A stretch of 64,000 nt of DNA from Psychrobacter cibarius (GTDB taxonomy: Bacteria > Pseudomonadota > Gammaproteobacteria > Pseudomonadales > Moraxellaceae), in assembly GCA_030686115.1 (NCBI GenBank), contig CP131612.1, forward strand, positions 744,001 to 808,000. Direction: 5' to 3'. The position numbers were made by a program, and so were the translations under genes. The notes beneath the pieces were generated by a model, which made no database searches, was not told the origin of the DNA, and was given only the letters and a program-made list of their open reading frames with translations. This document shows positions 1 to 64,000 of the stretch, one piece after another. How positions within the stretch are numbered: the first letter of the stretch is position 1; the number at the start of each line of letters is the position of its first letter.

Positions 1-912
1 CACGCAGAGATATTGCTAGAAATAGAGACGGCCTCTAAAAGCCCTTACCTACAAGCAGGCGTTAAAGCCACCAAGCTACTAAAAAAACGAGAATGGCTTC
101 TTAATACTTGTGACGACTTAGCCAAGTTAGATCCCGGCTACAGCCAACAAATTGAGGTGATTGATACGCCGCTGTTTGAGGTATTTATCAAGGATTACTA
201 TAGTAAGCATAAGCCTGTGGTGCTTAAAAAAGGTATCGATCATTGGCCAGCACTGAAGAAATGGAGCCCGCATTATTTTGCAGATACGATAGGCGATGCG
301 GAAATTCAGGTGCAGTTTAATCGCGAGACTGATGCGCTTTTTGAACGTCATTCCGATAAGTATCGTAAATCAATGCTGATGTCTGAATTTGTCAATATGA
401 TAGAAAATGACGGTGAAAGTAATAACTACTATATGACTGCTAATAACACACAACAAAACGTTGAAGCCATTAGACCAGTATTGGATGACATCGGTGATTT
501 TGGTGAAGGCTATCGCCAGCTTTTAGATAATGATGCAGCTTTTAGTACCTATTTCTGGATGGGACCCAAAGGTACCTTTACGCCATTGCATCATGACTTA
601 ACTAACAACATGTTGGTTCAAGTATATGGCTTTAAGAAGGTTACGTTGATTCCAGCGTGGCAAGTGCCTTGGCTCTATAATGATTTGCACGTTTATAGTG
701 AAGTAGATTTTCCTAATTTTGATTTAAAGGAACATCCATTAATGCAACATGTGACCCCAGTTGAAGTCACTATTAAAGCTGGCGAGGCGCTATTTATTCC
801 TATAGGGTGGTGGCATTGTGTGAATGGACTGGAGAAATCCATTAGCATTAGTTTTACTAACTTTAATGCACCAAACAACTATTCTGCAAGCTTTATGGAA
901 GCACAAGGTTAG
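1..912 (+). CDS. Cupin-like (JmjC-type) Fe(II)/2-oxoglutarate dioxygenase family protein, 5' end outside window
   Basis: The reading frame is open to the first base of the window, so the gene probably starts upstream; about 303 codons are visible. The protein resembles the cupin_8/JmjC-like family. An HHD metal-binding segment lies in 'TPLHHDLTNN', and the distal histidine is in 'IPIGWWHCV' near the C-terminus, a position typical of the His-x-Asp...His iron triad. Members hydroxylate protein or small-molecule substrates; the substrate here cannot be told. A hairpin at 977-997 lies between it and the convergent methyltransferase gene. Family assignment is good, function unknown. Confidence 0.75.
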   Translation, partial: HAEILLEIETASKSPYLQAGVKATKLLKKREWLLNTCDDLAKLDPGYSQQIEVIDTPLFEVFIKDYYSKHKPVVLKKGIDHWPALKKWSPHYFADTIGDAEIQVQFNRETDALFERHSDKYRKSMLMSEFVNMIENDGESNNYYMTANNTQQNVEAIRPVLDDIGDFGEGYRQLLDNDAAFSTYFWMGPKGTFTPLHHDLTNNMLVQVYGFKKVTLIPAWQVPWLYNDLHVYSEVDFPNFDLKEHPLMQHVTPVEVTIKAGEALFIPIGWWHCVNGLEKSISISFTNFNAPNNYSASFMEAQG

Positions 913-976
913 TTTCTATATGTAGTTGAGAAAATAAACTCTACCTAAAGCATTGACTGAATCACTATATTTATTC

Positions 977-997
977 AGCCCATGCTTTGCATGGGCT
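977..997. terminator. Hairpin between convergent genes
   Basis: A perfect 9-bp stem (AGCCCATGC / GCATGGGCT) with a 3-base loop lies between two converging genes. It lacks a clear T-run, so it may be a weak or factor-assisted terminator. Confidence 0.35.
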
Positions 998-1016
998 ACA
1001 TACATGACAGAATATT

Positions 1017-1811
1017 TTAGGCATAGTTTCTTTGACGTAGTGTTTCATACAAGCATAATGAGCCTGCAATGGCGACATTCAGACTTTCTTGACCATTAGG
1101 CTGTGGTAGAGCGATAGGGGTGGCGCACTGCATCAGCTCATCACAAACGCCTTGTCCTTCATGCCCCATAATCCAAGCAATAGGTTTTTTTAAGTCATGT
1201 TGATAAATCACCGTATCAGTATGTGAGCTGGTCGCAAATAGCGGTGTTTGTACATGGTCTAAAATATCTTGCACACTTAGATCTTCATAAATAGTCAGGG
1301 CAAACTGAGCGCCCATGCCTGCTCGTAATGTCTTAGGGGACCACGCTTGTGCCGTAGCGCTGGTACAGAGTATGTTCTTAATGCCAACCGCTGCTGCGGT
1401 GCGTAATAGGGTGCCCACATTGCCGCTGTCTTGCACATCATTTAAAATCAAGCAGTCATCATTAATCATCGATAAATGAGGCGTTGGTACTTTAATAATT
1501 GCCATGATATCGATACCAGTACCTAAGCTACGAATGCTCTCATACAGCGAATTTGATAACGTTAAAATAGGCGTATAAGTAGGCAAGCGCGTCAAAATTT
1601 GCTGAACCTCGGGATGGTTGTGCGCAGACTCCGCGAGTAGGATTTGAGCAAACGGGTAGTCGCTACGCAGCGCCGCATCGATGAGATGCACGCCCTCAAT
1701 CACCGTTTGACCTTGCTTCTTCCGCTGCCGCGCTTGCGTTAACAAGGATTTGACAAGTTTAACGGTCGTATTTTTATCTGAGGTAATAAGCTCGGTGGGA
1801 TTTGCTACCAT
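1017..1811 (-). CDS. TrmH/SpoU-family RNA 2'-O-methyltransferase
   Basis: A 264-residue protein of the SPOUT class. The N-terminus resembles the SpoU substrate-binding domain ('GQTVIEGVHLIDAAL'). The C-terminal domain carries the three SpoU motifs: 'LNDVQDSGNVGTLLRTAAAVG', 'WIMGHEGQGV' and 'IALPQPNGQESLNVAIAG'. These bind S-adenosylmethionine in the trefoil knot and methylate ribose 2'-OH in rRNA or tRNA. The frame extends upstream only through a non-canonical ATT, so the ATG at 1811 is preferred; the ribosome site is weak. The precise RNA target cannot be decided from sequence. It stands alone, convergent with the cupin gene. Confidence 0.85.
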   Translation of the reverse strand: MVANPTELITSDKNTTVKLVKSLLTQARQRKKQGQTVIEGVHLIDAALRSDYPFAQILLAESAHNHPEVQQILTRLPTYTPILTLSNSLYESIRSLGTGIDIMAIIKVPTPHLSMINDDCLILNDVQDSGNVGTLLRTAAAVGIKNILCTSATAQAWSPKTLRAGMGAQFALTIYEDLSVQDILDHVQTPLFATSSHTDTVIYQHDLKKPIAWIMGHEGQGVCDELMQCATPIALPQPNGQESLNVAIAGSLCLYETLRQRNYA

Positions 1812-1915
1812 AGTAGATCGCTTAGAAAAAAATATAAAAAAATTAAACAATCAGTATAAAGTATTACAAATGCTCTGGCTTTATACTGATTATTATCAAA
1901 GTAACGTTAAAGGGC

Positions 1916-2899
1916 TTATTTATTAGCGTAAGTTACATGCAGATTTTTAACATAATCGACTTCATTTTTGCTGCCAAGTACCACTGGGACGCGTTGGTGA
2001 ATGTCATTTGGTTCTATGTCTAAAATGCGATTGACTGCATCCGTTGCCGCGCCACCAGCGCGTTCAATCAATAAGCTCATTGGATTGGCTTCATACATCA
2101 AGCGTAATTTGCCCGCTTTATTGGCATATTTGGTATCGAACGGATAAGTGAAGAGACCACCGCGACATAAAATACGATGCACATCACCGACCATGGCCGC
2201 CACCCAGCGTGTATTAAAATCGCGACCACGAACACCCGTTTTGCCAGCAATTAACTCATCGATATACTGCTGCATGGGTACGCGCCAGTAGCGGTAGTTT
2301 GAAGCATTGATGGCATATTCGCTGGTATCGGCATCGATTTGCACGTCTTCTTGTATTAATACATAATCGTTAGTGTCAGGGTCTAGGCTAAACATCACGA
2401 CATGATCGGCGATAGTTAGCGCTAGTACGGTAGAGGTGCCATATAACAAATAACCGGCGGCTAACTGTTGATTACCAGCTTGCAAGAAGTCGCTATTTTC
2501 ACTGATTTGACCTTGGCGCTGGTACGGTAAAATAGAAAAGATAGTGCCAACGGCCATATTAATATCGATGTTTGATGAACCATCAAGCGGATCGAACAAT
2601 ACCAACAAACTGCCATCTGCATTAGCAGGGGTAGCATCGTCAAGCTCTTCTGAAGCAACGCCTGCACAATGGGTATTTTTCGCCAAAGCATCTAATAATA
2701 AGTCATTGGCCAGTACGTCCAGTTTCTTTTGGTCTTCACCTTGGACGTTTTGGTTGCCAGCTTCGCCTAGAATGTCTGCTAGTGCCCCTTTTCTCAATAA
2801 TTGTGAGATGGTTTTACCCACGTCAGTGACAGTCGTAATAACGTCACTCAGTGCAGGATTGGGTGAATAATCATTGAGATAGTCTGTAAGGGTTGTCAT
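1916..2899 (-). CDS. fbp: Fructose-1,6-bisphosphatase, class I
   Basis: A 327-residue enzyme that hydrolyses fructose-1,6-bisphosphate to fructose-6-phosphate in gluconeogenesis. The signature DPLDGSS is at residues 103-109, the metal-binding glutamates ASEE at 82-85, and the substrate-binding 'LRLMYEANP' region lies near the C-terminus. Length matches class I enzymes. It is divergent from pyrB over a 416-bp intergenic region. With PEP carboxylase elsewhere in the window it fits an organism that grows on organic acids by gluconeogenesis (inference). Confidence 0.96.
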
Positions 2900-3315
2900 A
2901 AGGCTTCCTAATAAATGCTGTTAAAATAAAGGCTACTGAAACTAAGGATTAAATAAGGGGTTGGAAAATCGGTTGGGTCGCATGTTACAGACCTAAATCC
3001 GGTAAATTTTTAAATACCTCGCACGGCATCTTTGTCCTGACCACAAAATCAGCTACACTATCACTATTATTATTTATTTATCGTTTGGCTAAGCGGATTT
3101 TTAATGATGGTTTTGACAGGTCTATGGCTACTGCCCAAGCGGATGACAATGGCTGTTTTTTACGGCGCTACGTCTCTCACTGCCACTGGGGTAAATTGTA
3201 GCAAATAAGTGCCAAAATGTCCTTGTCTCTGTGCTTATCGTCGACTATAAATCGCCAAAAAACGCATAAATAATGATTATTAAATCATATAAACCAACAA
3301 TAAAGACCTGCCATT
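2900..3315. promoter_or_regulatory. Divergent fbp/pyrB intergenic region with a candidate pyrB promoter and leader
   Basis: A plausible sigma70 promoter for pyrB is TTGTCC (3032-3037), 16 bases, TACACT (3054-3059), which would give a leader of about 250 nt. The leader contains a 34-codon open frame starting ATG ATG at 3104 and ending TAA at 3208, which crosses a T6 run. No clear intrinsic terminator follows it. Nothing else is recognised in this stretch. Confidence 0.35.
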
Positions 3316-4389
3316 ATGCCAAATTCTACTGATAGCCGCTCAACTCAGACAGTCTCGCCAACGGATTATGCCAAATTCGACCCTGATACCATTCATGAGA
3401 AACTTGATGCGTCGTTAAGTCGTCCGCAGCTTAATAGCGATGGCAGTATTCGTCATTTTTTGGGGGTAGAAGGTCTTAATAAGGCGCAGTTGCAGGCTAT
3501 TATTGCCAAAGCAGAGACGTTTTTTGATGATAACGGACAGCTCATTAACCGTCCTGAGCTCGAAGGCTATACGGTAATGAATTTGTTTTTTGAACCGTCA
3601 ACGCGTACCCGTACGACCTTTGAAGTAGCCGAAAAGCGTCTCGGTGCCAATGTGCTCAATATCGATATCGAGCGCTCTAGTACCAAAAAAGGTGAAAGCT
3701 TGCGCGATACGCTGTGGAACCTACAAGCCATGACGGCAGATATCTTTGTGGTACGGCATTCAGCATCAGGTGCTGCCCATTTTATGGCAACAGAGGTGAC
3801 ACCCGATATTGCCATTATCAATGGCGGTGATGGCTGGCATGCGCATCCAACGCAAGGGATGCTCGACATGCTCACTATTCATCGTGAAGCACCGCGCCCA
3901 TTTGAGGAGCTGTCAGTGGCTATCGTTGGCGATATCAAGCATTCGCGAGTGGCGCGCTCAGATATCAGTGCACTACAAACCTTGGGTGTAAAAGACATCC
4001 GCGTCTGTGCGCCGCGTACCTTATTACCGAAAGGTATTGAGCGTTTTGGGGTACGAGTCTATGAAGATATGAATGACTGTGTCACGGACTGTGATGTCAT
4101 TATGGGATTAAGAATACAAAACGAACGTATCGGCTCGCCGCTGCTGGCATCATCGAGTGAATATTATAAACACTATGGTATTACACCAGAGCGCATGGCA
4201 TTGGCTAAGCCGGATGCGTTGGTCATGCATCCAGGGCCGATGAACCGCGGTGTTGAGATTGCATCAAGCGTTGCCGATGGCGACCAGTCAGTGATTTTAA
4301 AACAGGTGAATAACGGCATCGCTATTCGTATGGCAGTACTGTCGCTAGCTATGGAAGGTCAGCGCGCTCACCAAGCCGCGAGTAAATAA
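3316..4389 (+). CDS. pyrB: Aspartate carbamoyltransferase catalytic subunit
   Basis: A 357-residue enzyme of de novo pyrimidine synthesis, condensing carbamoyl phosphate with aspartate. The carbamoyl-phosphate loop [11 protein letters not shown] is at residues 93-103, and [10 protein letters not shown] begins at H305. It is slightly longer at the N-terminus than typical catalytic subunits (roughly 310-335 residues). The next gene is an inactive dihydroorotase homologue, the arrangement of the class A ATCases of Pseudomonas, where the two proteins form a dodecamer. No pyrR is upstream in this window. No pyrI-type regulatory subunit is adjacent. Confidence 0.96.
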
Positions 4390-4449
4390 TCCTCTGCCTC
4401 GCTGTTTTATATTTATTTATCCCATTTTATTGATACGGTAATAACGCTC

Positions 4450-5661
4450 ATGACAACTATGTTAAATACGGATGCAACGATACTTAACCATCTTCCTCAA
4501 TCATTTAAAGACTCACTATCAAGTGCTACAGCAGATAAGTTGGCTTCACTCGAAGCTGGGCGTGAAATGTGGCTACTGCCGCCTTTGGTTGATCTGTGCG
4601 CCCGCTTGCGTGAACCGGGTCAACAACAACATGGCACTTTGGAGTCAGAAGGGCGCGCTGCTCGTGGCAATGGTTTCCTGCATGTGGTCATTCCTCCTGA
4701 TACCAATCCTATCTTAGAGAACGGTTCATTATTAAAAGGCTTACGTGAGCGCGCGCTTGGTGATGGCGGCATATATTTGCATATTTTAGGTGCGTTGACT
4801 GCTGGTTTAGAAGGTGAGCGCCCATCAAATATCGCTGGGCTTAAAAAAGGCGGTTGTATAGCCGTTTCTAATGCGCGCCGCCCTTTTCGCAATGATTTAG
4901 TATTACTGCGTACACTGGAATACGCCGCGACTTTTAATATGAAAGTATTTTTTTATCCTGATGAGCCAAGTCTATCTGGTGATGGCGTGGCGCATGAAGG
5001 TTATATCGCGTCATATCACGGCTTGCAAGGGATTCCTTGGATCGCTGAAACGGTTGCCTTGTCAACGCAGTTGCTGATGGTTGAAGAAACAGGCATCGCT
5101 GCTCACTTTAGTCAATTATCCTGTAAATCTTCAATCGAATTGATGCGCTGGGCAAAAGATAAAGGTCTGCCCGTGACTTGTGATGTGGCGATGCATCAGT
5201 TGTATTTGACCGATGATAATTTAGAGGGTTTTAACGCCCAAGCCTATGTATTACCACCCCTGCGTAGTAATACCGATCAGCAAGCCATCCGCCGTGGTCT
5301 AAAAGATGGCACCATTGATGCGATATGTAGCCATCATGAACCATTGAACAGTACCGCTAAAAAAGCCCCATTTGCTGAGAGCACACCAGGCATCTCAAAT
5401 TTTGATACCTTTATGGCGCTGGCTTGTCAGCTAGTCAATGATGAGGTGTTAACCTTAGAGCAACTTGTCGATAAAATCTGTCTCAATCCGGCGAAAATCG
5501 CTGGTATTAGTGAGCAATATGAAAAAATCGGCGGCGCAGTACTGGTGGATCCTAAGTTAGAGTGGCAAGTGACCGCACAATCCATGCTGTCCAATGGTAA
5601 AAACACCCCATTCTTTAATCAGCAGTTGCAAGGCTGCGTTGTGGAGACTTTCTTTGGCTAA
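4450..5661 (+). CDS. pyrX: Dihydroorotase-like non-catalytic ATCase partner (PyrX/PyrC')
   Basis: A 403-residue amidohydrolase-fold protein that follows pyrB by 60 bp. Active dihydroorotases carry an HxH metal motif before the 'LREPG' loop; here the segment reads 'DLCARLREPG' (residues 48-57), so both histidines are replaced by C50 and R52. The usual late 'DH' metal aspartate region is 'ICSHHEP'. Metal binding and catalysis are therefore unlikely. In Pseudomonas the equivalent inactive homologue stabilises the ATCase holoenzyme. An active pyrC is expected elsewhere in the genome. The function is inferred from residue loss and gene position. Confidence 0.88.
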   Translation: MTTMLNTDATILNHLPQSFKDSLSSATADKLASLEAGREMWLLPPLVDLCARLREPGQQQHGTLESEGRAARGNGFLHVVIPPDTNPILENGSLLKGLRERALGDGGIYLHILGALTAGLEGERPSNIAGLKKGGCIAVSNARRPFRNDLVLLRTLEYAATFNMKVFFYPDEPSLSGDGVAHEGYIASYHGLQGIPWIAETVALSTQLLMVEETGIAAHFSQLSCKSSIELMRWAKDKGLPVTCDVAMHQLYLTDDNLEGFNAQAYVLPPLRSNTDQQAIRRGLKDGTIDAICSHHEPLNSTAKKAPFAESTPGISNFDTFMALACQLVNDEVLTLEQLVDKICLNPAKIAGISEQYEKIGGAVLVDPKLEWQVTAQSMLSNGKNTPFFNQQLQGCVVETFFG

Positions 5662-6202
5662 TTTGCCTAGGCAGGATGATAGTCTGCAACCATCCTCGAA
5701 GGATAGCGATCATCACTTGCACAACCAAACCATCAAGTCGCACAGTACTGCCAGTGAATCTATCAAAGCGGTGGCAATCTATGAGGTGGTTAAAGGGGTC
5801 GGTGCACTATTAGGGGCAGGGGCTTTATGGTCATGGCATACTGATCTTGACCATTGGCTAACGACGGCGACTGATTCTTGGCAACAGACTTTTGGACAGC
5901 TACTGGCACCGCAAGTTGACAGTGCAGTACGGATTGCCCAGCAGGCAAGTAAAAACTGGTCATTATTCTTGTTATTAATCTTTGCTTACGCCAGTCTGCG
6001 TTTCCTTGAGGCTTATGGCTTATGGCAAGATAAAACATGGGCGTATTGGTTTGGTGTGCTGGGTTATGGGGTGTTTATTCCTATTGAGCTTTACTATCTA
6101 ATCGTTAGTCCATTTGATTGGTTTAAGCTTGGGATATTAGTCTCGAACCTTCTTATCGTGGTCGTGGTCTATCGTAATATGAAGCGTAAAGGCTTGATAT
6201 AA
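5654..6202 (+). CDS. DUF2127 family membrane protein
   Basis: This protein of about 182 residues overlaps or abuts the end of pyrX. After a hydrophilic N-terminus rich in Ser/His it has a DUF2127-like body: 'IKAVAIYEVVKGVGALLG', then hydrophobic segments around 'WSLFLLLIFAYASLRFLEAYGLW', 'YWFGVLGYGVFIPIELYYLIV' and 'LGILVSNLLIVVVVY', suggesting four membrane passes. The start is uncertain: ATG 5594 lies far inside pyrX, TTG 5639 follows an AAGG, and TTG 5654 and 5663 are nearer the pyrX stop. Function unknown; translation is probably coupled to pyrX. Confidence 0.7.
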   Translation: MANLPRQDDSLQPSSKDSDHHLHNQTIKSHSTASESIKAVAIYEVVKGVGALLGAGALWSWHTDLDHWLTTATDSWQQTFGQLLAPQVDSAVRIAQQASKNWSLFLLLIFAYASLRFLEAYGLWQDKTWAYWFGVLGYGVFIPIELYYLIVSPFDWFKLGILVSNLLIVVVVYRNMKRKGLI

Positions 6203-6244
6203 AAAAGGCTTATATAGCGGTTATAAAAAAACTGAATGTGTATG

Positions 6245-6286
6245 AAAAAGCCAGCATAAGATACTCTCTTATGCTGGCTTTCTTTT
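6245..6286. terminator. Bidirectional intrinsic terminator
   Basis: A 12-bp perfect stem (AGCCAGCATAAG / CTTATGCTGGCT), flanked by an A-run on the left and a T-rich tract on the right, between the convergent DUF2127 and antiporter genes. Confidence 0.85.
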
Positions 6287-6318
6287 GCTAAAACGATTGG
6301 CTTAAAACTGGTTACAAA

Positions 6319-7647
6319 TTATGGTTTTGCTGTACTTTTATCAGTGCGAATGCTTTTGGCGACTTTACCAATACTCAAACCTTGCACCAAGATAGAGAAT
6401 ATCACCACTGCATAAGTGAGTGCCAGCAAGATATCGCGTTCGGTTCCCAGCGGCAGCTGCAACACTAAGGCAACCGAAATACCACCACGTAATCCGCCCC
6501 ATGTCAGCACTTTCCATGCACCAGTCGGTAAATCGAGCTGACGATGAAAGGTTTTGGTCGTCATACCTACAACGATAAAACGCGCAAGTAGGGCAATGAC
6601 AATTGTCAAACCAGCGGCGATAAATAAATTACCCGAATACGCAATCATCACTACTTCTAAACCGATGAGTACGAATAAAATAGCATTGAGAATTTCATCG
6701 ATTAATTCCCAAAATAAATCAATATAATGCCGCGTTTTATCGCTCATCGCCAATGCTCGTCCGCGATTCCCAACCATCAACCCCATCATCACCATGGCGA
6801 GTGGTCCTGATAAATGCCAATGGCTGGCGAGTGCATAACCACCTATCACACCAGCAAGCGTTAACAACACTTCTTCTTGATAGCTATCGATACTTTTCAG
6901 CATGTAATACAGAATCGCCCCAAGTACTAAGCCAAAAATAATGCCGCCACCAGCTTCAACCGCTAGAGTATGCGCCACATAATTGGCGGTTGGGATATCA
7001 CCACTGGATAAAATCCCTAGCAGCAATACAAAGATGACAACGCCGATACCATCGTTAAATAACGACTCGCCTGCGATGACCGTTTCTATACTTTTTGGCG
7101 CGCCAGCCGATGAAAGGATGCCCATCACGGCAATGGGGTCGGTCGGTGATATTAGAGCACCGAATAGCAAACACCAAAGAAACGGCAAACCGAAACCAAG
7201 CAGCGGCAGCATAAAATAAAGCGCCGTGGCGATAAGCATCGCAGAGACGATGGTACCGACGCAAGCAAGGATGCCAATAGGCAGTTTATAACGTTTTAAA
7301 TCGCTGATATTGACGTGCAGCGCCCCTGCAAATAACAGCATAGAGAGCATGCCATCTAATAAGACTTCGGTAAAATCAAGCTGCTCTAACAAGCTTACTT
7401 CATAATCAATCAGCTGATCAAATCCCAAAAATCCCAAAAATATCGCGCCAATAGATAATAAAATGGAGATAACCATCACGCCAATCGTGGTCGGTAGACC
7501 AATAAAACGATGGTTAACGTAAGTTAATAGGGCTGTGATTGATAAGAATATCGCGCTGATTTCAAGTATGGTTAGGCTACTGGTAGGGGCCATGAAAAAA
7601 TTCTCAAGTGAGTTTAAAATTGTCATAAGCTTAGCGCTTACATACAC
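6319..7647 (-). CDS. CPA1-family Na+(K+)/H+ antiporter (NhaP-like)
   Basis: A 442-residue inner-membrane protein with about 12 hydrophobic segments. CPA1 hallmarks are 'GALISPTDPIAVMG', 'AGESLFNDGIGVVIF' (the Asn-Asp pair of electroneutral exchangers) and 'WGGLRGGISVALVLQLP'. It would exchange cytoplasmic Na+ or K+ for protons for pH and salt homeostasis, plausible for a halotolerant bacterium. No large cytoplasmic C-terminal domain is present. Alternative starts at ATG 7626 and 7593 exist; none has a clearly superior ribosome site, so the N-terminal 18 residues are uncertain. Confidence 0.9.
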   Translation of the reverse strand: MYVSAKLMTILNSLENFFMAPTSSLTILEISAIFLSITALLTYVNHRFIGLPTTIGVMVISILLSIGAIFLGFLGFDQLIDYEVSLLEQLDFTEVLLDGMLSMLLFAGALHVNISDLKRYKLPIGILACVGTIVSAMLIATALYFMLPLLGFGLPFLWCLLFGALISPTDPIAVMGILSSAGAPKSIETVIAGESLFNDGIGVVIFVLLLGILSSGDIPTANYVAHTLAVEAGGGIIFGLVLGAILYYMLKSIDSYQEEVLLTLAGVIGGYALASHWHLSGPLAMVMMGLMVGNRGRALAMSDKTRHYIDLFWELIDEILNAILFVLIGLEVVMIAYSGNLFIAAGLTIVIALLARFIVVGMTTKTFHRQLDLPTGAWKVLTWGGLRGGISVALVLQLPLGTERDILLALTYAVVIFSILVQGLSIGKVAKSIRTDKSTAKP

Positions 7648-7686
7648 TAAATAGGTTTGATTTTAGTTTAGTTATCGTTTGTCTTT

Positions 7687-9315
7687 TTATTTTGATTGCG
7701 TTTGTAATGCTTGGCGAATATGGGTGTCAAACGCGCTAACATAGTTAAAATACTGATGATGAGCATCGTTGCTAAGTATGAACTGTTGGGCTTGTTGGCA
7801 CATCGCGCTCAAGTCATCTATCAGCTCTTGATAGCTTAGGTTTTCTTCTCCTGCGCGCTCAATCATTTTTATCTCATGCAATAGGGTTTGCTGCTGTGCG
7901 TTATTTACGCGAGCATAACTTAGATTGACCATCGCCTGACATAGCGCTTTTAAGACCATCAAATCTGCTGCTGCATACCGACGTATCTCGCCTAGTGATG
8001 TATTGATAAAATCAGATATTTTGGGAGTATGAGTAACTATGGCTAATATAGCCAAGCGTCGCTGTTTAACTTCGGCTTTCGATGAATCATCGTTTTGTGC
8101 CGGTGTATAAAAATGATAGGGACTGGGCGGCTGACGACGCATCATAATACTTAAGCAACTGGTCAGTGATTGTACGCAGTTGACCGCTGTTTTTGGATCA
8201 TTGATACCTGGAGACAATGCTCGTACGGCGATTTCAGTCATTTGTCCCAAGCTATAAGCAATATCGTTAGAATGAGCCAGTCGTTGTTCGATACGTATAC
8301 AGCCTGCAAAGCGTTGCCAAAAAAGCCCGTCAGGGGCACGCGGTACAACAGCTAAAGATGGCGTCGCTGTTTTTTGTCGATTGTTTGGATGATCTGCTGG
8401 ACGCTGGTAAAAGTAGCCGATGACGTTTTTATCAGTGACATAATCACCAAGATTGATACGCATTTGCACCACGCCGCCATAGTCTTGTGTCAGTGTAATC
8501 AGTGACTCAAGGTAAAATTGTTGAACATAACCTGAGCTTGGTGGATAGATGGGCACCGCTGACCAATGATGAAACTGTTCAATGTCATGATGTTCTATAT
8601 CGCGTTGATGCTGAATATCGCAATGATCACGATACCAATAGTGAATATTATTAATCGCATCATTGCTGGCGTTTTGAATCACATGGGAAGCTTGAATGGC
8701 ATGTACCATATGCTGTACAAAGTACACCAGCAACAGCGCACATATAATTGCCATGATAATCGCAAAAGTCACTGCGAGCTGTGGCACACCAAAAGCCACG
8801 TCATATTTATGGATGGATTTTAACACCAATAAACTATAACTAAACGTGCCAATGAACGCCCCCAACACAAATTGATTGGGTGTATCGGTTAAAAAATTGC
8901 GCAACAGCCGTGGGCCAAATTGCGAAGAGGCCATCGACAGCACGGCGATTGTAATGGAAAAGGTTGTGCCTGCCACGCCCAGTACTGCGCCTGCGATGGC
9001 AGTCATGATGGCGCGCGCAGCATCGTCGTCACCGGTAAAAGCAAAGGTAATCTCTCTGACGGTTTCGCGGTCAAAGTGTTGATCGATAGTGACCAATAAA
9101 GGCGCTAGCAATATACCTGCAATGACGCACGCAGTCGGAATAAACCAATAAGAGCCAATAAGCTGCTGCCATAGGTTTCTTAGTCGATCAGGCATATCGG
9201 TCAGTGTCTGTAGCGACCATAACTGGGCGAACTGCTTTAGTCTGTGCGTTATTGTCAGCAATGCAGGGTTAAACCAGCCACTTTCAGGGTGTTTATTCAA
9301 TATTATATGCTCCAC
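7687..9315 (-). CDS. DUF2254 family membrane protein
   Basis: A 542-residue protein with an N-terminal membrane module of about four segments (around residues 55-215) and a long cytoplasmic C-terminal half. The conserved DUF2254 block 'AGVAGTTFSITIAVLSMASSQFGPRLLRNF' is split here by substitutions but easily recognised ('VAGTTFSITIAVLSMASSQ'). A second conserved stretch is 'EIAVRALSPGINDPKTAV'. No biochemical function is established for the family that I know of. It lies 39 bp downstream of the antiporter start on the same strand, so it is the upstream gene of a likely two-gene transcript. Confidence 0.82.
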   Translation of the reverse strand: MEHIILNKHPESGWFNPALLTITHRLKQFAQLWSLQTLTDMPDRLRNLWQQLIGSYWFIPTACVIAGILLAPLLVTIDQHFDRETVREITFAFTGDDDAARAIMTAIAGAVLGVAGTTFSITIAVLSMASSQFGPRLLRNFLTDTPNQFVLGAFIGTFSYSLLVLKSIHKYDVAFGVPQLAVTFAIIMAIICALLLVYFVQHMVHAIQASHVIQNASNDAINNIHYWYRDHCDIQHQRDIEHHDIEQFHHWSAVPIYPPSSGYVQQFYLESLITLTQDYGGVVQMRINLGDYVTDKNVIGYFYQRPADHPNNRQKTATPSLAVVPRAPDGLFWQRFAGCIRIEQRLAHSNDIAYSLGQMTEIAVRALSPGINDPKTAVNCVQSLTSCLSIMMRRQPPSPYHFYTPAQNDDSSKAEVKQRRLAILAIVTHTPKISDFINTSLGEIRRYAAADLMVLKALCQAMVNLSYARVNNAQQQTLLHEIKMIERAGEENLSYQELIDDLSAMCQQAQQFILSNDAHHQYFNYVSAFDTHIRQALQTQSK

Positions 9316-9430
9316 AAATGACCTAAAAAGTGACCCATTTTTTATTACTAAGCTAGGATTTTATTTGACGAATAAAAACGCTTAAAAGTAAATTAGCTTA
9401 TCATATAACAGATTGCGCACAAAAATTTAG

Positions 9431-9467
9431 TAAAAAATAAGCCCCTATCATAGGAGCTTATTTTTAG
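9431..9467. terminator. Intrinsic terminator after the metalloprotease gene
   Basis: AAAAATAAGC and GCTTATTTTT form the arms of a hairpin with a short interrupted GC core, just beyond the metalloprotease stop codon. It ends in a U-run on the minus strand. Confidence 0.65.
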
Positions 9468-9484
9468 CATGATGGATTGTTTTG

Positions 9485-12400
9485 TTAATTGACTAGATTG
9501 TCAATCCAAGTGCTTATCGCAGTGCTTACTTTTGCTAGCACTGATGGCTCTTCTTTACTGTCCATACTTAATGAACGCGTTTGCATATCATCCGTCGATA
9601 CTGGCTGTTTTTGCAGACTATCTACGATTAACGGTAGATTATTACCAGTGGTTGCTAAGATAAAGCTTGGGTTTTTGGTTAACGTCGCCCACTTCTGATT
9701 CCAGCCACCACTACAATTGTAAGTAATTAAGCTTCCGCGATTATCTACTAAATTACCAGTACGCAAATCAAAGCATTTGCCACCTTGTTTGATTTGGTCA
9801 GTACCGTTCATCTCCCAAACTTGCGCTGGCGAGTCCAAGCTACAAGCACCCAAAACCACCCAAGAACCTTGTTCTGTTAAGCACTGATCTAATGCCATTT
9901 TGCTGTGAATTTTACCTTTAAGATCGTAAATCCACTGTTCAGAGTCGTCACCAGTACAGCCACTTGGGCCACTAATAAAGCTATTTAACTTACCACCTTC
10001 TAGAGTTTCAACTTTAAGGCAGTTGTTGCCATTACGGATAGTAGTCACATTATCTAAAGGTTTATCATCTTGTAGCTCTAAATCTACAACAAACTTTTGA
10101 AATTCGGTAAGTGCTTCAGGCTCTTTTTTGATTAAATCCGTACGATAGACATTGACCCAGCGGTTGAGACGATTTAGAGTTTCTTGCTGCTTCTCATAAC
10201 GCTCTAATGTTTGGAGTGCTAAAGGGCTAAGCTCATCACGATACTCTTTGTAAGAATCATATAATAACTGACCGTTGGCGTCTAAACTAATAGTCGAATG
10301 TTCTGCTTGAGCAAGAAGTTTCTGCTCTAAGATTGGCAATTCTATCTTTCTTAGTGCCGTATAGCCCTGTTCTTTACCAAAGGTAACCGCGGGTTTAATC
10401 GTATCATTATATTGACGAATATCAATGGTTGAGAGCTGTACTTGTGCTTCATTGGCTTTTTTACAGTATAAATCTACTTTTTTCGGATCTTCAGCGATGG
10501 CTAAATTGATATGGAATTTATTAGCATTACCATTCATTCGATTAGGAGCCAACGCAATATCATTAATCGTGTTATTACTATAAGTAACGCTTAACCAGCA
10601 GCTTGCTGATTCAAGTGAGTTATTCGGTGTCGGTAACTCAAAAACGTTGCCCCAGTTACCACGTGCTTCTGGATAAATAATACCCTTTTGCGCGACAGGG
10701 TCATAACCGCCTAAAATGGTAAAGACTGGCACGCCTTGTAAGCGTGGTTTTAAGTAATTACCGTCGGTACTGTTGTACCAAACGTTTTTAGAACCTTGCC
10801 ATACCTTAGGCTGGATGACTTCCATCTTTCTGAGATCGGCATTCCATTTCTTATAGCCAGTTGGTGAATCAGCGTCAAATACTGCTTTATCAAATGCTGG
10901 CTGGATCTTAATTTTTGTACTATAACCCGTATAGTGAGTATAGTTTGAATAAGCGCCACTCTGTGATCCACCAGACATCGCATCGCGACCATAGCCATAG
11001 GTGGCTAAGAAAAGAGGTTTACCAGTGAGGCCATCACCCTCGACCTGTCGTGGCCAGTCTAAGTTGCTGCGCATTTTGTTTCTGATGCCATTATAGCCCC
11101 AGCCACTATTGGAATGATGCTCGGCCCAAAAGAAATCGCCGTTCTGTTCACCAGGATAATGACCCAAGCCATAATGATGACCGATTTCGTGGCTGAACTC
11201 ATTACCTTGAGAGTCGATTAGGGTCAACATACCATTACCGCCGCTTAAGCCGTGGTTATATTCACCATTCTTATATTTACCGCGAGCGTGATGCGCATTG
11301 ACGTTCTGGGTCAATTGCGGTTGCTCTTGACTTTGCATTGAAGCACTGGTGACGCCCCAATTGGCTAAATTAATGCCAACACCAAAGGTTGATTTCGCGG
11401 TGTTTTCGCGCATATCACCAGCATAAACGCCAGCATCATTTGAGTCACTGACTGAATCATAAATAGTGCCATTGGCGACCATTACTCGTTCGAGCTTCAT
11501 GTCATCATAGCTAGCAACGGTCATTTGTGCTGCTGGAATGGTTTGGAAGTAGTCTGAACCCGCTCTTTCTGGATCGCGTAGCATATAATGACCCCAAGAT
11601 TGAGGTGCATCCGTTAACATGCCCAGACGGATATTGGTCAATACCAACTCACCAGGGGCGGCAAAATCTATGTTATCTTCTGACAATTCACCGCTACGAT
11701 TTTGGTCATCCACAATGCGAATTTTGAGACCACCTTGTACCTCATCCCAGTTGAGTTTGGTTGACCATGCGCGCTTACTGTAAGCAACGCGAGGACGTTG
11801 GTCAGTGTTAGTCTGATCCGTGTCTGGGATTTGAGTCGGATCGGCTAAATTGATAGTTCGTAATAAAACCCCGTCTTTGTAAATTTCAGCCGCTAATTTA
11901 TTAATATCACCCATTTCAAGCGTAGGCGTCACCAATAATAGCGCCTCTTTTTCTGCCGTCAGGCGCGGCATGTTTTTTGCTTCGTTACCCTGTGGATCAA
12001 CGGTATGATTCTGCCCAAACTGTATCATCGCTTGAAAATCGCCAACCAAGTCTGGACGAATAGCACGAATTTCTCCCGCTCTACCATCGTGGTCAAAAAA
12101 CCCTAATAAATAAAAATCAGCAATATCCTTTTTTGGTTCTGGATATTTAATAGGCGTACTTGGTTCAAGTGGCGTAGCAGGAATACTCGTTACTGGTGGT
12201 TTAACAGGCGTGCTAGGCTCAAGCGGCGTAGCAGGAATACTCGTTACCGGTGGTTTAACAGGCGTACTTGGCTCAAGCGGCGTAGCAGGAATACTCGTTA
12301 CTGGCGGCTTAATAGGCGTGCTTGGCCCAATTGGCGTAGCAGGAATACTCGTTGCTGGTGGCTTAATAGGCGTAGCTGGCACAAGTGGCGTTGCAGGAAT

Positions 12401-12982
12401 ACTCGTTACTGGTGGCTTAATAGGCGTAGCTGGCACAAGTGGCGTTGCAGGAATACTCGTTACTGGTGGTTTAATAGGCGTAGTTACCGGTGGCTTAACA
12501 GGCGTGCTAGGCCCAATTGGCGTTGCAGGAATACTCGTTACTGGTGGTTTAATAGGCGTAGTTACCGGTGGCTTAACAGGCGTGCTAGGCCCAATTGGCG
12601 TAGCAGGAATACTCGTTGCTGGTGGCTTAATAGGCGTAGCTGGCACAAGTGGCGTTGCAGGAATACTCGTTACTGGTGGTTTAATAGGCGTAGCTGGCAC
12701 AAGTGGCGTTGCAGGAATACTCGTTACTGGTGGTTTAATAGGCGTAGTTACCGGTGGCTTAACAGGCGTGCTAGGCTCAAGCGGTGTTGCAGGAATACTC
12801 GTTACTGGCGGCTTAACAGGCGTAGTGACGGGTGGTTTAACAGGCGGCGTTTCTACTGGTAGATTAACGGTTGGTGGTACAAGTGATGATGTGCTGCCAT
12901 CACCTTCACCACAAGCAGAAAGCATAATGGATACGACACAAATGCTTAGCGCTTTTACTGGAAATGCTATTGTGTTTTTCAA
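9485..12982 (-). CDS. Surface lipoprotein zinc metalloprotease, M66 (StcE/dictomallein)-like, with repeat linker and ricin-type lectin domain
   Basis: A 1165-residue secreted protein. A lipoprotein signal ends at LSAC (C24). Residues about 30-285 are a Pro/Thr repeat linker with eleven SIPATP units. The central catalytic region holds HEIGHHYGLGH at residues 598-608, the extended HExxHxxGxxH zinc motif of metzincins. The surrounding sequence ('YGYGRDAMSGGSQSGAYSNYTHYT') resembles peptidase family M66, whose known members include mucin-cleaving StcE and dictomallein. Residues about 985-1110 look like a ricin B-type beta-trefoil ('CLKVE', 'QCLTEQG', 'CFDLRTG', with QxW-type ends). Glycoprotein or polysaccharide-linked protein substrates are an inference. 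A terminator follows; the gene is monocistronic. Confidence 0.85.
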   Translation of the reverse strand: MKNTIAFPVKALSICVVSIMLSACGEGDGSTSSLVPPTVNLPVETPPVKPPVTTPVKPPVTSIPATPLEPSTPVKPPVTTPIKPPVTSIPATPLVPATPIKPPVTSIPATPLVPATPIKPPATSIPATPIGPSTPVKPPVTTPIKPPVTSIPATPIGPSTPVKPPVTTPIKPPVTSIPATPLVPATPIKPPVTSIPATPLVPATPIKPPATSIPATPIGPSTPIKPPVTSIPATPLEPSTPVKPPVTSIPATPLEPSTPVKPPVTSIPATPLEPSTPIKYPEPKKDIADFYLLGFFDHDGRAGEIRAIRPDLVGDFQAMIQFGQNHTVDPQGNEAKNMPRLTAEKEALLLVTPTLEMGDINKLAAEIYKDGVLLRTINLADPTQIPDTDQTNTDQRPRVAYSKRAWSTKLNWDEVQGGLKIRIVDDQNRSGELSEDNIDFAAPGELVLTNIRLGMLTDAPQSWGHYMLRDPERAGSDYFQTIPAAQMTVASYDDMKLERVMVANGTIYDSVSDSNDAGVYAGDMRENTAKSTFGVGINLANWGVTSASMQSQEQPQLTQNVNAHHARGKYKNGEYNHGLSGGNGMLTLIDSQGNEFSHEIGHHYGLGHYPGEQNGDFFWAEHHSNSGWGYNGIRNKMRSNLDWPRQVEGDGLTGKPLFLATYGYGRDAMSGGSQSGAYSNYTHYTGYSTKIKIQPAFDKAVFDADSPTGYKKWNADLRKMEVIQPKVWQGSKNVWYNSTDGNYLKPRLQGVPVFTILGGYDPVAQKGIIYPEARGNWGNVFELPTPNNSLESASCWLSVTYSNNTINDIALAPNRMNGNANKFHINLAIAEDPKKVDLYCKKANEAQVQLSTIDIRQYNDTIKPAVTFGKEQGYTALRKIELPILEQKLLAQAEHSTISLDANGQLLYDSYKEYRDELSPLALQTLERYEKQQETLNRLNRWVNVYRTDLIKKEPEALTEFQKFVVDLELQDDKPLDNVTTIRNGNNCLKVETLEGGKLNSFISGPSGCTGDDSEQWIYDLKGKIHSKMALDQCLTEQGSWVVLGACSLDSPAQVWEMNGTDQIKQGGKCFDLRTGNLVDNRGSLITYNCSGGWNQKWATLTKNPSFILATTGNNLPLIVDSLQKQPVSTDDMQTRSLSMDSKEEPSVLAKVSTAISTWIDNLVN
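12140..12870 (-). repeat. In-frame tandem repeats encoding a Pro/Thr-rich linker
   Basis: Units of about 18 codons (54 bp) read SIPATP-[LVPA/LEPS/IGPS]-TP-[IV]KPPVT. Eleven SIPATP copies are present. Larger blocks are also duplicated: a set running LVPA-LVPA-IGPS occurs twice in a row. Near-identical DNA between copies indicates recent amplification, and copy number is likely to vary between strains. Confidence 0.92.
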
Positions 12983-13135
12983 TTTATTGCCCTAATAATA
13001 GTTTAAGGCAATATAACAGCTGTGTTAGCATCTCGTACGACTTTTGTTCGATGTATAATAATAAGTTATATTACAACCTCTAGTGAAAACTAATTTTTAT
13101 TATTCAATATGCCTCATTCGTTACTAACGCTTTTC

Positions 13136-14686
13136 TTAATTCGTCTTTGGGTTATCTGATTCAGTAATGATATCGTCTTTATAATTAAAGAGATTACCAT
13201 TGGTTTTAATTTGAGAGTCATTCAAATCTTTAGGAATAAGAATCTCATTGTCCCGCTCATCGCATTCAATATCACTGTCTTTATCATAAGCTATTGGGTC
13301 AAAGTGTGGGGTGTCTTTGATCGGCTCATTCTTGTCTAATGCTGCAGTGGTCGCCGAGGTTTTTCTAAATAAATTTGATTGACCGCCTTTGATGCCTTTC
13401 CCATTAGAATCAGCTTTCTTACGTGGCTCACTATTGGCAAAAATAGCATTTAACGGTAGATCTAACTGTTGCTTGGCATAAGCTTCCGTATTTTCAAAAC
13501 GGTTGACTAGCAAGCTAAGCCAAGGTTTTTGATCCTCTGGCCCCATCTCATCTAGCTCATCTTTGATAGGCAAGGGGTAAGGTAGCGTGCGATAAAAATC
13601 CCATAATGTCATTTTGCTCAAATCTCTCTTGAGCACATAATCATTATCTTCAGTCATGGTGATTAGATTGCTGTCTTGCAGATAATTAATATAGGTATAC
13701 CATTTTGGTAGCTCTTTGCGTCCTAGCACGTTACGTAGCGCTTGTTCGCTTACCGCTTCGCCTTTTAAATGATGGGTATAAACGAGGTTTAGCATATCGA
13801 GCAAACTTAGGAGCGGGTGGCGTGGATAGACCTCTTTAGTCTCAAAAATCGTCAAGGTATAGCTAATCTCAACACCTAATAGAATTAAATTCCAAGACAA
13901 ATATATCCATAATAAGAAGATGGGCAGTGCCGCAAAAGCCCCGTAAATCGCTTCATAACTGGTGAAATTTGCCATTACTGTACCAAACAGGTGCTTCATC
14001 AGCTCGAATACGATAGCGACGAAGAGACCAGCAATGGCTGCATTTTTCGCGGGTACGCGTGCTTTTGGGATGAACCAGTACATACCAATAAAGCCTGCGA
14101 CAGTGATACCAATGGATACGGCTTGTACCCAAAAAGACCAGTCAATGCCATAACCAGCAATTTGTCGATTTAAAAAACTCAAGCTTTGTACCGCGCTTGA
14201 AGCAAGAAATGCCGTACCCAGTACTAACGGTCCTAACGTGACGATGGTCCAGTAGCGCAGCATACTTTTCATACCGCCAGAGCGATTTTCTACCCGCCAG
14301 ATTTGGTTAAATGCGCGCTCGATGGTTGTTAACGTCATAATGGTCGTAAAAAGTAACACCATCGCCCCAATGATGGTTAGATTTGAGGATTTTTCAGCAA
14401 AGCTATTGATGTACTCACTGACCTGCATGCTTGATTGTGGTAGCAAGTTACTATAAATCACTTCATATATCTGTGCTCTAACGGATGCAAGTGCGGGGAC
14501 AGAAGATAGGATCATCAATAGGACGGTTAGGACGGGTACAATTGACAACATAGTCGTGTAGGTCAGCGATGCCGCTTTTTGCTGGCAATTGTCTTCAAAA
14601 AAGTGCCGAGTCAAGAATCGTAAAAATTGAAACCAGCGTTGATGTAAAAACGGGATTTTTTTTGATAAATTTTCCATATCGACCAT
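13136..14686 (-). CDS. YihY/BrkB family inner-membrane protein
   Basis: A 516-residue protein of the YihY family, once mislabelled ribonuclease BN. About six membrane segments lie in residues 30-290, with the family blocks 'AASLTYTTMLSIVPVLTVLL' near residue 38, 'TTIERAFNQIWRVENRSG' and 'WIYLSWNLILLGVEISY'. The C-terminal 220 residues are hydrophilic and acidic, longer than in the E. coli homologue. Role unknown; possibly transport or envelope. ATG codons 1 and 4 are both possible starts. Confidence 0.85.
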   Translation of the reverse strand: MVDMENLSKKIPFLHQRWFQFLRFLTRHFFEDNCQQKAASLTYTTMLSIVPVLTVLLMILSSVPALASVRAQIYEVIYSNLLPQSSMQVSEYINSFAEKSSNLTIIGAMVLLFTTIMTLTTIERAFNQIWRVENRSGGMKSMLRYWTIVTLGPLVLGTAFLASSAVQSLSFLNRQIAGYGIDWSFWVQAVSIGITVAGFIGMYWFIPKARVPAKNAAIAGLFVAIVFELMKHLFGTVMANFTSYEAIYGAFAALPIFLLWIYLSWNLILLGVEISYTLTIFETKEVYPRHPLLSLLDMLNLVYTHHLKGEAVSEQALRNVLGRKELPKWYTYINYLQDSNLITMTEDNDYVLKRDLSKMTLWDFYRTLPYPLPIKDELDEMGPEDQKPWLSLLVNRFENTEAYAKQQLDLPLNAIFANSEPRKKADSNGKGIKGGQSNLFRKTSATTAALDKNEPIKDTPHFDPIAYDKDSDIECDERDNEILIPKDLNDSQIKTNGNLFNYKDDIITESDNPKTN

Positions 14687-15101
14687 TTAGCAGGTGTTTG
14701 AGTGACAGTAGTGTAACAAAGATATGCTGTTACCATCTGCGGTTTAATTGTGTCAAAATGCACAGCAGCAACCTTTCTAGCAGGTTATTAGCGACAATGT
14801 GTACCAAGGCTGTTTGCATGTCGGTGAATGACTGGGGCATAATATATGCCTATATTGCGTTATCTGTCACAGATTATGTATATAGTCATTCCACTATAAA
14901 ATTATTACAGCGTTAACCTCGCTTGAGGTATTTAATATACATCTACACTCGGTTGCCTTGTACTAGTACTATTTTTAAATTGAATCGACTATAGCTACAT
15001 AATCAATGAGGTTTTATGCTAAAGAAATAGACTGCATAGAAGCGGTTGTAGGTGATTAGAATCAACAATAACATTAATGGTTTTATGAGGAAGTATTGCT
15101 A
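14687..15101. other. Intergenic region dominated by a short inverted-repeat element
   Basis: The 415-bp stretch between the divergent YihY and wrbA genes contains the MITE-like element at 14872-15004 described separately. Apart from a ribosome site for wrbA (GAGGAAG near 15087) I see no other gene or RNA. Confidence 0.5.
14872..15004. repeat. MITE-like inverted-repeat element, copy A
   Basis: The outer ends are inverted copies: GATTATGTATATAGTC at the left and the reverse complement of GATTATGTAGCTATAGTC at the right, with further imperfect pairing inward (a CATTCCACTATAAAA-like arm). The core has GTTAACCTCGCT (14912-14923) and a following stretch that matches copy B at 19715-19800. It has no coding capacity. 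Confidence 0.6.
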
Positions 15102-15719
15102 ATGAGTCAGACCGCCCCTTATGTTTTGGTGCTCTATTATTCAAATTACGGTACGACTAAGACATTGGCTTATGCTATCGCTCAAGGTATTGAGGATGCT
15201 GGTATGACAGCCCGTATCCGTACTGTACCAACGGTTGCACCCGAGACCACATCGAGCAAGCCTGCAATACCTGATGAAGGTGACTTGTATTGCACTATGG
15301 ACGATCTAAAAGACTGTATGGGTTTGGCGCTTGGTAGCCCGACGCACTTCGGTAATATGGCTGCTCCCATGAAATATTTTTGGGATAATACGGTCACTAT
15401 TTGGCTGGCAGGTAATTTACAGAACAAACCTGCTGCTGTATTTACTGCCACTGGCTCGATGCATGGCGGTCAAGAGACGACATTGCTGACCATGATGTTG
15501 CCGTTGATGCATCACGGCATGATCCTTGTTGGTGTGCCTTATGCTGAGCCTGCGCTTAATCGTACTCATCGTGGTGGCTCGCCTTATGGTGCCAGCCACG
15601 TGAGTGGGGCGTTGCATGATCAACCTATCTCAGCAGATGAGCGCGAGTTGGCTATCGCCCAAGGTCGTCGCTTGGCTATTAGTGCTACTGCATTGGCGCA
15701 AGCTAACTGGACACGCTAA
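15102..15719 (+). CDS. wrbA: NAD(P)H:quinone oxidoreductase / flavoprotein WrbA
   Basis: A 205-residue flavodoxin-fold protein. The FMN phosphate loop SNYGTT is at residues 14-19. The second flavin loop is 'GSPTHFGNMAAPMKYFWD' near residue 78, and the third is 'TGSMHGGQETTLL'. WrbA reduces quinones by two electrons with NAD(P)H, avoiding semiquinone radicals. ATG 15102 is preferred over TTG 15096 because the GAGG ribosome site is then about 11 bases away. The next gene is a DUF2069 membrane protein, a pairing also found in pseudomonads. Confidence 0.92.
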   Translation: MSQTAPYVLVLYYSNYGTTKTLAYAIAQGIEDAGMTARIRTVPTVAPETTSSKPAIPDEGDLYCTMDDLKDCMGLALGSPTHFGNMAAPMKYFWDNTVTIWLAGNLQNKPAAVFTATGSMHGGQETTLLTMMLPLMHHGMILVGVPYAEPALNRTHRGGSPYGASHVSGALHDQPISADERELAIAQGRRLAISATALAQANWTR

Positions 15720-15781
15720 GCGGATTTTTATAGCATGCAACGTCTTATATAACGCTATTAATTAGGAAATAAATATATCTA

Positions 15782-16258
15782 ATGGTCACAAACCGCTCCG
15801 ATAGTGAGATAAGCGCACCAGCCAAAAAATCTGCCAAAGCTGCTAAACTTAAAAAGCCAATTACGCCCATTCGTCAGCGCTTGATGGTGACTTGGCTGAT
15901 TTGGCTGGTCTATAGACTGCTTGGGCTACCTATTTTTATCAATGTTTTTAATCCCAGTAGTCCTGATGTCATTGGCGGTATCGCTTGGCAAGCATTATGG
16001 CTAGTGCCAGCATTTATTTTGACGCCCGCGATACTACGGGGTCGTTCGCCATATGTGCTATTGATAGGCAGTATGCTTACCTTGGTTTATTTGGGGGCGA
16101 GTGGTGTGGTTCTGTTTACCCGCGTTTACGGCAGCAGCTGGGCAGAGATAGTGGTTTATTTGTTTGATTTTGTCTTATTACTGGCAATCAATATTTGGTT
16201 ATTTATTCTACTAAAGCGTCTTCCTTCAATGAACAACGTCGTTAAGCAGCCGCGTTAG
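15782..16258 (+). CDS. DUF2069 family membrane protein
   Basis: A 158-residue protein with a Lys/Ala-rich N-terminus and four hydrophobic helices: 'LMVTWLIWLVYRLLGLPIF', 'WQALWLVPAFILTPAIL', 'VLLIGSMLTLVYLGASGVVL' and 'VVYLFDFVLLLAINIWLFILL'. It matches the DUF2069 pattern and its common position after wrbA. Function unknown. A strong terminator follows. Confidence 0.82.
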   Translation: MVTNRSDSEISAPAKKSAKAAKLKKPITPIRQRLMVTWLIWLVYRLLGLPIFINVFNPSSPDVIGGIAWQALWLVPAFILTPAILRGRSPYVLLIGSMLTLVYLGASGVVLFTRVYGSSWAEIVVYLFDFVLLLAINIWLFILLKRLPSMNNVVKQPR

Positions 16259-16282
16259 TTGATTTAGCGAAGTTTAAGACAA

Positions 16283-16318
16283 AAAAAAGCGGCGCTCTAT
16301 TTAGAGTGCCGCTTTTTT
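16283..16318. terminator. Bidirectional intrinsic terminator
   Basis: A GCGGCGCTCTA / AGAGTGCCGC stem with short loop, an A8 run on the left and a T6 run on the right, between convergent genes. Confidence 0.9.
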
Positions 16319-16347
16319 ATGCTATTTCTGTTTATTTAATAAAAAGC

Positions 16348-17118
16348 TTAATTTACTTTGGTTAATTCTAAATCCATCTTTTTGCCATCATTAATTTGGC
16401 TAACTTTTACTGGTAGGTAATCTAAGCTTGGTGCCAGCCAAAAACTGGTAGAACGACTATTGTCATCGTGGATACGGTCGACACGTACGGTATCAAATGT
16501 ACCAGCTGGAACGGTAATCTTGGTGTTACCAGATTTTTTGAAAGGGGTTTTCTCTATTTTGTCTTTTTTCGCCATGTAATAGTTGCCAGAGAATTTACCG
16601 TTCAATAAATCTTGGCGAATTTGCACTTCCAAACTTAAATCATCAAAAGCTTGTTGTGCCATGTTCATGGTCGTCGATTTGCCTTTATAGTTACTCACCA
16701 CCTTTTTACTGCTTGGATTGAAGTCTAATTTATGCGTGCGACCAACGCCTAATAGCTTATAAGTGGTGCTGGCTTGAGTCGGAATGACATTATTACCGTT
16801 GATGGTAAAAGTGCTGTTTTGCGAAGCACTTGCAACACCTGCCACCCGAGCATTGACATTATATTTCCAAGTATTGCCTGATTTGTTAAGCGTGCGAGTA
16901 GCCGTGCCTTTATATTTGTCTTCAACCGTAAAGCTGTAGTTGGCGCTTGAAGGTTCGATATTCTTTGCGCTGGCAAGGGTTGGTGCAGTCATACTTATCG
17001 CTCCAATCGTAGCAATACTGGCCCCAGTGGTTAGGGCGGTTAAAAACTTAGACTTGCTACGTTTAGTATTATTAGTATCGGTTGTTAATGACTTTTGATC
17101 GTTTGATAAAAAACTCAT
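16348..17118 (-). CDS. Secreted DUF3108 domain protein
   Basis: A 256-residue exported protein. A long signal region (residues about 22-50, 'FLTALTTGASIATIGAISMTAPTLASA') follows a polar lead. The mature part matches DUF3108: 'YSFTVEDKYKGTATRTL' early, 'DDLSLEVQIRQDL' in the middle and 'VPAGTFDTVRVDRI' then 'FWLAPSLDYLPVKV' late. Family members are periplasmic beta-rich proteins of unknown role. AAGGA lies 6-7 bases before the second ATG (17118), so that start is preferred to the overlapping ATG at 17124. Confidence 0.85.
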   Translation of the reverse strand: MSFLSNDQKSLTTDTNNTKRSKSKFLTALTTGASIATIGAISMTAPTLASAKNIEPSSANYSFTVEDKYKGTATRTLNKSGNTWKYNVNARVAGVASASQNSTFTINGNNVIPTQASTTYKLLGVGRTHKLDFNPSSKKVVSNYKGKSTTMNMAQQAFDDLSLEVQIRQDLLNGKFSGNYYMAKKDKIEKTPFKKSGNTKITVPAGTFDTVRVDRIHDDNSRSTSFWLAPSLDYLPVKVSQINDGKKMDLELTKVN

Positions 17119-17361
17119 GGACATTCCTTAATTGTTATTTATGGCATTGCTTATAACTATTGTTATTTTCTCAAGGACTATAATGGTCATGTCCTGCTAT
17201 CTTTTCAAGAGTGCCAGCTGTCCCTGTGGTGTTGCTATTGTAGCCAAGGTTGCTGGCATCGAGCGCGATATCATCAGGCGTCACTTGCGTGAGTTGAGTA
17301 AGTAGGAGTAAGTTAATCGGTCAGTTGTAAATGATATGCGGTAACTTATCAGTGTTGAAAT

Positions 17362-17397
17362 TTAGCACTCATATGACTGCTTTTAAAATCGTGCTAA
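17362..17397. promoter_or_regulatory. Degenerate CIRCE-like inverted repeat upstream of groES
   Basis: TTAGCACTC (17362-17370) is identical to the left arm of the HrcA operator CIRCE. A GTGCTAA arm lies at 17391-17397, but the spacer is about 20 bases instead of 9. It is not a normal CIRCE; it could be a decayed operator or chance. Confidence 0.25.
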
Positions 17398-17501
17398 GGC
17401 CTTTAATACGGTGCAATCCAATCAAATGACTGTTCATAAACGTCATTACCAACTAAATAATCCACGATATGCAAAATTCTTGTAAATTTTTGGGCTTTAC
17501 A

Positions 17502-17529
17502 CTTGAAGCTAACTCACTTTGCCCCCACT
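17502..17529 (+). promoter_or_regulatory. Sigma32-type heat-shock promoter for groESL
   Basis: CTTGAA at 17502-17507 and a CCCCCA block at 17522-17527 are spaced about as in RpoH promoters (CTTGAA, 13-15 bases, CCCCAT). The position, about 150 bp upstream of groES, fits. Confidence 0.7.
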
Positions 17530-17658
17530 TTTTGATACAAGCTCAAAGCTTATCTTTAGAATACTGTTTTAAGCAGTAATGCCTATAGATATTGGTATTG
17601 AGACCATTAATTCAAATAAACCCTTACTGCAAATAACCAAATTATTGGAGACATATTG

Positions 17659-17949
17659 ATGAATATTCGTCCTTTACATGATCGCATCGTTGTCCGCCGC
17701 ATAGAAGAAGAAACAAAAACGGCTGGTGGTATCTTGCTTCCTGGTTCTGCTCAAGAAAAGCCGTCACAAGGTGAAGTGCTAGCAACTGGTAATGGTCAGA
17801 TTCGTGACAACGGCGAAACTCGCGCGTTAGATGTAAAAACTGGCGACAAAGTCTTGTTCGGTCAATATGCTGGTCAAACCGTAAAAGTTGACGGCGAAGA
17901 ACTATTGATTATGAAAGAATCTGATGTATTGGGTGTGTTAGAAGGCTAG
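17659..17949 (+). CDS. groES: Co-chaperonin GroES
   Basis: The 96-residue 10-kDa co-chaperonin that caps the GroEL cylinder. '[30 protein letters not shown]' shows the N-terminal strand and the mobile loop (about residues 18-32). The end '[14 protein letters not shown]' is standard. GGAG lies 8 bases before ATG 17659, which decides this start over TTG 17656. It is co-transcribed with groEL, 105 bp downstream. Confidence 0.98.
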
Positions 17950-18048
17950 TCCTTTTTGAGTGTTTTTATACTCAGCGCATTTTGACAATATTATTTAAAA
18001 ATTATTGAAACATTTAATTGCATTCTCATACTTATAATAGTGGAGTAA

Positions 18049-19704
<1,656 letters not shown>

Positions 19705-19714
19705 TTTATGCCTC

Positions 19715-19800
19715 GACTAAATTTGTACGACGTTGTTAACCTCGCTCGATGTACTATTAGTACAATCTTCACTTGGTCGCCTAGTCGTACTGCTTTAGTC
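19715..19800. repeat. MITE-like inverted-repeat element, copy B
   Basis: Terminal arms GACTAAATTTGTACGAC (19715-19731) and the reverse complement of GACTAAAGCAGTACGAC (19784-19800) match at 14 of 17 positions. The core has GTTAACCTCGCT (19735-19746), identical to copy A at 14912-14923, followed by the palindrome TGTACTATTAGTACA. It sits between the groEL stop and its terminator. Confidence 0.65.
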
Positions 19801-19860
19801 AATCCATAAATCGCTTTTCGCTAGAAGTATGATTTTGTCATAAAGTTTATTTGATCATTA

Positions 19861-19898
19861 GAAGCTCTGTTATCGGAAGATAGCAGGGCTTTTTTTTG
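19861..19898 (+). terminator. groESL intrinsic terminator
   Basis: An AAGCTCTGTTATC / GATAGCAGGGCTT stem with two G-U pairs, GGAA loop and a T8 run. Confidence 0.88.
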
Positions 19899-20294
19899 CC
19901 TAATTTTTATAGCGCTACTCATTGGTATATGAGGTATTCACGGTTTTATATACATTTATTTGATAGTGCTGGATAAGTGTTTTATGCTTGGAAAGGTTTC
20001 CAATTGACAGACATAGTGAGGGTGTTGCTGTTTCACAGACTTAGTGGTGACACTCTACCTACTATTTACTCATGGTCTTTGATGCATTTCTAAAGATTTC
20101 AACAAGTAAAATGCCAATTAGATCAACAAAATCGACCTGACATTATCAAAAGTATTGAATATATAAAGTTTTTCTATATATGTTATTATTTAAATATAAT
20201 TAATAAATGTAATCAATGGACTGATACTTTATCAAAGGATAATTGGATATGTGTTATGGCTGCCCAGCCACAAACTCTTGTGCAATTCAAGGTG
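19899..20294 (+). promoter_or_regulatory. Upstream region of the formyltransferase-like gene with a perfect dyad
   Basis: TTGGAAAGGTTTCCAA (19988-20003) is a perfect 7-bp dyad with a 2-base centre, directly followed by TTGACA (20004-20009). It looks like an operator beside a -35 box, but no good -10 box follows at 17 bases. The rest is AT-rich with no recognisable gene. Confidence 0.3.
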
Positions 20295-20300
20295 ATGATG

Positions 20301-21914
20301 ATGAAAAAAATTAGGCTTGGGATTCTTGTAGAAGAGGAAACATTGGCATGGTATAAGTTCAAACCATTAAAATCTCTCGTCGATGAAGGCAAGGTTGAGG
20401 TTTGTATTGCTGTCCAACGGGATAAAATACAAGCATCTCACATGTCTCGTCTATCCAAAGTTATTCCTTCCATTAATCAAAAGTTATTTTCTTTTCTTTC
20501 TCGAAATAAGAGTAATACCAAGCGTTATTCTATTCATGACTTGGTGGCTAATGGTACGATGCCCATCGTAATATCAATAGTAAATCAGGATAAAATTTAT
20601 GATGAGATTGAGGATTCAGTGATTGAGAAACTTGAAGCCGCCAATCTAGATTATCTGGTCAAATTTGGTTTTCGAACCTTAGCAGGGAGAATTCTGAGTG
20701 TTTCAAAAAAAGGTATTCTCTTATTTCGTTACGGCGATGAAACCAAACAAAGACGCGGATCAGCATTGTATTGGCAGTTTGCCGAACAATGGGAGAATAG
20801 CGTAGTCACGCTACATCTGTTAAATGAGCGTCTTAATGGTGATAAAGTCGTTGGGAGAGGGTATGGCTCTTTATTTTACTGGGACTATAATTTAACCGAG
20901 CATAAATTAAATAGTGTCGCAGCATCGATATTGTATTGGTATTTCCATAAAAATAAAATTGGCGTCAAAAGTGGAGATTCGACGAATTTAATGCTTAACG
21001 ATGCAATTTATGAAGAACCCCAACAACTGACTGCCATACGGCATTTGATGAGTTTTTTTAAAAACTATACGATAAAGACTTTCTATAAGAGTCTTTATCA
21101 CAATAACTGGAGTATTTTGATTGGTTCTATTGATCAGTCGATGCAAACATACACTGAGCTATTGCCTGAAAAAGGATGTTTTTGGGCTGACCCTTTTTAT
21201 ATTGAGCGAGATTCAAGGCGTTATATATTTTTTGAGAGCTTAAATTATAAAGAAGGTATCGGCCGCATAGAGTGGATAGAACTGGATGAGCACTATCAAG
21301 TTATCAATTCTGGAACAGTCGATTTAGGTATTAGCTCTCATTTAAGCTTTCCTAATGTATTCGAGCATGAAAACGCTGTATATATGATTCCAGAAGCCGC
21401 CAAGACCAATTGTATTAACCTATTAAAAGCGACGGATTTTCCGCAGAAGTGGGAAAAAGTTCATGAGTTGGTGTCTGGGGTTCAGGCAGCAGATAGTGCC
21501 GTTATTGAGCACAATGGCTTATGGTATCTTTTTACCACGCATGGTTCAATTTCAGTCCTTACGATGGATTTAGAATTGCATATTTATACGTCTGATAAGT
21601 TGGAGTCAGATAACTGGAGCATTCATCCCTCGGCGCCTTTAAAAATTGATGTGCGTGGATCACGATTAGCAGGTGCATTATTCCGAAAAAATGGTCAGCT
21701 GTTTCGTACGGCTCAAGATGGCACTATTAGGTATGGACGTAGAGTGGCTTTGTATCTGGTAGAAGAGTTGACACCGACATCTTACAAAGAAACCTTTGTG
21801 CGTTATATCGAACCCAATTGGGAAAACGATATCGATCGTCTCCATACCTATAACGTATATGATCAAACTGTCGTGCTTGATGTTTCAAGAGATAAATTGC
21901 GTTTTACCGTATAA
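20301..21914 (+). CDS. Formyltransferase-like / GINT1-type beta-propeller fusion, putative glycan-modifying enzyme
   Basis: A 537-residue protein. The first half (about 1-235) resembles a formyltransferase fold: 'IRLGILVEEE' start, 'FGFRTLAG' at 122-129 and 'YGDETKQRRGS' at 143-153, the place where such enzymes carry catalytic His/Asp. The second half (about 265-537) has the five-bladed-propeller signature of glucosamine inositolphosphorylceramide transferase-like N-terminal domains: 'WADPF' at 295-299, 'FFESLN', 'FPNVFEHENAVYMIPEA' at 350-366, and 'RLAGALFRKNGQLFRTAQD'. Such proteins occur with surface polysaccharide genes; this copy stands alone. AAGG at 20289 favours ATG 20298/20301. No transmembrane segment is seen. 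Substrate unknown. Confidence 0.6.
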   Translation: MKKIRLGILVEEETLAWYKFKPLKSLVDEGKVEVCIAVQRDKIQASHMSRLSKVIPSINQKLFSFLSRNKSNTKRYSIHDLVANGTMPIVISIVNQDKIYDEIEDSVIEKLEAANLDYLVKFGFRTLAGRILSVSKKGILLFRYGDETKQRRGSALYWQFAEQWENSVVTLHLLNERLNGDKVVGRGYGSLFYWDYNLTEHKLNSVAASILYWYFHKNKIGVKSGDSTNLMLNDAIYEEPQQLTAIRHLMSFFKNYTIKTFYKSLYHNNWSILIGSIDQSMQTYTELLPEKGCFWADPFYIERDSRRYIFFESLNYKEGIGRIEWIELDEHYQVINSGTVDLGISSHLSFPNVFEHENAVYMIPEAAKTNCINLLKATDFPQKWEKVHELVSGVQAADSAVIEHNGLWYLFTTHGSISVLTMDLELHIYTSDKLESDNWSIHPSAPLKIDVRGSRLAGALFRKNGQLFRTAQDGTIRYGRRVALYLVEELTPTSYKETFVRYIEPNWENDIDRLHTYNVYDQTVVLDVSRDKLRFTV

Positions 21915-21956
21915 TCATTAAGAATCTTTACGGCAACTGGTGATAATATTCTGTCG

Positions 21957-21992
21957 AAAAACCCCGATAGGCTCAGCTTATCGGGGTTTATT
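21957..21992. terminator. Bidirectional intrinsic terminator
   Basis: An AACCCCGATA / TATCGGGGTT stem with an A-run and T-run, between convergent genes. Confidence 0.88.
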
Positions 21993-22018
21993 TATACAAA
22001 TTAGATATTTTTTTAAAA

Positions 22019-22819
22019 CTACTGACTGGCTGCATCCCGTCTAAACGTCCACGTTTTATCATCAGAAGCCTCTTCACAGTAATAATATCCCGCCAAATCA
22101 AACTGCTTTAGCTGCTCAGCATTGGTTAGCTTATTATCAGCAGCATACTTCATCATCAGTCCGCGTGCTTTTTTGGCATAGAAGCTAATCACTTTGTATT
22201 GACCATTCTTTTCATCTTCAAATCGTGGCGTGATAACTTCCGCATTTAGCGCTTTTTTCTTTACCACTTTGAAATATTCATTTGACGCCAGATTAATCAA
22301 AATCTTATCATCACTATCTGCCATACGTGCATTAATAATGGCAGTTACTTCCTCGCCCCAAAACTCATAAAGGTTATCGCCACGTTCATTTTTCAGTTTG
22401 GTACCCATCTCTAAACGATAGGGCTGAATCAAATCGAACGGTTTCAATACGCCATATAATCCAGACAAGATACCCAGATGCTTATTGACATAAATGGCGG
22501 TGTCTTTATCCATATGATACATATCAAGTCCAGTGTAAACATCGCCATCGAATAAATAACCTGCAGGTTTGGCATTGTCTAAAGTAAATGGCTTATCGTT
22601 GCTCCAACGCCACTCTTGATTGCGCTTGGCATTGAGCTGTGCCAGATCATCAGAGATGCCCATCAGTTCTTGTAAATCAATAGGTTCTTTTGATTTTAAG
22701 TTTTTCATCAATGCTTGCGCATGTTCGATGAGCTCTGGCTGACTATAATATTTGTCTAAGTTCACTGGCACCGCATCTTTCTCATTTAAAGATTTGGCAG
22801 GAGAAAGTAAAAAATACAT
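22019..22819 (-). CDS. yaaA: Peroxide stress protein YaaA
   Basis: A 266-residue member of the YaaA (DUF328/UPF0246) family, which in E. coli limits intracellular free iron during hydrogen peroxide stress and binds DNA. Conserved blocks are 'MYFLLSPAKSL' at the N-terminus, 'YTGLDMY', 'LGILSGLYGVLKPFDLIQPYRLEMGTKL' and 'VISFYAKKARGLMMKY'. AAGGA followed by ATGACGATG makes the second ATG (22819) the better spaced start. It is divergent from pntAA. Confidence 0.92.
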   Translation of the reverse strand: MYFLLSPAKSLNEKDAVPVNLDKYYSQPELIEHAQALMKNLKSKEPIDLQELMGISDDLAQLNAKRNQEWRWSNDKPFTLDNAKPAGYLFDGDVYTGLDMYHMDKDTAIYVNKHLGILSGLYGVLKPFDLIQPYRLEMGTKLKNERGDNLYEFWGEEVTAIINARMADSDDKILINLASNEYFKVVKKKALNAEVITPRFEDEKNGQYKVISFYAKKARGLMMKYAADNKLTNAEQLKQFDLAGYYYCEEASDDKTWTFRRDAASQ

Positions 22820-22825
22820 CGTCAT

Positions 22826-23302
22826 TCCTTATTATAGTGAGTCAATGGGTATTCTATTTATGTATCAAGTTTTCTTATTATACGATATGCAGCATTGTAT
22901 CTTGACCTACCCGTCGTTACTTCGTGTTTTTTAACGTTACCCTTAAAAAGGACAGATATTTGAGTAATATAAGCCGATAGCTTGTCAAGTTTAGCGTTTA
23001 ATTGAAAAGGAAAAATTTTTAATATAACAATAAAAGTTATGCAGATGGTGTAAATGCCTAACTTTTTATTTTACTTGTGGGTCATCATTAGGCAATGAAA
23101 GTTGGCAGATGATGTCTCTATAATAAAAAGGCATGATGGCAAAGTAGTCATCATTTATTAAATTGATAGTCTTTGGTCTTAAGTGTTAACCAACCATGAC
23201 CAAAGATTTTTTCGTCCCCTGTGCTTTTTAAATGTGCGTTGAGGGTGTTAAAGGTAGTCGTGAGACGTAAGTATAGTCATTAGACGTAAGTAAGGAGACG
23301 GT
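22826..23302 (+). promoter_or_regulatory. pntAA upstream region with candidate promoter, structured leader and tandem 19-bp repeat
   Basis: TATAAT at about 23119-23124 may be a -10 box, though no strong -35 is 17 bases upstream. A terminator-like hairpin is at 23170-23212 (separate entry). Two 19-bp direct repeats lie at 23255-23273 and 23274-23292, just before the AAGGAG of pntAA. No coding region is seen. Confidence 0.35.
23170..23212 (+). terminator. Terminator-like hairpin in the pntAA leader
   Basis: TCTTTGGTC and GACCAAAGA form a perfect 9-bp stem with a 19-base loop, followed by TTTTTT. It points toward pntAA and lies about 90 bp before its start codon, so it could be an attenuator or the end of a small RNA. 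Confidence 0.5.
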
Positions 23303-24469
23303 ATGAAAATCGGTGTAATCAGTGCAGATATCGCGAGCGAGAGCCGTGTAGCGATAACCCCAGACGCAATCAAAAAATTGCGTAAGCTTGGGTTTGAAGT
23401 CGTCATTCAGTCAGGTGCAGGTCAAGCGGCATATTATGCGGATGAGTTGTATCAGGCTGCAGGTGCCGATATTGCCAGCAGCAGCGCCGAGGTCATTACA
23501 CAGTCTCGAATTATTACCACCGTCAATGACTTACCTGCTGCAGCTATTGAAGGCTTAACGTCAGGTCAGATTGTCATTGGCATGCTCGACCCATATCGTA
23601 ATACTCAGCTCGACACTTATGCGACCAAAGGTGTCACTGCCTTTGCGATGGAACTTTTACCTCGCACATTGTCACGCGCACAGAATATGGATGTCTTGTC
23701 ATCGCAAGCCAACCTTGCTGGTTACAAAGCAGTATTGCTCGCGGCAAATGAATACTCACGTCCTTTCCCGATGTTTATGACCTCAGCCGGTACAGTTAAG
23801 CCTGCTAAAGTGGTCATCTTAGGCGTTGGGGTTGCTGGCTTGCAAGCGATTGCGACAGCCAAGCGTTTAGGTGCAGTGGTAGAAGCGAGTGATTTACGTC
23901 CGACAGCTCGTGAGCAAGTAGAGTCATTGGGTGGTAAATGGCTGGATGTGCCGATGAGTGCAGAGGAGGCTGAGACTGCCAAGTCTACTGGTGGTTATGC
24001 GTGGGCGCCATCCGAGCAATATGTCAAAGATCAAGCCGCTGTTGTAGATAAAGCCTTGAGCAATGCGGACATTGTCATTACTACTGCACAGATTCCGGGT
24101 CGTAACGCACCGCGTTTGGTGCACGGTGCAACCCTTGCTAAAATGAAGGCAGGTTCTGTGCTGATAGATATGGCTGCTGGCACAGGTGGCAACGTCGAAG
24201 GCAGTGTGCCTAACGAAACCATCACTACAGACAATGGTGTGCGTATCGTTGGTGCCGCCAACATCCCATCGATGCTCGCCGCGCAGTCTTCAGATTTGTA
24301 TGCCAACAATTTGGTTAACTTTATCGCGACCTTAATTGCGCCTGCTAGCGATGACGCTTCAGCAAGTGACGCATCAGCTAATTTGGCACTTAAATTAGAC
24401 ATGGAAGACGAGATTCAAGGCGCACTGGCAGTGACACATGAGGGTCAGGTACGACTGGCCAAACGCTAG
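23303..24469 (+). CDS. pntAA: NAD(P) transhydrogenase alpha subunit, part 1 (NAD-binding)
   Basis: The 388-residue domain I of proton-translocating transhydrogenase. 'ESRVAITPDAIKKL' starts the alanine-dehydrogenase/PNT N-terminal fold. The NAD Rossmann loop is 'VVILGVGVAGLQAIATAKRLGAVVEASDLRP' near 170-200, shown by GVGVAG. 'RNAPRLVHGATLAKMKAGSVLIDMA' belongs to the C-terminal fold. The alpha subunit is split into PntAA and PntAB, unlike E. coli. The complex transfers hydride between NADH and NADP+ coupled to the proton gradient, mainly making NADPH. Confidence 0.95.
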   Translation: MKIGVISADIASESRVAITPDAIKKLRKLGFEVVIQSGAGQAAYYADELYQAAGADIASSSAEVITQSRIITTVNDLPAAAIEGLTSGQIVIGMLDPYRNTQLDTYATKGVTAFAMELLPRTLSRAQNMDVLSSQANLAGYKAVLLAANEYSRPFPMFMTSAGTVKPAKVVILGVGVAGLQAIATAKRLGAVVEASDLRPTAREQVESLGGKWLDVPMSAEEAETAKSTGGYAWAPSEQYVKDQAAVVDKALSNADIVITTAQIPGRNAPRLVHGATLAKMKAGSVLIDMAAGTGGNVEGSVPNETITTDNGVRIVGAANIPSMLAAQSSDLYANNLVNFIATLIAPASDDASASDASANLALKLDMEDEIQGALAVTHEGQVRLAKR

Positions 24470-24571
24470 TTTTAACGGGCTAAGTTTTTACAGCCTGTCA
24501 TTACAACTTTGTCACCACTAACGTTGTCACCACACATTTGCCAGTAACGAATAAATTTTTAGGAGGATTAG

Positions 24572-24946
24572 ATGATTGCCACTATTTTAGCGGCAGCGCC
24601 AGCTGCTGCGGCCATGAGTAGCACACCATTTGTAGCGATTTTTACCGTATTTGTACTCGCTATTTTTGTCGGATATTACGTGGTTTGGGGCGTAACGCCT
24701 GCACTGCACACACCATTGATGGCCGTCACCAATGCACTATCAAGTATTGTCATCGTTGGTGCCATGCTACAGACCGTCACCATTGATGGTTCTATCTTTA
24801 CACCGACCAGTATCCTTGGTGCTTTTGCCGTATTTTTAGCCAGTATCAATATCTTCGGTGGCTTTGCCGTGACCGAACGTATGCTTGCGATGTTCAAACC
24901 GAAAGTGAAAAAAGCACCCGCTCTTGAAACTGGAGGCGACGCATGA
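24572..24946 (+). CDS. pntAB: NAD(P) transhydrogenase alpha subunit, part 2 (membrane)
   Basis: A 124-residue membrane protein corresponding to the C-terminal membrane part of PntA. It has four hydrophobic segments, including 'FVAIFTVFVLAIFVGYYVVWGV', 'HTPLMAVTNALSSIVIVGAML' and 'GAFAVFLASINIFGGFAVTERML'. The ribosome site is a strong AGGAGG. Its last four bases overlap pntB (ATGA), implying translational coupling. Confidence 0.94.
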   Translation: MIATILAAAPAAAAMSSTPFVAIFTVFVLAIFVGYYVVWGVTPALHTPLMAVTNALSSIVIVGAMLQTVTIDGSIFTPTSILGAFAVFLASINIFGGFAVTERMLAMFKPKVKKAPALETGGDA

Positions 24947-26343
24947 ACGACTTCTCAACAATGATTGCGGCAAATGCTGATTGGTTTTATTTAGTAGGCG
25001 CTATCCTCTTTGTATTAACGTTACGTGGTTTATCCAGCCCAAAGACCGCTATCCGTGGTAACCGCTTTGGTATGGTAGCGATGGCGATTGCGGTCGTCAC
25101 GACATTCTTCTTAGCAGAAGGCCCTGTCCTTTGGTTAATTATCGGTGCGATGATTTTGGGTGCCCTCGTCGGCATGTGGAAAGCGAAAACAGTCGCGATG
25201 ACACAAATGCCAGAAACCGTTGCCTTGATGCATTCGTTCGTCGGTTTGGCAGCGGTCGCCATTGCACTGGCAACCGTATTGCATACTGAACAGCAGCATG
25301 GTGCCGTTGCCCGTGTAGAGCTATTTATCGGTTGTTTCATCGGTGCGATTACTTTCTCAGCCTCGGTCTTTGCCTTTGGTAAATTAGCCGCAAAAAGCTG
25401 GGCTAAAACATTGGTTGGGGGTTGGGTAAAACCCGTCCAAGCATTATTATTCATTGCGATGATTGCTTTCGGTGGCGTCTATTTCGTCACTGACTCATTA
25501 CCAGCGTTTTATGCGATGGCAGTGATTGCCGTGATATTTGGTTGGATGTGGATTGCGCCAATCGGTGGCGGTGATATGCCAGTGGTTGTCTCACTATTGA
25601 ACTCGTTCTCAGGTTGGGCGGCAGCAGGTATTGGTTTCACCCTCGGCAACTCGATGCTCATTATCGCAGGGTCGCTCGTCGGTTCATCAGGCGCGATTTT
25701 ATCTTATATCATGTGTAAAGCCATGAACCGCTCATTACTCAACGTCTTGTTTGGCGGTATGGGTACAGGAGCCGTAGCAGCAGGCGCTGATGATGGCGCA
25801 CCAAAGAACTATAAAGCAGGCTCAGCAGAAGATGCTGGGTTCTTAATGGCCAATGCCAGTAGTGTGGTTATTGTTCCGGGTTACGGTATGGCGCAAGGTC
25901 GTGCACAGAACGCGGTAAAAGAGTTGTATGAGCTGCTAAAAGAAGAAGGTGTGAATGTACGCTTTGCCATTCATCCAGTGGCGGGTCGTATGCCAGGTCA
26001 CATGAACGTGCTATTGGCTGAAGCGGACGTACCTTATGATGATATTTTAGAAATGGATGAGATCAACTCAGACTTCGCCAGTACAGATGTCGTCTTGGTA
26101 ATCGGTGCAAATGATGTGGTCAACCCCTCTGCAAAAGATGATCCATCGTCGCCAATCTTTGGTATGCCGATTCTAGAAGTCACTAAAGCTCAAACCGTTA
26201 TGGTCATCAAGCGCTCAATGAATACAGGTTATGCAGGGCTTGATAATAGTCTGTTCTACATGGATAAAACCATGATGATCTTTGGTGATGCCAAGAAAAT
26301 GGTCGAAGAGATGGTACGTAGTATCAATGGTGCAGGTCATTAA
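24943..26343 (+). CDS. pntB: NAD(P) transhydrogenase beta subunit
   Basis: A 466-residue protein with eight or nine membrane segments (to about residue 260) and a soluble NADP-binding domain III. 'MPVVVSLLNSFSGWAAAGIGF' carries the conserved membrane motif. 'VIVPGYGMAQGRAQNAVKEL' is the domain III Rossmann start (GYGMAQ), and 'VLVIGANDVVNPSA' with 'KRSMNTGYAG' completes the NADP site. Start and pntAB stop overlap. A terminator follows at 26390. Confidence 0.96.
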   Translation: MNDFSTMIAANADWFYLVGAILFVLTLRGLSSPKTAIRGNRFGMVAMAIAVVTTFFLAEGPVLWLIIGAMILGALVGMWKAKTVAMTQMPETVALMHSFVGLAAVAIALATVLHTEQQHGAVARVELFIGCFIGAITFSASVFAFGKLAAKSWAKTLVGGWVKPVQALLFIAMIAFGGVYFVTDSLPAFYAMAVIAVIFGWMWIAPIGGGDMPVVVSLLNSFSGWAAAGIGFTLGNSMLIIAGSLVGSSGAILSYIMCKAMNRSLLNVLFGGMGTGAVAAGADDGAPKNYKAGSAEDAGFLMANASSVVIVPGYGMAQGRAQNAVKELYELLKEEGVNVRFAIHPVAGRMPGHMNVLLAEADVPYDDILEMDEINSDFASTDVVLVIGANDVVNPSAKDDPSSPIFGMPILEVTKAQTVMVIKRSMNTGYAGLDNSLFYMDKTMMIFGDAKKMVEEMVRSINGAGH

Positions 26344-26389
26344 TCTTTAAAGTTAGTTTTTAAATATAATTAAATATCCGCTTTTAAAT

Positions 26390-26416
26390 AAAAAAGTCAC
26401 TTAGGTGGCTTTTTTG
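26390..26416 (+). terminator. pnt operon terminator
   Basis: An AAAAAAGTCAC / GTGGCTTTTTT stem with TTAG loop and a T-run. Confidence 0.78.
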
Positions 26417-26518
26417 CGTTAAGGTACGCTGCATTTATAGCCAGTCACTGTTTATATATTATATACAATAATTTATACCCAATAAATTTACACAAAATAA
26501 GCGTTAAGAGAGTTATTT

Positions 26519-27073
26519 ATGAATATGTTGATACGTTTTTTTATTATGGTCAGTTTGCTAAAACAACAACTTAAGCAGCAATCAGTAAGCGAGCGCCTTA
26601 GTATTGAGCTCTTGATTGCACCCACTGTTCGCCATTATCGAGTGTTGCCGCATGATATGGGCTTTCGAAATCATCTGCCTAATTATCGTTATTTGTCCTT
26701 TATTGAGCTGAACGTTACTCGTTGGCTGATGGCACACTGTCATCAAAAAGGTATTAAGCCCTTGAATTGGGTTATCGCCATGCAAGAGATGGTTTATCTA
26801 AAAGAAATTAAATTTTTAGATAAGATGACGGTAAGTAGCACGCTTGTTGGCTGGGATAAAAAATACGTTTATTTTGAAACGCGCTTTTTTGTAAAAAACC
26901 AGCTGATGGGCGTTGGTATGACTAAGTTTGTATTGACCAATAAAAAAGGCAAATGCGCGCCAGAGATATTGGATATGATAGGCGAGCGGTTGAATGAGGT
27001 CATTGATTCTTGGAATGAGCATCAAGTGGCGATTAAATCTGCTGAAACGAGTAAAACAACAAATGCTGCATAA
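26519..27073 (+). CDS. Hotdog-fold thioesterase family protein
   Basis: A 184-residue protein resembling the 4HBT/acyl-ACP thioesterase-like family: 'LPNYRYLSFIELNVTRWLM' (an 'N-x-x-Y' entry with the central helix), 'EMVYLKEIKFLDKMTVSSTLVGWDKKYVYFETRFF' (strands of the hotdog sheet) and 'GVGMTKFVLTNKKGK'. It would hydrolyse acyl thioesters; chain specificity is unknown. The catalytic acid cannot be assigned with confidence. No signal peptide. Confidence 0.65.
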   Translation: MNMLIRFFIMVSLLKQQLKQQSVSERLSIELLIAPTVRHYRVLPHDMGFRNHLPNYRYLSFIELNVTRWLMAHCHQKGIKPLNWVIAMQEMVYLKEIKFLDKMTVSSTLVGWDKKYVYFETRFFVKNQLMGVGMTKFVLTNKKGKCAPEILDMIGERLNEVIDSWNEHQVAIKSAETSKTTNAA

Positions 27074-27203
27074 CGAACTTGTCTATAATCAGCAGGCGAA
27101 TTTTGGTAGGATAGCGGTTATTAAGTTGCCAATCAAATTACCAGTCAAATTGACCATTGATTTGATGACGTGTCTAAAAATGATTAAAAGTTGAGGAGCC
27201 ATC

Positions 27204-27413
27204 ATGACCCCGCAAAAATTAAAATGGACAGACAGCTTAGATATCGCTATTGAGCTGTATGAAAAGTTTCCAGAGACCGATCCACAGTACATCCGTTTTA
27301 CTGATTTACATCGCTGGGTGACTGAGCTTGAAGGTTTTGATGATGATCCACAAAAATCAAACGAAGGCATCTTGGAAGCGATTCAAATGAATTGGATTGA
27401 TGAAGCAGATTAG
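27204..27413 (+). CDS. iscX: Fe-S cluster assembly protein IscX
   Basis: A 69-residue acidic protein matching IscX/YfhJ: '[22 protein letters not shown]' at the start, '[10 protein letters not shown]' in the middle and the acidic '[13 protein letters not shown]' end. IscX binds the cysteine desulfurase IscS and modulates Fe-S assembly. In many gammaproteobacteria it ends the isc operon; here no isc genes are adjacent. A GAGG ribosome site precedes the ATG. Confidence 0.93.
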
Positions 27414-27487
27414 ATTTATATCCTGAAGCGCTATTTTTAATACCATCTCAAATAGAAAACTGAATAAATATATAGGACTTACAGATC

Positions 27488-27988
27488 ATGACGTCACAAA
27501 TTAAAGAGTTGCCTGAAGCAATAACTTGTAAAGGTATTAGCGTTCGTACGACCAATAACGCTGAGATTAGCGAAGACACGGCTAAACTGGGTCGTTTATG
27601 GCAAAAGTTTTACCAAAACCATGCCAATGATTTGCCTAAAGGCGAAGACATTTATGGTGTCTACCATAACTATGAGAGCGATGATTTGGTCGGCGCTTTT
27701 GACGTGGTTGCCAGTTGGAAAGTAGCCAGTGAGCAAGAGCCATCAGACAGTGAAAATATATCTAAGGCTGCAAACCTAGTAACAGTAGATATTCCTGCAG
27801 GAAAGTATTTGGTATTCTCTGAGCAGGGTAGAATGCCATACACGGTGATGAATGCTTGGGAAAAGGCTTGGACCTATTTTAATGATCGCAGCTGTGAACA
27901 TACACGAACTTTTGATGTCGATTTTGAGCGTTATATCGGTGGTAATCTAGAGTATGGTCAAGTTGATCTCTATATTGGTATTGAGTAA
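27488..27988 (+). CDS. GyrI-like (AraC effector-binding) domain protein
   Basis: A 166-residue stand-alone SHS2/GyrI-like domain without a DNA-binding domain. Supporting segments are 'LGRLWQKFYQ', 'IYGVYHNYESDDLVGAFDVVASW', 'VDIPAGKYLVFSEQG' and 'DFERYIGG...VDLYIGI'. Such domains bind small hydrophobic ligands or, in GyrI, inhibit gyrase. Its function here is open. An IS5-type element has inserted 20 bp downstream of the stop, separating it from the terminator at 28884. Confidence 0.75.
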   Translation: MTSQIKELPEAITCKGISVRTTNNAEISEDTAKLGRLWQKFYQNHANDLPKGEDIYGVYHNYESDDLVGAFDVVASWKVASEQEPSDSENISKAANLVTVDIPAGKYLVFSEQGRMPYTVMNAWEKAWTYFNDRSCEHTRTFDVDFERYIGGNLEYGQVDLYIGIE

Positions 27989-28008
27989 AATTAGTATTGA
28001 ATAAATTA

Positions 28009-28866
28009 GGGCGTGTTGAACATTGGGAATAAAACGATGGCAAAAAAATAGCAAACGGTTAGTCTTTAAGTTCTCACACAAAAAAGACCTCGTTTGCTAT
28101 GCCTCGTACAATGCTCAAAGATCAACACTGGACAAGACTAAGACCTATATTACTAGAACTTAATATCTATGACAAAGGAAATCTTAGACAAACAGTCGAA
28201 GGCGTATTATATCGTATGCGTGTTGGCTGTCCTTGGCGTGATCTGCCACCTTACTTTGGTAAGCCTAATACCGTCTACAAGGCTTATCAGCGCTGGTTTC
28301 GTAGCAATAAACTGATTGCACTGTTCGCTTTATTAATTAAAGACTCAGACTGTGAATGGGTATTTATCGATGGCACACACATTAAAGCGCATCAGCACAG
28401 TAATGGTAGCAATGAGGTGGAACAAGCCATTAGTAAAAGTGTGGCAGGACGCGCCACCAAGATTCATTTAGCGGTTGATGCTCACGGTAATCCTATTACT
28501 TTTATCTTATCAGATGGCACGACTCACGATGTAAAGGTAGCACCAGATTTAGTGGATAAGATTAATTTAAGTGGTACAGACATGCTATGTGCCGATAAGG
28601 GCTATGATTCTGATCCGCTGCGAGACCATATTGAACAAGCGGGTTGCTTCAATAATATTCCTAGAAAACAGAATACTAAGTTCACCAATAACCATATGGA
28701 CTGGCACTTGTACAAGGCTCGGCACTTAGTAGAAAATGCTTTTGCTAAGTTAAAAAACTACAGGGCGGTTGCAACTAGATTTGATAAGCTCAAACAAAGT
28801 TATGAGAACACAGTGGCTCTCGCTTGTGCCTATATCTGGCTGAAATTATGAATGTTCAACACGCCC
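28009..28866 (+). mobile_element. IS5-family insertion sequence (IS427-like group), complete
   Basis: This 858-bp element has perfect 16-bp terminal inverted repeats GGGCGTGTTGAACATT / AATGTTCAACACGCCC (28009-28024 and 28851-28866). The flanks show a TA target duplication (28007-28008 and 28867-28868), typical of the IS427 group. The single transposase frame is intact, so the element may be active. Confidence 0.93.
28099..28851 (+). CDS. IS5-family DDE transposase
   Basis: A 250-residue transposase. The N-terminal DUF4096-like domain has 'GCPWRDLPPYFGKPNTVYKAYQRW'. The DDE residues are D91 ('FIDGTHIKAHQ'), D166 ('CADKGYDSD') and E212 ('LVENAFAKLKNYRAVATRFD'). Many IS427-group elements need a frameshift between two frames; here one uninterrupted frame covers the entire protein. 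The stop codon overlaps the right inverted repeat. Confidence 0.95.
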   Translation: MPRTMLKDQHWTRLRPILLELNIYDKGNLRQTVEGVLYRMRVGCPWRDLPPYFGKPNTVYKAYQRWFRSNKLIALFALLIKDSDCEWVFIDGTHIKAHQHSNGSNEVEQAISKSVAGRATKIHLAVDAHGNPITFILSDGTTHDVKVAPDLVDKINLSGTDMLCADKGYDSDPLRDHIEQAGCFNNIPRKQNTKFTNNHMDWHLYKARHLVENAFAKLKNYRAVATRFDKLKQSYENTVALACAYIWLKL

Positions 28867-28883
28867 TAGTCAAAATAATAAAA

Positions 28884-28920
28884 AAGCGCCAAGTCTGCTA
28901 TCAGACTTGGCGCTTTTTTT
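28884..28920. terminator. Bidirectional intrinsic terminator
   Basis: A 14-bp perfect stem (AAGCGCCAAGTCTG / CAGACTTGGCGCTT) with A- and T-runs. It serves dapE on the minus strand and presumably served the GyrI-like gene before the IS insertion. Confidence 0.92.
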
Positions 28921-28938
28921 GCTTACTTCAACGAATGA

Positions 28939-30165
<1,227 letters not shown>

Positions 30166-30246
30166 TTATTATAAATTAAGATGATAATTTTTTAAAATTG
30201 GCAGCCACGATAAAATCAGTCGTTGCTTGTTACTTGCTAATGCGTT

Positions 30247-31002
30247 TTAAATATTGTCTTCAACAAAAGGCACCAAACCATCGCGGCGCATCCAAGTGGC
30301 GATAGAATAACGCTGCCGCTGGGCAATTTGCACTTGATGTTTTAGGTCACTTTCAAATATCACCAATCTATTGGCGACAGGCATGACGTTATGATGAACG
30401 CCATGTTTATCAATGATTTCTAGTGCGCCGCCGTCAGTTGGTTCCCATTCATCATTGAGATAAAACACCGCAGAGATAACGCGTTCATCACGCCCAGCTG
30501 GATTGTCACTATGCCATTGGTAGCCAAAACCCACCGGATAGCAAGCATAATGCGCTTCACTGTGGCGAATACCGGCAAATAAACTGCGATTAAATAAGGC
30601 GGCAAGCGCATTGATACTTTGCAAATAATAATAACCTGCAAAGAAATTTTCTGTAATCCAGCGGATGCGATCACCGCGAATATCACTAACACGAATCCCA
30701 GCTGTCAGCTCTGCATCACGATAGTCAATAAAACCACTCTCTGCTTGCAAGGCTAACAGCGCTTTCGTTTCAAAGACCTCATCAATAACGATCCACCCAT
30801 CATCAACGAATGTATCCAGTTGTGTATCAGTCAGCTTATCTTGCCAACTAATATCAAAATCAGACTGGTGTAATACGCGCTGAGTCAGCAGTTTTTGGCT
30901 TGGGTCGTCGCTATGAGGAAATAATAATGGTGGATTATCTTCTCCTATCGGATGATCAATCATCAACTTTGTCACATCAAGATTGCTAATAATCTCTGTC
31001 AT
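30247..31002 (-). CDS. 2-oxoglutarate/Fe(II)-dependent oxygenase (prolyl-hydroxylase-like)
   Basis: A 251-residue protein. The iron triad is H164-x-D166 in 'YQWHSDNPAGRD' and H222 in 'SDLKHQV'; R231 is placed to bind 2-oxoglutarate. 'YPVGFGYQWH' and 'VISAVFYLNDEWEPTDGGAL' fit the P4Hc/2OG-FeII_Oxy_3 family. Substrate unknown. It lies upstream of dapE on the same strand with a 93-bp gap. Confidence 0.85.
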   Translation of the reverse strand: MTEIISNLDVTKLMIDHPIGEDNPPLLFPHSDDPSQKLLTQRVLHQSDFDISWQDKLTDTQLDTFVDDGWIVIDEVFETKALLALQAESGFIDYRDAELTAGIRVSDIRGDRIRWITENFFAGYYYLQSINALAALFNRSLFAGIRHSEAHYACYPVGFGYQWHSDNPAGRDERVISAVFYLNDEWEPTDGGALEIIDKHGVHHNVMPVANRLVIFESDLKHQVQIAQRQRYSIATWMRRDGLVPFVEDNI

Positions 31003-31131
31003 TTCGTCTCACTATGGTCAGTTAGCTAGCAATACATAGCCAATCAATGCCTTTTTACCAAAACCATCGTTATCTTTTACTCTGCCTATGCTACCATAGA
31101 TGTAATTTTTCTTATTTAAACTTTTGAGATT

Positions 31132-32007
31132 ATGAACTATAAACACGCCTACCACGCTGGTAACTTTGCTGATGTGGTTAAACACATTTTATTGGTACAA
31201 CTCCTTAATCAATTGGGGCAAAAAAACAAACCTTTTTATGTGCTTGATGCTTATGGTGGTCGCGGACTGTATTCACTGAGCAGTGAAGAAGCGCGCAAGA
31301 CAGGTGAGGCCAAAGGTGGTATCCAAGCGTTACTAAATGCCAATACCGACAAGGCACCCGCTGCCGTCAAAGATTATATGGAAGGCATTAAGCAAGCGCG
31401 TTTCACTTATGACAATAAAGTCTACCCTGGTTCTCCTTGGTGGGTTGCCCATCATATCGAGAAAAATCCAGATGCGTGCGTGCGTGGTGAAGCTTTTGAA
31501 GCCAAAGCTAGCGAATATGATGCGCTAAACTATCAGTTGCACAAGTTACCCATTGGTATACAGCATCGTGATGCCTTTGAAGGTATTACCGCCGTTATTC
31601 CACCAAAAGAAAAGCGCGGTCTGATTTTTCTTGATCCGCCTTATGAGCAAGAGCACAAAGATTTTACCCGCCTTATAAATTTACTCGTTGCTGCTTATAA
31701 TAAATGGCCACAAGGCACTTACGCGCTTTGGTTCCCTATTAAGAACGTTGAAGCCGTTGAATTGTTTTACAAAAAACTGAAGCGTACCGAAATGCGCCGC
31801 CAGTTGGTTTGTGAGCTGAATATTTATCCAAATGATGTGGCGGTTGGTCTTAACGGTACAGGTTTACTGGTCATCAATCCACCTTGGCAATTTGATAATC
31901 ATGCACGTGAGATATTACGCTTCTTACAGCCTGCATTAAAAGTGGCTGACGCGCCAGATTTAACGCCTGATAGCGCAACCAATGTACGCTGGCTAGTCGG
32001 CGAATAA
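31132..32007 (+). CDS. rlmJ: 23S rRNA (adenine2030-N6)-methyltransferase RlmJ
   Basis: A 291-residue SAM-dependent methyltransferase. The family start 'MNYKHAYHAGNFADVVKH' is nearly canonical, and the N6-adenine catalytic motif DPPY is at residues 168-171. 'YALWFPIK' and 'LNGTGLLVINPPW' are further RlmJ blocks. It methylates A2030 of 23S rRNA (E. coli numbering). The gene is followed 40 bp later by pssA. Confidence 0.95.
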   Translation: MNYKHAYHAGNFADVVKHILLVQLLNQLGQKNKPFYVLDAYGGRGLYSLSSEEARKTGEAKGGIQALLNANTDKAPAAVKDYMEGIKQARFTYDNKVYPGSPWWVAHHIEKNPDACVRGEAFEAKASEYDALNYQLHKLPIGIQHRDAFEGITAVIPPKEKRGLIFLDPPYEQEHKDFTRLINLLVAAYNKWPQGTYALWFPIKNVEAVELFYKKLKRTEMRRQLVCELNIYPNDVAVGLNGTGLLVINPPWQFDNHAREILRFLQPALKVADAPDLTPDSATNVRWLVGE

Positions 32008-32049
32008 CCATGTTAGTGAATAACTATGCCGGCAAATAAGGATATTGAG

Positions 32050-32952
32050 ATGACTAACGTGCAATCACCTAAAGACGAATCAAATCATCCGCCTCTAAAT
32101 GATGGATTGTTACAAGACAGCGCAGCCGCCCAGCCGCCCTTTGTTGATGAGCATGATTTCAATATTCGCTTAGCGGATAATGAGAGTTATGATGGCTTGA
32201 CCTTTGAAGTGATTGAAGCAGAAGTTGCTGAAGGGCAGCGAGTAGTCAGTCGCGGTGTCTATTTAGCGCCAAACCTAATTACAACCTTGTCACTGCTATC
32301 TGGCTTTTATTCGATTTTAGCCAGTACGCAAGGCGAGTTCTACAAAGCTTCTTTAGCCATCTTTTTGTCCGCTATTCTCGACGGTGCTGATGGGCGAGTG
32401 GCGCGTATGCTTAATGCGCAAAGCCCGTTTGGCGAGCAATATGATTCGCTTGCCGATATGCTGGCTTTTGGTGTTGCACCAGCGATCTTAGTTTATAGTT
32501 TTGCGTTGCAGCCGTTAGGTCGCATTGGCTTGGGCTGTGCGTTTGTCTTTACTGCCTGTGCTGCCTTCCGTCTGGCACGTTTTAACGTTCAGGTCGGTAT
32601 TGTTGATAAAAAATACTTTGTCGGTTTGGCCAGTCCACTTGCTGCTATATTAGTAACGGCAGCGGTTATGGTCGCTGTCGACCATAATGAATGGATTGGT
32701 CAGTACGATACGGCGGTCATGTTCTTATTCGCCGCTTGGGTGGTGATTTGTGGTTTACTGATGGTTAGTAACGTCAAATACTATAGCTTTAAAGAGTTTG
32801 ATAAAAAGAAAGTACCTTTTGTGGTTCTAATAATCGGTGTATTGGTCATGAGTATTGTGCTCTATGACATACCTGTCGGTATTTTAGCTATTGGTATTAT
32901 CTATGCACTGTCGGGTATTGTTACGACGATTAAAGCAAAAGCAAATTTTTAG
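32050..32952 (+). CDS. pssA: CDP-diacylglycerol-serine O-phosphatidyltransferase
   Basis: A membrane enzyme of about 300 residues that makes phosphatidylserine, the precursor of phosphatidylethanolamine. The CDP-alcohol phosphatidyltransferase signature is clear: 'DGADGRVARML' followed by 'FGEQYDSLADMLAFG' (DGxDGR...Gx3Dx3D). Seven or eight hydrophobic segments follow an acidic N-terminus of about 75 residues. AAGGA is well placed for the ATG at 32050; ATG 32026 would add 8 residues without a visible ribosome site. This is the type II (membrane) rather than the E. coli PLD-type enzyme. Confidence 0.93.
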   Translation: MTNVQSPKDESNHPPLNDGLLQDSAAAQPPFVDEHDFNIRLADNESYDGLTFEVIEAEVAEGQRVVSRGVYLAPNLITTLSLLSGFYSILASTQGEFYKASLAIFLSAILDGADGRVARMLNAQSPFGEQYDSLADMLAFGVAPAILVYSFALQPLGRIGLGCAFVFTACAAFRLARFNVQVGIVDKKYFVGLASPLAAILVTAAVMVAVDHNEWIGQYDTAVMFLFAAWVVICGLLMVSNVKYYSFKEFDKKKVPFVVLIIGVLVMSIVLYDIPVGILAIGIIYALSGIVTTIKAKANF

Positions 32953-32974
32953 AATTGACTGTTCGTGTCATATT

Positions 32975-33007
32975 AAGGAATTTACCGTAGGGTAAGTTCC
33001 TTTTTTT
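32975..33007 (+). terminator. pssA terminator
   Basis: An AAGGAATTTACC / GGTAAGTTCCTT stem, GTAG loop, T7 run. Confidence 0.85.
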
Positions 33008-33275
33008 ATACGCTTTATATATCAAACCAGCTATCAGTGTATTCATCACGATAAGATAAAGAAGGACCAACTAATTTTTTAGCTAATGATCATTGATAAC
33101 GGCTCGTTAAAGAAACCCACATGATTGAGATGAAATAAGCATGCTTATTTAAGAGCTTACCTCAGCCCAGCGCAAATAAACATACACTACTACCCAGTTA
33201 AAGCAAAAGTAGCGTCGCCATTCTGCCAATTTAGTCTAATATCCAAGATTATTCAATATTAAGCTAAAATAGCCC

Positions 33276-33303
33276 TTGACTAAAGATTCAAACCCTCTAT
33301 AAT
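33276..33303 (+). promoter_or_regulatory. rrn promoter P1
   Basis: TTGACT (33276-33281), 16 bases, TATAAT (33298-33303), preceded by AT-rich sequence that could act as an UP element. It lies about 420 bp upstream of 16S. The 33008-33275 stretch before it holds nothing recognisable. Confidence 0.8.
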
Positions 33304-33365
33304 ACGCCCTCATCAAGACGAGCTGGAAGCTTATATGTAAGATACATATAAATAACCCAATTCAC

Positions 33366-33393
33366 TTGACAAATCAAATCATTATGATAAGAT
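33366..33393 (+). promoter_or_regulatory. rrn promoter P2
   Basis: TTGACA (33366-33371), 16 bases, TAAGAT (33388-33393), 90 bp downstream of P1; tandem promoters are normal for rrn operons. Confidence 0.7.
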
Positions 33394-33503
33394 AGTCGGC
33401 TCGCTAGATAGCTTGACCCGTAAGGGATTAAGGCTAAATAGCAATAGAATTACCCTATATATCAGTTACTGGACGACAGTGATTGAGCACTATTTAAAAG
33501 CAT

Positions 33504-33521
33504 AACTAAAGAACAACTTGT
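33504..33521 (+). other. 5' arm of the 16S precursor processing stem
   Basis: AACTAAAGAACAACTTGT is the exact reverse complement of 35291-35308 behind 16S. The 18-bp duplex would bring the two ends of pre-16S together, the usual RNase III substrate. A local hairpin (AACTCC TTTTC GGAGTT) follows at about 33569-33585. Confidence 0.7.
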
Positions 33522-33722
33522 GTGGATTTTTGCTGATTCAGAATGCTAAAAAATAAAGTTGGTTTTAACTCCTTTTCGGAGTTCATTCTAACTATAAAAA
33601 TTATCATTTAAGACAGCAGAAAAACTCAAAGTTAATTCATTACGAACATAATTTTTAGCGATTTTGCCAGATTAGATGAGCCAAGTTTAGAAGCTTCTTT
33701 AAAGAGCTTCATAGCAAGATTA

Positions 33723-35260
<1,538 letters not shown>

Positions 35261-35290
35261 TAGATGGCATTCGGTCAGCAAGAATTCACA

Positions 35291-35308
35291 ACAAGTTGTT
35301 CTTTAGTT
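35291..35308 (+). other. 3' arm of the 16S precursor processing stem (boxA-like overlap)
   Basis: ACAAGTTGTTCTTTAGTT pairs perfectly with 33504-33521. The GTTCTTTA part also resembles the boxA antitermination element expected in this spacer. Confidence 0.65.
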
Positions 35309-35335
35309 TAAGCTTACGTTTTAACAAGCGTAATT

Positions 35336-35412
35336 GGGTCTGTAGCTCAGCTGGTTAGAGCACCGTGTTGATAACGCGGGGGTCAGTGGTTCAAGTCCAC
35401 TTAGACCCACCA
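35336..35412 (+). tRNA. tRNA-Ile (GAT)
   Basis: A 77-nt cloverleaf in the 16S-23S spacer. The acceptor stem GGGTCTG pairs with TAGACCC, the anticodon loop is TTGATAA (GAT), the T-loop is GGTTCAAGTCC, and CCA is encoded. Confidence 0.98.
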
Positions 35413-35421
35413 TTTTATAAT

Positions 35422-35497
35422 GGGGCCATAGCTCAGTTGGTAGAGCGCCTGCCTTGCACGCAGGAGGTCAACGGTTCGACTCCGTTTGGCTCCACCA
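35422..35497 (+). tRNA. tRNA-Ala (TGC)
   Basis: A 76-nt cloverleaf. GGGGCCA pairs with TGGCTCC, the anticodon loop is CTTGCAC (TGC), the T-loop is GGTTCGACTCC, and CCA is encoded. The Ile-Ala pair is standard in gammaproteobacterial rrn spacers. Confidence 0.98.
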
Positions 35498-35843
35498 CTA
35501 TAGACGAATAAGCTTTAAGTGCTAATAGTATAAATAGAAACAAGTGATTTTAACTGATTACTTCTTTCTGTTTTATACAGAATCTGTGACTCGACGAGAG
35601 CATAGAGACTATTTAAAAACATAGATATGAGTCTGGGTTAGGAAGAGCGTGTTCACGCGCACTTCTTAACCTTAGTAATCAACCTCTTAACGACATCAGT
35701 TGTTATCCCAGGGGTTGATTACTAAAAAAAGTAAAGAGAACTGAATCAAGCGTATAAACATAGGTGATATCGTTATCATAATTAGATCTTATGACACTTT
35801 GAAGTCAACACTTATTTATAAGTTAGACTACTTGGGGTTGTAT
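35498..35843 (+). other. tRNA-Ala to 23S spacer with nested processing stems
   Basis: Holds a local hairpin (AGTAATCAACC 35674-35684 with GGTTGATTACT 35713-35723) and three segments complementary to the 23S-5S spacer: 35623-35635 with 38869-38881, 35739-35750 with 38804-38815, and 35762-35772 with 38788-38798. They pair in nested order, as expected of a pre-23S stem. Confidence 0.7.
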
Positions 35844-38704
<2,861 letters not shown>

Positions 38705-38891
38705 ATACAACACCCAAGTGGTTTGTATGAAAGCTCTAATTAATCTATCTTGTATAAGCGAAAGCTTATAGAAACGAGAGAATATTTCGATATCACCTTT
38801 AACCTTGATTCAGTTAGGTTACTGTTGGTCGACTAAAAAGTAACATTTGAAGTCAATAATAACAACATCAGACTCATATCTAACCCCCTTT

Positions 38892-39005
38892 GCTGACGAC
38901 AATAGCATGATGGCACCACCTGATCCCTTCCCGAACTCAGAAGTGAAACATCATTGCGCCAATGGTAGTGTGGGTTCGCCCATGTGAGAGTAGGTCATCG
39001 TCAGC
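38892..39005 (+). rRNA. rrf: 5S ribosomal RNA
   Basis: About 114 nt. The ends GCTGACGA and TCGTCAGC pair as helix I. The internal CCGAACTCAGAAGTGAAAC segment is the 5S hallmark. It is the last gene of the rrn operon. Confidence 0.95.
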
Positions 39006-39020
39006 TCTCTATTCCTGATT

Positions 39021-39057
39021 ATCCCCCGACTAGTTATCTAGGCGGGGGATTTTTTTG
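39021..39057 (+). terminator. rrn operon terminator
   Basis: An ATCCCCCG / CGGGGGAT-type stem with a 10-14 base loop and a T7 run, 16 bp after 5S. Confidence 0.93.
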
Positions 39058-39194
39058 CTTAAAATGATTATAGTAAGTAAATAATAAATATTATTTATAT
39101 TGTATTACTAATTTGATCTATCAAAACTGGTAGTATAGATATTAATTTCTAAATTATTTATCTTTGATCAAAACTAATTCTATAGGATGTGAAG

Positions 39195-41270
39195 ATGACA
39201 AGAAGAACAGGTGGAGGAGCAGCTACGAATAGTGGAATTGACTTTCAACAACGAGTCGCTGCATTTTTTGTTTTAGCGATGGGATTAGATTTAGACTGCT
39301 CTAGTATTTTAGAACGCGATGATAAAACGAAAATATGCAAAGTAGCATTTGAAACAGAGGATGCTGTTGATGATATTGTTATCACTCACGAAAGTTCTAA
39401 AACATATCTGCAAGTTAAAAGGAAACTATCATTCTCTGAAAAAGTGGATTCTGAATTTTATAAAACTATTGATCAGTTTGTTAGACAATATTATGCCTCT
39501 CAAAATAAAAATGATTGTTATGCTATAGTTACATCAAGTGATTCTTCCAGAACAATACTTTCAGAGCTAAAAAAAATTACAACATCAGAAAGACTTAATA
39601 ATGAAGCTTCTACTGACAACCCATTATCTATATCTGAAAAATCAACATATCAAAGTTTTTTAAATTGTATTAAGACATCATTAAAACAAAACAAGTTGTT
39701 AAATGATACTAAAGTCATTCAACATTTGATAAGTCGTATATATGTAATTGATATAGCTATCGAAAATAATGGAATATATGAGAAATCTTTTTTGGCCTCA
39801 ATTTCAAGTCGATTATGTACAACTCCTAAACTACTCTGGGGACATATAATATCAAAGACTTTAGATTGGTCTAAAAATAGACAGTCAATTGATATTGATG
39901 GAATAAATTCTATTTTAAATAATTTTATTAGTAATGGACTTTTTGATAATGAAATAGATAAATACGACGAAACTTTGTTCAGTGTAGAATTTGATCCGGA
40001 TAAATACAATATTTGTTCAGGAAGAGAAGTGGTAATAGTAGATTCTTTCCTACCTGAGTTTGACATCGCTTTACTAGAATTGTATAGGTTTGATGACAAC
40101 GGTGAATTTAGAATTAAATTTTATGATCATGAACTTGAAATGAGTGATGGTTCTAGGCACAATTTGTATGGACGATTTTCAACACTTTCGGGAGCAGTAA
40201 GATTTATCACTGAGAACGAATGGATTCATGAAAAGAAGATGGTCATCTCAGAGTTAAATGATGATATTAATTTTGACTCGAGTACTATAGCAATTGTATA
40301 TTCAGAGAAAGTGCGGCAAAAAGTATTAAATAATAGGGAAATTTCAAAGTGTATTCATTGCCAAGGTGGACTTTCTAGTAGTTCAATGTTGATTGAGGTT
40401 TCAGAAGTAGGATTACCTTTTGACACAGGTATGATTCACAAAAGATGTCTTAGGGTATCTGATAGAGTTCTAGGAACTTCTAGTAACCCTGGTTTTGATG
40501 AACATCCTGAGTTACAAGATTTTGATTACCAAAAATGGTTTCTTAGCCTTGATAAGGGTCAAGCCGTATGGATTGGTTCCTCTAAGTTCAGTCAACAAGT
40601 GAAAAATGTATTGTGGAATTCTAATTCTGGATCTACTAAAGACGGTCAGCTTTGTATTAAGGCTATTTTAAGTAATGGAGATTATCAGTATGTTCAAGAA
40701 CGAGGGCGTGTTGGACGCTATAACGCTGAAAGAGCAAAGTTCGAATGTAAACAACTCAATAATTGGATAGAAGATTCAAAAGATAAAGGTAATCCTATTT
40801 GTTATTCGTTAGATGGTCAAACCCAAGGAATGTATAATGATATTCAAAATAGCTCTAGTCAACCCGTAGAATTAATTGAATGTGTAAAATTTGAAGTTAC
40901 TCAATATACTCGAGGTATATCGAAACTTAACGATAAAATAAAGAATTTTTATGCACCTTTAATATCTTTGGTGAATAAAGAAAGTAGCAACCCTTTATTA
41001 GTAGATAATACGGCGTTTCTTATTTCTAGTCCAATGGAATTAAAGCTTTACCTAAAAAACTGGGTAACTATTGGCTTTTCCTATAGTTTGTATAAACTTG
41101 ATATAATTGATTCAGATGAATGTTTCGACAAGTTTATGAGGTGGGCTAATGAAAAAGAGATTAATGTCTTAATAGATCCTTTTTTTGATGAATCAGGACA
41201 ATTATCGAAAGGAGTGGTTATGCAAGATATGGAGTCTATTGAGAAAGGACAAGATTTAAAATCCTTTTAA
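39195..41270 (+). CDS. AT-rich orphan gene with nuclease-like (PD-(D/E)xK, Cap4/DUF4297-style) N-terminus; candidate defence protein
   Basis: A 691-residue protein I do not recognise as a named family. Its start, 'TGGGAATNSGIDFQQRVAAFF', resembles the opening helix of the dsDNA endonuclease domains found in anti-phage proteins. D59-D60 ('VDDIVI') followed by Q73-V-K75 ('YLQVKRK') fits a PD-(D/E)xK active site with Q in place of E. The centre has C386-x2-C389 and H415-x2-C418, a possible zinc knuckle beside 'GMIHKRCLRVSDRVLG'. The C-terminal 250 residues match nothing I know. Base composition is far more AT-rich than neighbours, with many ATA/AGA/TTA codons, suggesting transfer. AGGA precedes ATG 39195. 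It stands alone between the rrn terminator and an OsmC gene. Confidence 0.5.
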   Translation: MTRRTGGGAATNSGIDFQQRVAAFFVLAMGLDLDCSSILERDDKTKICKVAFETEDAVDDIVITHESSKTYLQVKRKLSFSEKVDSEFYKTIDQFVRQYYASQNKNDCYAIVTSSDSSRTILSELKKITTSERLNNEASTDNPLSISEKSTYQSFLNCIKTSLKQNKLLNDTKVIQHLISRIYVIDIAIENNGIYEKSFLASISSRLCTTPKLLWGHIISKTLDWSKNRQSIDIDGINSILNNFISNGLFDNEIDKYDETLFSVEFDPDKYNICSGREVVIVDSFLPEFDIALLELYRFDDNGEFRIKFYDHELEMSDGSRHNLYGRFSTLSGAVRFITENEWIHEKKMVISELNDDINFDSSTIAIVYSEKVRQKVLNNREISKCIHCQGGLSSSSMLIEVSEVGLPFDTGMIHKRCLRVSDRVLGTSSNPGFDEHPELQDFDYQKWFLSLDKGQAVWIGSSKFSQQVKNVLWNSNSGSTKDGQLCIKAILSNGDYQYVQERGRVGRYNAERAKFECKQLNNWIEDSKDKGNPICYSLDGQTQGMYNDIQNSSSQPVELIECVKFEVTQYTRGISKLNDKIKNFYAPLISLVNKESSNPLLVDNTAFLISSPMELKLYLKNWVTIGFSYSLYKLDIIDSDECFDKFMRWANEKEINVLIDPFFDESGQLSKGVVMQDMESIEKGQDLKSF

Positions 41271-41309
41271 AAAACGGTAACCCGACAACGATAAGTATTA
41301 AGGAAAATA

Positions 41310-41720
41310 ATGACAACCTCAAAAGTAACTTACCAAGGTGATCTACGTACTACAGCGATACACCTACAATCAAATAACGAGATTATCACTGATGCACCAG
41401 TTGATAATCAAGGTAAGGGCGAGGCGTTTTCACCGACTGATTTATTGGCGACGAGCTTAGCCAGTTGTATGCTGACGATTATTGGTATTAAAGCTCGCGA
41501 TATGAATATCGATATTGCAGGCACTACTGCTGAAGTGACCAAAGTAATGGCGGCTGACCCAAGACGAGTTAGTGAAGTACATGTTGCTATCACCTTTAAT
41601 AAACAGCTAGATGAGAAGACGCAAAAAATATTCTATAACACTGCGCTGACTTGTCCGGTTGCGAAAAGCATCCATCCTGATATCATTCAGAAAGTAACTA
41701 TTGATTCTAAAAGCTATTAA
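41310..41720 (+). CDS. OsmC-family peroxide reductase
   Basis: A 136-residue OsmC/Ohr-fold protein. The two redox cysteines are C53 in 'SLASCMLTIIGI' and C115 in 'ALTCPVAKSIHP'. It is closest in look to the YhfA/OsmC subgroup rather than Ohr. Such proteins reduce organic hydroperoxides with dithiols. AAGGA precedes the ATG. It is followed after 68 bp by a flavodoxin-fold gene on the same strand. Confidence 0.88.
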   Translation: MTTSKVTYQGDLRTTAIHLQSNNEIITDAPVDNQGKGEAFSPTDLLATSLASCMLTIIGIKARDMNIDIAGTTAEVTKVMAADPRRVSEVHVAITFNKQLDEKTQKIFYNTALTCPVAKSIHPDIIQKVTIDSKSY

Positions 41721-41788
41721 TCTTAAGAGTTGTTGATTCCAAAAACTATTAATTCCAAAAGTTAATAGCCTCTATAAAGGTGATTAAT

Positions 41789-42253
41789 ATGGCTAGCAAA
41801 ACCTTACTTATTGTCGCGCATGCGCCATCGCCTAATACCAAAAAAATGGCTCATGCGGCGTATGATGGCGCTAGTCATCCTGATATAGATATCAATGTTG
41901 TTTTAAAATTACCGCAGGACACGCAGCCAGAAGATGTATTGGCTGCCGATGCGTTGCTGCTAGGTACGACTGAAAATCTAGCGTATATGGCAGGACTGAC
42001 CAAAGACTTTTTTGATCGCTGTTATTATCAGGTTTTAGAGAAAAAGCAAGGTATGCCGTTTGCACTATATATTCGCGCAGGTCATGATGGGACAGGTACT
42101 AAGCTTGCGCTCAAAACCATTACCACAGGACTGCGCTGGTCATGGGTGCAAGAGGCGCTGATTTTACAAGGTGATTGGCAAGAAATCTTTACTGATCAAG
42201 TCGAAGAGCTAGCGATGACACTGGCAGCTGGGGTAGAAGCGGGTATTTATTAG
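41789..42253 (+). CDS. Flavodoxin-fold / NAD(P)H-dependent oxidoreductase-like protein
   Basis: A 154-residue protein. 'LLIVAHAPSPNTKKMAHAAYDGA' occupies the place of the FMN phosphate loop, and 'DALLLGTTENLAYMAGLTKDFFDRCYY' is the second loop, as in flavodoxin_2/FMN reductases. 'RAGHDGTGTKLALKTI' follows. The loop has few Ser/Thr compared with classical flavodoxins, so flavin binding is inferred. AAAGGTGAT is correctly spaced for ATG 41789, so the GTG at 41780 is unlikely to be the start. Confidence 0.72.
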   Translation: MASKTLLIVAHAPSPNTKKMAHAAYDGASHPDIDINVVLKLPQDTQPEDVLAADALLLGTTENLAYMAGLTKDFFDRCYYQVLEKKQGMPFALYIRAGHDGTGTKLALKTITTGLRWSWVQEALILQGDWQEIFTDQVEELAMTLAAGVEAGIY

Positions 42254-42327
42254 TTTTTTCGACGCTTTGCTTGTCGCCATTATTAATATCAAAGCTACAG
42301 TAATGAAGATATATAAGGATATTAGCA

Positions 42328-42981
42328 GTGTTGAATGATGATTTAGATAATAGCCAATCGATTGCTCCTGCTGGAATAGCATTTTCTCAAGCGTGTGAAA
42401 ATAATAAACAGCCGATTCTGACAGTTCTACAAGAAGAGCTAAGAGACTTTAAGCACGTGTTAGAGGTTGGGTCGGGTACGGGTCAGCATAGTGTGTATTT
42501 CGCACCGAGATTGAAGCATGTAAACTGGCAGACCAGTGATGTGTTGGCTCATCATGCCACCATCAATGCTTGGCATACTGCTTATCCTGCGCACAATCTA
42601 TATGCGCCGCTTATTTTTGATGTGTCGCGTGATTCAGTACCAATAAACAAAGCTGTTGATGCCCCTTATGATGTAGTATTTACCGCCAATACTTTGCATA
42701 TTATGTCTTGGTCTTTAGTTAGTAAGTTATTTGAATTGGTCGGCGATATGCTACCTATCAATGGTAAGTTCATCGTTTATGGACCCTTTAACGAAAAGGG
42801 CAGTTATAGCAGTGAAAGCAATCGTCAGTTTGACCATAGCTTACGGCAGCGCGATGCTAATAGTGGTATCCGTCATTTAGAAGACGTTATAGATTTGGCA
42901 AATACATATCATTTAACGTTAAGTAGGCGTTATGAGATGCCATCTAACAATCAAATATTAGTATTTGAAAAACTTTATTAA
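42328..42981 (+). CDS. DUF938 class I SAM-dependent methyltransferase
   Basis: A 217-residue protein with motif I 'VLEVGSGTGQHSVYFA' near residue 47, 'YDVVFTANTLHIMSW' as the motif IV region, and 'GKFIVYGPFNEKGSYSSESN', all typical of DUF938. The substrate is unknown. The start is GTG with AAGGA eight bases upstream. It converges on ppc. Confidence 0.85.
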   Translation: MLNDDLDNSQSIAPAGIAFSQACENNKQPILTVLQEELRDFKHVLEVGSGTGQHSVYFAPRLKHVNWQTSDVLAHHATINAWHTAYPAHNLYAPLIFDVSRDSVPINKAVDAPYDVVFTANTLHIMSWSLVSKLFELVGDMLPINGKFIVYGPFNEKGSYSSESNRQFDHSLRQRDANSGIRHLEDVIDLANTYHLTLSRRYEMPSNNQILVFEKLY

Positions 42982-43082
42982 CGTAAAAAGCTGAATTGAT
43001 TCACTGTGATAACACTATGAATCAACTCAGCGTTGGTACGATTTTGATTGAGTAAATATCTACCTTCCTGTATGTATCAATA

Positions 43083-45872
43083 CTAACCCGTATTGCGTAG
43101 CCCTGCTGCCAAAGCATTGATACTACGAATTAACGCATCTTCGACAGCCAGTCTCTCATTATTTTCCAATTTATCATCACTAGCGCTATCAGGCTGGCGC
43201 ATACGTTTGAGTAGCTCAATCTGAATATAGTTAATAGGATCTAAATAGGCGTTACGCCATTCCAATGAATGAGCCAATTCTTGTTGGTTTGAGAGTAAAG
43301 ACGCCTGCTCTAGCAAGGAGTTGAGACCTGCGTGCGTCAGTTCATGCTCATCAATCACTGCCTGCATCACCTGCTCACGTAAGCTTTCATCTGCACATAG
43401 TTGACTGTATGCGCGGGCGATATTCATCTCGGATTTGGTAAAAGCCATTTCAATATTACTGATAAAGACATTGAAAAATGGCCAGTTTTTATTCATCTCT
43501 TTCATTAAATCTTCGTCTTTTTTGACGCTATCTAAAGCGCTGCCCACGCCATACCAAGCGGGAAGGGTAAAGCGCGCCAATGACCAGCCAAATACCCACG
43601 GTATCGCTCGAATCGTCGATTTGCTCGGTAGTCCTTTTTTACGGTGAGCAGGACGCGAGCCAATATTGAGCAATGAAATCTCTTGTACTGGTGTGGCCTC
43701 AGAATAAAACTGATAGAAGCCCTCTGTATTATCCGTCAGCTCTCGATATTGCTGTTCGCCTGCATCTGCCAAATCAGCAAACAACGCTTCATAGCTATCT
43801 AGCTGTTTGGGTTGTTCGACAAATCGTGACGAGCTGGCTTTTAGCGCCCCCGTGATTCCCATGGTTAATTCAAATACGGCAGTATCTGGATTGGCATACT
43901 TGGCGTAAAGTACTTCGCCTTGTTCGGTGAATTTGATCTGTCCATGTAAAGTGCCAGCAGGCTGAGCAGCGATGGCTTGATGGGTTGAGCCACCACCACG
44001 ACTGACGGAACCACCACGACCATGGAACAGGCGGGTGGTGATACCATATTGATTGGCGATATCGGTGATGGTTTGCTGGGCACTATATAACTGCCAAGCG
44101 GAGGTAATAATGCCGCCGTCTTTAGAAGAGTCTGAGTAGCCAAGCATAATCTCTTGAATGTTTCCTGAGTGCTCAAGTAGCTCCCGATACAGCGGATTGT
44201 CCAACACCATTGGCATAATCTTATCGATATTTTTTAAATCTTCGATGGTTTCAAACAGTGGCGCAACCGGTAGGGCAGAAAATAAATGCCCATTCTTATC
44301 AATACCCGATAAGCCTGCAAAACGCATCAGTAGCAGCACCTCTAATAGCTGACTGGCGTTGTTGGTCATCGAAATTACATAGCTACCAAAAGTATCGTCG
44401 CCGACCAGTTTGCGCAGTTTAGCGACAGAATTCATCAGAGCAAGCTGTTCATGTGTTTGCGCGCTTAAATTGTCGGTATAAATCAGCGGTGCACCGGGCT
44501 TTTCTAGCAAACGCGTTAGCCATTGTTGGCGCTCTGTTTCGCTGAGGGTGTGATAGTCGGGCAGATTCGAGGCGCTAGCAAAAATATCTGCAATAACTTC
44601 GCCGTGATAGCCTGAATCTTGACGAATATCCAGCGCAGCCAAATGAAAGCCGCAGGTTTTGACTAGGCGAATGGTATCAAGCAGTAAGCCTTCGCCATGT
44701 GCTTTGTCATGAGTATTGACACTTTTGCGAATAAGGCGTAAATCATCTAACAAGGCTGTCGGTGTTGAGTAAGCCTCTTGTGCAGCCTCTTTATCTGTGC
44801 CTTGGCTTTGGATATGCTGGTTAGTCGCTTTTATTTTAGCCAGAATAATGGACAGCAATCTTCGGTACGGTTCATTATTGTAATCATCAGGATTGTAGCA
44901 AAAGACTTTTTGATCGAGTGTGCTGTAGTCTTTGATACGGGTATAAATCTCTGGCGCGATATCGACGATAGTATCGCTATGAATCAGCTCACGACGCAAT
45001 TTTCTGACCAATACTTGGTAATGGCGTAGCACGGTATTAGCATGCATCAATACCGCCATTTCAGTGGTTTCATGGGTGACGAATGGATTGCCATCTCTAT
45101 CGCCGCCAATCCAAGAGCCAAAACTGACAAAGGCGGGTAAAGGGTAGTCGATTAACTCAGGATAGATATCGACGATAGCGTCTTTTATATTACGATATAC
45201 TTTGGGAATGGCAGTGAATAAGCTGGCATCAAAATAGTGTAAGCCGTTGTTTATTTCATCATAAACCAAAGGTTTTCGGCTGCGAACTTCGTCTGATGAC
45301 CACAGTAAGTCAATGGTTTCTGCTGTCTTTTGCTTAGCTTGCATAAAGGCTAGGCTGCCTTCGGGATAGTCGCTCATGGCATCGGTATGCTCATAGAGAG
45401 TCTGCAAAATATTCATGGTGGTGCGTCTACGGGCTTCGGTAGGATGAGCCGTAAAAACAGGAATAAATTTAAGGTGATCAATAAGCTCTTTGATTTGCGC
45501 AGGTTCGATTTGCCGCTCACGACATTCTAACAAGGTGCGGCGAAAGGAGCCCTCCCAGCTTTGATTGGATTGGGCACGCATAGTACGGCGTTGCTCACGC
45601 AGATAGTTTTCTTCCGTTAAATTGGCAAGGAAAAAGTAAATAGAGAATGCGCGAATGACGTTTTTTAAGGTTTGATTGTCTAATGAGGCAATAAGATCGA
45701 TCAGCTGCTGTTTGTGTGCTGGATTATGCTCACGGCGCTCCTGAATAAAGCCTTTGCGTAATGTTTCGATAGTACGTAGGGTATCCTCCCCAGATTGGCG
45801 AGAAATGGCCTCACCTAAAAATGCGCCTAACAATCTAACACGCGCACGCAATACGTCGTTCTTCAATAACAT
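43083..45872 (-). CDS. ppc: Phosphoenolpyruvate carboxylase
   Basis: A 929-residue enzyme carboxylating PEP to oxaloacetate, the anaplerotic feed of the TCA cycle. Catalytic histidine motif 'FTAHPTEARRRT' near 140, 'GGDRDGNPFVT' near 256, 'GYSDSSKDGG' and the Gly loop 'GRGGSVSRGGG' near 620, and the conserved C-terminal 'LRNTG'. Length slightly above the E. coli enzyme (883). Monocistronic; a weak dyad (TTGATTCA / TGAATCAA) sits between it and the DUF938 gene. Confidence 0.97.
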   Translation of the reverse strand: MLLKNDVLRARVRLLGAFLGEAISRQSGEDTLRTIETLRKGFIQERREHNPAHKQQLIDLIASLDNQTLKNVIRAFSIYFFLANLTEENYLREQRRTMRAQSNQSWEGSFRRTLLECRERQIEPAQIKELIDHLKFIPVFTAHPTEARRRTTMNILQTLYEHTDAMSDYPEGSLAFMQAKQKTAETIDLLWSSDEVRSRKPLVYDEINNGLHYFDASLFTAIPKVYRNIKDAIVDIYPELIDYPLPAFVSFGSWIGGDRDGNPFVTHETTEMAVLMHANTVLRHYQVLVRKLRRELIHSDTIVDIAPEIYTRIKDYSTLDQKVFCYNPDDYNNEPYRRLLSIILAKIKATNQHIQSQGTDKEAAQEAYSTPTALLDDLRLIRKSVNTHDKAHGEGLLLDTIRLVKTCGFHLAALDIRQDSGYHGEVIADIFASASNLPDYHTLSETERQQWLTRLLEKPGAPLIYTDNLSAQTHEQLALMNSVAKLRKLVGDDTFGSYVISMTNNASQLLEVLLLMRFAGLSGIDKNGHLFSALPVAPLFETIEDLKNIDKIMPMVLDNPLYRELLEHSGNIQEIMLGYSDSSKDGGIITSAWQLYSAQQTITDIANQYGITTRLFHGRGGSVSRGGGSTHQAIAAQPAGTLHGQIKFTEQGEVLYAKYANPDTAVFELTMGITGALKASSSRFVEQPKQLDSYEALFADLADAGEQQYRELTDNTEGFYQFYSEATPVQEISLLNIGSRPAHRKKGLPSKSTIRAIPWVFGWSLARFTLPAWYGVGSALDSVKKDEDLMKEMNKNWPFFNVFISNIEMAFTKSEMNIARAYSQLCADESLREQVMQAVIDEHELTHAGLNSLLEQASLLSNQQELAHSLEWRNAYLDPINYIQIELLKRMRQPDSASDDKLENNERLAVEDALIRSINALAAGLRNTG

Positions 45873-45966
45873 AATTGGCTTCCTTGGCTTTTAATCGACT
45901 CATTTATCAATGAGATAGGCTGGTTAATAATTAAGGGTCGCTGTTCTTATAGGATATAAATTAAAG

Positions 45967-46758
45967 TTATTTATATTCATTTGCTAAAAAATCCAAATAG
46001 CGTTTCCACGAGCGCTCATCTGCACGTGCATCATATCTATCACTGCCGAACACGCTAAAGGCATGTGGTGCACCACTGTATGTCACCATCTCATGCGGTA
46101 CGTTGGCGGCTTCTAGCGTCTTACCCAAAGTTGCGAAGCTCTCTAGAGAGACAGATTCATCAGCAGAGCCATGGAATACCAAGATTTCTCCAGTTGTCTT
46201 GTCATAACTTTGACCCGTTGGAATATCAAAGGCACCATGGAAGGGTACAAATGCTTTTTGCTCAAATCCTGAGCGCGCCAGCTCCAGAGCAACGGTACCG
46301 CCAAAACAATATCCCATGGTAGTACCTTTACGCACATCATTACCTTGTAGTCGTCCAGCATTCAACGCACCTTGAAGTATGCGGCGCATTTTATTGCGAT
46401 CATCATATAACTCCCCAGTTAAGCGTTTGTTTTCTTCAATAGAAGTAGGGCGAACGCCTTGCCCGAACATGTCTGCCGCCAATACGTTGTAGCCCTCAGT
46501 AGCTAACATATCAGCACGTTTACGCTCATAGTCTGTCAATCCATCCCAGTCATGAATGAGTAAGATAAAAGGCGCATTCGCTTTGTCGGCTTTGGCGTAA
46601 TAGCCTTCGTATGCTTGATCATCCACGGTATAGGTAATATTTTTGGTCGTAATAGCGGCAGCCGTTTGGCTGAAAGTCAGTACCATTAGTCCGATTGACG
46701 CACCCATTAGCAATGAGTGATAAGGTTTTTTGGACGGAGTATTTGAAGTTGATAACAT
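45967..46758 (-). CDS. Exported dienelactone hydrolase family protein
   Basis: A 263-residue alpha/beta hydrolase with an N-terminal signal peptide (about residues 14-35, ending TAAA). The Cys-Asp-His triad of dienelactone hydrolases is C151 ('GYCFGGTVAL'), D200 ('HGSADESV') and H232 ('GAPHAF'). 'LLIHDWDGLTDYERKRADMLA' is the oxyanion-side block. True substrate unknown; periplasmic location is inferred from the signal. Confidence 0.86.
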   Translation of the reverse strand: MLSTSNTPSKKPYHSLLMGASIGLMVLTFSQTAAAITTKNITYTVDDQAYEGYYAKADKANAPFILLIHDWDGLTDYERKRADMLATEGYNVLAADMFGQGVRPTSIEENKRLTGELYDDRNKMRRILQGALNAGRLQGNDVRKGTTMGYCFGGTVALELARSGFEQKAFVPFHGAFDIPTGQSYDKTTGEILVFHGSADESVSLESFATLGKTLEAANVPHEMVTYSGAPHAFSVFGSDRYDARADERSWKRYLDFLANEYK

Positions 46759-46991
46759 GGTAGGTCGCCTTATAATCGTATAAAAAAGATAAATAGTTGG
46801 CTAAAACCATGCCCATTTTATTTATCAACTGTTTTAATGCTTCCTAAGAGCATACCTTAAAAAATCACTACATTACAAGAATCTATCGTCAACGTTGAAG
46901 CTCTCTTTAAATACGCTGAAATTATGGCTTTATCACGGCTGCAAACTTTAACCAAATATCAACAAGGAGTGCCATGAATTAGTCATATTTT

Positions 46992-47020
46992 TTGGCTAAT
47001 ATTAAAGACAGCTCTATACA
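46992..47020 (+). promoter_or_regulatory. Candidate sigma70 promoter for the catalase gene
   Basis: TTGGCT (46992-46997), 17 bases, TATACA (47015-47020), about 50 bp before the start codon. The remainder of the 312-bp divergent region (46759-47070) shows no gene and no operator I can name. Confidence 0.5.
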
Positions 47021-47070
47021 AAGGTTCTAAAGAAATAGAGCCTACTTTTAATTACTAGCTAGGATGCATA

Positions 47071-49158
47071 ATGAAAAATAATATTGATAATACTGACCCC
47101 GCTAAAGATATGAATACGGAACGTGGCAATGGCGGTGAGACTCACCAGCGCGCAGGGGATGACACTAAAGTGCTAACGACCCAACAAGGTGTCGTCATCT
47201 CTGACAATCAAAACTCTCTAAAAGCAGGCGCACGTGGCCCCACATTGCTAGAGGACTTTGTATTGCGTGAAAAGATTCATCATTTTGACCATGAGCGTAT
47301 TCCTGAGCGTATCGTTCATGCACGTGGTAGTGCTGCTCACGGTTATTTTGAACTCACTGAGTCGCTCGAAAAATATACCACGGCGAAAATTTTGACTGAA
47401 ACAGGTAAACAGACGCCTTTATTTACCCGTTTTTCTACGGTTGCAGGTAACAAAGGCTCAAAAGATACGCCACGTGATGTGCGTGGTTTTGCCGTAAAAA
47501 TTTATACCGAAGAAGGCAATTGGGACATCGTTGGTAACAACATGCCGATTTTCTTTATTCAAGATGCGATGAAATTTCCAGATTTGATTCATGCAGTCAA
47601 ACCAGAGCCAGATCGTGGATTTCCGCAAGCCGCTTCGGCGCACGATACGTTTTGGGATTTTGTGTCATTAAGTCCTGAGACCATGCATAATTTAATTTGG
47701 CTGATGAGTGATCGTGCACTACCACGCAGTTTACGCATGATGGAAGGCTTTGGTATTCACAGCTATCGTTTAATCAACAAAGAAGGCAAGAGCACCTTTG
47801 TCCGTTTCCATTGGAAGCCAGTATTAGGTGTACAGTCAACCACGTGGGATGAGGCGGTAAAAATCTCAGGCGCTGACTCTGATTATCATCGCCGTGATTT
47901 ATTTGAAGCCATTAATAATGGCGACTATCCTGAATGGGAGTTTGGCGTCCAGTTATTTACTGAAGAAGAAGCTGATAAGTTCCCGTTTGATCATCTAGAT
48001 GCCACCAAATTGATTCCAGAAGAGATGGTGCCAGTGAAAGTCGTGGGTAAAATGGTGCTGAACCGCTATCCCGATAACTTTTTTGCAGAAACGGAGCAAG
48101 TGGCGTTCTGCCCATCGCATCTGCCACCAGGTATCGACTTCAGTAACGATCCATTATTACAAGGTCGTTTGTTCAGTTATCTAGACACGCAATTATCACG
48201 CTTAGGTTCGCCTAACTTTGCCCAAATCCCAATCAATGCACCGAAATGCCCGTTTGCTAATAATCAGCAAGATGGTCATATGCAGATGCAAGTACCTAAG
48301 ACTCGTGTACTCTATGAACCACAAAGCTTAGATCCGACTAGACCGCGCGAAAGTGCCAAACGTGGCTTTGAATCATTCCATGAGCAGTTGGATGATGGTG
48401 TGAAAGGTCGCGTGCGTGCAGAAAGTTTTGCCGATCACTACAGTCAGCCGCGTATGTTCTATCGTAGCCAAACACCAGCTGAGCAAGCGCACATTGCTTC
48501 TGCTTATGCCTTTGAGCTAGGTAAAGTAGATACGGCGCATGTACGTACTCGTATGCTGAGTCATCTGCCGCATATCGATGAAGACTTGGCAAATCGTGTG
48601 GCAACAGCGCTAGGTATGGAACTGCCAGAGCCTGCTGATGCTGCTGCTCCTGTACAGGATATGGCAACTTCGAAAGCAGTACAAACGATTGGTCTAACGC
48701 CTAAGAGTTTAAAAGGCCGTTTGATTGGTATCTTGGTCGCAGAAGGCTCTAAGCATAGTGAAATCAAAAAGTTCGAAGAGGCGGCAAAAGTGCAGGGTGC
48801 TAGCGTGAAAATCGTTGCGCCCAATAAAGAAGTTGTCTTAGATGACGACACTCGCATACAAGCAGATGAGCGTCTCGCTGGCGGTCCATCAGTGATGTTT
48901 GACGCTGTTGTTAGTATCATTATGCCAGAGCAAGCTAAGAAGCTAGCAAAAGACAGCTCAGCACTAGATTGGTTCAACGATGCTTATGGACATTGCAAAG
49001 CGATTGCTTATTGCGGCGCGACTGACGAATTTATCTTAAGTAAGCTACCTATCGAAAAAGACAGTTTCGTGACGCCACTGGCTGAATTGGATAGCTTTAT
49101 TGAGAATGCCAAATCTCGTCTGTGGGAACGTGAACTAAAGGTTCGTGACTTGGCATAA
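47071..49158 (+). CDS. katE: Large-subunit catalase HPII-type
   Basis: A 695-residue clade II monofunctional haem catalase that dismutates hydrogen peroxide. The catalytic histidine is H83 in '[15 protein letters not shown]'. '[11 protein letters not shown]' supplies the distal Asn region, and '[15 protein letters not shown]' holds the proximal Tyr (family RLFSY). The last 150 residues ('[17 protein letters not shown]...') are the flavodoxin/DJ-1-like domain found only in large catalases. It is a little shorter than E. coli HPII (753). A terminator follows. Confidence 0.95.
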
Positions 49159-49210
49159 GGTAGTATTAAGTTTAAACTTCTGATACTTTTAAAATTTTAC
49201 TAATTTAACG

Positions 49211-49240
49211 AAAACTCAGCTTTAGCGCTGGGTTTTTTTT
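49211..49240 (+). terminator. katE terminator
   Basis: An AAACTCAGC / GCTGGGTTT stem (one G-U) and a T8 run. Confidence 0.82.
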
Positions 49241-49404
49241 GATGGCAAGTTTTATAAAAAAGCAATTTATAGCCACAAGCGTTCACTCAAAGTCATTACA
49301 AGTTGAATGGTGGGCGTTATACTAAATCCTATTAAGGCGCGTTAAAAGCGTCTCCTATAGTAGGGATGCTATAACAGTGAGCAATCATGTAGCAGGGAAT
49401 GCAA

Positions 49405-50193
49405 ATGAGTTTATGTGACATTGTACGTTTAGAAGGATATATCCAAAGTACTTATCTTGCGGTATATCCAGATAAAATTATGCTGCTGGACGGTGGTTGC
49501 CGCCCTGATGTGGCGATGGTATTAGATTATATTAGAACGACGTTACAGCGACCAATCAGCGATCTAAAAGTCGTCGTGGTGACCCATATGCATCCTGATC
49601 ATGCAGGCGGCGCTCATCAATTTAGAAAAGAGACGGGCTGTATCATTGTTTCGGCAGAAAAAAAGCGTCAATGGTATAGCGGTATCGGTGGGCATGCCAT
49701 GCATTTTGTGGATATAAATCTTGCGCATTATGTGGCGAGACGTCAAGGTCGCTCCCTTAAAAACCTGTATTATCCTGCCCGTCTCACGCCTGATATGACC
49801 GTTAAAGATGGGGATAGTGTGCCAAAATTTGATGAATGGCAAGTGCTGGAAACACCCGGACATACAGATCGTGACTTGTCTCTACTTCATGTACCAAGTG
49901 GACAAGTCTATACGGCCGACCTCATTATCAAGCTGCGTCATAAGTTTGTGGCGCCTTTTCCTATTTATGATCCTAAAGTCTATATTCAGTCACTACAAAG
50001 AATAAAGGCGTTGAAACCATCCATGGTCATGATGGCACATGGATGTGAGTTGGCAATAGATGCAGAAACTTTTGATATGCTGATTACGCAAGCACCCAGG
50101 CATCCACGGACGATCAAAGACACGATTAAGCATAAGCTACTGTGGCGAAAAGACACTGACTTCACTATTTTTAAACGAAACCGTAAAAAATAA
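49405..50193 (+). CDS. Metallo-beta-lactamase fold hydrolase
   Basis: A 262-residue MBL-fold protein. The zinc motif HxHxDH is 'THMHPDHAGG', with further ligands in 'ETPGHTDRDLS' and 'YTADLIIKLRH', and a late 'MMAHGCEL'. This pattern fits the general MBL family rather than class B lactamases; the substrate is unknown. AGGGA is 7 bases before ATG 49405, preferred over ATG 49399. No signal peptide. Confidence 0.85.
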   Translation: MSLCDIVRLEGYIQSTYLAVYPDKIMLLDGGCRPDVAMVLDYIRTTLQRPISDLKVVVVTHMHPDHAGGAHQFRKETGCIIVSAEKKRQWYSGIGGHAMHFVDINLAHYVARRQGRSLKNLYYPARLTPDMTVKDGDSVPKFDEWQVLETPGHTDRDLSLLHVPSGQVYTADLIIKLRHKFVAPFPIYDPKVYIQSLQRIKALKPSMVMMAHGCELAIDAETFDMLITQAPRHPRTIKDTIKHKLLWRKDTDFTIFKRNRKK

Positions 50194-50209
50194 AGTGAAA
50201 TTTTAAGCA

Positions 50210-50250
50210 AAAAAAAGCCCAGTCATTATTAATATAATGACTGGGCTTTC
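50210..50250. terminator. Bidirectional intrinsic terminator
   Basis: A 13-bp perfect stem (AGCCCAGTCATTA / TAATGACTGGGCT) flanked by an A-run and T-rich tract. It ends the MBL gene and, on the minus strand, the tRNA-Lys transcript. Confidence 0.88.
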
Positions 50251-50256
50251 TAAATA

Positions 50257-50332
50257 TGGTGGGCCGACCGCGACTCGAACGCGGGACCAATTGATTAAAA
50301 GTCAACTGCTCTACCAACTGAGCTATCGGCCC
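50257..50332 (-). tRNA. tRNA-Lys (TTT), copy 1
   Basis: A 76-nt cloverleaf on the minus strand. GGGCCGA pairs with TCGGCCC, the anticodon loop is CTTTTAA (TTT), the T-loop is CGTTCGAGTCG, and CCA is encoded. Confidence 0.97.
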
Positions 50333-50492
50333 TGAAGAGTGTATAAAAAAGCATGGCTTTTTTTAACTCTGCAAGTGAATTTACAACTTCGTAAATTCGG
50401 TGAAGTTTTCTAAAAGAAAGCTTCTTAAACTTTGTTACTTATTATGCCAATACCTGATAGGGCAATGTACATAACAAGCATAATACTAAATA

Positions 50493-50568
50493 TGGTGGGC
50501 CGACCGCGACTCGAACGCGGGACCAATTGATTAAAAGTCAACTGCTCTACCAACTGAGCTATCGGCCC
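50493..50568 (-). tRNA. tRNA-Lys (TTT), copy 2
   Basis: Identical in sequence to the copy at 50257-50332, 236 bp away. The flanks are also duplicated, including a TGAAGAGTGTATAAAAAA...CATGGC hairpin on the 5' side of each gene. Confidence 0.97.
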
Positions 50569-50760
50569 TGAAGAGTGTATAAAAAAAGCATGGCTTTTTT
50601 AACTCTGCAAGATAAATTTCCTTAAAGGCAAACTTATTAAAACTAGACATCTAAAAAATGTCTTTAAACTTAATTTTTAATATTAGGTCAATCAACATTA
50701 AAAGAGGCATTAAGTTTGTTTCAACGTTTAAATAATTTCTATCCCTAAACGTGAGAGCAC

Positions 50761-50788
50761 ATTATATACACTATCAGGACAATTACAA
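50761..50788 (-). promoter_or_regulatory. Candidate promoter for the tRNA-Lys pair
   Basis: On the minus strand TTGTAA (complement of 50783-50788), 16 bases, TATAAT (complement of 50761-50766). Transcription would run through both tRNA genes to the terminator at 50210. The remainder of 50569-50906 is AT-rich with no gene seen. Confidence 0.5.
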
Positions 50789-50906
50789 CCCCGTAATATA
50801 AAAAAAGTGCAATTAATGCGAAAAAATGCGTTTTTTTATATAATTTGGCTTATTGGTGGCTGTTTCATGGCAGTAAATGCCTATTTAAAACGTCAGTCGC
50901 GACGTT

Positions 50907-52964
50907 TTAGTCCCTAGACAGTGCTTCAACAGGATCTAACTTGGCTGCATTGCGTGCTGGTAAAAAGCCGAAGACAACGCCAATCAAGGTTGAACAAATA
51001 AAGGCAGCAATAATAGAGGTTGATGAGTAAATCACTTTAAAGCTATCACCAGCAAAATTATTAATGATTTCACCTATAGCAAATGCTACTCCAATACCTA
51101 ATAAGCCGCCTAAAATACAGACGAGTACGGCTTCTATCAAAAACTGCTGCATGATATCGTTTTGACGAGCCCCAACTGCCATACGTACACCAATTTCATT
51201 AGTGCGTTCCGTGACCGATACTAGCATAATATTCATCACACCAATACCACCAACGATCAATGAGATAACAGCAACCGATGAGATGAGCAGTGTCATAGTA
51301 CCTGTCGTTGATTCAATGGTCTGACGAATAGAATCTGAGTTAATAATATTAAAATCATCTTTACCATGGCGACCTTCTATTATGTCGGAAATAGCTGACT
51401 CAGCGACACTAGATGAGACACTATCATCTAACAGTGCTATAAAACTATCAATATTTGCACTACCAGTTATACGTGACATCACAGTAGTATAAGGCATATA
51501 TATGACGGGTGTCGTGCTACTTGGTCCAAAGCCACTGTCGCTTGCCTCAAGGACGCCAACCACGCGTCCAGGCACACTACCGATGAGTATGACTTCTCCG
51601 ATAGGGTTATCTATATCTGCAAAAAAAGCACTCTTGGCATTGTCATCGATAATAATATCTTGACTGCGAAGGTCGATACTTTGCGAATCGAAACCTTGAC
51701 CTAATGCCAACGTCTCACCAGTGACCTCTAGATAATACTCACCAACACCATTGATGGTCGAGTCTTCCTGCACGCTGCGATAGCGTACACTAGAGCTGGT
51801 ATTGACTTGAGGGCTCACATTGATAACATACGGTTGACTGCTGACCGCTTCTGCATCTTCTGGTGTGAGGTTGTCGTCATTATATTTACGTCGCGGGTCG
51901 CCTCTAGGGTAGCCGTCATTCACTGTTATAGTATTGGTTCCTAGCGAGCTAATATTTGCGAGAATTTGCTGCTGAGAGCCTTGACCAAGACCAACGATAG
52001 ACACAACCGCAGCGATACCGATGATAATGCCTAACATGGTCAGCAAGGTGCGCATCTTGTGTGCACGCATGGCAAGTAAGGACATTTTAAAAGCTTCGAG
52101 CAAACGATCCACAAAGCTTCCGAAGGCACTTTTACGATGTCCACCGAGGATAGATTCTGGGTGTTGAGTTGTCGGTTTATAATGCTCAGTTTTATAATCA
52201 GCAATGACGTAGCCATCTTTTAACTCAATAACCCGTTCGGCTTGAGCCGCAAGTTTGGGATCATGAGTGACCATGATAATGGTATGACCTTTAGCATTTA
52301 GATCATGTAATATCGTCATCACATCTTCGCCAGATTTACTATCTAGTGCGCCAGTTGGCTCATCTGCTAAGATGACATCGCCACCATTCATCAGGGCACG
52401 AGCAACAGAAACACGCTGTTGTTGGCCGCCTGAGAGCTGGCTAGGACGATTATTTACCTTTTCACCAAGGCCTAGATCGGTCAAGAGCTTTTCTGCGCGA
52501 TTGATTCGTGCCTCAGTGTTCATACCAGCATATACGGCAGGGACGGCAACGTTATCTTTGGCGCTAATGTCACCAAGCAGGTGGTAGCGCTGAAAGATAA
52601 AGCCAAAATGCTCTCGGCGTAACTCAGCCAATTCATCTGCCTCTAGTTTGTTTGCTGATTGGCCATAAATCTTATAGTCACCTGCTGTCGCCTGATCTAA
52701 GCAACCCAAGATATTCATTAGTGTAGACTTACCAGAGCCAGATTGCCCGATAATCGCGACCATTTCACCTTGATTAATCGTTAAATTAACCTCGTGCAAT
52801 ACGCGAATGGTTTGCTCGCCGGCAGCAAACTCTCGAATAATACCCGACAGCTCCATAATGGGCTTGTCAGCGGTAGCTGCAGTATTGATATTATTCGGTG
52901 AGTTGGTTTCTATCGAAGCGCTAGTGCTGTCGGTCGGCTGTTTAGCAGATTGAGATATAGTCAT
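50907..52964 (-). CDS. macB: MacB-type ABC transporter ATPase/permease
   Basis: About 685 residues. An N-terminal ABC ATPase has Walker A 'GQSGSGKST', signature '[15 protein letters not shown]' and Walker B '[12 protein letters not shown]'. Then come a membrane helix ('[22 protein letters not shown]'), a large periplasmic domain and the C-terminal FtsX-like permease with three helices. MacB with MacA and a TolC-type channel exports macrolides, peptides or lipids from the periplasm. ATG 52964 is preferred over the upstream TTG 53021, which adds a non-conserved lead. No tolC is in the window. Confidence 0.94.
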
Positions 52965-53054
52965 AGCAATGTCTTTAATCAAAGATAGTGAGTGTCGTGA
53001 GAAAAGGGCTAAGTTGCTCAAGCCCTTTCATCGTTAACATAGTCAAAGAATTAA

Positions 53055-54395
53055 TTACATCCTTGGAGTACCACCAGGTATACGAGTACGACCACCACCT
53101 TTACCTGAAGCATTGGCACTACCTTCGCCGATGATAACCTGCTCACCTTCTTTTAAACCACTTAAAATCTGCGCATTTACTCGGTTATCAATGCCTACTT
53201 CTACTGTGCGAGGTTCTACTGTGCCGTCATCACTTAGTACGCGTACAATCTTGCTGGTTTTTGCTTGACCTTCAGTTTGATTTCTCGCGGGTCTTTCTTG
53301 TATGGCTGCTGATGGCACAAGCAACGCGTCTTTGGCTTGATCGATGATGATATAAATCTGGGCGGTCATATCAATACGAAATAATCGCTCAGGGTTAGCT
53401 ACTTCAACATAGCCAACATAGTAGATCGCAGAATCGGTTGAGCTGGTCTTGCTAATTTCCTCGGGTGCCGGCTCAATAGCTGTCAGTGTCGCATCATACT
53501 GCTTGTCTGGATTACCGATGATATTAAAGTAGGCGGGCATACCAGCATTGACATTGATAACATCGGCTTCGGAGATTTGTGCGTTGATTCTAACAGTAGA
53601 CAAATCTGCTAAAGTTACGATGGTCGGGGCTGTTTGATTGGCATTGACCGTCGTGCCTTGCTCTGTGGTCACTGAGACGACAGTACCTGATATTGGCGCG
53701 CGAATCGTTGTATAGCTAAGGTCTTCTTGAGCCGTTGCGACATTGGTTTGAGACTTTCGTAATGCTGCTTGTTGGCTATTAATGTTTGCAGTGGCTGTTG
53801 CAATGGCGGCTTGTGCCGTATCAATAGCAGCGCGTGCATTGGCGACCGCTGCCTGCGCTGTTTGAACTTTTGTTGCCTGTGTATCGTAATCCTGTTGTGA
53901 TATCGCATCGATAGCGAGTAGTCCTTGCAGGCGTGCAAAATCAGACTGTGCTTGTTTAAGCTCAGACTGACGGCTGGCAAGATCAGCATAGGCACTTTTT
54001 AGACTAGCTTGTTTGCTTAACGATTCTGCTTGCGCACTTTGTAGCGCGGCTTCGCTTTGCTCAAGACTGGCTTGTTCATTGCTCAGGCTGTTCTTCTGAG
54101 TCACTTGATCAATCTGTGCAATCAAATCGCCTTGTTTCACCTCGTCACCCACTTCTACATAGAGGTTTGTGACCTCACCAGAAACCTGTGCACCGACATC
54201 AACGGTATTAAGTGCTTTAACTTTACCTGATGCCATAACATTGTTTTCGATATCACCAACCTCAACAAGTGCGGTTAAATAACTGGGTTTTTCTTCTTCT
54301 GGTTTTAAAAAAGTATAGGCCAAAGCCCCTAATGCTACGATGATTAAGGCGATGACACCCCATTTGATAGCAGACTTTTTGCTTATTTTGCGCAT
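53055..54395 (-). CDS. macA: MacA-type periplasmic adaptor (membrane fusion protein)
   Basis: A 446-residue RND/HlyD-class adaptor with an N-terminal anchor ('WGVIALIIVALGALAYTFL'). The lipoyl half-motifs are 'VGAQVSGEVTNLYVEVGDEVKQGDLIAQID' and 'TIRAPISGTVVSVTTEQGTTV', here given in part. Between them a long Ala/Gln-rich alpha-hairpin (about residues 105-215) would reach the outer-membrane channel. It is the upstream partner of macB with a 90-bp gap, and ends in a Gly-rich tail. Confidence 0.94.
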   Translation of the reverse strand: MRKISKKSAIKWGVIALIIVALGALAYTFLKPEEEKPSYLTALVEVGDIENNVMASGKVKALNTVDVGAQVSGEVTNLYVEVGDEVKQGDLIAQIDQVTQKNSLSNEQASLEQSEAALQSAQAESLSKQASLKSAYADLASRQSELKQAQSDFARLQGLLAIDAISQQDYDTQATKVQTAQAAVANARAAIDTAQAAIATATANINSQQAALRKSQTNVATAQEDLSYTTIRAPISGTVVSVTTEQGTTVNANQTAPTIVTLADLSTVRINAQISEADVINVNAGMPAYFNIIGNPDKQYDATLTAIEPAPEEISKTSSTDSAIYYVGYVEVANPERLFRIDMTAQIYIIIDQAKDALLVPSAAIQERPARNQTEGQAKTSKIVRVLSDDGTVEPRTVEVGIDNRVNAQILSGLKEGEQVIIGEGSANASGKGGGRTRIPGGTPRM

Positions 54396-54562
54396 AACAA
54401 CAATCCAGTCACAATGAAATCAAGTGTACATATAGTAGAGGCTTGAAGTCCAAAAGGGAATGGTAATTAGTTTAAGAAAGGTTAAGGTGGTTTTTTAAAA
54501 AAATATAATAATCTGAACGTAGGTTAGGATAGTAAAGTTATTCATATTGAAACAAGGATTTT

Positions 54563-55036
54563 ATGATGCTAAATCATCAGCAAGTTCAAGATATAGTTAA
54601 TGATTATGGTAGAAAAATAGGGCTAAATATTGATGATGTGATCTTAAGAAAAAAGCCATCTGGATTCGGGGAACCACATTTAGAGATAAGTGATGACTAT
54701 TACCATTATGTAGTATGTGAACGAGGTAGCGAACTCACTAGAAAGTCTTCTAGGGACGTAGATGATTTTATCTATAGGTTTTTTGAGACTACAACTTCTA
54801 TGATAGCGAGTGAGTATCAACAGCAAAACACTGTCATCGGTGAGGATCAAAGAATAATTTACTTTCGTAAACAAATCGAACTTATGACTGAATTAAGCGA
54901 TGAGTGGGGTAAAAGAAAAGAGGTTGATATAGCAGAAATTTTACAGAACGCTCCTTATTCAGTTAACAAAATTACTTGGCTAAATAAGTTATTGAATTTT
55001 TTCAACCAATCAAACGGCAAACAACCGCTTACCTGA
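54563..55036 (+). CDS. Imm63-like immunity protein, orphan
   Basis: A 157-residue protein resembling the Imm63 immunity family: 'YHYVVCERGSELTRKSSRDVDDFIYRFFETTTSMIASEY' in the centre and 'DQRIIYFRKQIELMTELSDEWGKR' after it, with the 'ERG' and 'R..F..Q' features. Such proteins neutralise contact-dependent or polymorphic toxins. No toxin gene is adjacent. It is AT-rich compared with its neighbours. The last 27 bp overlap the end of holA on the opposite strand. AAGGA precedes the start; either of the two leading ATGs could be used. Confidence 0.62.
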   Translation: MMLNHQQVQDIVNDYGRKIGLNIDDVILRKKPSGFGEPHLEISDDYYHYVVCERGSELTRKSSRDVDDFIYRFFETTTSMIASEYQQQNTVIGEDQRIIYFRKQIELMTELSDEWGKRKEVDIAEILQNAPYSVNKITWLNKLLNFFNQSNGKQPLT

Positions 55037-56083
55037 CAACTCAAGCGCTGCCTGCAATAATAACTCCCACGCTGGCTGACGCACGAGTCCTTTGATGGCT
55101 TGGTCACATTTATAAAGCAGGGCAGGCCATTCAGCCGTTTGCGCTTTTGACTGGCGACGGCAAGCTTGCTGGTACAATCCTTGTTTGCTACGCCAGATAC
55201 CAAGCGCTTGCGGGTCTTGCCCATCCATCAACTGCATGATTTGCCGCATGTCTTTACTAACCGCCCATAATACCAAGGTGGTTGGCTCGTCGGTGGCTTT
55301 CAGCTGAAACATGATTTTGGCGACTTGAGTGCTGTTACCGGCAAGCATTGCATCCGATAAATCAAAGACGCTAAACTGTGCATCACTGACCAACGCGGCT
55401 TGTAGATCCTTAATGTCTAAGGCAACATTGTTTGGAAGTTGTGTAGAGTGCTCAGTCTGTTGACTAGCCTCAATATTCTTAGCGACTAGCTGCGGCGCAA
55501 ATAAATAGGAGAGCCGCCATAAGGTCTGATAAGCGCTCAGCAGATGGTGCTCAGTATGCGACATAAGCAGCTGCCACGCCTCTTGCGATAGCCGTAAACC
55601 AAACTGCTGAGCTTGTATTTGCAGTAGCTGCTGTCGTTGCTGCTCATTGTATAAATTGCAATCAATGACATGACCATATTGAGCAAATGGCGTAAACCAC
55701 TTACTGCTTTGCGATCGTTTGTCTTGTTTGGGCGTGAGCCATAATAAACTATGACTGTGCGTCCCTGTTTGAGCTTCAACGGCAAAGCGCTCAAGCTCAG
55801 TGATGACCGCCTTGTCAGGCTTATGATTACCCGTCACGATGAGTGCACTGGCATCATCAAATAAAGACTGGCTACCAAGCTCTGACAATACTTCTTGCCA
55901 GCTCTTGACTGATATCAGCTCAATACGCTTAATCGCGTAATTCTGCGCGCGCCAATGTGGGCGTAAGGCATCGATGAGCCATTGACTGAGTAGTGGCTCA
56001 TCACCATGCGCCAGCCACAAGCCCGCGACTGCAACGGAAGGCTGTAGTAGCTTTGGGTAGGCTTGTATAAAGGTATCTTGCAT
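55010..56083 (-). CDS. holA: DNA polymerase III delta subunit
   Basis: A 357-residue clamp-loader delta subunit that opens the beta sliding clamp. 'VAGLWLAHGDEPLLSQWLIDALR' is the family start (LxxGxExLL), 'LIVTGNHKPDK' and 'DIKDLQAALVSDAQFSVFDLSDAML' mark the middle domains. The order leuS-lptE-holA is conserved in gammaproteobacteria and supports the call. Confidence 0.92.
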   Translation of the reverse strand: MQDTFIQAYPKLLQPSVAVAGLWLAHGDEPLLSQWLIDALRPHWRAQNYAIKRIELISVKSWQEVLSELGSQSLFDDASALIVTGNHKPDKAVITELERFAVEAQTGTHSHSLLWLTPKQDKRSQSSKWFTPFAQYGHVIDCNLYNEQQRQQLLQIQAQQFGLRLSQEAWQLLMSHTEHHLLSAYQTLWRLSYLFAPQLVAKNIEASQQTEHSTQLPNNVALDIKDLQAALVSDAQFSVFDLSDAMLAGNSTQVAKIMFQLKATDEPTTLVLWAVSKDMRQIMQLMDGQDPQALGIWRSKQGLYQQACRRQSKAQTAEWPALLYKCDQAIKGLVRQPAWELLLQAALELSGKRLFAV

Positions 56084-56141
56084 AGGGTAATAAGTACACA
56101 GATTGATGAAAATAAACGTGGAATGTGTTGCGCATTATAAA

Positions 56142-56861
56142 CTATGGGTTTGGCACCACCACCGCAATCGATGTTGAGCCATTACCGCTTTGCACAGATT
56201 GTCTGACTCCAGAAGAGCTGACCTTTGGTAGGGAGATGGCGACATATTGATCAGTAATTCGGCGTGCCAAACTGTCATAGAGCCAGTCACGAATTTGATC
56301 GCCTTGCTGATCATCAGTGCTCACCGATGCTTCATTATATTGATAGCTACGCTCGACTTGGATGGGGTTGCTTAGCGTAATTGGTTTACCATTTTCCATC
56401 GTCTGATAGCTGACATCTGCTGAAAGTACCAAACGGATCTCTGTCAAGACACCGACCAGCTCATAACGCTTAAAACGGACGTTATTGATGGTGATAGCGG
56501 CAATGGGTTCAGCACTTGCTTGTTTGTTATTGTTCGCAACATCAGCTGCTGTCATGTTGTCAATGACCTCAACACCTAAAGTTTTTAGGCGTCTTGTCAA
56601 TGGCAGCTTAAGCGGAAATGAGGTGCGATTGTCTTCTAGAATCACGGCTGTTTTGGCGACATCAAGCAGCATTGGCGCATCATAGCCACGCAGTTGAAAG
56701 CCGCATCCACTAATAGCTGCCGTTGCACCTAGTAGCGTAAACATTGGCAGGGCAGTCAGAAAAGCCGCCGCCAGTTTTTGTCCGTTTGATTTTTTGGCAA
56801 AAGCGTCTTTTTTGCTTAAGCTGGCTTTGGGTGACTGACCTGCTCGATATTTATACGACAT
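56142..56861 (-). CDS. lptE: LPS-assembly lipoprotein LptE
   Basis: A 239-residue outer-membrane lipoprotein that plugs LptD in LPS export. After a long N-terminus the lipobox is 'ISGC' followed by 'GFQLRGYDAP', the typical LptE/RlpB start of the mature protein. 'LTEIRLVLSADVSYQTMENGKP' lies in the core. The roughly 35 residues before the hydrophobic signal core are unusual, so a later start is possible although no internal ATG with a good site is evident except around the signal. Confidence 0.88.
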   Translation of the reverse strand: MSYKYRAGQSPKASLSKKDAFAKKSNGQKLAAAFLTALPMFTLLGATAAISGCGFQLRGYDAPMLLDVAKTAVILEDNRTSFPLKLPLTRRLKTLGVEVIDNMTAADVANNNKQASAEPIAAITINNVRFKRYELVGVLTEIRLVLSADVSYQTMENGKPITLSNPIQVERSYQYNEASVSTDDQQGDQIRDWLYDSLARRITDQYVAISLPKVSSSGVRQSVQSGNGSTSIAVVVPNP

Positions 56862-56934
56862 AATCGCTATCCTAATATTATAAAAAGGCTCAGACTAATC
56901 ATTAAACTAATAAAAAGTACTGAGCCTAAAAAAT

Positions 56935-59622
56935 CTAGCCTACCACCACGATGTTTACCAGCTTATTAGGGACGACGATTTCTTTTTTGATGTCGCCAGT
57001 CAAGAATTTTGCCACACTTTCCATTGAACGTGCTTGTGCTTTTAGCTGTTCTGGATCGCTATTTGGGGCTACATCCATTTTACCGCGCATTTTACCATTG
57101 ACCTGTACCACCATCGTGATCATATCTTGTACCAGAGCGCTTTTATCAACTTCTGGATAATTCAAGGTAATGGTCTCTAAACCCAATTGCTCAAGTAAAT
57201 GTTCACCAATGTGCGGCGCATATACGGATAGCATAATCAGCAGATCCGTCAATGCCTCATGCTGTACCTGTAGGTCTTGCTTGCTATTGGCCTTAAAGCC
57301 AGTCAGCTCGTTGGCAAGCTCCATCAAACTTGATACAGGCGTGTTCAATGCCAAACGATCACCCAAATCACTATCGATTTTAGCAATGGTTTCATGAGTT
57401 TTACGGCGTAAGTTTTTGGCTTCTTTGCTTAAGCCATCAGTGCTCAAAGCGTCATTGTTCAGCGTCTCGATACTTAGGTTCGCGGCAGTAAGCGCTTGCA
57501 TGTGTTCAGTAGCAATACGCCATACTTTTTTGACGAAGTTATAAGGGCCTTTGAGCGCATCATCTGACCATTCTAGCGTTTGATCCGCAGGCGCGGTGAA
57601 GAGCGTATAGAGACGAACGGTATCAGCGCCGTATTTATCGATGGTAATTTGCGGATCGACACCGTTGTTTTTTGACTTAGACATTTTCTCGATTTTGCCA
57701 ATGGTCACCGGCTGCCCATCAGATTTTAAGATGGCTTTAATCGGTTGACCACGTTCGTCATAGTCGATATCAATGTCTTCTGCAAAATAGTAGGTGGTAC
57801 TGCCATCCGCATTTAGGCGATAGAATGTCCCTGCCAATACCATGCCTTGCGTCATCAAATTAGCAAACGGCTCATTTCCTGACACCAAGTCTTCATCACG
57901 CATCAGTTTATGGAAGAAGCGTGCATAAAGTAGATGCATTACCGCATGCTCAACACCGCCGATGTATTGATCGACAGGCAGCCACTTATTGGCGGCAGAT
58001 TTGTTGACCATGCTTTGCGCATCATTTGGGCTTGCAAAGCGTGCATAGTACCAGCTTGACTCCACAAAGGTGTCAAAGGTATCGGTTTCGCGCTCAGCAG
58101 GATTACCGCATTTAGGACATGTCGTATTGACAAACTCTGGAATGTTTTTTAACGGATTTCCGCGACCATCAGGAACGACATCAGTCGGTAAGACAACGGG
58201 CAAATCTTGCTCTTCGACAGGTACTGTACCGCAATGCTCACAGTTAACCATTGGGATAGGACAGCCCCAATAACGCTGGCGAGAAACACCCCAATCACGG
58301 AGACGGTATTGGATTTTTTTCTTAGCAAGCTCTTGTGGTTCTAGTTTGGTCAGCATCGCTTCAAATGCTTGCTCAAAGTCTAAACCATCAAATTCGCCTG
58401 AATTGACCAAAGTATTGCGTTCGGTATAAGCACGATTAATCTCAGTATCGTTCGCCTTTGCATCTGCCTCTAACGCATCGAAATAGCCGACAGGGATATG
58501 GATGACTTGTTTAATGGGTAAGCTGTATTTAATCGCAAATTCATAATCACGCTCATCATGAGCAGGGACAGCCATCACCGCGCCTGAGCCGTAGCTCATA
58601 AGCACATAGTTGGCAACCCATACTGGCACTTCTTCGCCAGTGAGTGGATGCGTGACCGTAAGACCAGTAGCCATACCGATTTTTTCAGCTTTAGCTAGGT
58701 CTGCTTCTGCAACTGAGCCTTTTTTGCAAAGAGCACAGAATTGCGCAATGGCTTCATCATGCTCAGCCGCATACTGCGCTAGCGGATGTTCGGCTGCGAC
58801 CGCCACATAAGTCACACCCATTAAAGTATCAGGGCGAGTAGTGAACACATCTAACGTATTGGTCTCGCCAGCAAGCTCATAAGGGAAGTGTACTTCCATG
58901 CCTGCGCTACGACCAATCCAGTTGCGCTGCATGGTCAATACTTCTGATGGCCAGTGACCTTCTAATTGGTCTAAGTCATCAAGTAATTCGTCAGCATAAT
59001 CAGTGATATTAAAGTAATACATCGGAATGTCGCGCTTTTCGACCGCAGCGCCACTACGCCAGCCTTTACCATCGATGACTTGCTCGTTGGCTAAAACGGT
59101 ATTATCAACAGGATCCCAGTTAACGGTCGACAGTTTTTTGTAGACCAAGCCTTTTTTGTATAGCTGTAAAAACAACCATTGCTCCCACTGATAATACTCA
59201 GGGCTGCAAGTGGCGAATTCACGTGACCAGTCAATAGACAAACCCAGTAATTTAAGCTGCGCGCGCATGCTGTCAATATTGGCAAACGTCCATTTGGCAG
59301 GTGGCGTTTGGTTAGCAATCGCCGCGTTTTCTGCTGGCAAGCCAAAACCATCCCAGCCCATAGGCTGCATGACTTCATAGCCCTTGAGGCGATAGTAACG
59401 GCTCAGTACATCAGAGATGGTATAGTTACGCACGTGACCCATATGCAGCTTACCGCTTGGGTAAGGGAACATCGACAGCATATAGCGACTTGGCTTATCG
59501 CTTGGCTCATTGCTCACTTCAAAGCGCTTGTCAGTTGCCCATTTGGCTTGCTGCGCCGCTTCTATCGCTTGTGGGTTATAATGATTGTTTTCAGCTTGGT
59601 CAGATGTCACAGTATTGCTCAT
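56935..59622 (-). CDS. leuS: Leucyl-tRNA synthetase
   Basis: An 895-residue class I synthetase charging tRNA-Leu. The HIGH-type motif is '[16 protein letters not shown]', and KMSKS is '[12 protein letters not shown]'. The CP1 editing domain has '[21 protein letters not shown]'. The zinc-like '[25 protein letters not shown]' region and anticodon-binding C-terminus are present. ATG 59622 ('MSNTVTSDQ') is chosen; the 36 codons upstream are non-homologous lead. First gene of leuS-lptE-holA. Confidence 0.96.
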
Positions 59623-59848
59623 AGTTAGCTCGAGATTGATTAATACGAATAAATTGGGTGAAATTTCACAATGCCATAGCATAGCGTAATTTGGCGAAAA
59701 TTGCGACGATATGATAGGGCGTTTACGCATGACGAAGAATACAAATTTGAAAATTTGAGCGGGTTTTTAATGTTTTGGTTATCATAAACCAAATACCCAT
59801 AGGCTTAGGTATAATAAACAGAATAATGATCATTGATTTGGAGTTTTT

Positions 59849-60220
59849 ATGACCATCACTATTTACGGCATCAAGTCGTGCAGCACGATGAAAAAGGCGT
59901 TCAATAAGCTGGATGAGTTGGGCGTCAGCTATGATTTTCATGATTATAAAAAACAAGGTATCGATAAAGATAGCGTTCAGCGTTGGGTAGATAAATTAGG
60001 CATCGATAAGGTGCTCAATAAGCGCGGTACGACATGGCGCAAACTAGACGACAGTCAAAAGCAAGCGGCTGATGCTAGTCTAGATAACGCCATTGACTTG
60101 CTCGTAGAAAATACCAGTATGATTAAGCGTCCGATAGTTGAAGGTGAGCTGACTGATAAAAACAAGAATATATTACTATGCGGTTATGATGAAGCTGAGT
60201 TTGATAAAGTTTTTTCGTAA
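59849..60220 (+). CDS. ArsC/Spx-family reductase, YffB-like
   Basis: A 123-residue thioredoxin-fold protein. 'ITIYGIKSCSTMKKAFNKLDE' has a single redox-type cysteine (C11 region, CSTM), and 'LNKRGTTWRKL' plus 'MIKRPIVEG' are the ArsC-family blocks. It resembles YffB rather than true arsenate reductase. Substrate unproven. A convergent terminator at 60242 follows. Confidence 0.88.
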   Translation: MTITIYGIKSCSTMKKAFNKLDELGVSYDFHDYKKQGIDKDSVQRWVDKLGIDKVLNKRGTTWRKLDDSQKQAADASLDNAIDLLVENTSMIKRPIVEGELTDKNKNILLCGYDEAEFDKVFS

Positions 60221-60241
60221 AAGAATACGGCTACCATCAAT

Positions 60242-60277
60242 AAAGCCTGAGCTAAGAACCTCTTAGCTCAGGCTTTA
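60242..60277. terminator. Bidirectional terminator, overlapping the end of a small CDS
   Basis: A 16-bp perfect stem (AAAGCCTGAGCTAAGA / TCTTAGCTCAGGCTTT) with a 3-base loop. The last codons and stop of the minus-strand gene at 60252 lie inside the stem. Confidence 0.85.
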
Positions 60278-60485
60278 TAACACCTAGAATAAACCAAATC
60301 ACACTTGCGAGCCATATAAGCAAGACGTAAAAGCGAATTTGTTCAGCATTCCAATCTAGTGCAAACCACTCAATGAGGAAAAATGACTTCCAGCCTTCTA
60401 TCCATTTTGCGCCACCATAGCCAATAATCCACCAGCAATACAGGCTTTCTAAGATAAAAAGTAGACACCAAAGCCACAATGCCAT
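60252..60485 (-). CDS. Small two-helix membrane protein, unknown
   Basis: A 77-residue Trp-rich protein (ten or more Trp) with two hydrophobic segments, 'LWLWCLLFILESLYCWWIIGY' (in part) and 'FYVLLIWLASVIWFILGV', joined by 'GGAKWIEGWKSFFLIEWFALDWNAEQI'. It begins 12 bp after the argB stop, so it is probably the last gene of the dut-pgm-argB transcript. I do not recognise a family. The operon position and uninterrupted hydrophobic pattern support it being real. Confidence 0.62.
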   Translation of the reverse strand: MALWLWCLLFILESLYCWWIIGYGGAKWIEGWKSFFLIEWFALDWNAEQIRFYVLLIWLASVIWFILGVIKPELRGS

Positions 60486-60497
60486 GATTTACTCCTG

Positions 60498-61421
<924 letters not shown>

Positions 61422-61494
61422 CTAAGTTATGGTATTAAAAAGTCATATTTTTATTTGACAGCAACTACTTTGACGGTAACTATTTTGATCAAAA

Positions 61495-63273
61495 CTATTC
61501 GGCAGGAATAGCGACAATTTGTTCTGCCAGTTTTTTATCAAATGGGCGACATAAAGCGGCAAATTTTGCTTGGATGTCGCGTAAGTCTTCTATGCTATCA
61601 CCAGCAAAGCGTGCGGTAAGATTGTGACTGGTGTTTGATTGGCGGAGCACCCCAAAACCATGGGCGAAATCCAAACGCACGCCATCAATACAGCTCAGCT
61701 TCGTCCCCACTGGCAATAAGCATTTGGCTTGCTTGGACGTCATATATTGCCGACTCATCGAACAACGGCAAAGCGATGGCTGGCTAGTAGCTATCCAATG
61801 ATCACGAGAATCTTCTGCTACAGTCGCTTCCACGAGCTGACGTAAATACTGACAAAATTTGGTCAGCTGTACGACGATAGCATCGTCTTTCTTAAGGGTT
61901 TTAGGCATCGGCAAATAATGATCCGCCGTACTGACCATAGCAGGCAATTGCTCTGTAATATCAGTCAGAGATTTTTTACCGTGAGCATCGTAAGCCGCTA
62001 GCCAATGCAGCAATCGCAAGGCCGCGTACATGGCATCATCATAGATAATAAAGCGGCTATCGTTAAATATGAAATGCCCTGACAATTCACCCGCAAAGAC
62101 AATTTGACCAGCAGACTGCTGCATCTGTCGGCGCATAAAGCTGCTGCCCGTTTTACTGAGCACAGGTGTTGCGCCAAGCTCAGACAAGAGATTCGGTAGA
62201 TGATGGGAGCATTTAATATCAAAAAGGATTTGAAAAGGCAGTTGTAAATGGACTGGGCCTTTAGAACACAGCGTTTCAGGGTGTTCGGTCAGCGCCACTT
62301 GCGCTAATAAATATAGCAAGTGATCGGGCGTGACAACTTTACCGCTATTATCGACGATCATTAAGCGATCGCCATCGCCATCAAAAGCGATACCTATATC
62401 TGCTTGATGTTGACGCACACTTCGCTGTAATTGTTTAAGACGGTGTGGTTCAGTGGGATCAGGATTGCCAGAGGGAAAACTGCCATCTGCGAGGTCATTA
62501 ATCATGATGACCTGCTGGCAAAAATGCTCAAATAAACGCTGGGCGATATTACTGGTCGCCCCATGCATGCAGTCTATGACCACCACCACATCAAGGGTGC
62601 CAAATGGTTGTTGGTTATCTTTGAGAAGTGGTTTATTACAGGGATGGATTTGCTTAAAGACTTGAGCGATAGCCTCAATATAAGTCGTCGCGACTTGTGC
62701 ATCAGATAAATTGAAAGGTTGATTACAAATAGATTTAGCAGTTGTATTTGTCAGCGTATTTTGAGCATCAATCTGTGCTTGAGCGTGATTGAGGTGGCAA
62801 GCATAGGTAGACCGTGTTTTTTGCCAAAGCAACTGAATCTCTGCATGGCTCGGAGATTGATGGTTGACCAACCATTTAATACCTAAAATGTCTTTAGCAG
62901 AATGACTGGCGGTGACGATAATGCCATGACCAGAATATTGCTCTGCCCAAAAAACCATCATGGGGGTAGTAATTAACCCCAGCTGGATAACTTGTAAGCC
63001 ATATTCAGTCAGTATATTAGCCAATCTCTGAGCGATAATATTACTACCGAGACGCACATCATAACCAAGCACAATGACGGTTCTTTTAAGGTCGATACTT
63101 GGTTTTGGTAGGCAGACCTTGACAGGAGCTGCGGTTGAGTTGCAATCTGCGGCACTATAAAGCTGAGCAAATGCCTTGCCCAATGCTTGAATAAAGTCAG
63201 TGGTAAAATGCTGGCGTGAACCACGAATATCATAAGCACGAAATAAGCATTGCTGCGCAGCAAAAGACGGCAT
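61495..63273 (-). CDS. Phosphomannomutase/phosphoglucomutase (AlgC-like)
   Basis: A 592-residue alpha-D-phosphohexomutase. 'FRAYDIRGSR' is at residues 11-20. The phosphoserine loop reads 'TASHSAKDILG' (121-131) where most relatives have TASHNP; S123 is the phospho-acceptor position. The metal loop is 'FDGDGDRLMIVD' near 302, and the sugar loop 'FAGELSGHFIF' near 393. It is about 130 residues longer than AlgC (463), with extra segments near 40-60, 135-200 and 480-530. The product would feed LPS and exopolysaccharide sugars. AAGGAG precedes the ATG. Confidence 0.86.
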   Translation of the reverse strand: MPSFAAQQCLFRAYDIRGSRQHFTTDFIQALGKAFAQLYSAADCNSTAAPVKVCLPKPSIDLKRTVIVLGYDVRLGSNIIAQRLANILTEYGLQVIQLGLITTPMMVFWAEQYSGHGIIVTASHSAKDILGIKWLVNHQSPSHAEIQLLWQKTRSTYACHLNHAQAQIDAQNTLTNTTAKSICNQPFNLSDAQVATTYIEAIAQVFKQIHPCNKPLLKDNQQPFGTLDVVVVIDCMHGATSNIAQRLFEHFCQQVIMINDLADGSFPSGNPDPTEPHRLKQLQRSVRQHQADIGIAFDGDGDRLMIVDNSGKVVTPDHLLYLLAQVALTEHPETLCSKGPVHLQLPFQILFDIKCSHHLPNLLSELGATPVLSKTGSSFMRRQMQQSAGQIVFAGELSGHFIFNDSRFIIYDDAMYAALRLLHWLAAYDAHGKKSLTDITEQLPAMVSTADHYLPMPKTLKKDDAIVVQLTKFCQYLRQLVEATVAEDSRDHWIATSQPSLCRCSMSRQYMTSKQAKCLLPVGTKLSCIDGVRLDFAHGFGVLRQSNTSHNLTARFAGDSIEDLRDIQAKFAALCRPFDKKLAEQIVAIPAE

Positions 63274-63363
63274 CGCTTACTCTCCTTATGGCGTGATTCA
63301 CGTGATGATGATTTTGTGATGACTAAAAGATAATTAACATGGCAAATCAGTAATGACGACTGA

Positions 63364-63828
63364 TTATTGGCGGCCTGAATGTCCAAAGCCGCCTGCACCG
63401 CGTGCACTGGTATCACTAAATTCTGATACCACTTCAAACTCAGGGCGGGCAACGGGTACGACGACATATTGTGCCATACGTTCCGCAGGATTCAACACAA
63501 AGTCTTCATTACTACGATTCCAAATACTGACCATCAGCTCACCTTGATAGTCGGCATCAATCAAGCCAACCAAATTACCCAAGACGATACCGTGCTTATG
63601 ACCAAGACCTGAGCGCGGTAAAATCATCCCTGCAAAGTTAGGGTCTTGGATATAAACCGCCAAACCAGTACCAATTAAATGTGTGGCACCTGCTTTAATC
63701 GTCAATGGCTCATCAATACAAGCGCGCAAGTCGATACCAGCGCTGCCATCAGTGGCGCGTGTCGGTAACGAGAACGCTTTATCTTCAGTAATTTTAGGGT
63801 TTAATACTTTAACTTGTACAGCTTGCAT
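63364..63828 (-). CDS. dut: dUTP diphosphatase
   Basis: A 154-residue trimeric dUTPase hydrolysing dUTP to dUMP. All five motifs are visible: 'GSAGIDLRA', '[11 protein letters not shown]', '[10 protein letters not shown]', 'RMAQYVVVP' and the C-terminal '[10 protein letters not shown]' arm. First gene of the dut-pgm-argB cluster in the window; coaBC, its usual upstream partner, is not here. Confidence 0.97.
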
Positions 63829-63890
63829 AACGCACTCACTTAACGGTTGGATAGTTTCTAAATAATATAGTTTTAACGTTGGCTATGTGA

Positions 63891-64000
63891 TTATAGTATC
63901 AACACACTTGCCAAACCTAAGAATGACATAAAGCCGACGATATCTGTCACGGTGGTTAAAATAACCGAGGCGGATAGGGCAGGGTCAATATTCATACGTT
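63891..64000 (-). CDS. mgtE: Magnesium transporter MgtE, C-terminal end only (runs off the window)
   Basis: The frame on the minus strand ends at TAA (63891-63893) and is open to the window edge. The visible 36 codons read '...MNIDPALSASVILTTVTDIVGFMSFLGLAS...', the last membrane helix of MgtE with the conserved Asp (T-x-x-T-D) that lines the Mg2+ pore. Too short for full assignment but the motif is distinctive. Confidence 0.72.
   Translation of the reverse strand, partial: RMNIDPALSASVILTTVTDIVGFMSFLGLASVLIL

Follow-up and report, generated by a model that had tools for sequence, protein, structure and literature searches.

What is encoded by a lone AT-rich gene that lies between an rRNA operon and an osmC-like gene in Psychrobacter cibarius, and how did it come to be there? 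The gene was found in the window, by which we mean the whole stretch of 64,000 nucleotides analysed here. Our reading, held at a joint probability of about 0.65, is that the gene was acquired horizontally and that its product is a single-protein sensor–effector system acting against phages (or other mobile elements); the effector is identified by predicted structure and a conserved catalytic triad, and the sensing and the phenotype are inferred.

Position and composition of the gene

The features of the locus, all on the forward strand in window coordinates, are as follows.
33722..39006, +, rRNA operon, fixed left border of the hotspot (Rfam and ARAGORN survey, as for the four entries below)
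33722-35260, +, 16S
between 16S and 23S, +, tRNA-Ile and tRNA-Ala
35844-38706, +, 23S
38892-39006, +, 5S
39021..39056, +, rrn terminator-like hairpin with T-run (by eye)
39112..39185, +, upstream region with the dyads TTTGATctATCAAA (39112-39125) and TTTGATCAAA (39163-39172) (sequence scan and by eye)
39195..41270, +, putative nuclease–sensor gene, 691 aa, in two parts, nuclease and conserved C-terminal half (ORF list, homologue search, alignment A1)
39201..39941, +, predicted Cap4-type PD-(D/E)xK nuclease domain, residues 3-249 (predicted structure matches)
39351..39419, +, predicted catalytic motif E53, D59-D60, Q73-x-K75 (conservation, and spacing compared with AbpA and DUF4297)
39933..40004, +, low-confidence linker between the halves, residues 247-270, pLDDT <50 (structure model)
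40017..41267, +, conserved C-terminal half, putative sensor, residues 275-691 (confidently folded in the model)
40350..40448, +, CxxC-x25-HxxC motif, C386 C389 H415 C418, putative zinc site (conservation)
41310..41720, +, osmC-like gene, so labelled in the preliminary description, fixed right border of the hotspot (match in 99 of 105 same-genus genomes, own included)

The ATG at 39195 gives the protein of 691 residues; an alternative GTG start lies at 39189 (ORF 39189-41270, +), and 39 bases separate the end of the gene from the osmC-like gene. The GC content is 0.316, against 0.443 ± 0.033 for the 40 other ORFs of at least 150 aa outside the rRNA genes (lowest other 0.344), and GC3 is 0.213 against 0.411 ± 0.042 for the same 40 mechanically called ORFs (lowest other 0.297). 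The preliminary description had placed the gene directly behind the rRNA operon and called its base composition and codon use unlike those of its neighbours. Both statements hold: the operon ends at 39006 and the gene starts at 39195, and among the 41 ORFs it has the lowest GC, the lowest GC3 and the largest codon-usage distance. We take this foreign-looking gene to be probably of horizontal origin.

The terminator-like hairpin was recognized by eye, as were similar hairpins ahead of the cargo of relatives (25 interval starts); a consensus terminator scan reported no terminator at 39021-39056. The two dyads sit in an imperfect 19-bp direct repeat directly before the gene. A scan for this dyad/repeat pattern returned one match against 0.11 expected, and inspection by eye upstream of 11 homologues did not reveal the pattern; as read from the sequence, the dyads are a possible operator.

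A predicted Cap4-type nuclease joined to a conserved C-terminal half

In a structure search, the predicted fold of residues 3-249 matched five defence nucleases (Avs3, LmuA, HerA-DUF, Cap4 and Hachiman), and the N-terminal domain, as modelled, has a Cap4/DUF4297-type nuclease fold. The spacing of D60/Q73/K75 (13+2) equals that of the catalytic residues D45/Q58/K60 of AbpA and D40/Q53/K55 of DUF4297, whose mutation is reported to matter in the available parts of PMC10732053 and PMC11291478, respectively. E53, D59, D60, Q73 and K75 are intact in 82 of the 87 family proteins, own protein included, and P0019, P0035, P0036, P0037 and P0070 lack all or most of the N-terminal motif region. Computation on the sequence shows the D/Q/K triad of the predicted nuclease domain to be complete; the identity of the effector as a nuclease rests on the predicted structure together with this conserved triad, and DNA cutting itself is putative.

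Profile searches recognize this half partially. For the window protein, Pfam Cap4_nuclease (PF14130) stays below its gathering cut-off, with nothing reported even at E up to 10; of 40 family members, 8 match it at E<1, the best at 1.6e-4. The PADLOC entry PDC-M54A, a candidate defence protein with profiles of 1621 and 1657 positions, matches the N-terminal 200 residues (E 2.1e-25) and stops before the second half. Related N-terminal nucleases head two NLR-like proteins, an NB-ARC–WD40 protein (L036, 9995-14185) and a NACHT–HEAT protein (L040, 9995-13630), which suggests an effector domain that can be transferred between proteins.

In Foldseek at E 0.001, the C-terminal half (417 residues) finds no counterpart in the PDB. 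No SAVED or CARF chain is among the matches listed for its model, from structure searches that cannot exclude one. Its putative zinc ligands C386, C389, H415 and C418 are intact in 85 of the 87 family proteins (P0041 and P0070 are incomplete there); among 31 sequences, those of 30 loci plus the window's own protein (P0001), L015 is the sole one to lack two of the four. Queries with this half recovered nuclease-bearing proteins and four records in which the nuclease region is not complete (P0019, P0036, P0037 and P0070); in the full-length matches found, the half accompanies the nuclease. We take it to be the probable sensor. A subgroup of proteins of about 790 aa (P0005, P0006, P0015 and others) has an additional C-terminal domain with a Cys-rich CxCxGC-type motif, a tail of ~100 aa in columns about 755-875 of alignment A1 that the window copy lacks.

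What the preliminary description had seen in the protein is confirmed, and those of its predictions that could be computed hold. Its D-D...Q-V-K arrangement and all other motifs that it named are present, including the CxxC and HxxC 26 residues apart (C389 to H415); its Cap4/DUF4297/Avs-type nuclease is matched by a predicted model with the fold of the Cap4/Avs3/LmuA nuclease; and the QxK resemblance extends to a spacing identical to that of two experimentally mutated relatives, AbpA and DUF4297.

A homologue search of 5.8 billion proteins, with scoring confined to the 7997 candidates that had the most words in common, yielded 69 proteins at E<=0.001. They are 396 to 797 aa long and have no precomputed Pfam domains; 40 of them form alignment A1. 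Two further searches with the C-terminal half, covering proteins of about 380-1209 aa and 229-730 aa and missing larger fusions, raised the family to 87, window protein included. The nearest relatives share 76-87% identity; the nearest ones with a name are from Rheinheimera (68%) and Onishia (67%); distant members, for example from Streptomyces, Metabacillus and Pedobacter, share ~27-33%. Low dN/dS in three pairs, ~0.21 (L011/L012), ~0.16 (L005/L007) and ~0.09 (window/L004, with dS saturated), indicates that the protein is kept by selection. PADLOC 2.0.0, Pfam and NCBIfam contain no whole-protein match, that is, none that spans the second half together with the effector, and the family was not recognized in the published literature searched; supplementary files and most subscription journals lay outside that search, so a description elsewhere is possible. 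The nuclease is known, as is the arrangement of a Cap4-type effector with a recognition part; within these databases and this literature, what is new is the second half and its combination with such an effector.

A stand-alone gene, its proposed action and the alternatives

In 37 loci from other genomes, we counted 656 ORFs of at least 70 aa, including 41 fragments of family members, and no other ORF cluster occurs in more than 3 of the 37 loci. Thirty loci were used for sequence comparison (L008, L019, L032, L035, L036, L038 and L040 were left out), and 117 of their 177 neighbour ORFs were taken for domain tallies, which include other PADLOC families, a Pfam BrxC_BrxD hit and transposases, not assigned to loci. 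In the Cytobacillus locus (L033), the next downstream ORFs are Shango-like, matching SngA (6.4e-21, part of the profile), SngB (2.8e-165) and SngC (2.9e-203), and one upstream ORF resembles NsnB/AriA ATPases. Six of ten neighbour ORFs tested, all from loci other than L033, had no PADLOC match at E 1e-20.

In two genera, one of them represented by a MAG, a family member occurs as an integron cassette. Rhodocyclus tenuis (L011, 9950-12113) and a Thauera MAG (L012, 4389-6552) share a 2165-bp block, 97.1% identical, which in L012 opens within the final bases of one attC-like site and closes at the next (sites at 4316-4396, 6485-6551 and 7871-7951) and carries the family gene alone. An IntI above the TIGR02249 cut-off fits the ORF at L012 445-1443, a placing made by matching coordinates on numbered contigs; the L011 integrase carries a stop, and the L011 copy can be seen to end in the same attC-type sequence, which the attC scan did not list. 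Anti-phage integron cassettes have reportedly been described by Darracq et al. and Kieffer et al.; the family member resembles these in being a single-gene cassette. Unlike its cassette relative, the window copy has no attC-like hairpin over threshold within ~350 bases on either side.

No full-length copy exists in 104 other same-genus genomes or, at E 1e-30, in 368 other genomes of the class. The preliminary description had proposed a single-gene system that is not a housekeeping resident of its locus; the lack of a recurrent partner in the 37 loci agrees with the former, and the absence from the 104 genomes, with other cargo in the same interval, agrees with the latter.

We propose that the C-terminal half would recognize an infection cue, either a phage protein or a nucleic-acid structure, and that sensing would make the nuclease domains come together as an active dimer or tetramer, in the manner of Avs3, LmuA and DUF4297. 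The activated nuclease could then degrade double-stranded DNA and stop the phage, probably with death of the infected cell. For a defence role we count the five fold matches, the spacing and conservation of the triad, the dN/dS values, the SngA/SngB/SngC-like genes beside the Cytobacillus copy and the TIR, OLD-like, FRG, LmuB-like, DrmC-like and HEPN-RES cargo of the hotspot described below. We also count for our reading the cassette in L012, common to L011, the lack of a recurrent partner gene, the related N-termini at the head of NLR-like proteins and the nuclease-bearing proteins returned by the C-terminal queries. A known effector nuclease linked to a conserved half without a solved-fold match would make it possible to study, with one gene, what switches such nucleases on.

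The protein differs from each of the known systems that it resembles. Cap4, a CBASS effector, joins a PF14130 nuclease to SAVED and has the catalytic residues D50/E67/K69 (available part of PMC10732053), whereas the window protein has D60/Q73/K75, no match to the Pfam model and a C-terminal half with no SAVED chain among its listed structure matches; its window neighbours are rRNA genes and osmC, with no CD-NTase gene beside it. Avs3 and other STAND proteins with a Cap4-type nuclease share the fold, but no P-loop NTPase domain was found in the window protein by Pfam at E up to 10, and the Avs3 chain in 8dgc has 2028 aa against 691. LmuA/DdmA of Lamassu and DdmABC works with an SMC-like protein (available part of PMC12409362), and inspection by eye of the ORF list for 36000-44500 found no adjacent SMC or ABC ATPase partner (as in Lamassu and ABC-3C) and no helicase partner (as in Hachiman and AbpAB). 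HerA–DUF4297 and AbpA, identical to the window protein in their D-13-Q-2-K spacing, both act with an ATPase or helicase partner, and no such gene was seen next to the window gene.

These partners raise the alternative that the protein is the effector of a multi-gene or signalling system with parts elsewhere in the genome, in the style of CBASS Cap4, Lamassu LmuA or HerA–DUF4297, since the structural relatives of its nuclease work together with a nucleotide signal, an SMC protein or a helicase/ATPase. We regard this as very improbable, given the lack of a recurrent neighbour, the rRNA and osmC surroundings and a cassette that carries the gene alone. A restriction-like enzyme, whose C-terminal half would read modified or unusual phage DNA in type IV style for the Cap4-type domain to cut, with no killing response, seems to us unlikely: no known modified-base reader is among the structure matches listed for the C-terminal model, a weak negative, and DUF4297–HerA, once infection has occurred, destroys the DNA of both host and phage and does not read a modification (available part of PMC11291478). 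That the gene serves no defence at all, as a DNA repair nuclease, a toxin or functionless passing cargo, is a reading for which the hotspot leaves some room, since it carries metabolic genes too; the patchy distribution, the purifying selection and an effector domain common to NLR-like proteins make it quite improbable.

The rrn–osmC interval

The interval from 5S to osmC (39007-41309 in the window) holds variable cargo across the genus and is filled in 38 of 41 bounded cases; the survey took in L053, L057, L059, L064, L071-L090, L100-L119 and the window. The 41 comprise 20 of 20 stretches of a first fetch, 16 of 20 of a second, four draft loci and the window. The 40 fetched stretches were chosen for an osmC inside the contig, and 36 were bounded by 5S: L102 and L110 have no 5S within 14 kb of osmC, and L108 and L116 ended too early. 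The draft loci needed a 5S within a 1.5-kb flank, which favours short intervals. Filled intervals hold 883-5764 bases, near-empty ones 152 (L059), 150 (L064) and 186 (L100), and in 20 genomes the gap from the osmC match to the next gene match is 14-79 bases. Mechanically called ORFs of at least 100 aa number 91, window gene included, in 58 clusters, 41 of which occur in a single genome. PADLOC matched 9 of 20 chosen cargo proteins: six in a set of 10 searched at E 1e-3 and three in a second set of 10 searched at E 1e-5.
PADLOC, E 1e-3: L072 OLD-like; L073; L074 weakly DrmA; L084 DrmC-like; L086 NsnA-like; L090 FRG-type PDC-S15
PADLOC, E 1e-5: L057 TIR; L089 LmuB-like; L071 DEDDh
Pfam: L080 HEPN-RES with RES; L086 HNH; L090 YfbU; L078 borderline Mrr_cat

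The Pfam cargo tally, not assigned to single proteins, also contains GmrSD_N, Mrr_cat and PLDc_2 together with metabolic families; enrichment of defence genes in the hotspot is our impression. Tentatively, and at odds somewhat short of even, we picture a rare, taxonomically broad and undescribed family of stand-alone immune proteins in which a new kind of zinc-bearing sensor fold controls the Cap4-type nuclease. It would be dispersed in some lineages as an integron cassette and, in this genus, deposited at an integrase-free rrn–osmC exchange site, where near-invariant rRNA genes and a conserved gene might serve as homology arms for swapping defence genes by ordinary recombination. Such a hotspot would supply a short list of small candidate genes, clonable singly, and hints at a way for defence genes to be exchanged with no recognizable mobile element involved.

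A protein of ~575 aa recurs in the L083, L085, L088, L105 and L106 intervals; its L083 copy has no Pfam or PADLOC match. Elsewhere in the own genome (G000 C1, about 3302-3321 kb; L128, L126), four rrn operons stand in tandem with their 5S genes about 6.1 kb apart, and the last copy is followed by two AT-rich ORFs with a GC content of 0.33-0.35.
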